This document shows positions 1 through 64,000 of a stretch of 64,000 nt of DNA, piece by piece. Numbering within the stretch: the stretch's first letter is position 1; every line of letters begins with the position of its first letter. A model generated the notes under the pieces. The model had not been told where the DNA came from. It searched no databases and saw nothing but the letters and a program-made list of their open reading frames with translations. The translations under genes and the position numbers were made by a program. The stretch comes from Fibrisoma montanum (lineage in GTDB: Bacteria; Bacteroidota; Bacteroidia; Cytophagales; Spirosomataceae), in contig NZ_QXED01000001.1 in assembly GCF_003583365.1 (NCBI RefSeq), positions 930,001-994,000 on the forward strand, read 5' to 3'.

Positions 1-901
1 CGCGCTTCCCGAGCACCTGGACTCGGCCCGGCAGCAGTTTCAGCAGGTCAAGCCGATGCTGAAAGCCTTCGAACACTGGTTTGGGCCGTATCCCTTCTAC
101 GAAGATGGGTACAAGCTGGTCGAAACGCCGTATCTGGGTATGGAGCACCAGAGTTCGGTCACCTATGGCAACGGCTTTCGGAATGGCTACCGGGGGCGCG
201 ATTTATCCAGTACGGGCTGGGGGCTGCTCTGGGACTTTATCATCATCCACGAATCCGGCCACGAATGGTTTGCCAATAACATCACCTATAAGGACGTAGC
301 AGATATGTGGGTCCACGAAAGTTTCACCAACTATTCCGAAAACCTGTTCATCGAGTATCACTATGGCAAAGACGCCGGTGCCACCTACGTAGTTGGTTGT
401 CGGCAGGCAATCCGCAACGACAAACCGATCATCGGCACGTACAACGTGAACCATAGTGGCTCAGGCGATATGTACTACAAAGGTGGGAACATGCTACATA
501 CCATCCGGCAATTGGTGAACGACGATACGCGCTGGCGAAACATCTTGCGCGGCCTGAACGAAACCTTTTACCACCACACCGTAGAGGGATGGCAGATTGA
601 ACGATACATCATCGAACACGCAGGCGTAAAGGCAAATCTGCAAAAAGTGTTTGATCAGTACCTGCGCGATACCCGCATACCGGTTCTGGAATACCAGATT
701 GTAAATAGTCAGTTGCACTATCGCTGGGCAAACTGCGTACCCGGGTTCGATATGCCGGTGCAGATCTGCGCCAATGAAACCGGCCCCTCGCCGGTGATCC
801 GGCCAACGACCCGCTGGCAAAGCATGCCGGCGAAGGGAATCAGGACGCTGACGATCGACCCCGATTATTACGTTTACATTCGGCAGGTGATGCCGCAATG
901 A
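1..901 (+). CDS. M1 family metallopeptidase (C-terminal part, 5' truncated by window)
   Basis: The reading frame is open from base 2 and ends with TGA at 899-901, so the gene starts outside the window. It carries the M1 (gluzincin aminopeptidase) signatures: a GMEHQ element (the GxMEN exopeptidase motif equivalent) near 137-151, the zinc site HESGH at 248-262, and the third zinc ligand Glu 18 residues further on in WVHESFTNY (near 317). About 190 residues after the zinc site form the usual C-terminal region. The family removes N-terminal amino acids from peptides, and Bacteroidota members of this type are often secreted, but the signal-peptide end is not visible here. It lies 66 bp upstream of, and in the same direction as, the hydroxyproline genes, so peptide breakdown could feed them. 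That link is an inference from position only. Confidence 0.9.
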   Translation, partial: ALPEHLDSARQQFQQVKPMLKAFEHWFGPYPFYEDGYKLVETPYLGMEHQSSVTYGNGFRNGYRGRDLSSTGWGLLWDFIIIHESGHEWFANNITYKDVADMWVHESFTNYSENLFIEYHYGKDAGATYVVGCRQAIRNDKPIIGTYNVNHSGSGDMYYKGGNMLHTIRQLVNDDTRWRNILRGLNETFYHHTVEGWQIERYIIEHAGVKANLQKVFDQYLRDTRIPVLEYQIVNSQLHYRWANCVPGFDMPVQICANETGPSPVIRPTTRWQSMPAKGIRTLTIDPDYYVYIRQVMPQ

Positions 902-967
902 CGTGTTTCTATACGTACAATGTTGTTTCTTTATTAGCTCAAACCGACCGCTTAAACCTCTCTCAGC

Positions 968-1888
968 ATGACGTTCACGTTCCAGGGCGTATTTCCGGCG
1001 CTGACGACCAAGTTCACCGCCGACGACCAGTTAGACATTCCGATGTTCCGGACCAATCTGCAAGCCCAGCTCGACGCGGGCGTGGATGGCGTTATTCTGG
1101 GCGGATCGCTCGGAGAAGCCAGTACGCTGACGACTGAGGAAAAGGAAACCCTGGTCCGGACGGCCGTCGAGCACATTGATGGACAAGTGCCCGTGGTCTT
1201 AAACATTGCCGAAGGTGCCACCCGCGACGCCATTCGGATTGCCGAAAGAGCGGCCGATCTGGGCGCCAGCGGCCTGATGGCACTGCCTCCGATGCGCTAC
1301 AAAGCCGACGACCGCGAAACAACGGCCTACTTCAAAGCCATCGCGCAGTCAACCGATCTGCCGATCATGATCTACAACAACCCGGTTGATTATAAAATTG
1401 ACGTGACCCTCGACATGTTTGCCGAATTGCTGGCGTTCCCGAACATACAGGCCGTGAAGGAGTCGACCCGCGATGTATCGAACGTAACGCGGCTGCGCAA
1501 CCGCTTTGGCGACCGAATCAAAATTCTGTGTGGTGTTGATACGCTGGCGATGGAAGAGCTGGTGATGGGTGCCGATGGCTGGGTGGCCGGTCTGGTGTGC
1601 GCATTCCCCCGCGAGACAGTCGCCGTGTATCGTCTGGTGAAGGCCGGTCGCTTCGACGAAGCCCGGGCTATTTACCGCTGGTTTCTGCCGTTGCTCGAAC
1701 TGGACATTCACCCTAAACTGGTACAATACATCAAGCTCGCTGAAACGGCCACCGGCATCGGTACCGAACACGTCCGGGCGCCCCGGCTTCCGCTCATCGA
1801 TCCCGAGCGGCAACGGATACTCAGCCTTATTGAAGACGGCCTGGCTAACCGTCCTGCGTTACCGGAGGAACTGGTGCTGGCCAATTAA
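968..1888 (+). CDS. DapA-family lyase, probable 1-pyrroline-4-hydroxy-2-carboxylate deaminase
   Basis: A 306-residue class I aldolase-type TIM barrel of the dihydrodipicolinate synthase/N-acetylneuraminate lyase family. The family signature GGSLGE is at residues 45-50, the proton-relay Tyr136 is in MIYNNPV, and the Schiff-base Lys164 is in AVKEST. The length is normal for the family. True DapA normally lies apart from amino-acid catabolic genes, whereas this one is 11 bp before a 4-hydroxyproline epimerase, which is followed directly by a DadA-type dehydrogenase. In that setting the known family role is deamination and dehydration of 1-pyrroline-4-hydroxy-2-carboxylate to 2-oxoglutarate semialdehyde in hydroxyproline catabolism. 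The semialdehyde dehydrogenase that would finish the route is not in the window and may lie upstream. The family is certain; the substrate is inferred from the neighbours. Confidence 0.85.
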   Translation: MTFTFQGVFPALTTKFTADDQLDIPMFRTNLQAQLDAGVDGVILGGSLGEASTLTTEEKETLVRTAVEHIDGQVPVVLNIAEGATRDAIRIAERAADLGASGLMALPPMRYKADDRETTAYFKAIAQSTDLPIMIYNNPVDYKIDVTLDMFAELLAFPNIQAVKESTRDVSNVTRLRNRFGDRIKILCGVDTLAMEELVMGADGWVAGLVCAFPRETVAVYRLVKAGRFDEARAIYRWFLPLLELDIHPKLVQYIKLAETATGIGTEHVRAPRLPLIDPERQRILSLIEDGLANRPALPEELVLAN

Positions 1889-1899
1889 TCGGTTGTCTG

Positions 1900-2904
1900 A
1901 TGTCGTTCAGTTCTTTTTTCTGCATTGACGCCCATACCTGCGGCAATCCCGTTCGCGTCGTGACGGGCGGCAGTATCCCGCACCTTCAGGGCGCTACGAT
2001 GAGCGAAAAGCGGCAGCATTTCCTGCGCGAATACGACTGGATTCGCCGGGGGTTGATGTTTGAGCCGCGGGGCCACGACATGATGTCGGGCAGCATCTTA
2101 TATCCCCCACACGATCCGGCTAACGACGCGGCCGTTCTGTTCATCGAAACGTCGGGCTGCCTGCCCATGTGCGGTCATGGCACCATCGGTACGGTAACGG
2201 TTGCGATTGAGCAGGGGCTAGTCAAACCCCGAACGCCGGGCGTGTTAAACCTCGAGGTCCCGGCGGGCCTGGTGCGGGCCGAATACCGGCAGGAAGGCAA
2301 AAAAGTCAAGTCCGTCAAGATCACCAATATCAAGTCGTACCTGGCGGCTGAAGCCCTGACTGTCGAATGCCCTGACCTGGGCGAGCTGACCGTCGATGTG
2401 GCCTACGGTGGAAACTTCTACGCCATCGTTGATCCGCAGCCGAATTTCCCCGGACTGGAGCACTACAAAGCCGAGCAATTGATAGCCTGGGCGCGGACCA
2501 TGCGGCAGCGAATGAATGAGCTGTATACATTCACGCACCCCGAGAACCCGACGATCAATGGGCTGAGCCATATCCTCTGGACGGGTCAGCCCCTGGACCC
2601 AACCTCAACGGCCCGCAACGCGGTCTTCTACGGCGACAAAGCGATTGACCGTTCGCCCTGCGGAACCGGCACCTCGGCCCGCCTGGCCCAGTGGTACGCC
2701 AAAGGTCGGCTAAAACCCGGTGACGACTTCATTCACGAGAGCATCATCGGCTCCAGATTTATTGGCCGGATCGAAGCCGAAACGGAGCTGGGCGGAAAAC
2801 CAGCCATCGTGCCGAGTATCGAAGGCTGGGCAATTATTCACGGATACAACCAGATTCTGCTGGACGAGGACGATCCGTACGTACATGGTTTTCAAGTAAT
2901 TTAA
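1900..2904 (+). CDS. 4-hydroxyproline 2-epimerase (proline racemase family)
   Basis: A 334-residue proline racemase family protein. Both catalytic cysteines are present: Cys91 in MCGHGTIG and Cys254 in SPCGTGTSA. A Cys/Cys pair distinguishes racemases and epimerases from the trans-3-hydroxyproline dehydratases, in which the first Cys is replaced by Thr or Ser. The enzyme would interconvert trans-4-hydroxy-L-proline and cis-4-hydroxy-D-proline in the cytoplasm. The ATG lies 11 bp after the deaminase stop and the stop codon is immediately followed by the ATG of the FAD dehydrogenase, so the three genes are almost certainly one transcript. Assignment as 4-hydroxyproline rather than proline epimerase rests on the operon and the two cysteines. 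Confidence 0.88.
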   Translation: MSFSSFFCIDAHTCGNPVRVVTGGSIPHLQGATMSEKRQHFLREYDWIRRGLMFEPRGHDMMSGSILYPPHDPANDAAVLFIETSGCLPMCGHGTIGTVTVAIEQGLVKPRTPGVLNLEVPAGLVRAEYRQEGKKVKSVKITNIKSYLAAEALTVECPDLGELTVDVAYGGNFYAIVDPQPNFPGLEHYKAEQLIAWARTMRQRMNELYTFTHPENPTINGLSHILWTGQPLDPTSTARNAVFYGDKAIDRSPCGTGTSARLAQWYAKGRLKPGDDFIHESIIGSRFIGRIEAETELGGKPAIVPSIEGWAIIHGYNQILLDEDDPYVHGFQVI

Positions 2905-4158
2905 ATGATGACGATTGGGATCATTGGCGGAGGGATCAGCGGGTTGTTTTCGGCGTATTACCTGCAAAAAGAAGGCCACAAGGTTACTCTCCTGGACAAA
3001 GGCAGCCTGGACGATGGTTGTTCGCACGGCAACGCAGGCATGATTGTGCCCAGCCACATCATTCCGCTGGCGGCTCCGGGCATGATTGCCAAAGGTGTTC
3101 GCTGGATGCTCAGTCCGACCAGTCCGTTCTACGTCAAACCCCGGCTTAACCGCGACCTGATCCGCTGGGGCTGGCTTTTCCGTCAGAACGCGACGGCCGG
3201 ACACGTAGAGCGCTCAATACCTATCCTCCGTGACCTTAGTCTGCTGAGCAAACGATTATACCAGGATGTGGCCACTGACTCGGGCATGGCGTTTGGCTGG
3301 GCGGAGCGGGGATTACTGATGCTCTACAAAACGCCCCAGGCTGAGCACGAGATGGCCGAAGAAGCCGACGTAGCCAACAGGGCCGGGATCGATGCGCAGG
3401 TGCTGTCGGCTCAGCAGGTGCAGGATCTGGAACCGGAAACGCGCCTAACGGTTCGTGGGGCCGTATACTACCCCGGCGACGCGCACATATACCCAAATCA
3501 ACTCATTAGCGGGCTTATCGCTCAGTTGCGTCGGATGGGCGTAATAATCCGGGAGCAGGAACCGGTTACGGATTTTCGCCTGGAACGGGGAGCGATCAAG
3601 GCAGTTGTTACGCACGCAGGTTCGTATGAATTTGACGAAGTAGTACTGGCGGCCGGAGCCTGGTCGCCGGAGCTGACCAAAAAACTGGGGCTGTCGTTGC
3701 CGCTTCAGGGTGGAAAAGGATACAGCTTTATGCTTACTGAGCCCCCTGCAACGATCCGGATACCGGCCATCATGCTGGAAGCCCGGGCTACGGCCACACC
3801 CATGAACGGTCATCTGCGCATTGCCGGTACGCTCGAAATTGCGGGTACGGACTTGTCGGTGAATCCAAACCGCGTACGGGGTATTGTGCAGTCCGTCAAT
3901 CAGTACTATCCTGACTTACCCGTAGCCATGCCCGCCACCGAAACCGTCTGGCGGGGTCTGCGGCCCTGTTCGCCGGATGGTCTGCCGTACATCGGTCGGG
4001 TCGATCACCTGCGTAATGTCACTCTGGCCACGGGGCACGGTATGATGGGAGTCAGTCTGGGCCCCGCTACGGGCAAACTGGTGGCCGAAGTCATTAGCAA
4101 CCAGCCCGTCAGCCAGCCGCTGGAGCCGTTCAGCCCGACCCGTTTCGGCCGAACGTAG
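2905..4158 (+). CDS. FAD-dependent D-amino acid (D-hydroxyproline) dehydrogenase, DadA-like
   Basis: A 417-residue DAO-family flavoprotein. The N-terminus has the Rossmann dinucleotide motif GIIGGGISGLFSAYY followed by an acidic residue at the end of the second strand (LLDKG). The C-terminal half ends with RPCSPDGLPYIGRV and a GHGMMGVSLGPATGKL segment, typical of DadA-like proteins in which the FAD-binding fold closes. It starts with ATGATG directly after the epimerase stop codon (no gap). The expected reaction is oxidation of cis-4-hydroxy-D-proline to 1-pyrroline-4-hydroxy-2-carboxylate, which the upstream DapA-type enzyme would then deaminate. Electron acceptor and membrane association cannot be told from the sequence. 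Confidence 0.87.
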   Translation: MMTIGIIGGGISGLFSAYYLQKEGHKVTLLDKGSLDDGCSHGNAGMIVPSHIIPLAAPGMIAKGVRWMLSPTSPFYVKPRLNRDLIRWGWLFRQNATAGHVERSIPILRDLSLLSKRLYQDVATDSGMAFGWAERGLLMLYKTPQAEHEMAEEADVANRAGIDAQVLSAQQVQDLEPETRLTVRGAVYYPGDAHIYPNQLISGLIAQLRRMGVIIREQEPVTDFRLERGAIKAVVTHAGSYEFDEVVLAAGAWSPELTKKLGLSLPLQGGKGYSFMLTEPPATIRIPAIMLEARATATPMNGHLRIAGTLEIAGTDLSVNPNRVRGIVQSVNQYYPDLPVAMPATETVWRGLRPCSPDGLPYIGRVDHLRNVTLATGHGMMGVSLGPATGKLVAEVISNQPVSQPLEPFSPTRFGRT

Positions 4159-4258
4159 AGCCCGCAGGCCGCTACATGGATAAATCTATTGGCCTACTTA
4201 GCCTTCAATGGCTATCTTTACCATACAGAACTGACCGGCCGATCACAGGGCCTACTCA

Positions 4259-4483
4259 ATGCAATTCGATTTCAGAAAATACCACATTCGCTCCATCAAT
4301 GCGGCCGATGATGCTGAACGGGCGGCAATCAATCAGGAGCTGAAGGATTTATACGCATCGCTTTCCGACGCCGACAAAGCTGACTTCAACGAGCAGCTGC
4401 AAGCGTTTCTGGCGCGGGAAGTGGGCCGGATCAAGTCCGATTACGAGAGCGTGAAAGGTGGCCTCTCCGACACCGGCAACTGA
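4259..4483 (+). CDS. small conserved-looking hypothetical protein (74 aa)
   Basis: A 74-residue, highly charged protein without a signal peptide or membrane segment. The middle (about residues 20-65) is strongly predicted by eye to be helical, with many Glu, Asp, Lys and Ala. The ATG is 100 bp after the hydroxyproline dehydrogenase and the stop abuts the end of the convergent DUF58 gene at 4484 with no gap. The codon use resembles its neighbours, which supports a real gene. I do not recognise the family and propose no function. Confidence 0.6.
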   Translation: MQFDFRKYHIRSINAADDAERAAINQELKDLYASLSDADKADFNEQLQAFLAREVGRIKSDYESVKGGLSDTGN

Positions 4484-5833
4484 TCAGATCATCCCCCGGG
4501 CTTTCAGTTCCAGGTATTTATTGACCGTATCGGCCGTCAGATGTTGGGGTGCCGTCAGGATGGTCTGGATGCCGTATTGCTGCAGCTCCTTCACGATCTG
4601 CTTTTTTTCAAACGCGAACTTCTCGCCGATTGTCTTGAGGTAAATTTGCTCCGTATCGGTTGCGGGCTGATCCAGCAGGCTGCGCAGTTCCGTGTTCTCG
4701 AAGAAAATAACCAGCAGCAGGTGGTCTTTCGCTAACCGACGCAGGTAAGGCAGCTGGCGGTGCATTGCGCTCAGCGTTTCGAAGTTGGTAAACAGCAGCA
4801 GCAGGCTTCGCTGGCGTATGTTTGTGCGAACGGCCGCGTACAAGGCTTCGTAGTCTGATTCCAGAAAGCGGGTCTTTTGCCGGTACAGCAGTTCCAGAAT
4901 CTTCAGCATGTGGCCCGTGCGACGGTCGGCGGGCAGCAACTGGCCAACTCGATCCGAAAACGTCAAGATTCCGGCCCGGTCCTGTTTGATCAGAGCGATG
5001 TTACTCAGCACCAGCGACGCATTGATGGCATAATCGAGCAGAGTGAGTCCTTCGAACGGCGACCGCATCACGCGCCCCTTGTCGATCAGGCAATACACCG
5101 GCTGCGAACGTTCATCCTGATAGGCGTTGGTCATCAACGTAGCCCCACCGGCATCTGTCCGGCGTGCCGTAGCTTTCCAGTTTACCGTCCGGACATCATC
5201 GCCGGTTGAATAAGGGCGCACCTGCTCAAATTCCATGCTGTGGCCGATGCGCCGGATGCGCTTGATTCCTACTTCGTTCAGGCGGTTGGTTGCCGCCAGC
5301 AGTTCATACTGGCGCATTTGCAGAAACGAGGGGTACACGGCTACCATCTTTTCTTTTTCGAACTGAAACCGCCGTTTCAGCAAGCCAAGCGGAGTAAGCA
5401 CAAAAACGTTGACCGCCCCAAAACTGTATTCACCCCGGCGCGTTGGGCGGAGTTCGTAGCGGATAGCCTGGGTTTCATGGGGCTTCAGCCGAACCCGAAA
5501 CAGGACGTCCCGGCGCTGAAACTGAAACGGAATTTCATCGATTACGTCTGCGTCGATCTGGAACGGGTACCGGTTTTCAACGTAGATGGTAAGCGGATTC
5601 TCATCCCCGTTTGAAAGCCGGTCGGGCACTTCGCGCCGGGCGAAAACCGACGTAGTTCGGGAACGGAACAGGGCCATCCCATCCAGCAGCAACAGGAGTA
5701 CGAATACCGCAAACCCTACCTGAGCCACCGGAAATAAAATTGGCAGACCGTAGGCCGCTACAAACAACAGCACAAACCCGATAAGAATCGACCAGGTGTG
5801 GGAAGAAATGAACAAAGCGCGAAGTGTTTTCAA
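4484..5833 (-). CDS. DUF58 domain-containing protein
   Basis: A 449-residue protein with two closely spaced hydrophobic segments at about residues 13-35 and 36-56, then a long cytoplasmic part. The DUF58 signature YSTGDDVRTVNWKATARR is at residues 208-225, followed by a vWA-like region beginning PVYCLIDKG. DUF58 proteins are regularly encoded beside MoxR AAA ATPases and vWA/Bat proteins, and the pair is thought to act in maturation or folding of envelope or metal-containing complexes. It is the most distal recognisable gene of the minus-strand MoxR locus, but two secreted-protein genes separate it from moxR, and a 284-bp gap lies before it, so it may also have its own promoter. I see nothing convincing in that gap. 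Confidence 0.88.
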   Translation of the reverse strand: MKTLRALFISSHTWSILIGFVLLFVAAYGLPILFPVAQVGFAVFVLLLLLDGMALFRSRTTSVFARREVPDRLSNGDENPLTIYVENRYPFQIDADVIDEIPFQFQRRDVLFRVRLKPHETQAIRYELRPTRRGEYSFGAVNVFVLTPLGLLKRRFQFEKEKMVAVYPSFLQMRQYELLAATNRLNEVGIKRIRRIGHSMEFEQVRPYSTGDDVRTVNWKATARRTDAGGATLMTNAYQDERSQPVYCLIDKGRVMRSPFEGLTLLDYAINASLVLSNIALIKQDRAGILTFSDRVGQLLPADRRTGHMLKILELLYRQKTRFLESDYEALYAAVRTNIRQRSLLLLFTNFETLSAMHRQLPYLRRLAKDHLLLVIFFENTELRSLLDQPATDTEQIYLKTIGEKFAFEKKQIVKELQQYGIQTILTAPQHLTADTVNKYLELKARGMI

Positions 5834-6117
5834 GAAATGCGGTGGTTTTATTTTAACAGCAGTTTATCACATTGACGTCCGTAGTATAAGGCATTTATCT
5901 GCCGTTCCAGCACCCGGCCACTCCAGTTTTGCCCGACCGCTTCATGCTTCTACCACAATCAGCCCGACGTTTGTCTGCTCTTTGTCAGCAACGATACTGC
6001 CGATGCGATGCGCCAATAAAATAAGCGTCGCATCGTGAAGTTTATAACGTGACCGGTGTTTTTGCGGGTTGTATCAAGTCTAATCCTGATGCGTTGAAAG
6101 CCTGTTTCCATGTTACG

Positions 6118-6945
6118 TTATGGTTTTAAGGCCTGTAAAGCGGCTTCAATCTGCCCTTCATAAGCTGCGTCGGGCTGCTCGTAGTAAAAATCCCGTTCAA
6201 ACGGCTGGCTGCGGACGAAAAACAAGGCATCCCGGTACGCTTCCCGCGCTTCCGAGTTGCGGCCCAGTAGTTGTAGTGCCCGTCCCCGGTGGTAATGAGC
6301 CATGGCACTTTTTGGGTTATTCTTCAACGCCTTGTCCAAGTCAACTAAGGCATGTTGAGCCTGTCGTAATCCCAGATACGAGACAGCGCGGGCGACCGAA
6401 TAGCGGTAGTCTACCCACTCAGGGCCGTGCCGATTTTCGCGGTTGGCAATAGCAACAGTATACTCCTTAATAGCCTGTTCATAGTTCTTTAAACCTGCCT
6501 GCGCCCGGCCTTTCAGATAACTAACCGAATAATCGTCAATAGGATCGTCGATGTTGGGCGTCAACGCGTCAAATGCTTCCAGGTGTGCCAGGGCGCGTGC
6601 GTAGTCACGCAGTAGAAATACGTAGCGCCACCCCACTTGCCCCCGGCTTTTAGGGTTTAGTCTGGCCGACATTTCATAATCAGCAAAGGCAAGGTCATAG
6701 TAACCATGTTTAAGGGCCATTAGCGCCCGAGACCCATAAAGGTCTGCTTTCCTGATGCTGTCTTTCGTTGTTGTACTGTTTTTCGTTAGCCAAGCTCGTA
6801 GCCGATCACTGCCCTCCCACTGGCCGGGCACCGTGTCTTTGGCATTGACGGCCAGTGTCCAACTCATCCAGCCAAATGATGATTCGTCCTGGGCCGAAGC
6901 AAGAATGGGTATCAGAAACATTGACATGAGAAAGATAAATTTCAT
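6118..6945 (-). CDS. secreted TPR-repeat protein
   Basis: Reading from the ATG at 6945 gives 275 residues beginning with a clean signal peptide (MKFIFLMSMFLIPILASAQ). A longer frame opens at 6996, but the 6945 start overlaps the stop of the upstream gene as ATGA (6942-6945) and puts the signal peptide first, so I choose it. From about residue 50 the sequence consists of TPR-like helix pairs (for example GYYDLAFADYEMSARLNPKS, NYEQAIKEYTVAIANR and SAMAHYHRGRALQLLGRNSE). TPR proteins of this kind act as periplasmic scaffolds; the partner is unknown. It sits between the MoxR and DUF58 genes, a place usually empty in this locus type. Confidence 0.75.
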   Translation of the reverse strand: MKFIFLMSMFLIPILASAQDESSFGWMSWTLAVNAKDTVPGQWEGSDRLRAWLTKNSTTTKDSIRKADLYGSRALMALKHGYYDLAFADYEMSARLNPKSRGQVGWRYVFLLRDYARALAHLEAFDALTPNIDDPIDDYSVSYLKGRAQAGLKNYEQAIKEYTVAIANRENRHGPEWVDYRYSVARAVSYLGLRQAQHALVDLDKALKNNPKSAMAHYHRGRALQLLGRNSEAREAYRDALFFVRSQPFERDFYYEQPDAAYEGQIEAALQALKP

Positions 6946-8033
6946 GGAAAGATTTCGGTTATCATCCCATCTTTTAGCCGGAACGTGAGCAGGCACACGG
7001 TATCAGCAGCAGGTGAATCAGGATATCCATTTGGATGGCCAGCTTCCCAGTCGGTTAATTTATTGCGGCAGATGTCTACTAGCTGGCTTGTAATGCGGAT
7101 ATCGAACTGAGATGTTTTGTACTCTTCGTCGACTTCAAGCACCTCAAACCGCCCTGCCTCGCCCATGCAGTTAATCATAAAGCGAAACCGGATCAGCCCT
7201 GATTGCCCGGGCAAGCTAATCGGCTTATACTCCCGTTCGACTACCTGGCGAATAGCATGGAGCCGTCCGCGCCGGTACGTGTAATACGGATACAAATGAA
7301 AAGGGAGATAAGCGTAGCTATTACACAGTTGAAAGCCTTTGGGCTGACAGCTTTCTCCGGCTTTCAAAGCGGCACCCCGTCGAAACACAAGCCGGTCAGT
7401 CCCTCGTTCGTTTCCGCCGATACACACCACAGCCTCAGGCGAAACCTGCATGATTTGAAGGGGAAATTGAAAGTTGCCCTCGCAACCCTGCTGGTTGCCT
7501 TTTATAACCAGGAAAACAGATTGCCCAACCTTCGCCAATCGCCAACAGTGGATGGCAATATCGCCCGTTTTGGTGTTCTCAAGGCAGGCTGACCCGCCGG
7601 CATGCAGCGCATAACGCAAACTGTCGGTTGTCCAGACGTGGCCGAGGAGTGTCTGGTAAGCCAGCACGGAATCGATGGCTATGTCGGTTAGCCGCTGAAA
7701 CGAAAGCGGATAGATTCCCGTCAGGCGAAGCGTATCAGCGGTCAGCGTCCACTGACCAACCTTGTAAGTGCTGGTATCTAACCGTATTGACCGGTTGCCG
7801 AACGACCAGGTAGCACGTCGCGCTGGCGGATTTTGGTCAATCAGACGTAGCACGTAACTGCTGTCGGCCGTCAGTGTCATACTGATCGGATACGGCCGGT
7901 AGAAGGAGTCGTCGTACTGAACACCAAGACCAATCCACGTCCCTATCAATTGCTCCCGTATCGGCGTTTGCCCAAATCCAGTGCTGACAACCGTCGTCAA
8001 CCAAAGTACCAGGACTGACCGAACAACTTTCAT
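6942..8033 (-). CDS. secreted protein with lipocalin-like N-terminal and TonB-C-like C-terminal regions
   Basis: A 363-residue protein with a signal peptide (MKVVRSVLVLWLTTVVSTGFG, cleavage near residue 22). Residues about 25-110 read like a lipocalin-type or DUF-type beta domain (IGTWIG...SYVLRLIDQNP...RLTGIYPLSF). The last about 90 residues (from LPGQSGLIRFRFMINCMGEAGRFEVLEVD) resemble the TonB C-terminal fold found in many Bacteroidota proteins, but there is no transmembrane anchor of a true TonB. The start overlaps the moxR stop by ATGA (8030-8033) and its own stop overlaps the next start the same way, indicating translational coupling. Function unknown; both domain calls are by eye and tentative. 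Confidence 0.7.
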   Translation of the reverse strand: MKVVRSVLVLWLTTVVSTGFGQTPIREQLIGTWIGLGVQYDDSFYRPYPISMTLTADSSYVLRLIDQNPPARRATWSFGNRSIRLDTSTYKVGQWTLTADTLRLTGIYPLSFQRLTDIAIDSVLAYQTLLGHVWTTDSLRYALHAGGSACLENTKTGDIAIHCWRLAKVGQSVFLVIKGNQQGCEGNFQFPLQIMQVSPEAVVCIGGNERGTDRLVFRRGAALKAGESCQPKGFQLCNSYAYLPFHLYPYYTYRRGRLHAIRQVVEREYKPISLPGQSGLIRFRFMINCMGEAGRFEVLEVDEEYKTSQFDIRITSQLVDICRNKLTDWEAGHPNGYPDSPAADTVCLLTFRLKDGMITEIFP

Positions 8034-9019
8034 CGCGGCACTTCCACTTTTTGCAGCAACTGCGCAATCACGTCGTCGGCGGTACCCCCTTCCATTTCGC
8101 GCTCGGGCGTCAGCAGCACCCGGTGACGAAGCACCGGCGCAGCCAGTTCCTGAACATCTTCGGGCGTGATAAAGTCGCGGCCCCGGAGCGTAGCCAGCGC
8201 TTTGGCGCTGTTCAGCAACGCCACCGACGCCCGCGGTGATGCGCCCAGATACAGTGATTTATTCGCCCGGGTCGATTGCACAATCTGGGCAATGTAATCA
8301 AACAGCTTATCTTCAACGTGGACCTGGTGAACCTGGCCGCGCAGCGTTGTCAACTGTTCGGCCGACAGCACAGACGTGACCGCTTCCACCGCATCGGTCA
8401 GGTTTCGGTAGCCGGCACTCCGGCGTTCGTGATGGCCACGGAGGATGTTCACTTCGTCGGCCTGGGCTGGGTAACCCACCACGATCTTGAACAGAAACCG
8501 GTCCAGTTGCGCTTCGGGCAGGCGGTACGTTCCCTCCTGCTCAATCGGGTTTTGCGTGGCCAGCACCATAAACGGCTCATCCAGCCGGTACGTAGTGCCG
8601 TCGTTAGTCACCTGTCGCTCTTCCATGACCTCAAACAAGGCGGCCTGGGTCTTGGCCGGAGCCCGGTTGATTTCGTCGATCAGAACAATGTTGGCGAAAA
8701 TAGGGCCTTGTTTGAACGTAAAATCGCCGGTTTTGGGCGTAAAAACCGACGTACCCAGCACGTCAGACGGCATCAGATCAGGCGTAAACTGAATGCGACT
8801 GAACTGCACAGAAATAGTTTTGGCCAGCAGCTTGGCAGTAAGGGTTTTAGCAACGCCCGGTACGCCTTCGATCAGGACGTGGCCATCGGCGAGCAGGGCC
8901 GTCAGCAACAGGTCAAGGGTCTGCTGCTGACCGACAATAACTTTACTGACCTCGCTGCGGATGGCATCAACGGCGACGGTTAAACTGGTTAAATCCAGAC
9001 GAGTTTCAAGCGGAGTCAT
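8030..9019 (-). CDS. MoxR-family AAA+ ATPase
   Basis: A 329-residue MoxR-type ATPase. Walker A is EGVPGVAKT (residues 51-59), Walker B is IVLIDEINRAP with Asp115-Glu116, sensor-1 is in MVLATQNPIEQEGTY, and the C-terminal lid helix region includes GASPRASVALLNSAKALA. MoxR proteins are thought to use ATP hydrolysis to mature or insert cofactors in partner complexes, working with vWA and DUF58 proteins. Here it lies in the expected minus-strand order after the DUF4129 and DUF4350 genes, with a 96-bp gap upstream that could hold an internal promoter. The stop codon is coupled to the following secreted-protein gene. Confidence 0.95.
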   Translation of the reverse strand: MTPLETRLDLTSLTVAVDAIRSEVSKVIVGQQQTLDLLLTALLADGHVLIEGVPGVAKTLTAKLLAKTISVQFSRIQFTPDLMPSDVLGTSVFTPKTGDFTFKQGPIFANIVLIDEINRAPAKTQAALFEVMEERQVTNDGTTYRLDEPFMVLATQNPIEQEGTYRLPEAQLDRFLFKIVVGYPAQADEVNILRGHHERRSAGYRNLTDAVEAVTSVLSAEQLTTLRGQVHQVHVEDKLFDYIAQIVQSTRANKSLYLGASPRASVALLNSAKALATLRGRDFITPEDVQELAAPVLRHRVLLTPEREMEGGTADDVIAQLLQKVEVPR

Positions 9020-9115
9020 AAAGTGTTTTCAGACCGGGATTTGGCTGATTAACCTGATTTTGTACGCATGAACGCTTTGCGGTTTACAATCAGATTAACG
9101 CAGCGGAAGCCCGAT

Positions 9116-10294
9116 TCAGATGGTTTGGTTGAATTTTTCGATAGCCCGGTTCAGGGTAAGCAAATCATATTCCGACAGCGAAATACTCGCCTGGGTGTTG
9201 CGCAGGAGTCGTACCAGTTCGGCGGCTTCCTCCATCGAAACACCACTTTTCCGAGCCAGTGTTTCGGTGAACTCCCGATCCAGTACGGTTGTGTTCAGGC
9301 CGTATCGTTCACGCAGTTCGGCCAGAAAGTACTGCATTTTTTTGCGGGTCATGTTATCATGATCGCCCTGCTGAAAATACAACCGACCGACCGTCTTTAC
9401 AAAATCCAGTGAGGTATTCTGGGGTGGCTCCACCACCGGAATCACCCGCTGCGTCCGCTTACCGGCAAAAATGGCGTACACGATCAGGCCGACAACGACC
9501 AGGTAATACGCCCAGTTCAAAGCCGGCTGCGTTCGGACGTAGCGTAAAATCGACTGCTGCTCCTCATCGAAGCGCCCCTGTTTCTGGTATTCGTCCCAGT
9601 AGGTCGGCAAGGTGGGCAGATACGACAGGGCCTTGAAGGCGTAGTCCGACGTTTTGGGGCTCAGTACGTAGTAGTTCGTAAACGCCAGCGGCAGGTTATG
9701 AATCAGGAACTGCCCCTTTCCATACGGTACCCGGATGAACACCGGCTCCCCACGGGCATTACGACCCAGAACGGTTATCTGCTGTGGCTTTAGTAGCTTC
9801 AGGTAGTTCCGGCCGTCGTCGTGGAAGAAATTATACCCCCCTGGTTTGCGCAGGTTTGGATTTACAAAATTATTGACCAGCGTCGTGTCGCTCAGAATAG
9901 GGGCTTTCACTTCGGCTTTAAAGCCCAGCACCCGGCTCAGGCTGTCGGGTACGTAATACGCCGAGACAAGCACATTGTTACCCTTCCGGACATAGGCAAA
10001 CAGTTGCCGGAGATCGTTGCCGTCGGCATCGAAATCGCGGCAGATGAACACGTAATTACTCCGGCCGGGCAACGGTGTTTCGGTCAGGTGGTTATATACC
10101 GGTAGTCGCACTGTACGGACGTCTGGCTGCATAACCTCCGGCATCAGGTCATACAATACTTTGGTGCCAAACGGAATCTTGTCGTCGTTTTCGTACGTCG
10201 GCTGCCAGTTGATCGGCTTCGGCCGGTAATACTCGAACAACGCATACACCGTTATGGTCGCCAGCAGGATAAGGAGGTATTTGTTCGGTCTCAA
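9116..10294 (-). CDS. DUF4350 domain-containing membrane protein
   Basis: A 392-residue protein with an N-terminal hydrophobic anchor (residues 6-22) and a second membrane segment near residues 263-280 (WAYYLVVVGLIVYAIFAGKR). The periplasmic part between them matches the DUF4350 layout (PFGTKVLYDLMPE near residue 42, a NYVFICRDF strand, and a YGKGQFLIHNLPLAFTNYYVL segment). The C-terminal about 110 residues are cytoplasmic and helical. The gene is a standard member of the MoxR/DUF58/DUF4129 locus of Cytophagales and lies 12 bp downstream of the DUF4129 gene. Its molecular role is not known. Confidence 0.85.
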   Translation of the reverse strand: MRPNKYLLILLATITVYALFEYYRPKPINWQPTYENDDKIPFGTKVLYDLMPEVMQPDVRTVRLPVYNHLTETPLPGRSNYVFICRDFDADGNDLRQLFAYVRKGNNVLVSAYYVPDSLSRVLGFKAEVKAPILSDTTLVNNFVNPNLRKPGGYNFFHDDGRNYLKLLKPQQITVLGRNARGEPVFIRVPYGKGQFLIHNLPLAFTNYYVLSPKTSDYAFKALSYLPTLPTYWDEYQKQGRFDEEQQSILRYVRTQPALNWAYYLVVVGLIVYAIFAGKRTQRVIPVVEPPQNTSLDFVKTVGRLYFQQGDHDNMTRKKMQYFLAELRERYGLNTTVLDREFTETLARKSGVSMEEAAELVRLLRNTQASISLSEYDLLTLNRAIEKFNQTI

Positions 10295-10306
10295 CGGTCT
10301 GGTTGG

Positions 10307-11086
10307 TTAATCACGTACCGGCTGCTTCACCGCAAAAAATTGCCGGAAACTATGGCTTATCTGTTCATATCTGGCTTCATCTACCGGAAAGTCGCCGTAC
10401 CAGACGTATTCAAACTGCTGCGTCAGGGCTTCGAAATCAGCCTGAAGCGGAGACCCGGCCAGTTCGTAAACGTACTGCCGATTTGTTTTGTCGGGTTTAT
10501 ACGCAATACGTTCCTGATCGGTCAGTTGTTTCAACGTTTTCAGATACAGGAGCCGCACTGCCAGCCGGAAGTTTCGCTGGGCCACGGCTTCGTCGATGGC
10601 TTCGTCAAAAGGAATGGCGTGGATGTTTTCGGTCAGCGTTTCATAATCAAGCTCCGTGGCCTGCGCCTTACCGGGAAACAGAAAGCCCAGCACCTCGGCC
10701 TTCCGGAGAAGGTAGATGACCAGGGCCGCAATGACCGCCAGCATCACGTATTGCCAGACGTTCCGGTACGAATCACTACGTAGAAAATCAGTGATTTTGC
10801 CCAGTATCCACTGCCAGAATCGAGCGATTGGATTGTCGGGTGGAGCCGGATCGCGGCCGTACTGGTAGTCACGGTCGTCGCGGTAGTCGCTCAGTCGTTC
10901 TTCGGACGGATACCGAACACGCGGTCCCTGCCCCCTGTCATCCTGACCCTCGGCAGCGCGTTGTGGCCGGGGCGGTGTGGTCTGGGCGGTGGCGGGTGCT
11001 GCTGCCACGAACCAGCCCAGCAGCAGCGCGTACAGCACAAACCGCCGGCCGGTCAGGCCGGCTATTGCCTTAAAAGTCACCTTCAT
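10307..11086 (-). CDS. DUF4129 domain-containing protein
   Basis: With the ATG at 11086 the protein has 259 residues: a signal peptide or anchor at the N-terminus (LTGRRFVLYALLLGWFVAAA), a Pro/Arg/Asp-rich linker to about residue 85, one transmembrane segment (VWQYVMLAVIAALVIYLLRK), and a C-terminal cytoplasmic DUF4129 region with NFRLAVRLLYLKTLKQLTDQ and a closing FEYVWYGDFPVDEARYEQI. A longer frame opens at 11164, but that start would add a non-signal leader and overlap the upstream gene by 95 bp, whereas 11086 overlaps by 17 bp. DUF4129 is found in transglutaminase-linked and MoxR-linked envelope loci. Confidence 0.85.
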   Translation of the reverse strand: MKVTFKAIAGLTGRRFVLYALLLGWFVAAAPATAQTTPPRPQRAAEGQDDRGQGPRVRYPSEERLSDYRDDRDYQYGRDPAPPDNPIARFWQWILGKITDFLRSDSYRNVWQYVMLAVIAALVIYLLRKAEVLGFLFPGKAQATELDYETLTENIHAIPFDEAIDEAVAQRNFRLAVRLLYLKTLKQLTDQERIAYKPDKTNRQYVYELAGSPLQADFEALTQQFEYVWYGDFPVDEARYEQISHSFRQFFAVKQPVRD

Positions 11087-11954
11087 CGTTAGCACGCGGT
11101 TGAGCCGGTGAAGTACCGATGGAGTCGATTGCCGACAGCAATCCCCGCCCTTCCTGCCGTTCAACCAGATTTGTATACTGAAATCCTACCGCCAGAAAAA
11201 CCAAACTGTTCAGCAAAGCCTGGCCAACCGTACTGATTACGTTGGCCACTACCACCCACACGCGCGACAGGTCGGGCAGCAGATCAGCCGCCACCAATCC
11301 ACCGATGATGGTGCTTGGCATGGAAAACAACAGCCCTATGATGCCCACAATAATACCCATGACAACCAGCAGCCCGAACGTTGACCACCACTTTTCCCGA
11401 ATCAGTCTGAAGCACCGGTCCCAGGTCTGGCCGAAATCAGTGCCTTCGAAAGACGTAACGGCCAAGGCCAGCGAAAAGACAACCGCGACGTAGATGCCGG
11501 GAATGAAGAAAAACAAAAAGCCGATGAACGTAATGATGGACCCGAGCACCGAAATAATGAGTCCACGTCCGAGCACGGGCTGCACCTCGGTCCAGACATC
11601 CGCTACGGTTATCGGCCCGCCTTTTGTCCGCTCATACAGTTTCAGGTGCGCGTAGGTGATGAGCGCCACCATCAGATTAGCCAGCACACTGGCCAGGACC
11701 ATCAACCAGAACACCGGCGAGAAGATCATACTCGTAAGACCAATCAACCGAAAGCTGCCGGCAGCCTCGTCCGACGGTCGCGAAAACTCCAGGATGTTGG
11801 ACTGGATAACACCCGCCATAATTCCCGACGCCAGCGCCACCGGGCCGGCAATGTACAGCAACGCCAGGCTCAGGCTGCGAAACTGCTGGGTCAGGTACGT
11901 AAAAGTGGCATTTATCTTATCGCCAAAGTCACGTTGTTGAAAAAGCTGAATCAT
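11070..11954 (-). CDS. polytopic membrane protein, paralogue of the upstream gene
   Basis: A 294-residue integral membrane protein with about six hydrophobic segments. The N-terminal motif (FGDKINATFTYLTQQFRSLSLALL) and the central IGFLFFFIPGIYVAVVFSLA correspond closely to FTEILNVSFEYLVRHYRTLL and GLLLFLIPGIYCAVALSLI in the adjacent gene at 11979-12854, so the two are tandem paralogues. The C-terminus of both ends in an ALAFQY(Y/T)NLxERxE-type stretch followed by a hydrophilic tail. Database entries of this family are sometimes mislabelled as enzymes; I see no catalytic motif. It is probably a membrane partner of the MoxR/DUF4129 complex. It starts 24 bp after its paralogue. Confidence 0.7.
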   Translation of the reverse strand: MIQLFQQRDFGDKINATFTYLTQQFRSLSLALLYIAGPVALASGIMAGVIQSNILEFSRPSDEAAGSFRLIGLTSMIFSPVFWLMVLASVLANLMVALITYAHLKLYERTKGGPITVADVWTEVQPVLGRGLIISVLGSIITFIGFLFFFIPGIYVAVVFSLALAVTSFEGTDFGQTWDRCFRLIREKWWSTFGLLVVMGIIVGIIGLLFSMPSTIIGGLVAADLLPDLSRVWVVVANVISTVGQALLNSLVFLAVGFQYTNLVERQEGRGLLSAIDSIGTSPAQPRANDEGDF

Positions 11955-11978
11955 GGTAAACTAAGGTTGATGGATGAA

Positions 11979-12854
11979 TCATTCGTCGGCCGGATGAGGC
12001 TGACGATCCGGCGCGATGCCGATGGCTTCCACCTGATTAAGCAAGCCGATACTTTCTTTCCGTTCCAGCAAGTTGTAATACTGGAACGCCAGGGCCAGGT
12101 AAAGCGGAGCACTGAGCAACGCCCCAAACACACCCATCACCGTACTGGTGATCACCTGAATTATTGGATTAGCCAGATAGGTACGTCCCAGCGCAGCCAG
12201 AGCGATTGCGTTCGTGCCCGTATGCACAACAAAGCTAATAACCCACATAATCAGGATAACGCCCAGCGTTAACCACCAGTTGCCGGCAATCAGGGCAAAA
12301 CAACGGCGTATGGCACTAACCAGCCCCAGGTCTTCGCGCATCACGACAAAAGTGATCAAACTCAGCGCAACGGCGCAATAGATACCAGGTATCAGAAACA
12401 GCAGAAGGCCGGTCATTACCAGCAAACCACTGACCAGCGCAACAGGCACCACCCTGAACCATTTGGCCTCGAACCAACTCATGACGCTGCCGACCGTAAT
12501 GGGCTCATCCGGATTTTCTTCATAGCTGAGTACGTGGCTGTACACAATCATACTCACCAGCACCCCGCTCAGCAAAGACAACCCCAGAAGAATCCAATAC
12601 GAAGGGGTGACGATTGGCGCCATCAAACTCCAGTAAGAGGATCGACCCGTCGGCATTGAGATTGTGGTTCGGGCGCGTACCAGCAAACCCATCTGGAATA
12701 CCCGCGTGGCAATGCTCACCAGCAAGCTCATGATACTGGCGACAACCAGCATGGGCGTCAGCAGGGTTCGGTAATGCCGGACGAGGTACTCGAACGATAC
12801 GTTGAGAATCTCCGTAAAATTTCGCCGGCGATGCAGCACAACAAGCTGATTCAT
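11979..12854 (-). CDS. polytopic membrane protein, paralogue of the downstream gene
   Basis: A 291-residue membrane protein with about six hydrophobic segments, including MLVVASIMSLLVSIATRV, YWILLGLSLLSGVLVSMIVY and the IPGIYCAVALSLITFVV helix. The ATG overlaps the stop of the SpoIIM-like gene by 4 bp (12851-12854). It shares the N-terminal and IPGIY motifs with the next gene. The C-terminal YYNLLERKESIGLLNQVEAIG is repeated there as YTNLVERQEGRGLLSAIDSIG, which supports an internal gene duplication in the operon. No catalytic residues are evident. Confidence 0.7.
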   Translation of the reverse strand: MNQLVVLHRRRNFTEILNVSFEYLVRHYRTLLTPMLVVASIMSLLVSIATRVFQMGLLVRARTTISMPTGRSSYWSLMAPIVTPSYWILLGLSLLSGVLVSMIVYSHVLSYEENPDEPITVGSVMSWFEAKWFRVVPVALVSGLLVMTGLLLFLIPGIYCAVALSLITFVVMREDLGLVSAIRRCFALIAGNWWLTLGVILIMWVISFVVHTGTNAIALAALGRTYLANPIIQVITSTVMGVFGALLSAPLYLALAFQYYNLLERKESIGLLNQVEAIGIAPDRQPHPADE

Positions 12855-13795
12855 AAACGGGAACGACGATTAAGCTGGATAGGATAGAGAATAAAATACC
12901 AGATGATGAAAGCCGCCGACATCAGAATAATGCTGGCGCTGACAAGCGGTGGTAAGGTTAGTCGGGTAACGAAGCTTTCGAGGAAACCAGCCATGATGAA
13001 GATTGGTACCAGGCCAACCGCAATTTTAAGTCCTTGCTTGATGCCCCGCCGGAAGGATACCAGCCGCGGGTACGTCCCCGGAAACAGCAGGCTATTCCCT
13101 ACCGTCAGCCCGGCGCAACCGGCAATGACAATCGCCGAAATTTCGAGGGTTCCGTGTATCCAGATTTTCAGCACCGACTCCAGCAGCAGCCCCCGTTCGT
13201 AGAAAAAGTACTGGAATGATCCGAGCATGACGCCGTTGAAAAACAGCATTGCCATGGTGCCGACCGATGCAAACAGACCGAACACGAACGTACGGAACGA
13301 GACAAAGATGTTGTTGAGGGTGATCTGTAAAAACATCGTTGCCTGGTCGTCGCTGTTGTAAACGCCCAGCGGGTCGCCTTTTTTGATGTTCTCCAGCGTC
13401 ATGTTCACGTACTGATCGCCCAGAATCAGCCGCACGAACGTATTGTCGTGCGCGGCCGACACCCAGCCCAGCACGCAGGCCACAAAAAATATAAGGAACG
13501 AGATAAACAGCAGCCGGTGCGACTGCCGGAACAGAAAGGGCAGTTCGTGCGTCCAGAACGTCAGAAACCGATTGCGGTCGTCGCGCCGGTTCTGCATCAG
13601 CCCCCGGTGCATCTGCGCGGCCAGTCCGTTCAGGTAACGGGTTACGGTCGAGTCGGGATAAAAGGTCCGGGCATACGACAGATCGTCGGTCAGTTCTACG
13701 TAACGGGCCGTCAGTTCGTCCGGATCATTGGTCGGGTTTTGCTCAATATCGCGCCATTTGTCCGTGTTGCGTTTAACGAAAGCAGCTTCGCGCAT
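12851..13795 (-). CDS. stage II sporulation protein M (SpoIIM)-like membrane protein
   Basis: A 314-residue protein opening with MREAAFVKRNTDKW, the characteristic start of SpoIIM/DUF95-type proteins in Bacteroidota. A hydrophilic helical N-terminal region of about 95 residues is followed by several membrane segments (RLLFISFLIFFVACVLGWVS near residue 98, FVFGLFASVGTMAMLFFNGV, and two at the end). The motif HGTLEISAIVIAGCAGLTVG is typical of the family. These non-sporulating relatives are encoded with RDD and MoxR genes, as here, and are thought to be envelope proteins. It is the first gene of the minus-strand operon and is divergent from the RDD gene. Confidence 0.88.
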   Translation of the reverse strand: MREAAFVKRNTDKWRDIEQNPTNDPDELTARYVELTDDLSYARTFYPDSTVTRYLNGLAAQMHRGLMQNRRDDRNRFLTFWTHELPFLFRQSHRLLFISFLIFFVACVLGWVSAAHDNTFVRLILGDQYVNMTLENIKKGDPLGVYNSDDQATMFLQITLNNIFVSFRTFVFGLFASVGTMAMLFFNGVMLGSFQYFFYERGLLLESVLKIWIHGTLEISAIVIAGCAGLTVGNSLLFPGTYPRLVSFRRGIKQGLKIAVGLVPIFIMAGFLESFVTRLTLPPLVSASIILMSAAFIIWYFILYPIQLNRRSRL

Positions 13796-13903
13796 GGGTA
13801 AGTTGGTTGAGAGTTGGCCCGTACAGTTTGTATCAACGGCTAGTTACTGGACTGCGATTGAAAAATTGGCGATTTTTATGCGAACGGCAAAGTATATGCG
13901 TAC

Positions 13904-13911
13904 TAATTTTG
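13904..13911 (+). promoter_or_regulatory. candidate -7 element for the RDD gene
   Basis: The sequence TAATTTTG fits the Bacteroidota -7 consensus TAnnTTTG and lies 68 bp before the RDD start codon in the 183-bp divergent intergenic region. I find no TTG at the expected -33 distance, so this is weak. Confidence 0.3.
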
Positions 13912-13978
13912 TAAAGCCGGTGAACCACAGCCAACGAACCGTTGCCGACAGTCACTTGCCCAACTCATACCGCGTTCT

Positions 13979-14674
13979 ATGTCCGTTGCGATCCAGACCT
14001 CCCAAAACGTTCTGTTAGAATACGAACCGGCCAGTGTCGGCGACCGGATCCTGGCCACGCTGCTGGATTACGTGGTGTTTCTGGGCTGGCTGACCGTGAC
14101 GCTGGGCATTCCGGCCGCGCTGAGTATCCGGCCGGGCAATTTTTACGTAGGGCTCATCGTGATCCTGCCCATTTTCATTTATGATCTGGTCTGCGAATGG
14201 CTGCTCAATGGCCGCAGTGTCGGTAAGATTGCCCTGGGCATCCGCGTTGTAATGCTCGACGGGTCGCAGCCCGGGCTGGGCGCTTATCTGCTGCGGTGGC
14301 TGCTGCGCATTGTCGATACGCGGCTCTTCGGTGGGCTCGTTGCGGTCATTGCCATCGCAGCCAACGGTAAAGGACAGCGCGTTGGGGATATTGCCGCCGG
14401 CACAACCGTCGTTAAACTAAAACCGGCGGTATCGCTCAGCGATGTTGTGTATCAGCCCCTGCGAACGGACTACTACGTGCAGTTTCCGGATGTCCGGCTG
14501 CTGTCGGACCGCGACATTGCCATCGTGCGTGAAGCCCTGCGCCGGGGCGACGCCACCGTACAGGATCGTACCGCCGAAAAGATCAAAGAGGTGACCGGCA
14601 TCCGGAGCGACTTACACAGCCGTGCGTTTCTGGAAACGATTGTCAGTGATTATCAGTTTTTAACAACGCAATAA
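13979..14674 (+). CDS. RDD family membrane protein
   Basis: A 231-residue protein. After a short lead, the RDD domain begins with EPASVGDRILATLLDYVVFLG (residues 16-36, with the signature Arg and Asp), has two to three further hydrophobic segments, and includes LNGRSVGKIALGIRV, a standard RDD segment. The last about 80 residues are hydrophilic. RDD proteins are membrane proteins with proposed transport roles. The gene is divergent from the SpoIIM-like gene, a conserved arrangement in Cytophagales that suggests it belongs to the same envelope system. Its stop is 7 bp before a perfect inverted repeat. Confidence 0.9.
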   Translation: MSVAIQTSQNVLLEYEPASVGDRILATLLDYVVFLGWLTVTLGIPAALSIRPGNFYVGLIVILPIFIYDLVCEWLLNGRSVGKIALGIRVVMLDGSQPGLGAYLLRWLLRIVDTRLFGGLVAVIAIAANGKGQRVGDIAAGTTVVKLKPAVSLSDVVYQPLRTDYYVQFPDVRLLSDRDIAIVREALRRGDATVQDRTAEKIKEVTGIRSDLHSRAFLETIVSDYQFLTTQ

Positions 14675-14681
14675 TTCGTCC

Positions 14682-14738
14682 GGGCCAAGCTCCAGCTTGG
14701 CCTGTCAAGATATTCACGGCCAAGCTGGAGCTTGGCCC
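14682..14738. repeat. perfect 21-bp inverted repeat, hairpin/REP-like element
   Basis: The arms at 14682-14702 and 14718-14738 are exact reverse complements over 21 bases, with a 15-base loop. Each arm is itself a near palindrome around GGCCAAGCT and AGCTTGGCC. The element lies between the RDD stop (14674) and the amidohydrolase ATG (14747). There is no T run after the second arm, so it is not a canonical intrinsic terminator. It could be a REP-type repeat or an mRNA-stabilising hairpin. Confidence 0.85.
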
Positions 14739-14746
14739 AGCCACTT

Positions 14747-15934
14747 ATGCAAGACGCCATAAAATCGCTAGCCCGTCAATACGCTGCCGACATTGTTGCT
14801 ACCCGTCGACATCTGCACGCCCACCCCGAATTATCGTTTCATGAACATAATACGGCGGCCTACGTAGCCGACCAGCTCAAAGCCATCGGCCTGACGCCCC
14901 AGGAAGGCATTGCCGGTACGGGGCTGGTGGCGATCATCGAAGGCCAAAACCCTACCCGCAAAGTCGTTGGGCTACGGGCCGACATGGACGCCCTGCCCAT
15001 CCACGAAGCCAACGACGTACCGTACAAATCGACCGTCGAGGGGGTTATGCATGCCTGCGGACACGATGCACATACGGCGTCACTACTGGGTGTGGCCCGT
15101 ATCCTGAACGTCCTGCGCGACCAGTTCGAAGGCACCGTGAAGCTGGTGTTTCAGCCGGCCGAGGAGAAAGCGCCCGGCGGGGCCTCCCTGATGATTAAAG
15201 ACGGCGTTTTGGAAAACCCGGCCCCGATCAGTATGATTGGCCAGCACGTAGCGCCGAACATCCCGGTGGGTAAAATTGGCTTCCGCGAGGGTATGTACAT
15301 GGCCAGCACGGACGAACTGTACCTGACCGTGAAAGGCAAAGGCGGGCACGGTGCCATGCCCGACACGCTGGTCGATCCGGTGTTGATTGCGTCGCACATC
15401 ATCGTGGCCCTGCAGCAGATCATCAGCCGTAACCGCCCCCCGGCCAGCCCATCGGTGCTGTCGTTTGGTCGGTTCATCGCCGACGGTGTTACGAATGTGA
15501 TTCCCAACGAGGTAACGATTCAGGGGACGTTCCGGTGCATGAACGAGGAATGGCGCGAGAAGGGCCTGGAACGCATGAAGAAGCTGGCCGAAGGTATGGC
15601 CGAAGCCATGGGCGGAAGCTGTGAGTTCACCATCGTTCGCGGTTATCCCTTCCTCAAGAATCACCCCGAACTGACCCGTCGGCTGCGGGCGCAGGCCGTT
15701 GAGTACATGGGTGCCGACAACGTCATTGACCTTGATCTCTGGATGGCCGGCGAAGACTTCGCGTTCTACTCGCAGGTTGTCGATTCCTGCTTCTACCGGC
15801 TCGGTACCCGCAACGAAGCGCGTGGCATCATCTCGGGCGTTCATACGCCAACCTTCGACATCGACGAAGCGGCCCTGGAAACGGGCGCCGGGTTGATGAG
15901 CTGGCTGGCTGTCCGGGAGTTGGACGTCTTTTAA
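14747..15934 (+). CDS. M20D family amidohydrolase (N-acyl-amino-acid or hippurate type)
   Basis: The ATG at 14747 gives 395 residues. An upstream TTG at 14732 is inside the inverted repeat and is less likely. Signatures of M20D peptidases are the early HLHAHPELSFHE, the metal site region GLRADMDALPI and VMHACGHDAHTASLLG, EEKAPGGASLMI with the catalytic Glu pair, a dimerisation domain around KGKGGHGAMPDTLVDP, and the C-terminal GEDFAFYS. The family hydrolyses N-acyl amino acids such as hippurate, N-acetylcysteine derivatives or N-acetyl-diaminopimelate; the substrate cannot be chosen here. No signal peptide, so it acts in the cytoplasm. The histidine kinase gene starts 13 bp downstream. Confidence 0.92.
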   Translation: MQDAIKSLARQYAADIVATRRHLHAHPELSFHEHNTAAYVADQLKAIGLTPQEGIAGTGLVAIIEGQNPTRKVVGLRADMDALPIHEANDVPYKSTVEGVMHACGHDAHTASLLGVARILNVLRDQFEGTVKLVFQPAEEKAPGGASLMIKDGVLENPAPISMIGQHVAPNIPVGKIGFREGMYMASTDELYLTVKGKGGHGAMPDTLVDPVLIASHIIVALQQIISRNRPPASPSVLSFGRFIADGVTNVIPNEVTIQGTFRCMNEEWREKGLERMKKLAEGMAEAMGGSCEFTIVRGYPFLKNHPELTRRLRAQAVEYMGADNVIDLDLWMAGEDFAFYSQVVDSCFYRLGTRNEARGIISGVHTPTFDIDEAALETGAGLMSWLAVRELDVF

Positions 15935-15947
15935 TGAACTGTAGTGC

Positions 15948-18170
15948 GTGAAAAATACCTGCCTAACCCTTTTCTTTTGGTTCATTCTCCTAACCAGTAC
16001 GTTGGCGCAACGCGACTGGCCACCGGTGTATACCATAAAAACCGATACAGCCACTTTTTCGCTGGATACGGCGCATTTTCAGGTGCTGGAAGACCCAGGA
16101 GGAACGCTGACCTTCGATCAGGCGCAACGTAGTACCGGGTTTCGATACGCGAAGCTATACGACAAGTACCGGGTCGCGCATTTCTACTGGCAGCGGATGA
16201 GGTTAAAGAACGATCGCCCCCATTCGGTTCATCTTTATTTGTCGGGCGTCGCAGATTACTTCGATATGTACTGGCGCGACTCCCTCAATCGCTGGCAGCA
16301 TCAACGTACGGGTTACCTCGTGCCCGATAGCCAGCTACCGGTTTATGAAGGTTTGCAGGAGCAGAGCCGTTTGCCGTTATCCCTTGCGCCGGGACAGGAG
16401 ACAGTTATCTATAAACGTACCGAAACTGCCCTATGGAACGAACCCATAACGTATTTATCAGCTTATTTTCAAACCGAAAAAGGCTATAAGGATAACATTG
16501 TCAGCTATTTTCGGGGACAAGACGGGTGGAAAGATTTCTGGTTTGCAGGAATAGCGATCGGGATACTGCTCTTAGCCGCAATCTATAATCTGACTATCTT
16601 CTACTCTACGAAAGAGAAGGTATACCTGTATTTTGCCGTTTGTTTGCTCTTCTTTGTTCTGGACCGTAATTCGAGCTATATCCAGGCCACTTTTTTCGGC
16701 GAGTATCCTTATGCGTTCAGATTTGTATCCACCTTCTTTTTCATTACGTTCTTTGTATTTTTCGTTCAATCGATCCGGCAGTTTGTACAGCCTGACGCCC
16801 AGCTCGCTTCACTAAGCAAAGCTATAACCGTTACGTTGGTGCTAACGGTGCTGATGAATATTTTCCAGATCATCTCTTATCGCTACGCCTTAGTTCCGCA
16901 GATAGAAATGTACCTGGCGCTGGAGGTAATTATTCGGGTGGTCTATGTTCTCTGTCTAGTATTGACGTATCGAATGATGAAACGAGACGTAGCGGATGCG
17001 CGCTACGTGTTCATCGCCATTTTACAACTGTTCTTTTGGTGGAGCTATACGTTGGTAGGAACTTTTGCTCGCATCTACTATCAGATCAATATTAACCGGT
17101 ATCTACCGCCAATCTTTGAATACGCCGAGACGATCTGCTTTGCCTGGATGATCATTTTCTTTTCGGGAGCGCTCATCAACCGCTACAATATGACGCGCCG
17201 GCAGGTAGTGCAGCAGGCTATCGAAAAAGAACAGCTCGAAAAAGAGCGCGAGATTGAGCGCAGCCGGCTCATTGCCAGCCAGAACGAACGACTGGAGCAG
17301 CAGGTTAAGGAACGCACGGCCGAACTACAGCAATCGCTCGAAACGCTGCGAGCTACCCAGGATCAACTTATTCAGAAAGAAAAGCTGGCATCGCTCGGCG
17401 AACTGACGGCCGGTATCGCCCACGAAATTCAGAACCCGCTTAACTTCGTTAACAACTTTGCCGAAGTGAGTGAGGAATTGCTGGACGAGTTAAATGAAGA
17501 ACGACACAAAGGCCAACGTGACGAAGCGTTAGAAGAGGAAATCCTGGCTGATCTGCACCAAAACCTGGGCAAGATTCGCCACCATGGTCGCCGGGCTGAC
17601 GCCATCGTGAAGGGAATGCTTGAGCATAGCCGCGCCAGCACCGGCGAAAAGCAAATCACCGACATGAATGCCCTCGCTGACGAATACTTACGATTGGCCT
17701 ACCACGGTCTGCGGGCAAAAGACAAATTGTTCAACTGCCAGCTTGTTACTAACTACGACCCCTCCTTGCCGAACGTAGAGGTAGTAACCCAGGACATTGG
17801 CCGGGTGCTGCTCAATCTGTACAACAACGCCTTTTATGCCGTACAGGAAAAGGCTCGTACAAACGGTGAGCAACGGAATGCCGAGTACCAGCCAACAGTC
17901 ACGGTGCAGACCCAGCGCCACGTTGACAACGTAATTATCTGCGTCCGGGATAATGGTACAGGCATACCAGAATCGGTTAAGCGCAAAATTTTTCAGCCGT
18001 TCTTCACCACAAAACCTACCGGACAAGGCACGGGACTTGGTTTATCCCTTGCCTACGACATCGTCACAAAAGGGCATGGTGGCGAGATGACCGTAGTCAG
18101 TCAGGAAGGCGAGGGAACAGAATTTACTATTCGCCTGCCTACGCAAACACCGACTTCGGCAGATGCGTAA
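15948..18170 (+). CDS. 7TMR-DISM sensor histidine kinase
   Basis: A 740-residue protein with a GTG start 13 bp after the amidohydrolase; the following MKNTCLTLFFWFILLTSTLA is a signal peptide, which supports this start. Layout: extracellular 7TMR-DISM-extracellular-like beta domain (about 25-195), seven-helix membrane domain (about 205-415), coiled coil (about 425-475), HisKA with the phospho-acceptor His492 in GIAHEIQNPLNF, and a HATPase_c domain with NLYNNAFYAV (N box), DNGTGIP (G1) and GQGTGLGLSLAYDI (G2). No receiver domain is attached and no response regulator gene is adjacent, so its target is unknown. Its last 32 bp overlap the end of the convergent GH130 gene. Confidence 0.93.
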   Translation: MKNTCLTLFFWFILLTSTLAQRDWPPVYTIKTDTATFSLDTAHFQVLEDPGGTLTFDQAQRSTGFRYAKLYDKYRVAHFYWQRMRLKNDRPHSVHLYLSGVADYFDMYWRDSLNRWQHQRTGYLVPDSQLPVYEGLQEQSRLPLSLAPGQETVIYKRTETALWNEPITYLSAYFQTEKGYKDNIVSYFRGQDGWKDFWFAGIAIGILLLAAIYNLTIFYSTKEKVYLYFAVCLLFFVLDRNSSYIQATFFGEYPYAFRFVSTFFFITFFVFFVQSIRQFVQPDAQLASLSKAITVTLVLTVLMNIFQIISYRYALVPQIEMYLALEVIIRVVYVLCLVLTYRMMKRDVADARYVFIAILQLFFWWSYTLVGTFARIYYQININRYLPPIFEYAETICFAWMIIFFSGALINRYNMTRRQVVQQAIEKEQLEKEREIERSRLIASQNERLEQQVKERTAELQQSLETLRATQDQLIQKEKLASLGELTAGIAHEIQNPLNFVNNFAEVSEELLDELNEERHKGQRDEALEEEILADLHQNLGKIRHHGRRADAIVKGMLEHSRASTGEKQITDMNALADEYLRLAYHGLRAKDKLFNCQLVTNYDPSLPNVEVVTQDIGRVLLNLYNNAFYAVQEKARTNGEQRNAEYQPTVTVQTQRHVDNVIICVRDNGTGIPESVKRKIFQPFFTTKPTGQGTGLGLSLAYDIVTKGHGGEMTVVSQEGEGTEFTIRLPTQTPTSADA

Positions 18171-19260
18171 TGCGGCAGGCTAAGTCCGCTTCGCCGGATG
18201 CCACCACGTAGTAATCGCCCGCGTCGATGATGCCGGTTGTGAACACGACATCCGTGACGTAGATCTGGTCTTTCAGGTGTTCCAGTAGGTCAGGCCGGGC
18301 GGAGAGGATGGGCGTCTGATCCTCCAGCCGCAGGATTCGGGCGGGCTGGTTGGCGTCCAGCAACGCCCAGAACGTACTGTAAATACCAACAACGCCGTGC
18401 CGCTCTACACCGTGATACAGCAGCAGCCAGCCCGTATCCGTTCGGATGGGCTGCGTGCCTCCGCCAATCTTCGAGGTAGACGACGACGCTTTACGCGCCC
18501 GGATAAACGGCTCATCGACGGGTTTCCAGTGCAGCGCATCGGGCGACTCCGACAGGTGAATGGCCGGGCCGGGCAGATACGGGCTATCGGGTGCATAGGC
18601 AAAATACAGGTCGCCAAGCGGCCGGGTAAGGGCGTAGAACATCCCGTCGACCTTACCCTCGAACAGCACCATGTCCTTATTCTGATGGTCAAGGATGATA
18701 CCCTGCAGGGTGTAGTTTAGTCCGTCGGTTGACGTATACAACGTAGTGCAGTGTCGTTCGGCACTGACCGAACAGGTCGTCATGTAGTACGTATCATCAA
18801 CTTTGGTAATGCGGGCATCTTCGACACCATACTCCTGATACGACCGCTGGGGTGCGATGATCTTGTCGTAGTGAATCTGCCGCACTTCGGTACCGTCTTC
18901 ATTCAGTTCAACCGGTAGCAGCCACGACAGCGACGTAAGCGCCATCACCCTGAAGGGGTAATCAAGAATTTGAAACTTCCGGGGGTCGGCGGCATTGACG
19001 GCGTTTAGGTCATAGGCATCCAGTACGTAGCCACGCTCCGAATCCCATCGGATGTTATGAATCTGCGTCCCGACAATCGGCTGACGTAGTGCTTCGGCGA
19101 CCCGGATCATGATGAGCAGATTCCCGTTCGGCAACCGCGTCAGACCGGGGTTAAACGCCCCCAGCACATACGTATCAGCCTGAATCGTCCGGCGCAGGGG
19201 TGAATACTGCAGGTCAACGTCGTTGGGGCCGAAGATGATAAAATCGGTTGAAAAGTTCAT
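18139..19260 (-). CDS. glycoside hydrolase family 130-type phosphorylase
   Basis: The ATG at 19260 gives 373 residues; a longer frame to 19323 would start inside an inverted repeat and is rejected. The sequence is a five-bladed propeller-like GH130 protein: FNPGLTRLPNGNLLIMIRVAE near the start, EDARITKVDDTYYMTTC in the middle (the Asp of EDAR is the usual proton donor position), and SSTSKIGGGTQPIRTDTGWLLLYHGV. GH130 enzymes phosphorolyse or hydrolyse beta-mannosides, such as beta-1,4-mannosyl-oligosaccharides. No signal peptide, consistent with a cytoplasmic phosphorylase. It follows an SDR and a large toroid-like protein on the same strand. Confidence 0.85.
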   Translation of the reverse strand: MNFSTDFIIFGPNDVDLQYSPLRRTIQADTYVLGAFNPGLTRLPNGNLLIMIRVAEALRQPIVGTQIHNIRWDSERGYVLDAYDLNAVNAADPRKFQILDYPFRVMALTSLSWLLPVELNEDGTEVRQIHYDKIIAPQRSYQEYGVEDARITKVDDTYYMTTCSVSAERHCTTLYTSTDGLNYTLQGIILDHQNKDMVLFEGKVDGMFYALTRPLGDLYFAYAPDSPYLPGPAIHLSESPDALHWKPVDEPFIRARKASSSTSKIGGGTQPIRTDTGWLLLYHGVERHGVVGIYSTFWALLDANQPARILRLEDQTPILSARPDLLEHLKDQIYVTDVVFTTGIIDAGDYYVVASGEADLACRITHLPKSVFA

Positions 19261-19280
19261 AGACAGCAAGCGGTCGCACC

Positions 19281-19343
19281 GGGGTTGATAGGTTGACGTA
19301 GTGATTGGTTTTGAACCTGACACTACGTCACCCCATCAACCCC
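19281..19343. repeat. 23-bp inverted repeat between SDR and GH130 genes
   Basis: Arms 19281-19303 and 19321-19343 are reverse complements with two mismatches (positions in the middle of the arms), separated by 17 bases. It occupies the 118-bp gap between the SDR stop (19379) and the GH130 start (19260). There is no T run, so it may be an mRNA processing or attenuation hairpin, or a repeat element. Confidence 0.8.
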
Positions 19344-19378
19344 AGTACGCCTAAGCAAAATTGGAACAATGTATGGGC

Positions 19379-20134
19379 TTAAATCGCCTGCTTATGCGGC
19401 CGAATCTGTAGCCCAACCACGTCGCAGCGGTGGGGCTGGGTGAGGATGTAGTGGACGGCAACGGCGATGTCTTCGGCCAGCAGCATTTGCTCTTTGGCAA
19501 TTTCCTCTTCCTGCTCGTCGGCACTTGTTCCGTGAATATCCGCCTTTACTTTTCCGGGTTCGATCAGGCTGACCTTAATGCCCAGTTCGTTCACTTCCTT
19601 GCGCAACGATTCAGCGAAGCCCTGGATGCCGGTTTTAGTAGCCACGTACACCGAACTTCCGGCCTCGCGACCAACGGCACTCATTGAGCCAATGAAAACG
19701 ATGTGGCCTTTCTGCTGTTGCTGCATGCGCGTAACGGCTTCCTTGGTGCAGCCGATGTAGCCCAGCATATTGGTTTCGAGCGCATACCGCCAATCTTCGG
19801 TTTCCATTTCGCCGATGCCTTCAGCGGCCAGGGCTGCGTTGTTGATCAGAATATCCAGCCCACCCAGCGTCTGGTCTGCCTGCTGAAAAACGCGCTCGAT
19901 ATCGGCCTGCTTCGACATATCCGCGAGTATGCCTTCGGCCTGTCCGCCCGCCTGCCGGATCTGCGTCAGCGCTTCGTCCAGCTGCTCCTGATGCCGCCCC
20001 AGCGTAAAGATTTTGGCGCCGTACGAACCCAGCAAAATCGCTGTGGCCCGGCCGATGCCCGTCGTGCCACCCGTAATCAGAATTCGTTTGCCCTCCAGGG
20101 ACTCTGTCTTCGTGTGTATGTGCTGACTTTCCAT
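19379..20134 (-). CDS. short-chain dehydrogenase/reductase (SDR)
   Basis: The ATG at 20134 gives 251 residues and lies 20 bp after the stop of the upstream gene; a longer frame would overlap that gene. It shows the classical SDR cofactor motif ITGGTTGIGRATA, the NNAA motif, and the catalytic Ser, then Tyr-x-x-x-Lys in SVYVATKTG. An Arg (GRHQ) after the second strand suggests NADP preference. Substrate unknown. It belongs to a same-strand group with a large putative glycosidase-like protein and a GH130 enzyme, so a sugar-related oxidoreduction is possible but unproven. Confidence 0.9.
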   Translation of the reverse strand: MESQHIHTKTESLEGKRILITGGTTGIGRATAILLGSYGAKIFTLGRHQEQLDEALTQIRQAGGQAEGILADMSKQADIERVFQQADQTLGGLDILINNAALAAEGIGEMETEDWRYALETNMLGYIGCTKEAVTRMQQQQKGHIVFIGSMSAVGREAGSSVYVATKTGIQGFAESLRKEVNELGIKVSLIEPGKVKADIHGTSADEQEEEIAKEQMLLAEDIAVAVHYILTQPHRCDVVGLQIRPHKQAI

Positions 20135-20154
20135 AACGTTGTGTTTCTGGTTGA

Positions 20155-22440
20155 TTAGGATTTCTTGGTTGAGCGTTTGCGCCGACCCGTTTGCCATTCG
20201 ATGCGGTACCGCGTTCCACCCACGACTTCATAGTCAATGTAGGTTTGGGTTCGGTTTTTCTGTAGAATTTCGTGCGGTGTCTCCGAGTCGGTAAACACCC
20301 GAACATTAGGCAGGGACCCGTGGTTTGGAAAAATTCGTAACCGGCAGGCCAACTCAGGCACACCAGCGAGGTGCATAAAGTATTCGCCCGTATCAGGCCG
20401 GCTATCCCGAAAGCCGGATTCTATAACGGGGTACTCAACAAAGATCGTCAGCGGCATTCTTTCGTGGCGCTGGTAGGCATAGGCCGCGGCCACAAAAGCG
20501 CTCGCACTGCCGTATACCTCCTGGCCAACCTGTCCGGCCTGCTGCCAGCCGGTGCGCAGATCTTCGAGCGGAATCGTTAGCTGACGACGAATCTGACCTT
20601 CTTTGGACTGATCGGCCACGGCCTCGCCGGGGAGTTCATACGGGTAGTAGTACCGGCCCCGGTTGATCAGGTACTTCATGTATTCAGCCAGCATCAGACT
20701 AAGCGAAGGCGACGCGTCAGAACCCAAAAGGCGCAGGTAGTCGAGCGCAGTGGCAAACGACTCCCCTTCCTCGTAAGCCGCGATATAGCTGGCATCTTTC
20801 AGGCACGAAACCCCCATGAACGTATTGTAATTTTTGCCGAAGCCGAACGTACCGTTCCAGACCCACATCTTGGCGATGGTGTTGGCAATACAGAGCCGGC
20901 TCAGGTCGAAGTACAACCGGTTTCCGGTCGTTTTCCACAACTTGACCAGAGCCACTGCGCTCATAATGGTAATGTTCGTCTGATAGAGGAGGTTAAATCC
21001 ACTGCCGACCAGCTTACCCGCCGATAGTTCCGCTTCGCGTAAATAGCGGTCGTCGTTCGTTAGTTCGAAGGCCTGCATCATTACGTAGGTGTACACCCCC
21101 GGCACATCCTGCTCACCTTTCTCGCCGGGTTTGGTTTCACTTTTCAAGATTTCCAGCGTTTTCACGTGGTAGAAAACCGGCCACTCATACTTGAATCGAT
21201 GCGCAGCTTCAATGGCGAAATCGAGGGATTTCAAGAATATTTCCCTGGCTGTTTCGTCGCCCTGCAGCGCCAGGCGCCCCAGGTTCATCAGGATATGAAA
21301 CAGATACCAGGAGTCCATTTTATTATGGTCTTCTTCCTCGCTCAAGTCCGACTTCCGAAATGGCCGGCCAGGCAACCACCGAACCACCGTTTTCAGATCG
21401 TCACGGTAAAAGGACGGTACGTTCTGGCGCAGTTGTTCGGCCAGTTTTGACGGACGCCCTTTCCACGCCTGGTAGGCCAGCATCGGCACCAGCACGCACA
21501 ATTGCACCATGCTCTCGGGTGGTTTTTCCGAAGAGCCAACGTAGGCATTGAGGTAAAAGCGGTTGTTGATCCGCTGATAGCAGGCCGATGAGCGGCTCAG
21601 CGACCGGATGGTTTTGTCGGCCGCCTGAGGCCAGTCGTAATACGCTGTCGCCGGTTTGTCGAGCAGCCGGTACACGCGGGCAAATTCATCAATGAACCAG
21701 TCAGCTGTCTGGTAATCGTCTTTAGGTGTATCAGCACGTAACGTCAGAAACGCGTCCGAAATAACAACGTCCCGGTGTTTGGCCAGTGGCGTATCCGACG
21801 AGGGGAGCGACAAGCCCAGCTCCGGCCACTTCGCGCCGACTACGCTGCTCGGTTCGGTCCGGGTCTGTTCAAAAAAGTCGTTGAGCGCCGTTAGGTTCTG
21901 GAAGTAAAAAAGCGTTGGGCCTTTTGGTTTCAGGCACGACACATACGCCAGCCCCGATGTCGGGCCATTCTGCGTAATATGAACCACGCCCTCGGTTTTC
22001 AGCGGATCGTAGGTTTTGTCGAGCAGGTACACATCCCGCGGAAACGACTGCACCGTAAACGCGCTCGCTGGCCGAAGCGACGTCGTATAGCGGAGAAAAG
22101 GCCGGTCGTTGTCGAGCAGTTCGAGCCGTACGTGAAATTGGCCAAGCGCCCCGTTAATCCGAAAACCCAGCGCGCGGTCACCATCTTCCTGACTGGTGTA
22201 GTCATACAGCGCCTGAGGATCATAACAGGCCCGGATGGCCACCTTGCCACCGGTCGGAAAGCTGTATATAATCCAGAACGAAGTTGTATCGAGGCAGATT
22301 TCCAGGAGACCGGTCGAAAACTGAAGAGCAGCGACCGTCCGGTTCCTGTTCTGACCGAGCGAATTCTTCAGGCCCGATGCCCATTGTGAGATTACGTCTG
22401 GTTGAGCAGGTTCGTGCGAAGAAACAACACCTACGGACAT
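20155..22440 (-). CDS. uncharacterised 761-aa protein, possible alpha-toroid glycosidase-like fold
   Basis: A 761-residue protein without signal peptide. The first about 200 residues are rich in beta strands, the middle (about 260-600) consists of many helices with Trp/Tyr-rich stretches (TAYYDWPQAADKTIRSL, KYEWPVFYHVKTLEIL, TFGFGKNYNTFMG), and the end (about 650-750) is again beta-rich with a Lys/Arg-rich tail (GRRKRSTKKS). This helical middle resembles (alpha/alpha)6 toroid glycosidases or lyases only in general layout, and I recognise no catalytic signature. It is followed by an SDR and a GH130 gene, so a carbohydrate role is a reasonable guess. I cannot name the family. Confidence 0.75.
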   Translation of the reverse strand: MSVGVVSSHEPAQPDVISQWASGLKNSLGQNRNRTVAALQFSTGLLEICLDTTSFWIIYSFPTGGKVAIRACYDPQALYDYTSQEDGDRALGFRINGALGQFHVRLELLDNDRPFLRYTTSLRPASAFTVQSFPRDVYLLDKTYDPLKTEGVVHITQNGPTSGLAYVSCLKPKGPTLFYFQNLTALNDFFEQTRTEPSSVVGAKWPELGLSLPSSDTPLAKHRDVVISDAFLTLRADTPKDDYQTADWFIDEFARVYRLLDKPATAYYDWPQAADKTIRSLSRSSACYQRINNRFYLNAYVGSSEKPPESMVQLCVLVPMLAYQAWKGRPSKLAEQLRQNVPSFYRDDLKTVVRWLPGRPFRKSDLSEEEDHNKMDSWYLFHILMNLGRLALQGDETAREIFLKSLDFAIEAAHRFKYEWPVFYHVKTLEILKSETKPGEKGEQDVPGVYTYVMMQAFELTNDDRYLREAELSAGKLVGSGFNLLYQTNITIMSAVALVKLWKTTGNRLYFDLSRLCIANTIAKMWVWNGTFGFGKNYNTFMGVSCLKDASYIAAYEEGESFATALDYLRLLGSDASPSLSLMLAEYMKYLINRGRYYYPYELPGEAVADQSKEGQIRRQLTIPLEDLRTGWQQAGQVGQEVYGSASAFVAAAYAYQRHERMPLTIFVEYPVIESGFRDSRPDTGEYFMHLAGVPELACRLRIFPNHGSLPNVRVFTDSETPHEILQKNRTQTYIDYEVVGGTRYRIEWQTGRRKRSTKKS

Positions 22441-22703
22441 ACAAGTATCGATTGTATCATAAATTAAGCCATTCGGAATGAACCAGTTGCTTTACTCACC
22501 TGGCTCATATATGAAACAATAAAGAGTTTGTTATGGCCGTAGAATTAAGGCTACGGTACAGCAATTACGACGTAGCGGTCGGGCAACAGGCGAGCAGCGG
22601 AGCCCGGAAGCTTAACAATCGCTTCATACCAGCGAGCAATTCCTTCACAGTCAGGTAATATAGCAAGCCGAATTTTGCGCTTTTACCGCAACCTCTCCCT
22701 GCT

Positions 22704-24032
22704 ATGTCAAAATCCTTTACTTCTCTGACCGCGCTCGTCAGCGTAACAACGGCTGTTGCCCTGCTGGCTGCAGGCTGTAATGACCACCGGTTTCCAACCC
22801 CTCCGGGCTATCCGGCCGTAACGGATGCCATTAATCCGGGTACGTTCCTGCCGACAATTCTGGCGAACGTGAACGGCGTGAACGTATTCAACGGCGGTTT
22901 TGGCTCAGCCATCGTGGGGGATCCGAATGATCCGGCCGTGTTCTACATGCTCACCGACCGGGGCCCTAATATTGATGGGCCTGTCGGCACAACGAACATC
23001 AAGATTTTTGCCCGGCCGGACTTCACTCCGCAGATCGGCAAGTTCCGGGTCGGTACAGACGGCAGGATGGTACTCGAGCAGATTATTGAATTGAAAAACA
23101 GCACCGGTGGTAAACTGAACGGTCTGCCCAACCCAGCCAATCAGGGCAGTACGGGCGAAACGGCCCTTGACCTGGCGAATAATACCATTACGCCGAGCGC
23201 GGATGGCATCGACTGCGAAGGCATGGCCCTGGCCCCGGACGGTACGTTCTGGCTCAGCGATGAGTACGGCCCGCACCTGGTTCATCTGGATGCCACGGGG
23301 CGGACTATCGAGCGCATAAGCCCGTTCAACAATGGCACCGGCGGACGACAGATTCCGGCCGTTTTTGCCACGCGTCGGGCTAACCGGGGCATGGAAGGCC
23401 TGACCATTACACCCGACGGCAAGACGCTCGTCGGCATCATGCAGTTTCCGCTGTACAACCCGTCGGCGGCTGCCATTTCCGGCTCACTGGTTACACGCAT
23501 CCTGACGTTCGACATCGCAACGGGCGCTACCAAACAGTACGTCTACCTCATCGAACGGGCTAATCTGCAGGCTAACAGCGAAATCACCGCGATTACCAAC
23601 ACCACATTTCTGGTACTGGAGCGCGACGGGGAGTTCGGCAGCGAAGCCAACAAAAGCACGCTGTTCAAGCGGGTGTATAAAATTGACCTGACCGGAGCGA
23701 CCGATATTTCTGACCCGGCCAACGGCGCAAACGGCAAATTGTACGGCGGCAAAACGGTCGAAGAACTGAAAACGCTGGCCAACCTGCAGGCCAACGGCAT
23801 CGTGCCGGTCAGCAAGCAGCTGGTGCTTGACCTGGCAACGGACGTAACGCCGGTTTATCCACACGACAAAGCCGAAGGAATTGCGCTGATTGGTGCTCAG
23901 ACGCTGGCCATCTGCAACGACGACGACTTTGGCATCCTCGGTACGGGTCAGTACACGCAAAAACTGCTCGCCAACGGTACGGTCGACAAGAACCGCGTGT
24001 ATTTCATTACGTTGCGGCAACCGCTGAAGTAA
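22704..24032 (+). CDS. esterase-like activity of phytase family lipoprotein
   Basis: A 442-residue protein with a lipoprotein signal (hydrophobic segment ending LLAAGC, lipid-modified Cys near residue 25). The remainder reads as the PF13449 (esterase-like activity of phytase) beta-propeller: FGSAIVGDPNDPAVFYMLTDRGPN, a GIDCEGMALAPDGTFWLSDEYGP strand pair, and RGMEGLTITPDGKTL. Related proteins are calcium-binding secreted propellers with esterase or phytase activity. The final strand repeats the same pattern (DKAEGIALIGAQTLAICNDDDFG). It is monocistronic and 14 bp short of the convergent YtkA-like gene. The substrate is unknown. Confidence 0.85.
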   Translation: MSKSFTSLTALVSVTTAVALLAAGCNDHRFPTPPGYPAVTDAINPGTFLPTILANVNGVNVFNGGFGSAIVGDPNDPAVFYMLTDRGPNIDGPVGTTNIKIFARPDFTPQIGKFRVGTDGRMVLEQIIELKNSTGGKLNGLPNPANQGSTGETALDLANNTITPSADGIDCEGMALAPDGTFWLSDEYGPHLVHLDATGRTIERISPFNNGTGGRQIPAVFATRRANRGMEGLTITPDGKTLVGIMQFPLYNPSAAAISGSLVTRILTFDIATGATKQYVYLIERANLQANSEITAITNTTFLVLERDGEFGSEANKSTLFKRVYKIDLTGATDISDPANGANGKLYGGKTVEELKTLANLQANGIVPVSKQLVLDLATDVTPVYPHDKAEGIALIGAQTLAICNDDDFGILGTGQYTQKLLANGTVDKNRVYFITLRQPLK

Positions 24033-24046
24033 CGTTCTGAGTCTGT

Positions 24047-25696
24047 TTAATCGGCTTTGACAACCGTGTCGAAAGCACCGGTTAGCACCTGTCCATTTCG
24101 CTTAACCTGCACCCAAATCCGGTAGTTGCCAGGTTGCGGAAACTGATACGGAAACTCGACCATGTTTGAGTGAAGTCCACCACTGGCCGGATGGCTCATG
24201 CCCTGCATAGCCCCGGCCAGTTTTTTGTTTCGTTCAGCGTCTGGAAGCGCCTGCAAACTAACCAAGTACCGGTCGATACTATCCCGGAACTGCCGAGGGT
24301 CAGGATAGTAAAATGTACGGACGGTATCTTCAATTCGTTCAACCAAAGAGGCTTCGGCCGCCATTGAATACGTACCGACGGGATGGAGGTGCGTATATAC
24401 AGGGCCATCGGTCTGCACAATAACTGCGTGACCGGTCATACCCAGATAGGGTTCCAGCGGAGCCGGGCGCCCGGCTTTATCGGCAACAGCAAATCGTAGT
24501 CGATACATTTGATTCGTTTCCAGTGTCTGACCAGGTTTATCCGTCCAGACCAGCGAACTTCCGTCGGCCAGAGGCACCCGTACAGCCGGTATACCACAAG
24601 GTGCCATACTCGCATCCAATCTGGGTAATTGACGAATCGCGTTGGCCGGCTGGCCGATCAGCCAGCTATCATCACTGGAAAACCGGGTCGATGAAGATGC
24701 TGACAACGAGGGAATTTGTACCGTATCTGTAAGTGTTTCGGCAAACCCATTGCGGTATACAATGTCGGCATACAAACGATACTGCCCACTGGGCAACACT
24801 GGTAAAGCGGCCCGGTAATTCAACGTATCGAGCCGGGTTGGATGCAGATGCGCGAACGCGCCCGCATCCGACAGCTTAACCAGAAAAACGTGCATCAGCT
24901 TCCCGTGGTCTGGCACCAGAAAACTCAACGGTCGCGACTGTTGCTTGATACTGGTTGAATCAATAGTAATTGTCAGTTGATTGCCCAACTCTGATGACCT
25001 AACCGACGGATGGATTTTAGGAGCCTTGTACAGGACAATATCGGAATAGAAGCGGGCCCGGCTGTTCCACCAGAAACGTCCTCCCGTTAACAAAATCAGT
25101 AATAGCACCGAGCTTAGCCCCATAGCCATCCATCGGGAGCGCTGCCAGGAAGTAGGTAGCTGCTGACCAACCTTCAACCGGGTTTGGGTTACGCAAATAC
25201 CAACAATAGTGACCATCAAAACGAACAGAAACGTCCCGAGCAGCACCAGCGGTAGAGCGGTTATTGCTGGCATATCACGCTGAGCCGTAGCTATAGACAT
25301 AACGGGAACCTCAATTTTGGCGGAGCCATCGGGGCCGCTTAGTTGCAATTCAACGCTGGTGGCCCCCAAACCCATCAGCCAGACAATTCCGTCAAAGCGG
25401 GTCAGCTGCTGGTCGGTCGGGCTCAACTCATCGTGAGTCGGCGACGCTTCGTCACCACTGTCGAAGTAAATTGGCCGTACTGTGCAGGTCCGTACGCGCC
25501 CTTGTTCTACCCATACCGAAACCTGGGCAGTACCGGGCACCACATCGGGAGGTGTAATGTGAATCAGAACCCGGTAAGGCCCCGCCGACCGCTGCATAAC
25601 CACCCCTGGACTGCCTACGTGCGCCAGAGCCTGGAGCGTAATCAAACAGCTTGAGAAGAGGAAAATCAGAAATAAATGGAGTGTTGTTTTGCGCAT
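24047..25696 (-). CDS. His-rich membrane protein with YtkA-like repeats
   Basis: A 549-residue protein: signal peptide (MRKTTLHLFLIFLFSSC... to about residue 26), a beta domain (about 27-135), two membrane helices (ALPLVLLGTFLFVLMVTIVGI and WMAMGLSSVLLLILLTGGRFW), then a large extracytoplasmic part. That part contains two related YtkA-like units, marked by DHGKLMHVFLVKLSDAGAFAHLHP and GHAVIVQTDGPVYTHLHPVGTY, and closes with a third beta sandwich (NMVEFPYQFPQPGNYRIWVQVKRNGQV). The clustered His, Met and Asp (HGKLMH, AFAHLHP, YTHLHP) resemble copper-handling extracytoplasmic proteins. It is 13 bp downstream of the polytopic membrane protein at 25710-26924, with which it probably works. Function unproven. 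Confidence 0.75.
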   Translation of the reverse strand: MRKTTLHLFLIFLFSSCLITLQALAHVGSPGVVMQRSAGPYRVLIHITPPDVVPGTAQVSVWVEQGRVRTCTVRPIYFDSGDEASPTHDELSPTDQQLTRFDGIVWLMGLGATSVELQLSGPDGSAKIEVPVMSIATAQRDMPAITALPLVLLGTFLFVLMVTIVGICVTQTRLKVGQQLPTSWQRSRWMAMGLSSVLLLILLTGGRFWWNSRARFYSDIVLYKAPKIHPSVRSSELGNQLTITIDSTSIKQQSRPLSFLVPDHGKLMHVFLVKLSDAGAFAHLHPTRLDTLNYRAALPVLPSGQYRLYADIVYRNGFAETLTDTVQIPSLSASSSTRFSSDDSWLIGQPANAIRQLPRLDASMAPCGIPAVRVPLADGSSLVWTDKPGQTLETNQMYRLRFAVADKAGRPAPLEPYLGMTGHAVIVQTDGPVYTHLHPVGTYSMAAEASLVERIEDTVRTFYYPDPRQFRDSIDRYLVSLQALPDAERNKKLAGAMQGMSHPASGGLHSNMVEFPYQFPQPGNYRIWVQVKRNGQVLTGAFDTVVKAD

Positions 25697-25709
25697 TTTT
25701 CGGGTACGT

Positions 25710-26924
25710 TTACCGGTATATATTTCTCATCCAGGCACCGATCCATAGACCGGCCCGGGCCGACAAAAAAGCAGCGACAAGGGCGATTGCCCATCCACGT
25801 AGCAGTTGAGGCATGGTTTCGTGTAGTCCGGGATTGAATTGATACCGATACGGATAATCAGACGGAGCGTTGAATGGCCACGTATAACTCATGAAAAAGT
25901 AGTTTCGCGACCAGGGAGAAGTAAGCATAAACTCACTCATCGGCCACTGCACAACCGTAAACGTGATCAGAAAGAACAGGGCCACTAAACCAGCCAGCTT
26001 CCAGTCGTTCCAGCGTTTTGGATAACGCTGTATGGCCGTATCAAGCACCCAGGCTGGAATGACCAACAGGAACGGAAACTGGAACGGCTGATAATGAGTG
26101 ACGTTATTTAACACCGGCCCCAATCTGGGCGTAGCCGGCAGAAACTGAAGTATCCAGCTAGGCACCAGTATAGTCAGCATGTAAATGGCAGCCAGCTTTG
26201 TAATCGGGTATGAGCTTGCCGAAGTGCGGCCAATTGCCATCATATAAATCGGCAGAAACAGACTGGCAAGTATGTAGTACTGGGATCTGTGCCCCTGCCC
26301 ATCCATGAACTTTTCATAAAATAGGATGTAGATCATCGTCATCAGAAACCCTGCCGACACGATGAACAGGAGTTCCAGACGTTTTTGTACGACTTTGGTA
26401 ACTGTCTTATTTTTAAGCTGGTTGCGTAGGGTCAGTACACTTACCAAAGCTCCAAACTGAAGCAACGTCATACCTATCAGACCCAGCGCATGGGGTGGGC
26501 TAAGAATTTGTACATCCAGGCCATAGGCGCTATGCCACCAATTATCGAAGGGAGCGGACGTTAATATCGCTACGGCCCCCCACACGCAGAATAAAGCACC
26601 GGTGGAGCCGTAGAACACCCCCCAGAAGCGGACCGATTGAATCCGATCCGGATGATCCGCTTTAAACGTTCGGGCAAGAATGGTATAACCAGCGAAGGAA
26701 CCAGCGATGATGGCCCCAACGTACATCACGACGTGGGGCGGTGAAAACAGCCCGTCCCGACCTATACTCATGTGCCACATAATGTCCCAGACAATACTCC
26801 ACACAATGAGGAGCGAGGACAGCACAACCGCATAGATCGTTGATGGAATACTGATTGCCGATAGTTTAGTTGCCGCTACCGGCTCTTGAGCTAACACAGA
26901 ATTGATAGTAAGGTCGGTGTTCAT
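25710..26924 (-). CDS. polytopic membrane protein with duplicated WH...SPPH motif
   Basis: A 404-residue protein with about ten hydrophobic segments. A motif occurs twice: WDIMWHMSIGRDGLFSPPHV near residues 46-65 and WWHSAYGLDVQILSPPHALG near residues 129-148, both at the end of a membrane helix. The repeated WH and SPPH residues could bind a metal or haem. A further NPGLHETMPQLLRG segment lies near the end. I do not recognise an established family. The gene is 27 bp downstream of the acyltransferase and 13 bp upstream of the YtkA-like gene, in the same direction, so the three are probably transcribed together. Confidence 0.7.
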   Translation of the reverse strand: MNTDLTINSVLAQEPVAATKLSAISIPSTIYAVVLSSLLIVWSIVWDIMWHMSIGRDGLFSPPHVVMYVGAIIAGSFAGYTILARTFKADHPDRIQSVRFWGVFYGSTGALFCVWGAVAILTSAPFDNWWHSAYGLDVQILSPPHALGLIGMTLLQFGALVSVLTLRNQLKNKTVTKVVQKRLELLFIVSAGFLMTMIYILFYEKFMDGQGHRSQYYILASLFLPIYMMAIGRTSASSYPITKLAAIYMLTILVPSWILQFLPATPRLGPVLNNVTHYQPFQFPFLLVIPAWVLDTAIQRYPKRWNDWKLAGLVALFFLITFTVVQWPMSEFMLTSPWSRNYFFMSYTWPFNAPSDYPYRYQFNPGLHETMPQLLRGWAIALVAAFLSARAGLWIGAWMRNIYR

Positions 26925-26951
26925 TTTATTTCGTTTGTTTAACTGCTGGTT

Positions 26952-28142
26952 TTACGCCGACTGAGTTTGCAACGTAAGCCACTTCAGGCCGATGGGTGGG
27001 TACGTTCGGCCGTTCAGAAAACGGCCAATAAATGTACTGCGTACCAACAGTAGGTATGAGCCGAAGGTGAGCAGCAGAATACCGGTGAGGGTTACACCAA
27101 ACTTTATAAAAACAGACACTTGCCAGTCGAGCAGTGCGTAGGGAATCCAGATTGCGAGCGGAAGATGCACCAGGTAAATCCAGTACGAGGCCTGAGCGAG
27201 TACTGTATTAAACGGAGTCGGGTTGTTATGACGAAGGCCAAGGCCAATCAACCCGGCAATGAACGTCCACATACAACTAGCCGACATGGCCATGGCTGTG
27301 GCAAAATACGCAGCTGGCGTTGGAAAGACCTGTGGATTAAACAAGACCAGCAAATAAGCGATCCCGAATATTAACCCCAAGCCTGTATTCAACCAGGGCC
27401 GCACCGTAAAGCGTTGTAGTAGATGTCTGCTGTGCTGTAACAGCCAGCCATACCCAAAAAATATACCGAACAACAGCAGCATCCGGGGCGATGGCTTGAA
27501 AGAAGCGGGCGTTTCAGTCCATGGTCCGTACATCTGCAATAGGGCCAGATAGGAAATGAAGCCCGGAATTAACAAATAGAACCGGCTGGTGGCTATCCGC
27601 TCGAATAGCGCCATACCTGCCTGTCTCCATTGTGCAGGTAGTTTGTTTACGACAAACAGTACCCCTGCGGCTACTATACACAGTAACCATAGGTAGTACA
27701 TAAACCAAAGGTGAATCAGTCCCCAGTACACTTGTCCATTTAGCAAAGCCCGGATGGCTACTTCTCCTTGTTGAAGTGAGCCACTGGCTGCAACCCGGAA
27801 CCCTACGTATGCAATCGGGAAGATCAGGATTAAAAAAACTACAAACGGCAGGAAGATCCGCTTGAACCGATTACTAATCATGTACCGTACTCCTTTCTGT
27901 TGTATTATCAGCGCGGTAAAAAATCCGGACAACACAAAGAATACCGGCATGCAAAACACATTGATTACAAGAAAAAGGTATTCGAAAAAGGGGTGGTTGT
28001 ATTTGGCGTCATGAAAATTCCCCCAATTTTGGCTAGGTCTGTCAACGTAACTTGCCCCGGCATGGGCAATCAGAACCAGCATCATCATACTGACCCGCAC
28101 GGAATCCAGGCCGTAATAACGCATTTTTCCAGAAGTAGACAC
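26952..28142 (-). CDS. acyltransferase family 3 membrane protein
   Basis: A 396-residue integral membrane O-acyltransferase. The start has YYGLDSVRVSMMMLVLIAHAG, in which the Arg and the His are the conserved catalytic-site positions of the Acyl_transf_3/OafA family. Residues about 89-96 have the RFKRIFLPF motif. About ten membrane helices follow. The family acylates sugars, glycans or lipids, taking acyl groups across the membrane. The substrate cannot be told. It is first in a minus-strand group with two membrane proteins, preceded by a long AT-rich gap with palindromes and a candidate -7 element. Confidence 0.85.
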   Translation of the reverse strand: MSTSGKMRYYGLDSVRVSMMMLVLIAHAGASYVDRPSQNWGNFHDAKYNHPFFEYLFLVINVFCMPVFFVLSGFFTALIIQQKGVRYMISNRFKRIFLPFVVFLILIFPIAYVGFRVAASGSLQQGEVAIRALLNGQVYWGLIHLWFMYYLWLLCIVAAGVLFVVNKLPAQWRQAGMALFERIATSRFYLLIPGFISYLALLQMYGPWTETPASFKPSPRMLLLFGIFFGYGWLLQHSRHLLQRFTVRPWLNTGLGLIFGIAYLLVLFNPQVFPTPAAYFATAMAMSASCMWTFIAGLIGLGLRHNNPTPFNTVLAQASYWIYLVHLPLAIWIPYALLDWQVSVFIKFGVTLTGILLLTFGSYLLLVRSTFIGRFLNGRTYPPIGLKWLTLQTQSA

Positions 28143-29052
28143 AGTTAAGTAGTTAGTTACAAGGTGAGTACGCTTTTTTTAGGGTACTAAACAAACTTAG
28201 TATTAAAGCGATGCGAATAGTTAAATAATTAACTAAGCGGTTGCCACAAATCCCGAATACTATGAGTATAAACTGAAGTCAAACGAGCCAAAAATATTGT
28301 AAGTATTTATATTTATTTTAGCACTATTTATTCAAAAAAATCTTACTATCAACTTATTGATTTACAGAGATTTGTTTTAAAAAATTACACCAACTAAACA
28401 CGTATAGTGAAGTCGTGTTTTTAACTAATACCAATTCACCATTTATGAGTATATACTGCTTAAAACAAATTTTAAATTTTTTTAAAAACTCATGAACATA
28501 GCTATGTTCATTAGATGTTAATACGAAAAGATTCTAATACAAAACAAATCCCAGTGAACACTGAAGCTTCAGTACCTTTCTGTTCGCTGAAAGCTGTTTA
28601 CCAACTAATTACTGACGGCTCATCAGGCTTTCCGTTATGATTAAAAACGGCCTTCCCCAAACAACCTCTAAGGGTATAGACATTGGCGGCACAGGATAGT
28701 ATCGATAAACCGATGTACAGAGATTTATAAATCGTAGATCATCGACTACCAGCCTTGCCTGCTAAAGAGATGATGATTCCTCGTAACGAAAAAGTCTTTA
28801 CATTTACTCTGTTGACAATCCTCTCCAATACATACCGCAGCCGTTTTCTGAAAACGCCTTCCTCTCCGCGTAGGTAGGCTAATATCACCTCTTACGCTGC
28901 ATTCCAGGCAGACTCACTCCGTCTGTCATCTTTCGCTTTCCAGATTTCAGGGCTTATAGCTGATACGGCGTCGCGAAAAACAGTTGCTGTCAACGACGCC
29001 CTGGCTAGTAGCGCCTGAAGGTTTCCAATCATCATTTCAGAAGAACCAAGCC
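28143..29052. other. AT-rich intergenic region (910 bp) with palindromes
   Basis: No credible gene is seen on either strand; the only open frame entering from upstream uses a TTG at 28984. The 20-bp perfect palindrome ATGAACATAGCTATGTTCAT lies at 28492-28511, and a 14-bp palindrome ACTGAAGCTTCAGT at 28560-28573. The stretch from about 28200 to 28560 is strongly AT-rich. It separates the acyltransferase operon (leftward) from the SnoaL-like gene (rightward), so part of it is divergent promoter. The rest may be decayed sequence. Confidence 0.6.
28192..28235 (-). promoter_or_regulatory. candidate promoter and palindromic operator for the acyltransferase operon
   Basis: On the minus strand TAAGTTTG (plus 28192-28199) fits TAnnTTTG, 50 bases before the acyltransferase ATG. 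Immediately upstream, 28218-28235 is a perfect palindrome with 7-bp arms (TAGTTAA and TTAACTA, 4-base centre), at the place where a repressor or activator would meet the -33 region. No TTG at the normal -33 distance was found. Confidence 0.4.
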
Positions 29053-29793
29053 ATGCAACAGCAAGCGTTCAACAAATCAATTATCCGTGATTTCTACGTC
29101 CGGTCGATGGGACAGGGCGATATAGCTTTTGCCGAACACGTGTTGGCTGATGATTACATTCAACACAGTCCGGGTATGAAGCCGGGCAAAGCCGGTGTAC
29201 TTGAAGCGCTTCAATACATGAAGCAGATGCCTAAGCCGGCCATAACCACTAAGCCGTTCATGCGCCTGATCGCCGACGGCGACTACGTAGTGACAAACCT
29301 CTGCTTCGACTGGGGAGGGCAGCGAAAAGCCGTTATTGACGTATTTCGGTTTGAAGAGGGTAAAGTGGCCGAGCATTGGGATGCCGTTGAGAATGAACCA
29401 GCAGCAACGGCCAACGGACACCTGATCATGGATGGACCAATGCCAGTTGAGGATGTCGCCCTTGCGACGGCGAACAAGAGAATGGTCAATACGTTCTTCG
29501 AACTTGTTTACGTTAACCGGCAACTTGGCGATCTTCCGCGGTTTGTGTCGCAGGATCTGATTCAGCATAACCCGGCAATCGCTAATGGCCTCGCGGGATT
29601 AGAAAACTACCTCCACGAGACGAACAATAACCATACTGTCGATCAGGTACATCGGATCATCGGCGAAGGCAATTTTGTAGTCGTGCAGGCGAGTGGGTGG
29701 TTCGAGCAGAAACCGACTACGTTCTACGACATTTTCCGTCTGAGTACCGGCAGAATCGTCGAACACTGGAGTCTTAAGCGCACAACAGCGTAG
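29053..29793 (+). CDS. tandem SnoaL-like/NTF2-fold protein
   Basis: The ATG at 29053 gives 246 residues. Two related halves are present: FYVRSMGQGDIAFAEHVLADDYIQHSPG...FRFEEGKVAEHWD (about residues 13-115) and FFELVYVNRQLGDLPRFVSQDLIQHNPA...FRLSTGRIVEHWS (about 143-241). Each has the YIQHSP and EHWD hallmarks of SnoaL-like proteins, here fused in one chain. The fold is used for small aldol-type cyclases and for many proteins of unknown role. No signal peptide. The gene is convergent with the MerR regulator, separated by a hairpin. Confidence 0.85.
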   Translation: MQQQAFNKSIIRDFYVRSMGQGDIAFAEHVLADDYIQHSPGMKPGKAGVLEALQYMKQMPKPAITTKPFMRLIADGDYVVTNLCFDWGGQRKAVIDVFRFEEGKVAEHWDAVENEPAATANGHLIMDGPMPVEDVALATANKRMVNTFFELVYVNRQLGDLPRFVSQDLIQHNPAIANGLAGLENYLHETNNNHTVDQVHRIIGEGNFVVVQASGWFEQKPTTFYDIFRLSTGRIVEHWSLKRTTA

Positions 29794-29807
29794 TTGTTCT
29801 AAGCAAA

Positions 29808-29835
29808 GCCGAACCCGTTGCACAACGGGTTCGGC
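29808..29835. terminator. bidirectional hairpin between convergent genes
   Basis: A perfect 12-bp stem (29808-29819 with 29824-29835) and a GCAC loop stand between the SnoaL-like stop (29793) and the MerR stop (29841). The T run after it is poor, so it may terminate inefficiently or act with Rho. Confidence 0.6.
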
Positions 29836-29840
29836 CCCCA

Positions 29841-30620
29841 CTATTGAGCAAGTTGCGTATCGGCGAAATACACCATCGCCCTATTCAGGAACGCGGCAAA
29901 AGCAGGGTCTTCGTGTCCGAGGTAGCTGGCTGTGTAGCGGAGATCATCCACGTACAGTTGCGCTAAGCCCTTGTAGGCTTCCGTTACGTTCCCCCCGCCG
30001 ACGGAGTCCCCCCAAAACATCCGGATGTTGACATAATGGCGAGCAATTTGCGCCTGTACTGCCGGGCTGGTTGGGTCAGCGTCCCGCAAACGAACCAATG
30101 ACTGAGCAATATCCGAAGCGTCGGCCTTCAGGGCGTCAAAATTAAGTTTACCCATCTGCCGCAGTTTGCTCTCCGATTCCTCGACTACCCGAGCGCCGTA
30201 CTTGGCGACGGCTTCCTGTCGGTAGGCTTCCGCCCGCTCTCTGGGGAAGCCCGCATATAATTCTTCGTCTGTAAGCATACCTTCTTTTCCTTTAAGTTTT
30301 ACCATCGTTTTATCGATCGTATCCAACAACACCGACAGCCTGTCCCGGCGGACCTCCAACGCCTGCCGATGGCTTTGCAACGCCGTCAGCAGGTTGAAAT
30401 CAGGGGCATCCAGAATGGACTTTATTTCCGTAAGGGGAAAGTCCAGTTCTTTATAGAAGAGGATCTGCTGCAGCCGGATCAACTCGTCTTCGCCATAGAG
30501 TCGGTACCTGGCCTCGGTACGGACGGATGGCCTCAAAAGCCCCAACCGGTCGTAGTGGTGGAGCGTGCGCACGCTCACCCCCGCCAGTTTCGCCAGTTTC
30601 CTGACAGAATAGTGTTTCAT
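29841..30620 (-). CDS. MerR family regulator with TipAS-type domain
   Basis: The ATG at 30620 gives 259 residues; a further upstream frame to 30680 runs into the promoter. The N-terminus is a MerR helix-turn-helix (YSVRKLAKLAGVSVRTLHHYDRLGLLRPS and the wing region EARYRLYGEDEL), followed by a coiled-coil dimerisation helix (about 75-110). The C-terminal about 130 residues match the TipAS type drug-sensing domain (GFPRERAEAYRQEAVAKYG, IRMFWGDSVGGGNVTEAYKGLAQLYVDD). Such regulators activate drug or stress response genes upon ligand binding and control their own promoters. The promoter in front of it has a matching long spacer. Confidence 0.9.
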   Translation of the reverse strand: MKHYSVRKLAKLAGVSVRTLHHYDRLGLLRPSVRTEARYRLYGEDELIRLQQILFYKELDFPLTEIKSILDAPDFNLLTALQSHRQALEVRRDRLSVLLDTIDKTMVKLKGKEGMLTDEELYAGFPRERAEAYRQEAVAKYGARVVEESESKLRQMGKLNFDALKADASDIAQSLVRLRDADPTSPAVQAQIARHYVNIRMFWGDSVGGGNVTEAYKGLAQLYVDDLRYTASYLGHEDPAFAAFLNRAMVYFADTQLAQ

Positions 30621-30649
30621 ACGTGGCTGTGGTTGTGGTCGACGCGGTA

Positions 30650-30680
30650 AAAGTAGCCTATGACGTAAGGGGAGAGTCAA
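30650..30680 (-). promoter_or_regulatory. MerR-type autoregulated promoter with 19-bp spacer
   Basis: On the minus strand, TTGACT (plus 30675-30680) and TACTTT (plus 30650-30655) are separated by 19 bases, the long spacer typical of MerR-controlled promoters. Within it, TGAC and GTCA arms at 30661-30664 and 30676-30679 frame a 11-base centre. The regulator ATG follows about 30 bases downstream. The site looks like an autoregulatory operator-promoter. Confidence 0.45.
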
Positions 30681-30807
30681 GAGAAAATTTCACTTTTTTT
30701 CCAAAGCATAACCAACGGGTTGTGAAGGGCTTAGATACGGAGTGCCATGCTCTTTATAACCATTCTGAATTTATCTCTAAATCCTCCTATCCAATCCTTG
30801 ATTTTTA

Positions 30808-30815
30808 TACATTTG
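30808..30815 (+). promoter_or_regulatory. -7 element for the gluconate dehydrogenase-like genes
   Basis: TACATTTG is an exact match to TAnnTTTG, 47 bases before the ATG at 30863. The -33 TTG is not at a normal distance. Confidence 0.45.
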
Positions 30816-30862
30816 TATTTCCTTACATCGTTCTATCTGAAACGACTAACTCGCTCAATTCC

Positions 30863-31498
30863 ATGAACAGAAGAGACGCCCTCATGCGGGTTGCCGCGCT
30901 GGTCGGCACTACGGTGTCGCTGCCTGCGTTGGCCGATACGCTCGAAGCGTCGGCCATCCGTCGGGCCACGACCGGTAAGCCGGTCTTTTTCACGGCCGAC
31001 CAGGATGCAACCGTTGCCGAGCTGGCTGAAACAATCATACCGACCACAAAAACGCCGGGTGCCAAAGCAGCTAAGGTCAATGAGATCATTGATATTTTAG
31101 TGAAAGACTGCTACAAAGAAGCGGACCAGAAGCAGTTTCTGGAAGGCCTGGCGCAGACCAACAAATTGAGCCAGGACGCCTACGGCAAGGCATTCGTTCA
31201 GCTTGATCCGGCGCAGCGCATTGAGATTGTGAAGAAGCTGGAAGCCGATGCCAAGCAGCAACGCGCCGACATGGCCAAAGCCAGGGCGCAGAATGCCAGC
31301 GGTCAGCAGGATGTGCAGATGCCGAACGAGAAACGTAAAAGTGCAACGCCGTTCTTTACCATGATGAAGGACCTGACGCTGACTGGGTATTTCACCTCCG
31401 AAATCGGCTGCACACAGGCACTGGAGTACGTAGCCGTTCCGGGTCGGTACGAAGGCTGCGTGCCGCTGAAGCCCGGCCAGAAGGCGTGGGCAATTTAA
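30863..31498 (+). CDS. gluconate 2-dehydrogenase subunit 3 family protein
   Basis: The ATG at 30863 gives 211 residues. The frame opens far upstream at 30623, but that segment is not protein-like and would cross the promoter. The start MNRRDALMRVAALVGTTVSLPALA is a Tat-like signal with a twin Arg (RR). The remainder is the small-subunit family: ADQDATVAELAETIIPTTKTPGAKAA and a closing FFTMMKDLTLTGYFTSEIG...YVAVPGRYEGCVPLKPGQ. The small subunit helps export and hold the flavin-containing large subunit, encoded 107 bp downstream. The pair probably oxidises a sugar or sugar acid in the periplasm. Confidence 0.88.
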   Translation: MNRRDALMRVAALVGTTVSLPALADTLEASAIRRATTGKPVFFTADQDATVAELAETIIPTTKTPGAKAAKVNEIIDILVKDCYKEADQKQFLEGLAQTNKLSQDAYGKAFVQLDPAQRIEIVKKLEADAKQQRADMAKARAQNASGQQDVQMPNEKRKSATPFFTMMKDLTLTGYFTSEIGCTQALEYVAVPGRYEGCVPLKPGQKAWAI

Positions 31499-31605
31499 GA
31501 CAGTTTACTGTTTACAGTTTTCGGTTTTGCACTCCGAACGTACTACGCCAGTACGAAATCCCGGGGCGCCGGCCGCTGTAAACCGAAACAGAAAACCTGC
31601 TAACA

Positions 31606-33330
31606 ATGAATCTCAATATTGACGCTAAACAAAATATGACCTACGACGCCATCGTCGTTGGGTCGGGTATTTCAGGGGGTTGGGCCGCAAAGGAACTGAC
31701 TCAAAAAGGCCTGAAAGTACTGATGCTGGAGCGGGGCCGCGACATCAAGCACATTGAAGGCTACGAAACAGCGACTAAAAATCCGTGGGATTTCCCCCAC
31801 CGGGGCCGCGTTACGACGCTGGCTGCCGAGGAGTACTGGGCCAACATGCGTACCGGCTACACAGCCAACGAAGAATGGCGCCATCACTTCGAGAACGATA
31901 AAGAAAACCCGTACCTCGAAAAGCCAGGTCGTCAGGTAGACTGGATTCGGGGCTACCACGTGGGTGGCCGGTCGCTGATGTGGGGACGGCAGAGCTACCG
32001 CTTGAACAAAGAGGACTTTCTGGCGAATGCGAAGGAAGGCATCGGCGTTGACTGGCCGATCCGCTACGAAGACCTCGCCCCCTGGTACACCTACGTAGAA
32101 GGCTTCGCCGGTATTTCGGGAGCAAAAGACGGGCTGGACGTACTGCCCGATGGCAATTTCCTGCCGCCGATGCAGATGAACTGCGTGGAGAAGGAAGTAA
32201 AGAAGCGGGTGGAAAAGGCGTTTGCCGGTCGCCATATCATCATGGGTCGTACGGCGCACCTGACAGAGCCGAAACAGTTCCACTACGAACTCGGTCGGGC
32301 GGCCTGCCAGTTCCGGAACCAGTGTATGCGCGGTTGTCCGTACGGTGCCTACTTCAGCACCCAGGCGGCTACGCTGCCGGCGGCTATGAAGACCGGTAAA
32401 CTGACGCTACGCCCTGATTCAATCGTATCGGAGATCCTTTACGATGAGCAGAAAGGGAAGGCAACCGGCGTTCGGGTCATTGATCAGAACACCAAGCAGG
32501 TACGTGAGTATTACGCCCGTATCATCTTCCTGAATGCCTCGGCCTTTGCCAGCACGGCCATTCTGATGAATTCGAAGTCGAAGCGTTTCCCGAACGGTAT
32601 GGGTAACGATTCAGACCAGCTCGGCCGTAACATCATGGACCACCACCTGGCCGTTGGTGCTTCCGGTACGTACGAAGGTTTGGAAGATCAGTATTACTAC
32701 GGTCGCCGGGCCAATGGTATTTATATCCCGCGCTACCGCAACTGGGGTAATGACAAGCGCGACTACGTGCGTGGCTTCGGCTACCAGGGTGGTGCAGGCC
32801 GGGCCGGCTGGAACCGCGGTAACGGGGTTGAAGGCTTCGGTGCCGACTTTAAGGAGAGCCTGACTACCCCCGGTCAGTGGACGATGAGCATTGGTGGTTT
32901 CGGCGAGATGATTGCCGATCCGAACAACCGCATGACCCTGTCGCCGGATCAGAAAGACAAGTGGGGCCTGCCGCTGATCGTGTTCGATGCTGCTTACGGC
33001 GAGAACGAGAAGAAGATGCGGAAGGATATGATGAACGACGCAGCCGAAATGCTCGAAGCCGCCGGTTGCAAGAACGTAACGCCATACAACGACGAATCGA
33101 AGCACCCCGGTATCGGTATCCACGAAATGGGAACGGCCCGCATGGGTCGCGACCCGAAAACATCGATACTGAATGCGCACAACCAGATTCATACCGTGAA
33201 GAACGTCTTCAACACCGACGGTGCCTGCATGACGTCCGCTTCATGCGTGAACCCGTCGCTGACGTACATGGCCCTGACGGCCCGTGCCGCCGATTTCGCC
33301 GTGAAGGAAATGAAGAAAGGCAATCTGTAA
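31606..33330 (+). CDS. GMC family oxidoreductase (gluconate dehydrogenase-like large subunit)
   Basis: A 574-residue GMC flavoprotein. FAD motif VVGSGISGGWAAKEL (residues 17-31) with LERG after the second strand; CRFNQCMRG-like region with several Cys (ACQFRNQCMRGCPYGAYF near residue 236), and the C-terminal active-site block HEMGTARMGRDPKTS...NVFNTDGACMTSASCVNPSLTYMALTARAADF, in which His and Asn are the catalytic pair positions. The protein has no signal of its own, fitting co-export with the Tat-bearing subunit 3. A strong hairpin follows the stop. The natural substrate is unknown; such pairs include gluconate and other sugar dehydrogenases in this phylum. Confidence 0.93.
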   Translation: MNLNIDAKQNMTYDAIVVGSGISGGWAAKELTQKGLKVLMLERGRDIKHIEGYETATKNPWDFPHRGRVTTLAAEEYWANMRTGYTANEEWRHHFENDKENPYLEKPGRQVDWIRGYHVGGRSLMWGRQSYRLNKEDFLANAKEGIGVDWPIRYEDLAPWYTYVEGFAGISGAKDGLDVLPDGNFLPPMQMNCVEKEVKKRVEKAFAGRHIIMGRTAHLTEPKQFHYELGRAACQFRNQCMRGCPYGAYFSTQAATLPAAMKTGKLTLRPDSIVSEILYDEQKGKATGVRVIDQNTKQVREYYARIIFLNASAFASTAILMNSKSKRFPNGMGNDSDQLGRNIMDHHLAVGASGTYEGLEDQYYYGRRANGIYIPRYRNWGNDKRDYVRGFGYQGGAGRAGWNRGNGVEGFGADFKESLTTPGQWTMSIGGFGEMIADPNNRMTLSPDQKDKWGLPLIVFDAAYGENEKKMRKDMMNDAAEMLEAAGCKNVTPYNDESKHPGIGIHEMGTARMGRDPKTSILNAHNQIHTVKNVFNTDGACMTSASCVNPSLTYMALTARAADFAVKEMKKGNL

Positions 33331-33350
33331 GCAGTAGTGCTTAGATACGA

Positions 33351-33380
33351 AGCAGCCGGCCCCAGGGCCGGCTGCTTTTA
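33351..33380 (+). terminator. rho-independent terminator of the GMC oxidoreductase operon
   Basis: A GC-rich stem of about 11-12 bp (AGCAGCCGGCC with GGCCGGCTGCT) and a small loop, followed by TTTTATTTTTG. It lies 20 bp after the GMC stop. Its opposite side faces the convergent hybrid kinase. Confidence 0.85.
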
Positions 33381-33410
33381 TTTTTGTGATAATCCTGATC
33401 TGAAGCGCGT

Positions 33411-36272
<2,862 letters not shown>

Positions 36273-36596
36273 GAGTAAAATCTGTATTGTTGTAAAGACT
36301 GACCGCAAGTTATAAGTAACTTAAAAAAGAAACAACTTATATATTTGTTTACGTAAATTCATAATTATAAATCAATACAAAATACGGCAAGTAGTCAGTT
36401 TGACGACTTAAATCAATTGCCTATGTATTCAACACCAGGTGTATATTCTAATCAGGCTTCATAACTTACTTGAATTAATAAACTCATACGGATTAGCTAC
36501 CGATCAATCAATCACTGTTACGTTTACTCAAGATAGACGTTTCGATAAGCTATAAATTATTACAAAGCGTATAAATTTACTCCAATACGTACGCTC
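36273..36596. other. AT-rich divergent intergenic region (324 bp)
   Basis: The gap between the hybrid kinase and the gluzincin gene is strongly AT-rich. TATATTTG at 36340-36347 matches TAnnTTTG on the plus strand but lies 250 bp from the next ATG, so any transcript from it would carry a long leader. No gene or RNA is evident. Confidence 0.4.
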
Positions 36597-38936
36597 ATGA
36601 AACCGCAGCCGGTTGGTCACTCGCACAACATCATGGATTCATCCCTGCAGCCGGTATTCCGGCGTCTGCGGGGGTATGCCTTTGATCCCAGTTTTGCCGT
36701 TCAGCTCAATTCGGTAGGTATCAACACGCTGGTTTATCCGGTACGTTGGGAAAGCGACCTGAAGCCCGGGCCAATCGGCGAATACGTTGAGGTAATCGAT
36801 GTGGACCCGGCCAGTGGCGCTTTCTATCCTCCTCTCGACCTGAACGACCCGATTCTGCTGGCGCAGGATGGACTGCCGCCCTCCGAAGGGAATCCGCAGT
36901 TCCATCAGCAGATGGTGTACGCCGTGGCGATGACGACTATTCAGAACTTCGAGAAAGCGCTGGGCCGCCCCGTACTCTGGTCGTCGCGGGAAGGGCCGGT
37001 CGATGCCGACGGCTGGCCAACCGAAACCTATGTTCAGCGGTTGCGGCTGTATCCGCATGCCCTGCGCGACGCCAACGCCTACTACAGCCCTTCTCGTAAG
37101 GCGGTCTTGTTCGGGTATTTTCCGGCCCGCCCCAGCGACGTAACGGCCCTGATGCCCGGCAGTCTGGTATTTACGTGTCTGTCGCACGACATCATTACGC
37201 ATGAGGTCACCCACGCCCTGATCGACGGCATTCACAAAGGCTACATCGTACCGCTGCACCGGGATACGCTGGCCATCCACGAAGCATTTTCGGATCTGGT
37301 CGCCCTGTTTCAGCATTTTACGTTTACCGACCTGATCGAAAACCAGATCGCCCGGACGCGGGGTGATCTCCGAAGCGACAACTGGCTGGCTCAACTGGCG
37401 CAGCAGATGGGTCTGGCGGTGGGTAATCATGGATCCCTGCGCAACGCCATCGGCAACGCCGACAACGAGAAAAAAGAATGGCGCCCCGTCACACCCAATC
37501 CGAAACTTTACGAGGAAGAGACCGAACCCCACGCTCGTGGCAGTATTCTGGTTGCGGCCGTATTTGACGCATTCCTGAATATTTATCGCAAACGTACTGC
37601 CGATCTGTACCGCATCGCTACCAACGGCACGGGGGTTATGCCGGCCGGCGATCTGCACCCCGATCTGGTACGTCGACTGGCCAGCGAAGCCTCCCGAACG
37701 GCCAAACAGTTTCTGACGATCTGTATCCGGGCGCTGGACTATTGCCCCCCGGTGGGTAGTACGTTCGGCGACTTCCTGCGGGGTGTCATAACGGCCGATG
37801 TCGACCTCGTTCCCAACGATCCGATGGGCTACCGGGTAGCGTTTGTCGAGTCATTCAAGCGGTGGGGCATTTATCCGACCGGTATCCGCACGCTGTCGGT
37901 CGAGAATCTGACGCACTCCTGCTTCCAGGAAAGTGATTTACTGCCCATGAACAGCCTGGCGCCTGCTGCCCTCAACAGCAAAAGCCTGGAAGCATCGGAG
38001 CCGGAACGATTCAAACGACGGGTCGACGATCTTCTTAATGAAATCTATTACCTGCCCGCCGAATGGCTGCGCTTGCAGCCCAAAACCGACATGACGCCGG
38101 AGCAGGCCCTGCCCCACACCTGGCATGTCTGGCTGGATACCATTCGGCCGTTGTACGCTCAGCTCATTCAGCCGATCACCACAGCGGAGCAGCAGCCCGC
38201 GATGCTCAATCCAAAACGAATGCGAACATCAGGGCATGATTCGCTGGCTACGATTAAATACCTGGTTCGAAAATACTTCGACGACACGGCGCTCATGCTT
38301 CAGAACCGCGAGGCCCTGTTTAACCTGACGACCGACTATAAACGCCGGATTGAACAGGCCATTCGGGAATTTGACGGCGACTCGCTGAAACGATTCCAGG
38401 GTTTAATGGGCCTTCTGCTGAATCCGGCGGACCTGAAAATCTGCAATGACCTCAGTATGACGTTGCTCAACAACGCACTCTTGGCCGAACTGAACCGACT
38501 CGGGATGCCCGAACGGATGAAAGAAATTATGGTTGAGTGGGTGTCAATCGACGAACTGGACGGTTGCCCGAACTACGGGGTCTATACGCTTAGCCGGGCC
38601 CAGCGCATAGGGCCGGAAATGAACGTTATCAACCAGGTCGTCATGACCATCATGCAGACCTGCCAGATCAAGCTGGCTGGTTATGATGAGCCGTATGGAT
38701 TCAAAGGTGGCTGTACCATTGTCCTGAACATCGATCAGCGCACAACCCGTTTTATTCGAAAGGACATGATCCGGTTGCAGAACAACCGGCACGTCATCAG
38801 CGCGGAGCGGGCAGCGGCCGAAATTGTGCGCCTGTACTGCTACGTACCATCAGAAACGGAATCGCCGTTTGCGCCCCGGCTCGTTGGGCCGCATCAGGCG
38901 ACGGAAGCATTTGCCATTCTCCACCAGGGCCATTAA
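36597..38936 (+). CDS. gluzincin (thermolysin-like) metalloprotease-fold protein
   Basis: A 779-residue protein without signal peptide or membrane segment. Residues 201-239 hold a zinc-protease site: HEVTH (His202, Glu203, His206) and the third-ligand motif AIHEAFSDL with Glu229, as in the thermolysin (M4) NEAFSD element. The upstream region YYSPSRKAVLFGYFPA resembles the strand preceding the active site. The last about 500 residues are without recognisable domains except for KYLVRKYFDD and a final about 150 residues with mixed helix/strand. The absence of a propeptide and signal is unlike secreted M4 enzymes, implying a cytoplasmic role. It is followed after 11 bp by an MBL-fold hydrolase and then a patatin. 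Confidence 0.8.
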   Translation: MKPQPVGHSHNIMDSSLQPVFRRLRGYAFDPSFAVQLNSVGINTLVYPVRWESDLKPGPIGEYVEVIDVDPASGAFYPPLDLNDPILLAQDGLPPSEGNPQFHQQMVYAVAMTTIQNFEKALGRPVLWSSREGPVDADGWPTETYVQRLRLYPHALRDANAYYSPSRKAVLFGYFPARPSDVTALMPGSLVFTCLSHDIITHEVTHALIDGIHKGYIVPLHRDTLAIHEAFSDLVALFQHFTFTDLIENQIARTRGDLRSDNWLAQLAQQMGLAVGNHGSLRNAIGNADNEKKEWRPVTPNPKLYEEETEPHARGSILVAAVFDAFLNIYRKRTADLYRIATNGTGVMPAGDLHPDLVRRLASEASRTAKQFLTICIRALDYCPPVGSTFGDFLRGVITADVDLVPNDPMGYRVAFVESFKRWGIYPTGIRTLSVENLTHSCFQESDLLPMNSLAPAALNSKSLEASEPERFKRRVDDLLNEIYYLPAEWLRLQPKTDMTPEQALPHTWHVWLDTIRPLYAQLIQPITTAEQQPAMLNPKRMRTSGHDSLATIKYLVRKYFDDTALMLQNREALFNLTTDYKRRIEQAIREFDGDSLKRFQGLMGLLLNPADLKICNDLSMTLLNNALLAELNRLGMPERMKEIMVEWVSIDELDGCPNYGVYTLSRAQRIGPEMNVINQVVMTIMQTCQIKLAGYDEPYGFKGGCTIVLNIDQRTTRFIRKDMIRLQNNRHVISAERAAAEIVRLYCYVPSETESPFAPRLVGPHQATEAFAILHQGH

Positions 38937-38947
38937 TCCTCAACCGC

Positions 38948-40558
38948 ATGCTCAACGACGTTACCATCCGCATGTACTGCACTGGCTTCGGCGACTGCTT
39001 TTTGCTGACGTTCCGGCACCCCGACAAAACGACCCGGATGCTCATCGATTTTGGGGTTCGGGGCGGGCAGGCCGAACACATGCAGGCCATTGCCCGCCAC
39101 CTGCACGAAGACGGTCTCGACAGGCAACCCCTCGATTACCTCGTCATTACGCATGAGCACGAAGATCACATTTCGGGCTTCCGCCAGGCCAAAGACATTA
39201 TTGACCAGCTCAGCATCCGGGAACTGTGGCTGGGCTGGACCGAGCGCCCCGACTATGACCCGGCTAAAGACTGGCGTCAGTACAAAGACCAAACCCGGGC
39301 TACACTGCAGGCTGCCTTTCAGTTATTGCCCCCGGAACAACGGGAGGAACTCGGTCTGAACAGTCAGGGGACCCGCAACCTGCTGAGCGAGTTGTTTCGC
39401 TTTGAGCGGGACGTAGACGCAACCGACGAACCCGATCAAAGGAAGCATCATGCCAATCCGATTTATGATCGGCTCATTGGCCAGGCTGAGAAGACCCGCT
39501 ACTTCATGCCGGGCGAATTCTGCAGCGACATTCCCGGCGTCCGGATTTATGTGCTGGGCCCACCGCCCATCGAATACATTCGACGCGGAGAGAGCCATGT
39601 CCACGGCGAATTGTACATAGGTGCCGATTATATAGCCGACACCTATTCATTCGGTCGGGCGTTTGACTCCGCCACAACCTTTGCGGAATACGTATCGAAA
39701 GCGCCGTTTGACCAGGAATACATTGTCCCGGTTCGGCTGGAGCCGGGCTCGGACTACCAGCGTTTGTCGCCTAAGTTGTTCAACGGCAACAGCAACAGCT
39801 ACGAGAGGTCGCTGCTCGAACGCCGGTTCCAGCAGATGAAAGGCGGTGGACGCGACAGTAGCGTACTGCATCAATATTTCGACGACGAAAATGACTGGCG
39901 ACGCATCGATACTGACTGGCGTAACTCGGCCGAGAGTCTGGCGCTGAAACTAAACCAGTATACCAACAACACGAGTCTGGTACTTGCCATTGAACTGATT
40001 GAGACTGGCGAGGTGCTGTTCTTTCCCGGCGATGCGCAATACGGTGTCTGGTCGGCCTGGGACGATGATTTTACGAACGCCAGCAATAATCCTCAGTATA
40101 AACGTCAGTTTGTATGGCGGGTACCGGGAAACAAGAAAGGGAAAAAACGTACGGTAACGCCGGAGACCTTGTTGGAAAAGACGGTCTTCTATAAGGTAGG
40201 GCACCACGGCAGTCACAACGCCACACCGAAACGAACGGGGCTGCAGAAGATGACCAGTCCGAAGCTTTGCGCCCTGATCCCGGTCGACGCACAGACTGCC
40301 CGGCGGTATCGCTGGAATGACATTCCGTACCAGAATCTGTTGGATGCGTTTGCCAACATTCCTACCGATTCGCGTCGTCAGGCACCGGTTCGGTTCCTGC
40401 GGGCCGATGACCTCACCCTGCCCCAGAACTGGCCGGAGGAAGACGAGCTCATCAAGTCGAAACTAAAAGTCAGCCTCCAGGTCGACGTACCGGTCGACGA
40501 TCGAACCATCAACTACGTTGACCTGACGATCACACCACCCCGAGACGCATCTGCCTAA
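38948..40558 (+). CDS. MBL-fold (ComEC-like) metallohydrolase
   Basis: A 536-residue metallo-beta-lactamase-fold protein. The zinc motif HEHEDH is at residues 69-74 in YLVITHEHEDHISGF, preceded by a GFGDCFLLTF strand and MLIDFG, and a later VGHHGSHNAT gives further ligands, as in ComEC/Rec2-type hydrolases. An insertion of about 250 residues separates the two motif blocks. No membrane helices, so it is a soluble stand-alone version. Such enzymes can be nucleases or phosphodiesterases. Gaps of 11 and 13 bp to the flanking genes indicate an operon. Confidence 0.85.
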   Translation: MLNDVTIRMYCTGFGDCFLLTFRHPDKTTRMLIDFGVRGGQAEHMQAIARHLHEDGLDRQPLDYLVITHEHEDHISGFRQAKDIIDQLSIRELWLGWTERPDYDPAKDWRQYKDQTRATLQAAFQLLPPEQREELGLNSQGTRNLLSELFRFERDVDATDEPDQRKHHANPIYDRLIGQAEKTRYFMPGEFCSDIPGVRIYVLGPPPIEYIRRGESHVHGELYIGADYIADTYSFGRAFDSATTFAEYVSKAPFDQEYIVPVRLEPGSDYQRLSPKLFNGNSNSYERSLLERRFQQMKGGGRDSSVLHQYFDDENDWRRIDTDWRNSAESLALKLNQYTNNTSLVLAIELIETGEVLFFPGDAQYGVWSAWDDDFTNASNNPQYKRQFVWRVPGNKKGKKRTVTPETLLEKTVFYKVGHHGSHNATPKRTGLQKMTSPKLCALIPVDAQTARRYRWNDIPYQNLLDAFANIPTDSRRQAPVRFLRADDLTLPQNWPEEDELIKSKLKVSLQVDVPVDDRTINYVDLTITPPRDASA

Positions 40559-40571
40559 ACCACCCTTATCA

Positions 40572-42350
40572 ATGACCACACCAGTCACGCCTGCCAATCA
40601 GGAGCCGGAACCAACACCAAAGGTAGTTCCCTCAGACGGCATCCAGTCGGATACTGATTTCGACCGCATTGCACTGGCCTTATCGGGGGGCGGCTTCCGG
40701 GCTGCCGCTTACCACCTCGGCACCCTCAGAGCCCTGAATACGCTTGGCCTGCTCGATAATGTTCGGATGATTTCGACCGTATCGGGCGGAACGATCGTGG
40801 GCGCCTACTACGCGCTGAAACGCAAACAGGGCGTTCCGTTCGATACGATTTACGAATCGTTTTACGCCATTCTGTACGACGATACGCTCCTGCGGAAAGC
40901 GCTGCAGCAGTGGGAGAAAACGCTGGCCGGCAGCAGTTCGCCTAACTACAAGCTGATCCGGGCGTTCGCCGACGTATACGACAGCGATTTGTTTGACGGC
41001 GCTACGTTCGGGGAGTTCTGGAATGAATCCGATCTGGACAGCTTCCCGCTGCAAACGGTGGTGTTCAACGCCACCGAGCTGTATTCAGGACTTGCGTTCC
41101 GGTTTCAGCACGCATCGGGCATTGATGACGGCTACCTGATCGGCAATCGAAACGTTTTCGTCCAACCCAACGACGCCCGGCAGCTCCGGCTGGCCGACAT
41201 CGTGGCGGCTTCGTCCTGCTTCCCGGGTGGCTTCGAACCGCTGGTAATGCCGGATGATTTTCCGCGCCAGCCCGGCGAAATGCTGTTCTACGACTACGAT
41301 AACGGGCGGTTACCCATCGACCGGCTGGCTTTGCTCGATGGTGGCGTCTACGACAACCAGGGTACCGAGAGCCTGCTGATCGCCAGCGACCGCAACGCCA
41401 GTTACTGCGAAAAGAACGATATTAAGCCCGGTGATCCGATCTACGATAAAATCGGCCCCATGTCGCTGCTGCTGATTTCCGACGTATCGAGCGCCGGGGT
41501 TAATCTGTACAAGGCTCCTGAACCCGGCCCCAGCGCCGGTGAGGGCGACCGATTGGAATCGTTGCCCGGTAAGGTCGATAACTGGTTCCGCTGGGCGGTG
41601 GGTGTGGCGGGTGTGGCGCTGGGCTATTACCTCCTGCACCTGTTTGTTCTGCGTTATCCGCCCTTTGAAGGGTTCCTGCTCGGGATGCTGGCCGGCGGAG
41701 CGCTAACGGTCGGGTTTGGTCTGCAATGGGCCGTACGCTGGGCCATCGGTAAACTGAACGAAACGGGCAAACCCTTCGATCCCATCTATGGCCAGGCTAC
41801 GTTGCCCATTCGCAAACTGTCGATCAAGCAGATCGTCTATCTGCTGACCATCCGGTTAACGAGCGTTATGACCTTGCTCGACACCATCTTTCTGCGCCGG
41901 ATCCGGAGCCAGGGATATGCCGCTGCCGCAGCCGGTCGGGAATATAAACGTCTGTCGAGCGTGCTGGATCGGCTGATTCGGGCCGAGAATGATCGGGACA
42001 CACCCAAGCAGTGGAAAAAGGAACTCCGTACGATCCAGCCGGTGATTGAACAGGCCCGCTCGATGGGTACTACGTTGTGGTGGCTGAATGACAAATTCCG
42101 GCTCGATGCGATCATCGCCAGCGCCGAACTGACCCTGTGCTACCGGTTGCTGCGGCAGTTTGAAGAGCGCCCGCCCCAACCCGGGTCCCGCTCGGCCGAC
42201 GTTCAGCAGCGAGCCAGGCAGCTTTGGGATGCCTATCAGCGCGATCCGGAATTTTTCAGGAATGTTGCCGTTGGCAATTCACCCAGTCGCTCTGCTGCCC
42301 CACAACCACCCCGAGATACCCCCGCGGCAAGTCCACCCAGTCAAGGGTAA
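40572..42350 (+). CDS. patatin-like phospholipase with two membrane helices
   Basis: A 592-residue protein. Patatin motifs: oxyanion loop ALSGGGFRAAAYHLG (residues 36-50), nucleophile Ser71 in STVSGGTIVGAYY, and catalytic Asp256 in LLDGGVYDNQGTES. The residue two before Ser is Thr rather than the usual Gly. Two membrane helices follow (about 341-360 and 366-386), then a helical C-terminal region of about 200 residues with a proline-rich tail. The catalytic part is N-terminal and probably cytoplasmic. Patatins release fatty acids from membrane lipids; in some anti-phage systems they are effectors that destroy the cell membrane. Last gene of the cassette. Confidence 0.88.
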   Translation: MTTPVTPANQEPEPTPKVVPSDGIQSDTDFDRIALALSGGGFRAAAYHLGTLRALNTLGLLDNVRMISTVSGGTIVGAYYALKRKQGVPFDTIYESFYAILYDDTLLRKALQQWEKTLAGSSSPNYKLIRAFADVYDSDLFDGATFGEFWNESDLDSFPLQTVVFNATELYSGLAFRFQHASGIDDGYLIGNRNVFVQPNDARQLRLADIVAASSCFPGGFEPLVMPDDFPRQPGEMLFYDYDNGRLPIDRLALLDGGVYDNQGTESLLIASDRNASYCEKNDIKPGDPIYDKIGPMSLLLISDVSSAGVNLYKAPEPGPSAGEGDRLESLPGKVDNWFRWAVGVAGVALGYYLLHLFVLRYPPFEGFLLGMLAGGALTVGFGLQWAVRWAIGKLNETGKPFDPIYGQATLPIRKLSIKQIVYLLTIRLTSVMTLLDTIFLRRIRSQGYAAAAAGREYKRLSSVLDRLIRAENDRDTPKQWKKELRTIQPVIEQARSMGTTLWWLNDKFRLDAIIASAELTLCYRLLRQFEERPPQPGSRSADVQQRARQLWDAYQRDPEFFRNVAVGNSPSRSAAPQPPRDTPAASPPSQG

Positions 42351-42443
42351 TCATCCCTGCGTTTTGTTTTACGTTGCTTCAACATGCTGCATGCAACCCT
42401 TTTACGATAGGGCGTGTCTATCCGGCCAGTAGCGGTCTGAAAC

Positions 42444-43748
42444 ATGCGCCCATTTATGCTATACCTCTATAAAAACACTCGCTTACTAACAAGTATACTT
42501 CTGACGGCCAGCATACTGGCCTGTGATCGAATTGGGCAGGAGGTCAGCCCCGGCGACGAGCCGAACACCGGGGTTGAATTTTACACGATGCCCACCCAGC
42601 AGGTCGCCATCGACCTGAAATCGTACGTTGATCTGACATCGGCCACTACGTTCAAAATCAGCAAAGCCCCCCAGCAGGGAGAAGCGTCGTTCAGCAAAGA
42701 GGGCGTACTGATTTACACGCCCAACGTTGATTTCGTCGATGGCTCCGATCAATTCCTCATTTCATCGGACAAAGCGGGCGCACCCGTTCGTCCCTTTACC
42801 ATTAACGTAACGACCGACACGAGCCGGATTCCCTGCTACGCTGGTACGATCGCCGATGTTGTCCGGACGGCCGCCAACACGGCCGTGACCATCGAAGTGC
42901 TCAAAAACGATCGGTTCTGTACGGCTACGGTCAACACCAGTTCACTGGGCGTCCTGCGTGCGCCTAAAAATGGTACGGTAGCCATCGAGGGAGACAAGGT
43001 GGTTTATAAACCCAACGAGAACTTCAACGGCTACGACGACTTCTTTTACAAAATTACCGTTACGCTCAAAGATGGTCAGGTTCGTACGCTCCTCGCGCCG
43101 GTCAAGGTTGTGGTTGGCGACCCGTTCAAAGATTGCCAACTCAAGCTGAACGACGATCAGATAAGCTTCCGCCAGCGGTTGCTGAGTGATTCGCTGATTA
43201 TGTTTCCGCTGCTGAACGATCAGTTGTGCAAAGCCAGTCGGCAGGTTCCTCTCACGATTACGCAAAAGCCGGCCAACGGAACCGCTTATCTGCTGACTCC
43301 AACGCGCTGGAGTGAGTTCGGCCAGCTAATCGTCTACAAGCCCAATCCGGGATACAATGGTGATGATGAACTAACGTATCAGCGCTGCGAAAACGGGGAA
43401 TGTCTGCAGGCGGTCGTACGGATCAAGGTTAAATCGGCCGATCCGAACTGCAAGCTTACGGCCGTCAACGACGAACGGACCATTTCGCTGAGCCGCCCGG
43501 CCCTGGACGTAAAACGGGGCGTGGTCCTGCTGTCGGTGTTACTGAACGACCGTATCTGCGCTGGTATCAAAGACGTACGGATTAATAATAATCCCGGCAG
43601 TGTAAAGCTCGACGTACTCCGCGACGGCAGCATTCTGTACACCCTGGATCAGAACCCGAAACCGGGCGAAACCAAATTTTCATACGAAGTAACTGATGTA
43701 CTCAATAATAAATCTTCCGCTGAAGTGAAGGTCGTGATTAAAGAGTAA
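42444..43748 (+). CDS. lipoprotein with tandem Ig-like/cadherin-like repeats
   Basis: A 434-residue protein with a lipoprotein signal ending TASILAC (Cys near residue 27). Four related beta-sandwich units follow, each with a KNGTV/GTA step and a YxPNxxFxGxDxFxY or YKPNPGYNGDDELTY motif and paired Cys residues (PCYAG...DRFCTA, DCQL...NDQLCKA, NCKL...NDRICAG). The pattern is that of Ig-like repeats in cell-surface proteins (Big_9/cadherin-like type). It is followed by an ECF sigma factor, so it may be its target or anchor, or simply a neighbour. Confidence 0.8.
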   Translation: MRPFMLYLYKNTRLLTSILLTASILACDRIGQEVSPGDEPNTGVEFYTMPTQQVAIDLKSYVDLTSATTFKISKAPQQGEASFSKEGVLIYTPNVDFVDGSDQFLISSDKAGAPVRPFTINVTTDTSRIPCYAGTIADVVRTAANTAVTIEVLKNDRFCTATVNTSSLGVLRAPKNGTVAIEGDKVVYKPNENFNGYDDFFYKITVTLKDGQVRTLLAPVKVVVGDPFKDCQLKLNDDQISFRQRLLSDSLIMFPLLNDQLCKASRQVPLTITQKPANGTAYLLTPTRWSEFGQLIVYKPNPGYNGDDELTYQRCENGECLQAVVRIKVKSADPNCKLTAVNDERTISLSRPALDVKRGVVLLSVLLNDRICAGIKDVRINNNPGSVKLDVLRDGSILYTLDQNPKPGETKFSYEVTDVLNNKSSAEVKVVIKE

Positions 43749-43850
43749 CTAGTTTGCAGTATATTACGCAGGGTTGGTCACGGGCAGGAGCGAACAGGCA
43801 AACGGCCGCAGTAGACAACCTGCTGCAAACGGCCGGTGGCCTACTCAACT

Positions 43851-44402
43851 ATGACAGACCTCGATCTCCTGCGGGCGTGCCAACGCAATGACCCTCGAGC
43901 CCAGACGGCCCTGTACCATCGGTTCAGGGGGCGTTTGATGGGGTTGTGTCGGCGGTACGCCCGTAGCCGCCCGGAGGCCGAAGACATGTTTCAGGAAGGC
44001 TTTATCCGAATCTTTCAACAACTCCACACCATCGAACAACCCGACCGGCTGCTGCCGTGGATGAAGCGTGTGATGGTAAATACGGCCATCAACATCTACC
44101 ACAAAAACCACCGGCTACTAGCCGAAACCGACTACGATGCCGCTCAGGATATGGGCACCGACGATCATCTCGACACGCTGGCCCGGCTGTCGGCCGATGA
44201 ACTGGTTCTCCTGGTGCAGGACCTTCCCGATGGCTACCGCATGGTCTTCAACCTGCACGTGGTCGATGGATTCAACCACCCCGAGATTGCCCAGATGCTG
44301 GGCATTTCGGAGGGAACGTCAAAATCGCAGCTGGCCCGCGCCAGAGCGGCTTTAAAAGAAAAACTTAAAAAACTGGGTATCGTTCGCTATGAACACTCCT
44401 GA
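43851..44402 (+). CDS. ECF-type RNA polymerase sigma-70 factor
   Basis: The ATG at 43851 gives 183 residues; a GTG at 43836 is a less likely start. Region 2 includes ALYHRFRGRLMGLCRRYARSR and EDMFQEGFIRIFQQL; region 4 includes LPDGYRMVFNLHVVDGFNHPEIAQMLGISEGTSKSQLARARAALKEKL, a standard DNA-binding helix-turn-helix. It is of the Bacteroidota ECF type that pairs with a membrane protein encoded directly downstream. The next gene overlaps its end by 14 bp, so the two are translationally coupled. Confidence 0.92.
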   Translation: MTDLDLLRACQRNDPRAQTALYHRFRGRLMGLCRRYARSRPEAEDMFQEGFIRIFQQLHTIEQPDRLLPWMKRVMVNTAINIYHKNHRLLAETDYDAAQDMGTDDHLDTLARLSADELVLLVQDLPDGYRMVFNLHVVDGFNHPEIAQMLGISEGTSKSQLARARAALKEKLKKLGIVRYEHS

Positions 44403-45723
44403 GGATGAGCAGGCCTGGGACGATCTGTTCCGACAGCGACTGGAACACTACGAAGCCGAGCCGGCGGCCGATGCGCTTGGCCGTATTCTGGCGGGCACTC
44501 CGAAACCCGTACGCATCAACCGACGTCGGGTTGCCGGCCGGGTTGCCGTGTCGCTTCTTCTGCTGATCGGTATGAGTTGGTGGGCTCTCAACCGCTGGCC
44601 AATGCTGCCGGAACAACCGGCTGCCGTCAAAACGTCGCCGGTTGGTACCGCCCGGAAATCGACTCTCCCTTCCGGTTCAGCGTCATCGCCAACGACGCCT
44701 GAGCGGTCGCCTTCATCTACCCTTGTCAATCCGGATCAGTCAGTAGCCGTCAATAAGCCGTCTGTCCGGGAGAGGGAAGCTACCTTCCCGACTAACAATA
44801 CGTTTTCGTACCGGTCGCCCGGGAAGTCCCGACAGGCTCGTGTTGCCGGGTCGGTCAGGTATCGCCAACCGGCTACGTATCGTGGGCGTATCCGGCCGAC
44901 CGATGCGACGTATCCTGATTGGGACGATTCATCTACCGACCTGGTTAATGTTTTAACCGAGGTAGCGTCGGTAGCTGAACCTGCGCCATTGACCATAGGC
45001 CGGCTTCAGCACCTGGGGTTGCGGTTACCACAAATGGCCCCTCCTGCCGCGCCGATCAGCGCTCAACAGACTCATCTGGCGACCTCACCGGCGGTTTCGC
45101 GCCGACGCCGGTCGAGTGTGTACGCGTCGGTAATGGCCCTGTACAGCTACCGTCGGATCAGCCCCAACACAAACGATGAGGTATACATCCGACAGATTCA
45201 GTCCAGCCGAACGTTTTCATCCGATCGCATCGGCTCCCGCATACAGATCGGGAAAGAGTGGCGGCTCAGCCAACGGATTGGCCTGCGGGCCGGCCTGACG
45301 TACGGTCAGTTGAGAACCTCGATGCGCTATCGGTTACGCACGCTCCCCACCGATTCGACTCAGGTAAACTGGGTGAACGACCAGACCGTCCGCCTTACGC
45401 CCATGGCCGACCGCCCGGTGGCTGTTGCCGGCCGGTATCATTACGTAGGCCTGAATACCGATCTGATTGTTTCGCTGGGCAGCGGACAGCTTTGGAGCCA
45501 CTACCTAACCGCCGGTGCTACCGTAGGTGGATACGTAGCCCCAGTTCGACGACAGGGCGCGTTTCTTCAGGCGTCGTACGGCATTGAACGCCCCCTTACA
45601 TCCGACCTCTGGCTCCGCATCGAACCATCCGTTCAGTACGGGTTGAACGCGGTAAGTGATCGTAGAAATCTTTGTAAAATAAGACCTTACACCTACGGCC
45701 TGACCATCAGTTTCAGAAAATAA
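44389..45723 (+). CDS. anti-sigma-like membrane protein with C-terminal beta-barrel
   Basis: A 444-residue protein overlapping the sigma gene by 14 bp. The N-terminal about 45 residues are cytoplasmic and acidic (EDEQAWDDLFRQRLEHYEAEPAADAL), the typical sigma-binding leader of Bacteroidota anti-sigma proteins, then one membrane helix (VAVSLLLLIGMSWWALNRW). A long Pro/Ser/Thr-rich linker to about residue 225 follows. The C-terminal about 215 residues are predicted beta-barrel-like strands (ASVMALYSYRRI...GYVAPVRRQGAFLQASYGI...YTYGLTISFRK) ending in Phe-Arg-Lys. The chain would span the envelope. Function is inferred from the coupling to the sigma gene. Confidence 0.75.
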   Translation: MNTPEDEQAWDDLFRQRLEHYEAEPAADALGRILAGTPKPVRINRRRVAGRVAVSLLLLIGMSWWALNRWPMLPEQPAAVKTSPVGTARKSTLPSGSASSPTTPERSPSSTLVNPDQSVAVNKPSVREREATFPTNNTFSYRSPGKSRQARVAGSVRYRQPATYRGRIRPTDATYPDWDDSSTDLVNVLTEVASVAEPAPLTIGRLQHLGLRLPQMAPPAAPISAQQTHLATSPAVSRRRRSSVYASVMALYSYRRISPNTNDEVYIRQIQSSRTFSSDRIGSRIQIGKEWRLSQRIGLRAGLTYGQLRTSMRYRLRTLPTDSTQVNWVNDQTVRLTPMADRPVAVAGRYHYVGLNTDLIVSLGSGQLWSHYLTAGATVGGYVAPVRRQGAFLQASYGIERPLTSDLWLRIEPSVQYGLNAVSDRRNLCKIRPYTYGLTISFRK

Positions 45724-46006
45724 GCATCTTTTTTTTGATTTTTTTCGCCGTACCAACCTCTTCGCAAAAGTAAAAACTATACCTTCTGACGTATAGTCTA
45801 CTAAACAAGTATATATAATTGAAATTCAGCGATTTATAAAATATGAATAAATAAGCATAAAGCGCTTCAAAATACAAATTCTTCAGGCGAGAGATCCGTC
45901 GAGACCCATGAAGCTATAACCCTTCCGGCGAACAACCCGCACTTTTCCGGCGTTATAGGTTCGGTTATCAAGTTAAACGATAGACAATATTAAGTTCAAC
46001 TCAACG
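45724..46006. other. AT-rich intergenic region (283 bp)
   Basis: It opens with a T-rich run after the barrel gene, which could terminate its transcript. A 7-bp inverted repeat (ACTATAC at 45776-45782 and GTATAGT at 45791-45797) may be an operator. No TAnnTTTG match is seen before the low-complexity gene. Confidence 0.35.
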
Positions 46007-46579
46007 ATGAAAAAAGTAATGATTATGGGGTGCATGCTGGTAGCCGGTATGACCCTGAGTGCCAACGCACAGACAACAAACTCAACAGGTAGCAATACGG
46101 GCACAACGACAACAAGCCCAACGACAGGTACGTACCAGTCGCAGCCGACGACACAGCCTCAGCCGTCGACACCAGCAGGACAACCATCAACGACAACCGG
46201 TACGTATTCGAATCCATCGAACACGAACACGCCGACAGGTACGTATCAGACCCAGCCGCAAACGACTACTGGTTCAGGTACGTATTCAACCGGCACTACT
46301 GGTACGACAACGTATCCGAATTCACAGACGACATCCGGCTACGGAACCTCAGGTTCGACATCCGGCACTAGTTCAACTACGAACAATAGTTCGTATTCGA
46401 CCGGAACGGGTACTATGCAGCAAGGATCAACGTCGGGCAGTCAGAATACCATGGGTACGTCTGAACAGACTATGGGTACTACCGACCAGACTACGAATCG
46501 CCAGATGGGGAACGACCGGAAGAATCGGAAGAATCGCCGGAACTCATCATCAACCATGCGTCGGGATTCGATCAAATAA
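46007..46579 (+). CDS. secreted low-complexity Thr/Ser/Gly-rich protein
   Basis: A 190-residue protein with a signal peptide (MKKVMIMGCMLVAGMTLSANA). Residues about 22-160 are almost only Thr, Ser, Gly, Gln, Asn, Pro and Tyr, with repeated GTYxxxPxT-like units (near GTYQSQPTT, GTYSNPSNT, GTYQTQPQT, GTYSTGTTG). The tail is strongly basic (GNDRKNRKNRRNSSSTMRRDS). The underlying DNA is also repetitive (gttacgtat-type units). Such proteins in this phylum are often surface or matrix proteins or intrinsically disordered. No enzyme motif. A strong terminator follows. Confidence 0.75.
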   Translation: MKKVMIMGCMLVAGMTLSANAQTTNSTGSNTGTTTTSPTTGTYQSQPTTQPQPSTPAGQPSTTTGTYSNPSNTNTPTGTYQTQPQTTTGSGTYSTGTTGTTTYPNSQTTSGYGTSGSTSGTSSTTNNSSYSTGTGTMQQGSTSGSQNTMGTSEQTMGTTDQTTNRQMGNDRKNRKNRRNSSSTMRRDSIK

Positions 46580-46630
46580 ACCCGGCATGATTATACCCAG
46601 CTAATGGGTAAGTACCGAGCGTGATATTGA

Positions 46631-46675
46631 GCCGGATGGCTAACTTTGATTTAAAGTTAGCCAACCGGCTTTTTT
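46631..46675 (+). terminator. rho-independent terminator
   Basis: Arms 46631-46647 and 46653-46669 pair over 17 positions with one A:A mismatch and a 5-base loop, followed by six T. It ends the low-complexity gene and stands 3 bp before the ABC gene start, so that gene needs its own promoter or readthrough. Confidence 0.9.
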
Positions 46676-46678
46676 AGT

Positions 46679-48157
46679 ATGGAGTTACAGCCACTGATTA
46701 CAATTCAACAAGCTACTGTCTACCGAAGCCATACCCCTGTTCTGACCAATATTAACTGGACGCTCAGAACCGGTGAATGCTGGGCCGTTGTCGGGAACAC
46801 GGGGGCTGGCAAAACCAGCTTTCTGCAGGCGCTCGCTGGTTTATTACCCATTCGGGTAGGCCAGGCGGTGTATCCGGCTCAGCAAGCTACTGGCCTGTCG
46901 CTGTACCAATGGCTCCGGCAGAACGTACTGTTCGTTTCCTTCAAAGAAGATTCCCGGCAATTCTCCTACACCGGCCACTTTTATCAGCAGCGCTACCACG
47001 CCACCATGGGCGACGACGCACCAACGGTACGTGATTTTCTGCAATGTCCGGACACGCCCGAAGCCCTGGCCCTCGTTCAGCGGCTCGGTCTCGAACCATT
47101 GCTGGATGTATCGCTGCTCAAACTGTCGAACGGACAGACTCGCAAAGCACGGATCGGTAAGGCGTTTTTGCAGCAACCCTCTGTCCTGCTGATCGATAAT
47201 CCATTTGTAGGCCTGGATGCAAGCTTTCGGCAGGATCTGTCCGATTGGCTGGGCGAACTGGTCAGCCATGGCCTAAGCCTGGTATTAGTTGCCGAGCCCG
47301 ACAAAGTACCGTCCTTTGTCACCCACGTAGCCTGGCTGGATCAGGGACAACTCCGCTGGGCTGGCCCCTGCCGTGAATTCAGCCTAACGCCATCCGTTCC
47401 GTCCACAGAAAAACCGCAACCGCCGACGATAGGCAGCTCCCCCGCCGATTTTACGGAAGCGTTCCGATTGCAGCATGTTACGGTTCGCTACGGAGAAACG
47501 TGTATCCTGAACAATCTGAGCTGGGAGGTCCGGGCCGGTGAAAAATGGGCGCTGCTCGGTGCGAACGGCGCGGGCAAATCGGTATTGCTGAGCTTGTTAT
47601 ACGGCGATCATCCACAGGCGTATGCCAACGACGTTCGGGTGTTTGGCCACCGGCGGGGGAATCGCTCCGGCGGTCGCAGCGAAAGTATCTGGGACGTAAA
47701 GCGTCGGATTGGTTTTATATCGCCCGAACTGCATCTGTATTTTCCCGGCCATCTGACCGCCCGGCAAGTAGCTCTTACGGGGCTCACCGACACGCTGGTA
47801 GTCCCCCGACCCGTATCCGAACAGGCCGAAGCAACACTCGTTAGCTTGTTTGACTACTTTGGCATAAACCATCTTCAGGATCAGGCATTCGGCACCTTAT
47901 CAGCCGGCGAACAGCGCCTGACTTTACTGATCCGGGCATTCGTTAAGCGCCCTCCCCTGCTGCTGCTGGATGAGCCATTTCAGGCGCTGGACGAGCGCAG
48001 TATTCAATTGGCGAGACAATTGCTCGACGCCCTGCCTGTGTCTGCTACCCTGTTATTTGTTACGCACGATCGGCGGGAGCTTCCCGATTGTGTCAGTCGG
48101 GTTTTTCAACTTAGCCGTACCGGAGCCGCTTCTGCGGGCCTTATTCACCTGCTGTGA
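46679..48157 (+). CDS. ModF-like tandem ABC ATPase
   Basis: A 492-residue protein with two ABC domains and no membrane helices. Domain 1: Walker A GNTGAGKTS (39-47), signature LSNGQTRKARIG, Walker B LLIDNPF where the usual catalytic Glu is replaced by Asn174 (Asp173 is kept). Domain 2: Walker A GANGAGKS (294-301), signature LSAGEQRL, Walker B LLLLDEPF with Asp431-Glu432. It resembles ModF/PhrA, soluble double ATPases of uncertain role near molybdate genes. No molybdate transporter gene is adjacent. It starts 3 bp after the terminator of the upstream gene. Confidence 0.88.
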   Translation: MELQPLITIQQATVYRSHTPVLTNINWTLRTGECWAVVGNTGAGKTSFLQALAGLLPIRVGQAVYPAQQATGLSLYQWLRQNVLFVSFKEDSRQFSYTGHFYQQRYHATMGDDAPTVRDFLQCPDTPEALALVQRLGLEPLLDVSLLKLSNGQTRKARIGKAFLQQPSVLLIDNPFVGLDASFRQDLSDWLGELVSHGLSLVLVAEPDKVPSFVTHVAWLDQGQLRWAGPCREFSLTPSVPSTEKPQPPTIGSSPADFTEAFRLQHVTVRYGETCILNNLSWEVRAGEKWALLGANGAGKSVLLSLLYGDHPQAYANDVRVFGHRRGNRSGGRSESIWDVKRRIGFISPELHLYFPGHLTARQVALTGLTDTLVVPRPVSEQAEATLVSLFDYFGINHLQDQAFGTLSAGEQRLTLLIRAFVKRPPLLLLDEPFQALDERSIQLARQLLDALPVSATLLFVTHDRRELPDCVSRVFQLSRTGAASAGLIHLL

Positions 48158-48474
48158 GAGTGGTCAAATTCCGGGATCAACTGATGAGAAACCGGCCGTA
48201 AACGGTGTCCTTTTACCTGAAAAGCAAGGGTTTATGAAAGTAACAATTGTTTTATCAATCGTAAATATTGAAAACTAACGAAGAAAGTAAAGGTGTATGG
48301 CGTTGGCATACTTTGTGCAGAGCGGACCCACGCTGTACACATCTTTCGTAAATGGTTGCCTAAGTGTACTGACCCCCATCAAAGCTAACATAAGATTGTC
48401 AAAAAGCCGTTGTTTCCTCAAAATTGGGTTGTTGGCATGATATTCGTCTGTTTTTACTCAATGTTCTGCACTAT
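48158..48474. other. intergenic region (317 bp) before the CHU_C protein
   Basis: Nothing gene-like is visible. TACTTTG near 48308-48314 comes close to the -7 consensus but is one base short. Confidence 0.35.
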
Positions 48475-50658
48475 ATGACGAGACGGTTACTGGATAGATT
48501 TGTACATGTATGTATGCGGATAATCGGACTACTACTAACTGTGTGTACAGTTACTGGTCTGTCTACGTCCGACGCGTTTGCGTATCCTTACACTGTACCG
48601 AGCCTGGAAGGTCAGATCGACACCTGCCGGGTTCCTGAGCCGCCTGTTATTACCGGGTCGGCCAGAGCGATCTGCCGCAACGAATCCGTTACGCTGACTG
48701 CCACCGGCTGCACCGGTACGGTTGTCTGGTCGAATGGAGAAACCGGCAACCAGATCACCGTTCAGCCGCAGCAGACAAGCCGTTTCACCGCCATCTGCCG
48801 CGCCCAGGCCGGCTGCATCAGTTGCTTTGCCGACGTCTGGAAAATAGAGGTTAAAACCCCGCAGGCTCCCGTAGTTGTGGCTACGTCTTCATTGCTTTGT
48901 CCCGGCGACAGCGTTACGCTGACAGCTAAAAACTGCGCTGGAACCGTACATTGGACCGATCAGGCAGTAGGATCGATCCGTACGGCTCAACCCGCTCAAT
49001 CAACAGCATACCAGGCCCTTTGCGATCAACAAGGCTGTATCAGTACGCCCTCGTCTCCGGTTCTGGTGCAAATCGGCCAGCCAACTTCCCCGGTCATCAG
49101 CGCCGACCGCTCAGCTCTGTGCGCAGGTCAAAGCAGTCGGCTTACGGCATCTAACTGCACCGGTACGGTACGCTGGTCCGACGGCGGCATTGGCGTCGAA
49201 CGTACCGTCACGCCTTATCAAACTGTGCAGTACCGGGCCGTGTGCCAGGTTGGTACGTGCCTGAGCGATAGTTCGCAGGCTTTAGCGATTACCGTTCGTT
49301 CATCAGACCAGACCCTTCAGATTGCTCATACCCTCACGAATGGCTGTCCGTTTCAGACGGCAGATCTGACGCGGGCGATTCAGGCCAATACGGGCACTGC
49401 GCTCCGCTATGAATTCCGTACCGATTCGATCCTGGACGCACCAATGGTGCAATCGCCGGGGGCCGTGCTGGCGGGTACGTATTACCTGACAGGACGCGAC
49501 GCCAATGGCTGCTATACCCAACCAACCCGGGTAACAGTCACGATTACGCCCTGCGAACATGGCATTCCCCCCTGCCTCAGCAATCCGGCTTCGGTAGTTG
49601 CCCGCATCGATTCGGTAGACTGGGCCAAAGGCGTTGTGCGGCTAACCGGTCGGTTAGGGGGCTCGGCTACCCAGGCCAGCTGGCAAAGTGCCGGCAATGG
49701 CCTGTTCGCGACCAATGGCCTTGCCGCCCGTTATCTGCTTTCCGAAGCGGATTACCGGCGCGGAACCGTTGCCTTCACGCTGAATACACCTGACCCCGAC
49801 AGCACTGGCCCCTGCGCGGGAGCTTCATCAACCATTACGGTGGCAGCACCTACACCAACCCGCGAAGTGATTGGTCTGAGCAAGCAGGTGGCCGACCCGG
49901 TCTGGCTGGCCGACGAAAGCGGCTCCTTTGTTGAGCTTACGTATCAGCTGACCGTAGAGAACCTTGGCGATCACACCCTACAACAGGTACAGATTTCCGA
50001 CGATCTGGACGCGGCTTTTACGGCGGCAGGGGCTCTGATACGCTCAGCGAAAGTGCGGGCCGACGAAGGTCTGTACGTCAACGCGTCCTTTACCGGACGG
50101 GGGGCTGATACGACACTGCTCGTTTCCGCGAGTCAGTTACCCGCCGGGATGCGGAAACGTATCTGGCTGACCGTACGGCTCGATCCAGCTCAGGCCGATA
50201 CATTGACATTCAGCAATACGGCCCTGGCACGGGCGGTCGATGTACACGGTAAACTACGTCAGGATCGCTCGACCAACGGAAACACCGTTGACCCCGACCT
50301 GAACGGCGATCCGGCCGACAATACCGAAGCCACCCTGGTAACGTTATCGGCCATCCGACCGCAGCAGGACACAACGATGTTCATTCCTGAGGGTTTTTCA
50401 CCTAATGGCGATGGCATCAACGACCGGTTTGTGATCCAGCGGATACCACCGGGCCTGACCCTTCGCCTGGAAGTATTTAACCGCTGGGGGCACCTGGTGT
50501 ACCGTAGCGACGATTACAAAAACGACTGGGACGGTACGCCGAACCAGGGCATCCGAACGAATGAACCCCGGCAGGGCTTACCCGACGGCACGTATTTCTA
50601 CCGGGTCGTACGCAGCGACGGGCGGGAGTTTACTCGTTTTCTGACCCTGATGCGCTAA
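48475..50658 (+). CDS. secreted multi-domain protein with T9SS type-B (CHU_C) sorting domain
   Basis: The ATG at 48475 gives 727 residues (a later ATG at 48514 gives a shorter signal peptide and is also possible; the frame opens at a TTG at 48424). After the signal, about four repeats of about 75 residues have the pattern SVTLTATGCTGTVVWSNGETG, with paired Cys, followed by Ig-like regions, then a DUF11-type segment (ISLSKQVAD-like: GLSKQVADPVWL...VELTYQLTVENLGDHTLQQVQI) and the C-terminal FIPEGFSPNGDGINDRF...VFNRWGHLVYRS...LPDGTYFYRV, the gliding motility-associated C-terminal domain. It would be exported by the type IX system and attached to the cell surface. It is followed by a PorE-like gene. 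Confidence 0.9.
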   Translation: MTRRLLDRFVHVCMRIIGLLLTVCTVTGLSTSDAFAYPYTVPSLEGQIDTCRVPEPPVITGSARAICRNESVTLTATGCTGTVVWSNGETGNQITVQPQQTSRFTAICRAQAGCISCFADVWKIEVKTPQAPVVVATSSLLCPGDSVTLTAKNCAGTVHWTDQAVGSIRTAQPAQSTAYQALCDQQGCISTPSSPVLVQIGQPTSPVISADRSALCAGQSSRLTASNCTGTVRWSDGGIGVERTVTPYQTVQYRAVCQVGTCLSDSSQALAITVRSSDQTLQIAHTLTNGCPFQTADLTRAIQANTGTALRYEFRTDSILDAPMVQSPGAVLAGTYYLTGRDANGCYTQPTRVTVTITPCEHGIPPCLSNPASVVARIDSVDWAKGVVRLTGRLGGSATQASWQSAGNGLFATNGLAARYLLSEADYRRGTVAFTLNTPDPDSTGPCAGASSTITVAAPTPTREVIGLSKQVADPVWLADESGSFVELTYQLTVENLGDHTLQQVQISDDLDAAFTAAGALIRSAKVRADEGLYVNASFTGRGADTTLLVSASQLPAGMRKRIWLTVRLDPAQADTLTFSNTALARAVDVHGKLRQDRSTNGNTVDPDLNGDPADNTEATLVTLSAIRPQQDTTMFIPEGFSPNGDGINDRFVIQRIPPGLTLRLEVFNRWGHLVYRSDDYKNDWDGTPNQGIRTNEPRQGLPDGTYFYRVVRSDGREFTRFLTLMR

Positions 50659-50747
50659 GCGTCGGGCTTATTTTGCAATGATTCGAAAGCTAATTCGTTT
50701 GCCGGATGGGTATCTGTGCGAACGGTACGTGTTGACGATTTACACCA

Positions 50748-53231
50748 ATGAACCAATATTGGTTAAAGGGACTTTTAGGAGGGTTGCTGTGGATAAGCAG
50801 TCTGATGGCCTGGGCGCAGCAGGATTCGCTGCTCTATCAGGCCGAACGGCTGCTCAGTTGGAAAGCATACGGACGGGCCATTGACGCCTACTCGCAGATT
50901 CTGGACGAACAGCGTGATCAACTAACCCCGGCGCAGAAGGTAACGGCGCTGAGTAAGCTGGCCTATGCCTATCAGCAGGTTGGCGACAACCCGAAAGCCG
51001 AACGATTTTACCGCGAAGCGCTCAGCTCCGATGGGGCAACCGATCCGCAACTCACGCTCCGCTACGCCCAGACGCTGGCTGCCAACGGTAAATTCCAGGA
51101 GGCCCAGCATCAATACGAACGGTACCTTAGCCAGAAAGATAAACAGCCTGATCGGCGGGTACCGGCCCCGTCTGGACCCCAATCGGGCGTAACCCGTTTG
51201 GGTAGTGGCGGTGTACCCAGCCGCTACCGGCTGGAATACCTCGGACTGAATACAGCCAATGAAGAGTTCAGCCCGGCTTTCTACCGGGATGGCCTCGTAT
51301 ACGTAGCCGGCAAAAAAGGCAGCTCCGCCATTGAAACGTCGGGGAGCGGAGGTGGCACCGACTACCTTGATCTGATCTACGTACCTAATCGAAGCTCCTT
51401 AAAAGTTAGCGGCATTGTCAATCCGGACGGCAGCCTGAGCAAACCACCCGCCAATCGAACCAGCGCTGGCCAATCGAAGGACGGCCGTAGCCTGGGAGCA
51501 GACGCGTATACCCGCGCTACGCCCAATGATTCGCGTACGGTACCCGGCTTCGAACTGGGCATCAACATCGCCGAAGGTCTTGGTTATGATGCCCGCCCCA
51601 CGAGCGCAGCCCAACGCTTTACCCGGTCGATCAATACGCGCTACCACGAAGGCCCGGTGACGTTTTCGCGGGATGGGTCACGTATTATCTTCACGCGAAA
51701 CAACTACAATGACGGCAAAGCTGGCAAAAGCACGGAGGGCGTCAATAAGCTTAAGCTGTTTACGGCCACGCAGATAAACGGGGCATGGGTAAACGTAGAA
51801 GAACTCCCCTTCAACAGCAACGAATACTCCGTTGGGCATCCAAGCCTGGGCCGCGACCGTACCGGCGAACCCGACCAGCTCCTTTACTTTGCCTCGGACA
51901 TGCCGGGAGGCTTTGGCGGAACAGATATCTACGTGAGCCGCTACGTCAACGGGCGCTGGTCGCAGCCTGTTAACTTGGGCAAAGACATCAATACCAAAGG
52001 CAATGAGTTGTTCCCTTTCGCCGATGATGCCGGCAATCTCTACTTTTCGACCGATGGGATGAAGGGACTGGGCAAGCTGGACATCTTTTACGCGGTACTG
52101 TCCAACGGCCAGACGGTGCAGCGTATCGAACACCTTGATGCCCCCATAAACTCCGCCGAAGATGATTTTGGTATTATTACCGACCCTGGTCGTCGCGCCG
52201 GTTATTTCAGCAGCAACCGTCGCGCCGGAAACGACGATATCTACCGCTTTGTCCGCGAGGCTGCTCAATACACTTGCCGGGATCTGACTCTTCGGCTCTA
52301 CGACGTTGAAACGGATCAGCCGCTGGACAGCGTTACGGTGCAGGTGAAAGGACGTCTGGAAGGGCGGGATGAACAACTGCTCACCACCGACCGAAACGGC
52401 CTGATTCGGATGTGTCTGGAAGGCGACAACGATTTCATTTTCCAGGCCAGCCGCGACGGATACGTCAACAGTACGGTAGGCTTCACGACCCGCTCCCTGA
52501 CGGATGATCAGCCAACGCGGCTGGAGATGGGCATGTTCAAGCCGACCATCGTCATGGATACTGTAGCCGCCGAAGACGTCGACGCCGGCTCACTTACCAG
52601 CTCACGCATTCGTGGCGTCGTTGTCAGCGAGATTACCCGCCGACCGATTGAGGGCGTAACGGTCCGCCTGCGTAACGAATGCGACCGCACTCAGCGCGAG
52701 TACGTAACGGGGGCCGATGGCCGGTACTTCTTCGACCTGATCGAAGGGTGCGATTATACACTGATTGCGTCTAAGCCGGCTTTTGGCACGAACACCAACC
52801 GGATCAAACGCCTACCCAGAAAAGCCAAGCCGAAGCTTTTATCAGCCGATCTGCGGATGCTGAGCGTCGGCGACGTTGTTACGATAGACAACATTTATTA
52901 CGACCTGGATCGTTTCAGCATCCGCACCGACGCATCCCGCGAGCTGGAGCGGCTGGTAGCGACCATGCGCAAGTACCCCTCGCTGGTGATTGAGATCCGA
53001 TCTCATACCGACAGTCGGGGCGAAGCGGCTTATAACAAAGCCTTATCGACTCAGCGGGCTAAAGCCGTTGTTGATTACCTGGCGTCAAAAGGCATCAGTC
53101 GCCGGCGGATGACGGCTACGGGCATGGGCGAAACCATGCTGGTCAATAACTGCACCGACGGAATCATCTGCACAGAAGAAGAGCACCAGCGCAACCGCCG
53201 TACCGAATTCAGAGTACTGGCGATAAAGTAA
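50748..53231 (+). CDS. PorE-like TPR/beta-propeller/CarboxypepD_reg/OmpA protein
   Basis: An 827-residue protein with a signal peptide (GLLGGLLWISSLMAWAQ). Domains in order: TPR (about 28-125), WD40/PD40-like beta-propeller (about 160-500) with FSRDGSRIIFTRNN, a SDMPGGFGGTDIYVSR blade and YFSTDGMKGLGKLDIFYA, two carboxypeptidase-regulatory-type beta domains (about 510-690), and an OmpA-like peptidoglycan-binding domain (FYDLDRFSIRTDAS... to the end, with the SHTDSRG motif). This is the architecture of PorE of the T9SS periplasmic complex. It is next to the CHU_C protein; I cannot say whether it is the core PorE or a paralogue. Confidence 0.88.
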   Translation: MNQYWLKGLLGGLLWISSLMAWAQQDSLLYQAERLLSWKAYGRAIDAYSQILDEQRDQLTPAQKVTALSKLAYAYQQVGDNPKAERFYREALSSDGATDPQLTLRYAQTLAANGKFQEAQHQYERYLSQKDKQPDRRVPAPSGPQSGVTRLGSGGVPSRYRLEYLGLNTANEEFSPAFYRDGLVYVAGKKGSSAIETSGSGGGTDYLDLIYVPNRSSLKVSGIVNPDGSLSKPPANRTSAGQSKDGRSLGADAYTRATPNDSRTVPGFELGINIAEGLGYDARPTSAAQRFTRSINTRYHEGPVTFSRDGSRIIFTRNNYNDGKAGKSTEGVNKLKLFTATQINGAWVNVEELPFNSNEYSVGHPSLGRDRTGEPDQLLYFASDMPGGFGGTDIYVSRYVNGRWSQPVNLGKDINTKGNELFPFADDAGNLYFSTDGMKGLGKLDIFYAVLSNGQTVQRIEHLDAPINSAEDDFGIITDPGRRAGYFSSNRRAGNDDIYRFVREAAQYTCRDLTLRLYDVETDQPLDSVTVQVKGRLEGRDEQLLTTDRNGLIRMCLEGDNDFIFQASRDGYVNSTVGFTTRSLTDDQPTRLEMGMFKPTIVMDTVAAEDVDAGSLTSSRIRGVVVSEITRRPIEGVTVRLRNECDRTQREYVTGADGRYFFDLIEGCDYTLIASKPAFGTNTNRIKRLPRKAKPKLLSADLRMLSVGDVVTIDNIYYDLDRFSIRTDASRELERLVATMRKYPSLVIEIRSHTDSRGEAAYNKALSTQRAKAVVDYLASKGISRRRMTATGMGETMLVNNCTDGIICTEEEHQRNRRTEFRVLAIK

Positions 53232-53255
53232 GAAACAGCTATTCGATGGAGTGAA

Positions 53256-53291
53256 AAAGCAAAGGACTGCCCGCGGGCAGTCCTTTGCTTT
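53256..53291. terminator. perfect 36-bp palindrome, bidirectional terminator
   Basis: Arms 53256-53273 and 53274-53291 are exact complements over 18 bases each, with A/T-rich ends, so it works on both strands. It separates the PorE-like gene from the convergent DUF2158 gene, whose stop codon overlaps its right end by one base. Confidence 0.9.
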
Positions 53292-53509
53292 CAGTGAACC
53301 CTTGACAGTTGGTTAAGGGTAAATATGGCCTTTAAGCGCCGGCCTTGTTCATCGGTCCACTCACAGATGGGTTGCGAATGATCCTCCGGCAAATCTTCTA
53401 TGGCCTGATCTTTAGTTCTCAGCGCAGTCAACCGGTCAAAACCAACAACGGTCATGACCCGGCTATCGGAAGTAAGCATCACGGGGTCTCCAATCTTTAA
53501 CTTTTCCAT
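53291..53509 (-). CDS. small DUF2158 (YodC-like) protein
   Basis: A 72-residue protein beginning LKIGDPVMLTSDSRVMTVVG, which fits the DUF2158/YodC pattern, then ICEWTDEQGRRLKAIF, the paired beta element of the family. No known activity. Base composition resembles the host, and the gene lies just outside the tRNA-Leu island. Before the element arrived it would have been the next gene downstream of tRNA-Leu. Confidence 0.7.
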   Translation of the reverse strand: MEKLKIGDPVMLTSDSRVMTVVGFDRLTALRTKDQAIEDLPEDHSQPICEWTDEQGRRLKAIFTLNQLSRVH

Positions 53510-53557
53510 AGTGTGTTTTTGAATTGAGTGTACGCGGGAAAAAGCTTACCGAGCCGG

Positions 53558-53565
53558 CAAAAATA
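53558..53565 (-). promoter_or_regulatory. -7 element for the DUF2158 gene
   Basis: On the minus strand TATTTTTG matches TAnnTTTG, 48 bases before the ATG at 53509. No -33 TTG was found at a normal distance. Confidence 0.4.
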
Positions 53566-53686
53566 GAACTAATATAATTGCCTACATTATCTAAGGATTA
53601 AAATGAGCTTACTACGTATCGTATGAGCTGACGTTTATAGCGAAGTACACGATTGATTGAAACGGACCGGAGGAGTAGAAAGCAAA

Positions 53687-53737
53687 AAAGCCACTGATTA
53701 TCAGTGGCTTTTTATTTAGAGAGGTACCGGGAACGGG
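53687..53737. repeat. distal att-like copy (hairpin plus tRNA 3' end fragment)
   Basis: A hairpin at 53687-53711 (AAAGCCACTGA / TCAGTGGCTTT) is followed, after TTAGAG, by GTACCGGGAACGGG (53724-53737). The same arrangement stands at 58410-58482 next to tRNA-Leu. The hairpin copies differ by one base in 26, and the 14-base tRNA 3' fragment is exact. The right-hand copy carries about 22 more bases in between. I read this as the original tRNA 3' end left behind when the element inserted. Confidence 0.75.
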
Positions 53738-53788
53738 TACAAAACTAAGGCTTTAAGATGCTCTAAATCAGAATATTATGATTAAAAA

Positions 53789-53811
53789 GTAACAAATAGG
53801 CAACAAAATAG
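53789..53811 (+). repeat. arm-type integrase repeats near the distal end
   Basis: Two overlapping copies of a GTAACAAATAG-like unit (GTAACAAATAGG at 53789-53800, GCAACAAAATAG at 53800-53811). Similar units occur at the tRNA end, as expected for integrase arm sites. Confidence 0.45.
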
Positions 53812-53874
53812 ACTTTGTTGCAAAATTGACGAATAGGCAATAACTTTAAGGAGCTTGACAATCGCAAAATACAT

Positions 53875-53893
53875 ATGCTTTGACACAAAGCAT
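53875..53893. promoter_or_regulatory. perfect 8-bp inverted repeat before the 116-aa gene
   Basis: ATGCTTTG (53875-53882) and CAAAGCAT (53886-53893) are separated by ACA. It lies 60 bases before the ATG at 53954, and may be an operator or a leader hairpin. Confidence 0.4.
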
Positions 53894-53953
53894 AAAGCCT
53901 TTAATTTCCTTTGTAAGCGAGGTATAATTTTTGCATTATTACTTTTACTTAAT

Positions 53954-54304
53954 ATGAGAACGCCATTGAAAGAGCTTCAGGAAGCAGCATACAATAGAAC
54001 TCCAATGTTTAAGAATACACATTTATTGACAGTTGTTAAGCCAGTTGATGAACAAGCCAGTTTAACCGCCATATTTTTTCCGATTCATAAAGATTATCCG
54101 CTTGAAAATTTAGTAGCACATCTACATGTGAAAACAAATGATTATGGTAGTCCATCAGCAGTTTACATTGTAAAAATTGATCTAAATGAGGTTTCGGATA
54201 AAAATAGAGGTTACACATTTACAGCTCATGTCTCCTTTGATGAAATACTTAAATACTTTATTGAAGCTGAGTTTGTTATAAATGACACGGTAAAGCTTAT
54301 ATAA
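53954..54304 (+). CDS. hypothetical protein (116 aa) of the island
   Basis: The ATG at 53954 gives 116 residues; the frame opens at a TTG at 53855, but its leader is not protein-like. The first residues (MRTPLKELQEAAYNRTPMFK) are hydrophilic, then LENLVAHLHVKTNDYGSPSAVYIVKIDLNEV and a closing SFDEILKYFIEAEFVINDTVKLI suggest an alternating alpha/beta small domain. No signal or membrane segment. Codons are AT-rich like the rest of the island. I do not recognise the family. Confidence 0.5.
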   Translation: MRTPLKELQEAAYNRTPMFKNTHLLTVVKPVDEQASLTAIFFPIHKDYPLENLVAHLHVKTNDYGSPSAVYIVKIDLNEVSDKNRGYTFTAHVSFDEILKYFIEAEFVINDTVKLI

Positions 54305-54482
54305 ATGCTATTTGTTAGCAAATTCTCAGATTTAACCTTGGCGAATCACCCACTAACAACCTCATATTTAACAGGTCTTCTTATATAATTGTAAAGCAGG
54401 GTAACAACTATTGCTATTTATTTCAGCTTCTATATACAAATATTTTTATGGTACATTGCCAATTTTCTGACATATAAATTAT

Positions 54483-55235
54483 CTATACTTTTAAGTACTC
54501 ATCTTTTGCAATCTGGTAGCCACTTGCTAAGCTTATATCTGAAAACCCTGCAACGCAAATAACTTCTCGTAGCGCCGCCTTTGCCAAATCCTTACCCCAA
54601 GCACTTTGGACAGATTTCCTTGGTATTTGTATATTGTCTTTATCATTAAATCTAACCTCTATATGCCAATAATTAGCTAATGTTGGATCATGTGCTACAA
54701 AAGTACGAGCCTCAACATCTATTAGTGTGTTTTTCCCCTGTTTAGATAGGTCTATATCCAAGTGTTTTATCAAACTTTCTTGAACTTGATTTTTAGGTTT
54801 TCTGTAAGGAAAAGTTTTATCATTTATACTGCTATACCAAAAGAAAATGGGCATTGAACTAGGGAGGATTTCTATAAATTTATAAATCTTATAGATAGAA
54901 CTTTTTTGACCAGTCCATCTTTTCGCTGCCTCATTCTTTGGGTTGAACTTTATATCCTTAATCCTAAACTTTCCACCTAACAAGTTAAGTGACATATCTA
55001 AAACTTCTTTCTCATGAAATGCATCTTCTCTTAGAAGGCCCAATTCATCAAAGATCTCATTGTAAGGCTTATCTGACCTCCTGACTAACAAGATATTACT
55101 CTTAACTAGACTTAAGTCGATTTTATCCTTAAATCTATTTGAGGGTATTAAAGCTTTAGGATACCTTTCTTCCTTTTTAAGAAATAGATGGTAATGCAAG
55201 AAAGTTGTTAAATCCTTTAACCAATTCATGAACAT
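54483..55235 (-). CDS. unrecognised 250-aa protein, third gene of the island operon
   Basis: A 250-residue soluble protein, ATG at 55235 (another Met two residues later at 55229). It overlaps the end of the middle gene by 59 bp in another frame. Features: an amphipathic start (WLKDLTTFLHYHLFLKKEERY), a Lys-rich middle (KFRIKDIKFNPKNEAAKRWTGQ), ILPSSMPIFFWYSS, IEVRFNDKDN and a C-terminal ISLASGYQIAKDEYLKV. No catalytic motif found. It is AT-rich, with codon use unlike chromosomal neighbours, and is probably cotranscribed with the two upstream genes. Confidence 0.6.
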   Translation of the reverse strand: MFMNWLKDLTTFLHYHLFLKKEERYPKALIPSNRFKDKIDLSLVKSNILLVRRSDKPYNEIFDELGLLREDAFHEKEVLDMSLNLLGGKFRIKDIKFNPKNEAAKRWTGQKSSIYKIYKFIEILPSSMPIFFWYSSINDKTFPYRKPKNQVQESLIKHLDIDLSKQGKNTLIDVEARTFVAHDPTLANYWHIEVRFNDKDNIQIPRKSVQSAWGKDLAKAALREVICVAGFSDISLASGYQIAKDEYLKV

Positions 55236-55689
55236 TTTTACAATCGCTCACTACAAGTTCCCTGTTAAAAAATATGCTAAAAATAACTTGATCTGCATTC
55301 AACTCGTTATCTTTAAGCGGCTTACTGATGATTAATAGCTTTTCTTCGTCAATAAGTAGTTTAAATTTTAATGTAGCATTTGGAGTGATTTCCACTGCTA
55401 CTTTTTCAAACTCAATAGGGACAATCGCAATAATTAAATCGTGGACAAGCTTACTTAGATCTTTATCAACATCCTTTGTATATTTTGGGTATCGACTAAG
55501 CTCTAATTTGACTTTGTCTTTTAAAAACTTAACTCTAGGGTCTACCAAGGTCAATGAGGAGACTTTTGTCATGTTTCCATTAATTGACGGAATGAATGAC
55601 CTTCTTGTAGCAGATATAGTATGGGTACTATCCGCAGATATATTACAGCTTAAGGAAGGTCTTTGACTTCTTGTTGCACAAGCTTCCAT
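55177..55689 (-). CDS. unrecognised 170-aa protein, middle gene of the island operon
   Basis: A 170-residue protein whose ATG (55687-55689) stands one base after the stop of the TIGR04255-like gene. The first about 45 residues are Ser/Thr-rich and polar, then VDPRVKFLKDKVKLELSRYPKYTKDVDKDLSKLVHDLIIAIVPIEF and EITPNATLKFKLLIDEEKLLIISKPL form an alpha/beta domain. It ends NVHELVKGFNNFLALPSIS, overlapping the next gene. No known domain; the tight packing supports a joint role with the flanking genes. Confidence 0.6.
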   Translation of the reverse strand: MEACATRSQRPSLSCNISADSTHTISATRRSFIPSINGNMTKVSSLTLVDPRVKFLKDKVKLELSRYPKYTKDVDKDLSKLVHDLIIAIVPIEFEKVAVEITPNATLKFKLLIDEEKLLIISKPLKDNELNADQVIFSIFFNRELVVSDCKNVHELVKGFNNFLALPSIS

Positions 55690-55690
55690 G

Positions 55691-56407
55691 TTAGTACTTA
55701 ATGGTTAGAGAGTCCAAAAATCCTTTATTTAATATTGAAATAAAAAGTAACTTTTCTTCATGGTGCAAAAAGTCAATCAATTTATATAGTTCATCGCTAG
55801 TGAAATCTGGTAAGCTATTAATCGTAGATATATCTAAGTCAATAACGCAACCTTCTTTTAATTCAGTTTCAGGCATTAATTCTATTTTATTTCCAATTTG
55901 AATTTGATAATCAATATCATTTCTGGAATAAATAAACTTGCCATAAAAGTTAGGATTTTCAATATGACCTAGCTCATCTTCTACCATCAGAAAAGGTTTT
56001 TTTAAAACCTTCTGGATAGCAGACATGTCCGATTTCTCAAAGAAGCTTACATATCTAAGGCCTACTCGTTCCAAGAATAAATTCTCTTTTACATCCTTAA
56101 TTACATCGATTGCTCTTGATATAAATGCAAAATAGTTGCTCCATAAATGGTAGCTTTTTACATTCTCGAAAATAATTGATCTCTCCTCAAGCAATATCAT
56201 AAATTGCTCGTTTTGTAAAATTATCCTCTTTCCTTCAGCCCCCCCCTCAGCCATATCAAAAGTCTCCTGTCGTAACTCCAATGAAGAATTTTTCCAGTAA
56301 GCCAATACTTCATTGAGATAGTTATCTGAGAATCCTTTCTTAAATCTTAGCTCCACAGTGGAGCTAAGAATTGGATTAGGAATTATTTCTTTAGGTAGAC
56401 GCTCCAA
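55691..56407 (-). CDS. TIGR04255-like family protein
   Basis: A 238-residue protein. The start PNPILSSTVELRFKKGFSDNYL (residues 11-32), the middle LFLERVGLRYVSFFE (about 112-126) and the C-terminal IDLDISTIN plus ELYKLIDFLHHEEKLLFISILNKGF correspond to the sporadically distributed family known as TIGR04255, whose members carry a P.xxEAxFELRF-type start and an RxGLRYIN motif. I recognise it by eye only. The biochemical role of the family is unknown. First gene of a three-gene minus-strand operon in the island. Confidence 0.6.
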   Translation of the reverse strand: MERLPKEIIPNPILSSTVELRFKKGFSDNYLNEVLAYWKNSSLELRQETFDMAEGGAEGKRIILQNEQFMILLEERSIIFENVKSYHLWSNYFAFISRAIDVIKDVKENLFLERVGLRYVSFFEKSDMSAIQKVLKKPFLMVEDELGHIENPNFYGKFIYSRNDIDYQIQIGNKIELMPETELKEGCVIDLDISTINSLPDFTSDELYKLIDFLHHEEKLLFISILNKGFLDSLTIKY

Positions 56408-57671
56408 TTTAACAACAGCTATAAGTGGATTGCCAACATATATCTGTCCTCATTCTTTAGAACATGCTATATGTCCACAAACCTACTAGATACAAAACAA
56501 GCTACATCCTATTTACAAAGACAATGAACAACTGGTAAAAAAAGTGATTCAATGGTCTCAAATTATGCATTTTATAGAAAAAGTGCAAAAAATGCCTTAC
56601 CTTAAAAGGGTGTAAACAAAGTTATGGGGTAAAGAAACACAAAATTTGAACTTGCCTATAAAAATTTATAAAAATTATGATTTTTTAAGGTTGTTAGCTT
56701 ATGCCATACTTAGTTGATGTAAACTTTGATAGATTACTAAATAAGTCTATAATTTTAGTGTAACAATACAACAGGCATAACCGCTTCATTTCCAGTTACT
56801 TATGCATTGAAAAGTGTGTCTGACGATTTTTTGATAGCATTGACTAAATCTCAGTGCGGTAAGGTAACATTCACTACTAGGTATTGCAATTGTCCTACTG
56901 TTGGTGTTCTATGGCTTCTTATGCTCAAACCAATTTAATATGGCTCATATCACAGCTGAGCAGTTACAGCATCCTTTTTTAACTCCGGTTATAGGTTAAT
57001 CTTCACAACAACTGATCCATATGCTAATTCTGTCCTAGCGGATGTTATGTCAAGCCACCGCCCCATAATCGAATAAGTTAGGGAATCGTTATTATAAATT
57101 TTTAGGCCATAACCCCATAATGCGATACAATTAATTTATGTATAAATCATTGAATATTAATCGAATAGAACTTATATGAAAGTAAGGGTACCCCCCCACC
57201 AATTTTGACAATGCACACGCGGGGTTATGCTAACGGTCGGGAAAAGAATTTACGCCAAAGAATTTGATCACCCTCCCCTATGTTCAGTTGATAGGTATTC
57301 AATGGCCATTCATTGATCTTCACGGCCTATTCATGGGACTTCCTCAGCGAATAAAAACCGCCTTTAAAATTTGTAAGGTAACTTTTCAGGCCGGGTGTAT
57401 CCCCCCTTTCAAGATTTTGCACACAGATACACAAAACAGGTCTAACGGTCGGAATTAGATTGGACTGAAGAATTGGCTATACCCTCCCCTCCCAATTTTG
57501 ACACACATTTATTTTGGGTGGCTTAGCGGTAGTGAAACTTAGAATTGCCAACGATTAACAATGCCCCTACGCACGTTCTGACCGTGAAAAAACCTTCAGC
57601 GTGTTTCATTTTCTGGCTGATGGCTAAGCGCGTGGCTAAGGGCTTTTATGATTTGCACCGGCTACGCGCTT
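56408..57671. other. AT-rich non-coding part of the island (1264 bp)
   Basis: No credible gene is seen on either strand; the open frames are short and low in coding character. Two minus-strand matches to TAnnTTTG, at 56478-56485 and 56617-56624 (CAAAnnTA on the plus strand), could start the operon at 56407. From 57061, CCCCATAAT-type words occur twice, and degenerate direct repeats lie at 57187-57545. It may hold relics of lost genes. Confidence 0.55.
57187..57545. repeat. degenerate direct repeats with CTAACGGTCGG and CCCTCCCC words
   Basis: Three units follow the same order of words: a C-run, (C)CAATTTTG, CACA, (C)TAACGGTCGG, AAGAATTTG/AAGAATTGG, ACCCTCCCC. Unit one is about 57187-57283, unit two about 57396-57489, unit three is shortened at about 57487-57545. 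TAACGGTCGG occurs exactly at 57231 and 57431 or nearby. The units are too diverged for a recent duplication. Role unknown. Confidence 0.5.
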
Positions 57672-58280
57672 TTACAACTGAACCTCTTCAACGCTCAGAA
57701 CGTCTTTCTGTAGCGTCTTATCCGCCCGTTTGTTCGTAACCTCCTCAGCCGGGTTAGTGGCTATCAACTTATCCCGAACAGCTTGTTTTAATACCTTCTT
57801 GAACCGCGCAAAGTAATCATAAGGCGTTTCCCCGCTCAGGTTCTCGTGATCGTCCAACCAGCTTCTAAAATCAAAGCACAATGATTCGGTTACAGATTTT
57901 AACGATACGTATCCGTTCGTAACTATGTCTCGACTACCAGCAAACTCAGTGAAGTAGCGCAAAGCCCCTTCAAACATTCGTACATCTTTCTTGGTGTAGC
58001 TTTTGATGTACTGCTGAAAGAAGTTAAGAAAGTTAACTTTTGACCGATATGCAGGAGCCTCCCCGTTCTGAGCCGCACCAATGGCTAATTCACGTTTAGC
58101 CCGTATAGTTTCAGCGGTCTTTTGAGTTTCCTTGTTGTGCTGCTTCTCTAATTCGTCTTTTGGCCGTTTGTAGAGGTAAAGTTTAAGAAACTCGTACTTA
58201 CGCCCCTCCTCAGTATAGATGTCAAGGTAAAGGCTGTGTTTTCCGTTACTGAGTAATTTCTTCCTGAGTGCTACTGCCAT
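57672..58280 (-). pseudogene. truncated tyrosine recombinase (N-terminal half only)
   Basis: A 202-residue reading frame starting at 58280. It contains the arm-binding type start (MAVALRKKLLSNGKHSLYLDIYTEEGRKYEFLKLYLYKRP) and the SAM-like core-binding domain (VNFLNFFQQYIKSYTKKDVRMFEGALRYFTEFAG... YDYFARFKKVLKQAVRDKLIATNPAEEV), then stops at VLSVEEVQL just where the catalytic domain should begin. Integrases of this Bacteroidota type have about 400 residues with an R-H-R-Y catalytic half, which I do not find in any frame downstream. It is 189 bp from tRNA-Leu, the normal place for an integrase whose target is the tRNA 3' end. Confidence 0.8.
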
Positions 58281-58326
58281 TTGCGGATAGTTAGCGTTTG
58301 TTTGCCATTGCTAATATAAGCAATAC

Positions 58327-58362
58327 CCAACAAAATCGGGTAACAAATGAGTAACAAAGTAA
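58327..58362 (+). repeat. arm-type integrase repeats near the tRNA end
   Basis: Three units: CCAACAAAATCG (58327-58338), GTAACAAATGAG (58340-58351) and GTAACAAAGTAA (58351-58362). They resemble the pair at 53789-53811 at the other end. Confidence 0.45.
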
Positions 58363-58409
58363 CGCTAACCAACCTCTAAGCAAGAGAAAAACAAAGACTT
58401 TAAAACACA

Positions 58410-58482
58410 AAAGCCACTGGTTATCAGTGGCTTTTACTTTCTCTTGTTTGCTCATTTTAGAGCGTTTTGTACCGGGAACGGG
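58410..58482. repeat. tRNA-proximal att-like copy
   Basis: Hairpin 58410-58434 (AAAGCCACTGG / TCAGTGGCTTT, with T run after it on the minus strand's other side) and the tRNA-Leu 3' end GTACCGGGAACGGG at 58469-58482. It matches 53687-53737 as described there. The hairpin also serves as terminator of tRNA-Leu on the minus strand. Confidence 0.75.
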
Positions 58483-58555
58483 AATCGAACCCGTACGGGC
58501 TTTACGGCCCACAGGATTTTAAGTCCTGCGCGTCTACCTATTCCGCCATCCCGGC
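58470..58555 (-). tRNA. tRNA-Leu (anticodon TAA)
   Basis: An 86-base cloverleaf on the minus strand. Acceptor stem GCCGGGA with TCCCGGT (one G-U pair), T arm CGGG-TTCGATT-CCCG, variable arm of a class II tRNA, and anticodon stem CAGGA/TCCTG around the loop CTTAAAA with TAA in the middle. CCA is not encoded. Its 3' end is the insertion site of the island. Confidence 0.95.
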
Positions 58556-58574
58556 GCGGAGGTCCGCTACCTAC

Positions 58575-58605
58575 AAAAAAAGCACCGACGGGCGGTGCCT
58601 TTTTT
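58575..58605. terminator. hairpin between the two tRNA genes
   Basis: A 6-bp stem GCACCG/CGGTGC with loop ACGGG, framed by A and T runs, lies between tRNA-Gly and tRNA-Leu on the minus strand. It could stop transcription from tRNA-Gly and from either side. Confidence 0.6.
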
Positions 58606-58609
58606 GTCG

Positions 58610-58682
58610 AGCGAAAGACGGGGTTCGAACCCGCGACCTCGACCTTGGCAAGGTCGCGCTCTACCAGCTGAGCTACTTTCGC
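58610..58682 (-). tRNA. tRNA-Gly (anticodon GCC)
   Basis: A 73-base cloverleaf on the minus strand. Acceptor GCGAAAG with CTTTCGC, D arm AGCTCAGCTGGTAGAGC, anticodon loop TTGCCAA with GCC, and T arm CGGG-TTCGAAC-CCCG. CCA is not encoded. Confidence 0.95.
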
Positions 58683-58790
58683 GTTTTGGTTTCGCCTTCG
58701 GTGGCGAATTGTGGATGCAAAATTAATGCTTTACGGTCGTTTGTCAAGAGGTTTTTGCAAAAAAATTCAGATCTCAGCTGAACGGCTTGT

Positions 58791-59654
58791 TTATGAACGG
58801 CTTAAAAACAGCAGGGTCAGAAAGAATCCGTTCAGCCCTATACCGGCCAGTGTCACCATCCGCATCGTCGACCGGAAATCGGCCCGGCTGCTGTCCTGAT
58901 GAACATGCCTGTACCAAATTAAGAAGAAGACCATGGCAGGCAGTAAGAATCCCAGCAACCAGTAGAAGGGCTGCTGTCCCCAAAAATACACATAAAACCC
59001 GGCGATAGAACAGGTAAATACCGCTAGCGCACAAACGAAGGTTCCACGAACCCCCAGCAGCCGGCTCAGGGTTAAATCGCCCCGGCGGGCATCTTCAGCG
59101 TGCTGATAAACCTGGGTGATCGGGTAAATGGCTAATACATTCAGGGTGCACAGCAAGGCAGCCAGCAGGATTCTGGGCTGTTCAAGCGCTACCAATGGCA
59201 GGTCATTGATGGCCTGGAAGGTCATCAGATACGTAAACGCGCCCTGAAACAAACCTACCACCAGCCAACTGACGACCGGGTAGCGTTTCAGCCGGATTTT
59301 ATCGTGACTATACGCTTTCGAGATCAGGCCGTAGATTAACAGATACAGGACAAATGGGGGGCCAGCAAACCACCCTAACAGCAGCGCGAACAAATCCAGT
59401 CCCCAGGCGACGTACAACAGGGTTCGGTCAACAGGCGGGGGCGTTTCCAGCACACCGATACTCTCTTCGTCTTTGTCGTAATAACTGTTGTAGGCATTAC
59501 TGGCCGGGTATAGTAAGAGATGAATGATTAGTACTACCAATACGGCCCGCCCGGAATCTGGTTGTGGCGATTGACTGAGTGCGAACCAGAATACGGGCAG
59601 CAGAAAGAACGAAAAGGGCACCCGTAGGTGCAACCACACGGCTCGGGCGTTCAT
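58791..59654 (-). CDS. UbiA family prenyltransferase
   Basis: A 287-residue integral membrane protein with about eight helices. It shows both aspartate-rich motifs of the UbiA superfamily: NAYNSYYDKDEE (residues 53-64) and QHAEDARRGD (residues 184-193). UbiA enzymes prenylate aromatic rings in quinone and pigment synthesis. It is divergent from a type III polyketide synthase gene, which could supply a resorcinol or pyrone as substrate; the start codons are 100 bp apart. The prenyl donor and acceptor are unknown. Confidence 0.9.
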   Translation of the reverse strand: MNARAVWLHLRVPFSFFLLPVFWFALSQSPQPDSGRAVLVVLIIHLLLYPASNAYNSYYDKDEESIGVLETPPPVDRTLLYVAWGLDLFALLLGWFAGPPFVLYLLIYGLISKAYSHDKIRLKRYPVVSWLVVGLFQGAFTYLMTFQAINDLPLVALEQPRILLAALLCTLNVLAIYPITQVYQHAEDARRGDLTLSRLLGVRGTFVCALAVFTCSIAGFYVYFWGQQPFYWLLGFLLPAMVFFLIWYRHVHQDSSRADFRSTMRMVTLAGIGLNGFFLTLLFLSRS

Positions 59655-59754
59655 ACGAAAGGATAGGATAGCACGCAGACAATTTACACAACTTTCGTAT
59701 TAAACAGTTGTTATACCTTTCATATAGCAGTACTAATGATCAATTAACCCAGAG

Positions 59755-60975
59755 ATGAGACAGACGAATAGTTATATCAACGGCTTTGGTACAGCCGTGC
59801 CGGACCATATTGTCTCGCAGCAACAGGCTATCGATTTTATGACCGAAGCCCTGCAGTTTGACGAGCGCGACCGCCGGCGCCTGTCGGCTCTGTACCGGCA
59901 GACGCGCATTGATCAGCGCCATTCCGTACTCCCCGATTTTAACCGGCAATCCGGCGAGTTTGCGTTCTTTCCCAATACGCCCGGTATGGAGCCGTTTCCG
60001 ACCGTGAGCCAGCGCATGGGCGTATATCGGCAGGAAGCGGTGCCACTGGCGATGCGGGCAATCGAACACTGCCTCAACGACCGGCAGCAGGGGGATGACA
60101 GCGACCCCTTCGATCGGCAGCAGATTACCCATCTGATCACAGTTAGCTGCACGGGCCTGTACGCCCCCGGCCCCGACATTGAACTGATCGAAGCCCTTGG
60201 CTTGCCTACAACTACCCAACGTCTGGCCATCAATTTCATGGGCTGCTACGGGGCGTTTAATGGCCTGAAAGCAGCCGATGCCATCGTGCGCGCCGATCCG
60301 GATGCTAAAGTGCTAGTCGTCTGTGTGGAATTATGTACGATCCATTTCCAGAAGAAAACCGAAGTCGACCACCTGTTGTCGAACGCTCTGTTTGCCGACG
60401 GGGCCGCGGCCGTGCTTGTCGAAGGGCAGCCTCGCTCCGAAAAATCGCTGCTGCTCCGGTCATTTTACTGTGATCTGCTTCCCGAGGGCAAAGCCGAAAT
60501 GGCCTGGCACGTAAGCGATTTTGGCTTTGAAATGACGTTGACGTCGGAGGTTCCGGCTTATATTGAGAAAGGCATTTGCCAGCTTATGGATCAGTTGCTG
60601 GAACGCAGCGACCTGACGATAGACGACATCGGCGGGTTTGCGCTCCACCCGGGCGGTCGTAAAATTCTGGAAGTTATCGAACGTCAGCTGGGCATGACAG
60701 CCCACGATAATCGGCATGCCTATACCGTGCTGCGTCAGTTTGGCAATATGTCGTCGGCCACGGTTCTGTTCGTGCTGCACGAAATCTGGCAGGAGCTGGG
60801 TACCGACAGCGGTCTGACCGCCTTGGGCGAAGCGGTCATTCCCGATCATAAGCCTCACATTCTGAGCTGTGCATTCGGGCCCGGCCTGACCCTGGAGTCC
60901 ATGATTCTGGACGTAGTACTGCCCGAGCCGGAGCTGGTCAGCGTAAGATCTTCCAGCGCATCAGCCCGAGCTTAG
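59755..60975 (+). CDS. type III polyketide synthase (chalcone/stilbene synthase family)
   Basis: A 406-residue ketosynthase-like protein. The catalytic triad is Cys164 in NFMGCYGAFNG, His298 in FALHPGGRKILE and Asn331 in QFGNMSSATV. The start SYINGFGTAVPDHIVSQQQAI and the end CAFGPGLTLESMIL are typical. Type III PKS in bacteria make alkylresorcinols, alkylpyrones or naphthalene products from malonyl-CoA. No methyltransferase or oxidase gene, often seen with such genes in this phylum, is adjacent. Its last 38 bp overlap the convergent glycosyltransferase gene. Confidence 0.93.
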   Translation: MRQTNSYINGFGTAVPDHIVSQQQAIDFMTEALQFDERDRRRLSALYRQTRIDQRHSVLPDFNRQSGEFAFFPNTPGMEPFPTVSQRMGVYRQEAVPLAMRAIEHCLNDRQQGDDSDPFDRQQITHLITVSCTGLYAPGPDIELIEALGLPTTTQRLAINFMGCYGAFNGLKAADAIVRADPDAKVLVVCVELCTIHFQKKTEVDHLLSNALFADGAAAVLVEGQPRSEKSLLLRSFYCDLLPEGKAEMAWHVSDFGFEMTLTSEVPAYIEKGICQLMDQLLERSDLTIDDIGGFALHPGGRKILEVIERQLGMTAHDNRHAYTVLRQFGNMSSATVLFVLHEIWQELGTDSGLTALGEAVIPDHKPHILSCAFGPGLTLESMILDVVLPEPELVSVRSSSASARA

Positions 60976-61678
60976 TGAGCATATAAAACAGCGACGTTTT
61001 CAGAACGCCCAGCCCATAGATTGAGCTTCGTCGGAAATTGATCGACGATGCCTCTTCGAAGTATTTGGTTGGACACGTCACTTCGGCTATTTCATAGCCT
61101 TTATAGAAAATCTGGGCGATCATTTCATTATCAAAAATGAAATCATCGGAGTTATGCGTAAAATCCAGACTGCGGAGTACCTCACCCGAAAACGCCCGGT
61201 AGCCGGTGTGGTACTCCGATAGCTTCTGGTTCATCAACAGGTTTTGCGTGAAAGTCAGAAACCGGTTGGCAACGTACTTATACAACGGCATTCCCCCTTT
61301 CAGAGCCCCTTTCCCCAAAATTCGCGACGCAAACACAACCGGGTACAGATCATTGCCAATAATGGAAATCATGGCTGTCAGCAGCAGTGGCGTATATTGA
61401 TAATCAGGGTGGAGCATGATCACAATGTCGGCCCCTAGTTCAAGCGCTTTGGCATAGCAGGTTTTCTGATTGCCTCCGTACCCTTTGTTACGGTCGTGAC
61501 GAATGACATGCCGGATTCCCAGCTGGCGGGCTACCTCTACGGTGTTGTCAGGACTGGCGTCGTCGACCAGGATAACATCATCAACAATATCAAACGGAAT
61601 TTCTCGATAGGTACGTTCCAACGTTAAGGCTGCCCGGTAGGCGGGCATAACCACAACCACTTTTTTACCATTAAACAT
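60938..61678 (-). CDS. GT2 family glycosyltransferase (dolichyl-phosphate mannose synthase-like)
   Basis: A 246-residue GT-A fold protein. The start VVVVMPAYRAALTLERTYREI leads to the nucleotide-sugar site VDDASPDNT, and MLHPDYQYTP is the metal-binding equivalent. Near the end SDDFIFDNEMIAQIFYKGYEIAEVTCPTKY is typical of DPM1-like enzymes. A basic C-terminal helix (GLGVLKTSLFYMLTKLGLMRWKI) could touch the membrane. It would move a sugar onto a lipid carrier. It is convergent and overlapping with the polyketide synthase gene (38 bp). Confidence 0.92.
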   Translation of the reverse strand: MFNGKKVVVVMPAYRAALTLERTYREIPFDIVDDVILVDDASPDNTVEVARQLGIRHVIRHDRNKGYGGNQKTCYAKALELGADIVIMLHPDYQYTPLLLTAMISIIGNDLYPVVFASRILGKGALKGGMPLYKYVANRFLTFTQNLLMNQKLSEYHTGYRAFSGEVLRSLDFTHNSDDFIFDNEMIAQIFYKGYEIAEVTCPTKYFEEASSINFRRSSIYGLGVLKTSLFYMLTKLGLMRWKILR

Positions 61679-61823
61679 AAGCCAAAACTACGGGGTCTGT
61701 TTCACTATGACAATATTTTTGAGTGTATAGCCCACCCATTTCCCAATTTGGAACGTAGTTTTACAACCGTTGTTAACTTTTATGGAACGGATACGTTATT
61801 TTTTTGTCCGTCTTATGTAGATC

Positions 61824-62903
61824 ATGCTCTCAAGCGAAACTATATTTTTTCTGGCTTTTGCAGCCTTCGTACTGGTGGTAATGGCCCTGGATCTGGGCGT
61901 TTTTTCCAAACAGAAAAGCCACGTTGTACATTTTAAGGAGGCCGCTACCTGGAGTGCTATCTGGGTGGGTTTGTCTATTGCGTTCTACTTTTTCCTGAAA
62001 AACTACGGGTATCTGGTACACGGCGTTACCGACTTTGCCCATCTTCAGGAAATACAGAATCTGTACGCCGATCATGTCCAGCTTGTTCAGGGTGACTTTC
62101 AGGCCAGCCTTCAGCGATTTCAGAACAACATGGCTCTTGAGTACATCACAGGCTATCTGGTCGAATACTCGCTGTCGGCGGATAATATCTTCGTGTTTAT
62201 CCTGATTTTTACGTCGTTTGGCGTGCGTGAGCGGTACTACAAAAAGATTCTGGTCTGGGGAATTCTGGGGGCTATCGTACTGCGTTTTGTCTTCATTTTC
62301 GTGGGGTCGGCTCTGCTGCAGCGGTTCGAGTGGATCATGTTTCTTTTTGGTGCGTTTCTGGTTTATACGGGTTTGCGGTTGTTCTTCCAGAAGGAAGAAG
62401 ATGAGAAAATTGAACCCAGCAGCCACCCCGTTGTTCGGTTTGCCAGCCGCTATCTGAACGTTTACAAGCGAAACGTATCCGAAAATTTCTTTATCCGTCG
62501 GAAGTCAGACCGCAAGCTGTTCGTAACGCCCCTGTTCATTATCGTGATTGTAGTGGCATTTACGGACCTGATTTTTGCCGTCGACTCCATTCCGGCCATC
62601 TTCTCGATCACCAAAGACCCGTACATTGTCTTTTTCTCGAACGTATTTGCCATCATGGGACTACGGTCGATGTTCTTCTTCCTGTCGAGCATTATGAGCC
62701 AGTTCCGCTTCCTGAAAGTTGGTCTGGCCGTTCTCCTTACGTTTATCGGAGTGAAAATGCTGACGGACCATTACCTAGAAGAACTTGGCTTCCAGCCCGT
62801 CTATTCGCTGTACATCATCATCGCTATTCTGGCGACGAGTATTCTGGCCTCCTGGGCTATTCCGGAGAAGAAAAAAGAGAAAGAAGAAGGCGTTGAAGTC
62901 TGA
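61824..62903 (+). CDS. TerC family integral membrane protein
   Basis: A 359-residue protein with about nine membrane helices. TerC signatures are MALDLGVFSKQKSH, TGYLVEYSLSADNIFVFILIF and AFTDLIFAVDSIPAIFSIT, with buried acidic residues that probably bind a metal ion. The C-terminus is a Lys/Glu-rich tail. The family is linked with manganese export or protection of metal loading of secreted enzymes. It is a single-gene unit, 145 bp after the GT2 start on the other strand. Confidence 0.92.
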   Translation: MLSSETIFFLAFAAFVLVVMALDLGVFSKQKSHVVHFKEAATWSAIWVGLSIAFYFFLKNYGYLVHGVTDFAHLQEIQNLYADHVQLVQGDFQASLQRFQNNMALEYITGYLVEYSLSADNIFVFILIFTSFGVRERYYKKILVWGILGAIVLRFVFIFVGSALLQRFEWIMFLFGAFLVYTGLRLFFQKEEDEKIEPSSHPVVRFASRYLNVYKRNVSENFFIRRKSDRKLFVTPLFIIVIVVAFTDLIFAVDSIPAIFSITKDPYIVFFSNVFAIMGLRSMFFFLSSIMSQFRFLKVGLAVLLTFIGVKMLTDHYLEELGFQPVYSLYIIIAILATSILASWAIPEKKKEKEEGVEV

Positions 62904-62993
62904 GCGGTACGCTGACCGTCATAATACTGATTCCCCGGCTTGTTTTCGTAACAGTCCGGGGAATTACATGTATAGGCTAAACTCCGGTTCCGA

Positions 62994-64000
62994 ATGCTCA
63001 CTACCCGCGCACTGAAAACCTTCCGCCGACGACTTACCAACCTGAGCCGCCGTAATCGCTCGCTGATTCTGACCAGCCTGCCACTCGATCAGTTTCTGGA
63101 CCTCCATGAAACTGATTTTCTGCTCAACAAACCCTCCTTTTCAATCATTGCAGACCTGATCGCCCGGAAATCTGCTATACCCCTATGCGACGTACTGGAC
63201 GCTCGCCAGCAACGTAGCAACGAGGTAAGCCGCCGGCTCCGGCGTATTGACCGCACCGCACGATTTATTACTGAGGAGCGGGGCACAGAAGACTTGTTTG
63301 TGGGCTGGCCGTTTATACGGGGTAAGTTTCTGGATGGCTCTGTGGTTCATGCCCCTCTGCTGTTCTTTCCGGTTCAACTGGAGCAGGCTGGTAAACACTG
63401 GCGACTGCTACGCCGGGGCGATGAGCCGGCCTTTCTGAACCCGACTCTGGCGGTAGCCTACGGCCATTTCAATCAGGTTAAACTGCCGGACGAGGTAATT
63501 GATAAAGACCTGGCTGATTTCGACAAAGACTCGCTTGTATTCCGCACGCAGTTGTACGAGTGGCTGAAAACAACACCCCTGGAGTTAAATTTCAATCAGG
63601 AGGTATTTATCGATCAGCTCCGCTTTTATGACAAAGAGCCGGTAAAGGGCCTGGAGCAGCTTGAACGTACCGGCGAACTTAAACTTTACCCGGAAGCGGT
63701 ACTAGGCATTTTTCCACAAGCGGGCTCCTTTCTCGTTCCCGACTACGATGAGCTGATCAAACGAACGGAACGTGATGCCAGCACAGGCGACGGTGAAACT
63801 GAAGAGCCGATTTATCTCGATTTTCCGGCATCGCCTACCAGTCCTTCTCTGCCTTTAAACGAGAATAAACTGTTCACCCCGCTCCCCATGGATGCGTCGC
63901 AGGAGGCCGCCATCCGGACTGTCCGGAGTGGTCAATCGCTGGTGGTTCAGGGCCCTCCCGGTACGGGAAAATCCCAGCTGATCGCCAACCTGATGGCCGA
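62994..64000 (+). CDS. superfamily I helicase / DUF4011-type protein (5' part, truncated by window)
   Basis: An open frame from ATG 62994 to the end of the window (335 codons, no stop). The first about 300 residues (with LILTSLPLDQF, APLLFFPVQLEQ and FNQEVFIDQLRFY) fit the N-terminal region of large AAA_11/DUF4011-like helicases, and QSLVVQGPPGTGKSQLIANLMA near residue 320 is the Walker A of a superfamily I (DNA2/UPF1-type) helicase. The rest lies outside. Such proteins are frequent in mobile and defence-linked regions but also occur as ordinary chromosome genes. Confidence 0.85.
   Translation, partial: MLTTRALKTFRRRLTNLSRRNRSLILTSLPLDQFLDLHETDFLLNKPSFSIIADLIARKSAIPLCDVLDARQQRSNEVSRRLRRIDRTARFITEERGTEDLFVGWPFIRGKFLDGSVVHAPLLFFPVQLEQAGKHWRLLRRGDEPAFLNPTLAVAYGHFNQVKLPDEVIDKDLADFDKDSLVFRTQLYEWLKTTPLELNFNQEVFIDQLRFYDKEPVKGLEQLERTGELKLYPEAVLGIFPQAGSFLVPDYDELIKRTERDASTGDGETEEPIYLDFPASPTSPSLPLNENKLFTPLPMDASQEAAIRTVRSGQSLVVQGPPGTGKSQLIANLMA

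Follow-up and report, generated by a model that had tools for sequence, protein, structure and literature searches.

Two described systems come closest to the locus considered here. CmdTAC is a precedent for the release of a toxin on loss of its chaperone, and as described (PMC11618068) it has three co-encoded proteins acting as effector, neutraliser and control of release. Panacea/NetFlax, as described in PMC10440598, pairs one constant family with many different toxins. The operon treated here lies in the window, by which we mean the whole 64,000-nucleotide stretch of Fibrisoma montanum DNA that was analysed. We call its genes C, B and A. It resembles CmdTAC in encoding three proteins together to which the same three roles can be assigned, here by inference. 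It differs from CmdTAC in having neither a SecB-like protein nor a recognised ADP-ribosyltransferase, and in that gene C comes first. It is like Panacea/NetFlax in that a constant family meets changing partners. That system consists of two genes and a Panacea domain, whereas here there are three genes and both C and A are swapped.

C is a member of TIGR04255 (NCBIfam sporadTIGR04255), an entry that describes one protein and gives it no function. The four family libraries we searched have this entry for C, but neither its two partners nor any swapping of parts. PemK/MazF-like and HEPN toxins do occupy the third slot beside TIGR04255 in some relatives, but the A of the window is neither. The literature searched, in which subscription journals and bioRxiv are thinly covered, does not name TIGR04255, and broader terms led to other systems only.

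Three genes, one known family

Table 1. Features of the operon and of the island that carries it, in positions of the window
Feature	Position	Strand	Remarks
Gene C, TIGR04255 family	55691-56407	-	238 aa, TTG start; proposed sensor/holder
Gene B, without family	55177-55689	-	170 aa; proposed adaptor or neutraliser
Gene A, without family	54483-55235	-	250 aa; proposed effector
B/A overlap (frames differ)	55177-55235	-	59 nt
Flanking repeat, left copy	53679-53717	.	39 nt, terminator-like palindrome (repeat search)
Flanking repeat, right copy	58402-58440	.	39 nt, 87% identical to left copy (repeat search)
tRNA-Leu(taa)	58469-58555	-	just outside the island (ARAGORN)
Tyrosine-recombinase piece	57672-58280	-	202 aa; Arm-DNA-bind_5 7.4e-14 and Phage_int_SAM_5 6.9e-18 (Pfam)
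ORF at the island end opposite the recombinase piece	53855-54304	+	149 aa; no match in Pfam, NCBIfam, PADLOC or PHROG

The ORF list has the three genes where the initial annotation put them. They follow each other as C, B and A on the transcribed strand, with a single base (55690) between C and B. This layout is repeated in Spirosoma endophyticum DSM 26130 (locus L006 of genome G142, a 31,759-bp contig), which has the same order, the same one-base gap and an overlap of 77 nt. The one-base gap and the 59-nt overlap bear out the earlier view that the genes form a co-translated operon. Identity between the two species is 49% for C, 43% for B and 37% for A, and the N-termini of the two A proteins have the positions MF-NW-K-L in common. 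Third codon positions are the most divergent in all three genes (identity at positions 1/2/3 is.63/.74/.44 in C,.60/.68/.43 in B and.58/.61/.41 in A), so none of them is a chance ORF. Searches with single sequences found B and A each in two of 200 genomes of the family, the same two, one being Fibrisoma montanum. In a search of contigs A alone had no relative, and a search with two sequences found S. endophyticum only. The window's genome has one TIGR04255-like gene when searched with C.

Gene C contains a run of eight C at 56239-56246 (G on the coding strand), in a part of the protein (EGGAEG) that is variable. When the island was simulated with a first-order Markov model, 45 of 2000 simulations had a run like this. 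Phase variation by slippage could occur at this run.

The assignment of C holds up well. It scores 61.6 bits against TIGR04255, for which the curated cut-off is 30, and its residues 60-234 align with positions 69-251 of the model. It also matches PHROG 5464, a group of unknown function (1.6e-9). A structural model predicted from 8 sequences (pLDDT 77.0, pTM 0.78) has two beta-alpha-beta(3-4)-alpha units, and this tandem of beta-alpha-beta units is presumably TBP-like. The PDB matches of the model include AdoMetDC/prozyme (1.6e-6) and TATA-binding proteins (~1e-4). TM-scores are only ~0.15-0.41 among the best 50 of 1447 matches, so DNA binding is not implied. SecB is absent among the same best 50 of 1447. 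The best viral fold match is a nameless protein, A0A515MGR4 (2e-7, TM 0.56/0.64).

B and A have no significant family in Pfam, NCBIfam, PADLOC or PHROG, in agreement with their first description as partners of no known family. The best weak matches of A are PADLOC mad7 (E 0.0073, 13.3 bits) and NF040908 (E 0.053), and that of B is a PHROG primase (E 0.034). Pfam gives 0 families for A up to E 5, neither PemK/MazF nor HEPN among them, and the four libraries give no known antitoxin domain for B. PADLOC 2.0.0 has no useful match for A, B or C, nor for six TIGR04255/B/A relatives, and the operon is not a member of any anti-phage system named there. Among solved structures nothing significant was found with alignments of the three proteins, of the wider third genes or of the QGD type (a third-gene type described below). 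No match was found by tblastn of A against plasmids and phages, or with the TIGR04255 protein of locus L018 against phages, and the viral contigs searched with window-type B, C and A contain no relative. An AlphaFold2 model of A from two sequences is unusable (pLDDT 35.4).

Profile comparison is more informative about A. To the eye, third genes share the pattern R...AF...S...P..N..H. Window-type A matches 23 other third-slot proteins with p 2.8e-5 over 107 columns, an optimistic value given that the groups were picked by eye; the controls for this comparison are far from significant (C profiles, p 0.46 and 0.6; S_cc, 0.71). Between individual types, window A matches NYPH with p 4.9e-4 and NxxH with 0.0042, NYPH matches NxxH with 1e-5, and the other 18 of 21 pairs, including those with TIGR04255 and B profiles, all have p of at least 0.1. 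Four columns are nearly invariant in 25 third genes: R52 (23), S82 (23), P184 (23) and H191 (24). These genes were chosen by eye for a P-N-H motif, which makes the P and H counts circular in part; R and S did not enter into the choice. By sequence, then, A is a member of a broad superfamily of third genes, the P-x-N-x-x-H proteins, which is nameless in the libraries searched. In relatives B takes the middle place in the triad. Window-type B compared with 14 WDGYGA-type B proteins gives p 0.053, which does not link the two groups convincingly.

Recurrence and exchange of parts

TIGR04255 is found in 8 of 200 genomes of the family and in 24 of 395 genomes of the phylum, 23 of them over the cut-off. 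It is also found on plasmids (six records with one query and one with another; of seven matches H5 was left out, being identical in identity to H4) and in seven viral contigs. The plasmids belong to Deinococcota, Pseudomonadota, Actinomycetota and Cyanobacteriota, to which the window adds Bacteroidota.

The triad recurs with the family. At least one co-directional ORF follows the TIGR04255 gene in 44 of 47 loci, and two follow it in 42. A further tight downstream gene is present in 11 of the 47, and a tight upstream gene also in 11; these two counts serve as the control for the excess of two genes downstream. Tight means here an ORF of at least 75 aa at -150 to +80 nt downstream, or at -60 to +80 nt upstream, and the window qualifies with gaps of +1 and -59. 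One more locus (L040) was kept outside the 47 for a score under the cut-off, and it has a stop. The exceptions are L014 and L045 with one gene only, L017 with a partial TIGR04255, L044 with an annotated gene of 70 aa that is below the 75-aa limit, and L055, which ends 73 nt downstream. The TIGR04255 loci L014 (2122-2723 and the region upstream) and L045 (3992-5453) each have a single tight downstream gene, and that of L045 encodes an HTH protein (HTH_23 9.7e-5, below the cut-off).

The third slot is not always filled by a relative of A. It holds a PemK/MazF-like protein (PF02452) in L026, the one such locus scanned with Pfam (4.1e-13), and by eye L019, L027 and L028 resemble it. It holds a HEPN protein (PF05168) in L043 (4.2e-6) and in L018, where the match of 0.0043 is below the Pfam cut-off. 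At other TIGR04255 loci the middle gene is HEAT-like and the third gene of SFWR type, or the third gene is of QGD..CD type. We mapped nine third-slot labels, assigned by eye, on a tree of 41 TIGR04255 proteins, from which L017, L020, L028, L036, L038 and L055 were left out as partial, truncated or near copies. They require at least 16 changes, where 8 is the least possible and shuffled labels average 27.7; the tree has several long branches and some joins may be false. Starred branches force at least four changes for the QGD type, and the sisters L048 (QGD) and L049 (NxxH), with support 99/83, have different partners. This should not be read as 16 exchanges of unrelated proteins. Four of the nine labels (NYWH, NYPH, NxxH and PRH) are one superfamily, so changes among them do not count as such. 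PemK and HEPN each form one clade, so there are only two recognisable toxin replacements.

The first slot changes too. It had been proposed as a test that the partners should co-occur with TIGR04255 genes elsewhere. For window-type A they do: its model finds six of 200 family genomes, TIGR04255 is upstream in five, and the sixth (G128) cannot be judged as its contig starts 64 bases before B. The tie does not extend to the wider family. A wider third-gene model has 17 matches, spread over 14 of the 395 genomes of the phylum, of which eight are beside TIGR04255 (seven of these are in the model itself) and nine are without it within the stretch examined. B is kept in all nine of the latter. A B-like gene lies upstream with gaps of -116 to +6, apart from L117, where the gap is 152 and B is seemingly cut short. 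These B proteins match the WDGYGA type with p 8.5e-6 and 7.5e-10 in two profile comparisons. Other proteins accompany the pair at some of these loci. L120 has a DUF3467 protein with it (1.4e-6), and in L118 (2484-3128) and L119 (219-890) a nameless helical protein of 214-223 aa precedes it in the place of TIGR04255. A large protein is encoded downstream in five of six loci of genus g146 (L114, L115, L116, L122 and L123), the one of L123 with a TPR_8 match below the cut-off (E 0.00061). Judged from gene content, the set is combinatorial, with both the C and the A positions exchanged.

Two arrangements among these genomes may be recorded here. In genus g146 the B-A pairs are repeated and are followed by a large ORF that runs past the end of the stretch. 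G467 has three B-A pairs and a separate TIGR04255 locus.

We argue, tentatively and with somewhat less than even confidence, that the operon is an undescribed tripartite toxin or abortive-type module of exchangeable parts. In it C would sense or hold, B would act as adaptor or neutraliser, and A would be the effector. The toxin-type partners and the exchange of parts strengthen the view that it is a conflict module. The same evidence can be read by analogy with toxin-antitoxin-chaperone systems. C would then fold or stabilise an antitoxin B, and the toxin A would be freed once C is lost, as might happen if a phage protein titrated C away. The three genes, the known toxin families in the third slot and the interchangeable small middle protein all suit this scenario. 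It is nevertheless unlikely in our view. C is a TIGR04255 protein with no SecB among its best 50 of 1447 PDB matches, and B has no known antitoxin domain in the four libraries.

Genomic surroundings and the island

If the tripartite module serves in conflict, one can look for defence genes around its relatives. Within 5 kb of 18 loci, 195 PADLOC families are matched by 121 proteins, against 98 by 140 proteins from 18 control stretches of the same contigs; PADLOC models are redundant, so these are not counts of systems. We did not find a clear PADLOC excess over the controls near these 18 loci. The matches listed for the controls themselves include Cas10, a type II methyltransferase and UvrD-like helicases. 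Confirmed neighbours are PglZ (L069), a type I restriction subunit (L082) and an OLD-type ATPase (L081). On plasmids, L044 has an annotated abortive-infection gene, L043 has cas6 ~2.5 kb away, and L046 has multiubiquitin, ThiF and DUF6527 genes. Among the matches listed, most of the 18 neighbourhoods have no identified defence gene, and many relatives sit among housekeeping genes. A PglZ-like label, given by eye to the gene upstream of L019/L020, has no backing from Pfam (0 families). L020 also has a putative DUF1156-like gene.

These neighbourhoods also bear on a non-suicidal defence complex, in which C, B and A would bind nucleic acid or protein and act on the phage directly. Such a complex would fit a C that is predicted to be a tandem TBP-like protein and the loci that lie near PglZ or restriction genes. 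We give it a rather small chance, as the low TM-scores of C do not imply DNA binding and the listed matches leave most neighbourhoods without a defence gene.

The operon of the window lies on a mobile island. GC is 30-46% inside it (~53500-58500) and 51-59% outside, and the two copies of a 39-nt repeat flank it. G018, the only other genome of the genus compared, has the matching flanks 86 bp apart, against 4842 bp in the window, and a single copy of the palindrome. That genome has the empty site of an insert of ~4.7 kb. The initial annotation had described an island borne by a tRNA with the operon alone as cargo. The GC dip, the repeat and the empty site uphold the island. The tRNA must be rejected as the attachment site, for the flanking repeat lies 28 nt outside tRNA-Leu, and the operon is not quite alone because the 149-aa ORF is also inside. 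The integrase ORF is an N-terminal piece without a catalytic domain, and the frames beyond it are rich in stops. The insert is therefore probably immobile by itself, and has probably lost a self-mobility that it once had. Shorter repeats, GTAACAAAT..G..AACAAA, are seen inside both island ends (53789-53810 and 58340-58361) and are possibly arm-type integrase sites.

One can imagine that the operon is an addiction or maintenance module that stabilises this island or other mobile elements and has no phage role. It does take up much of an insert of 4.7 kb whose integrase is truncated, and it has relatives on plasmids and viral contigs. An excised copy of the insert would need an integrase from outside, and swapping at both ends would be explained no less well by the detection of varied triggers, so we consider this scenario improbable. 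An ordinary accessory operon, regulatory or metabolic and unrelated to conflict, would suit the many relatives among housekeeping genes and the lone HTH protein downstream in L045, but it has the slimmest prospects given the sporadic distribution, mobile setting, toxin-type partners and swapping of parts.

A proposed module of exchangeable parts

We favour the tripartite conflict module on account of the tight triad at 42 of 47 loci, the sporadic presence of TIGR04255, the plasmids and viral contigs, the 4.7-kb insert and some defence neighbours. This interpretation, drawn from genes and their arrangement, is plausible. A would be the effector, a small enzyme-like protein that damages or arrests either the cell or the invader. 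B would be its dedicated adaptor or neutraliser. C would serve in recognition or holding: it would keep the B-A pair quiet and free it upon a trigger, most plausibly phage infection. In other words, we infer a toxic A that is restrained by B and C and set off by phage.

A more far-reaching proposal puts the B-A pair at the core of an undescribed and widespread conflict class whose recognition subunits are interchangeable (TIGR04255, DUF3467, helical or TPR-like). A would be new in fold or chemistry and centred on Arg, Ser and His, B would be its obligate partner, and TIGR04255 would also drive other effectors, which together would make a combinatorial sensor-effector network. This is possible, but we would not call it likely.

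The near-invariant R, S and H of A, the PemK/HEPN exchange and the compactness of the operon would make tests of toxicity and of phage resistance direct and cheap. If the tripartite module is real, a family that databases list as no more than sporadic, with no function assigned, would turn out to be the constant part of combinatorial three-gene modules in at least five phyla.
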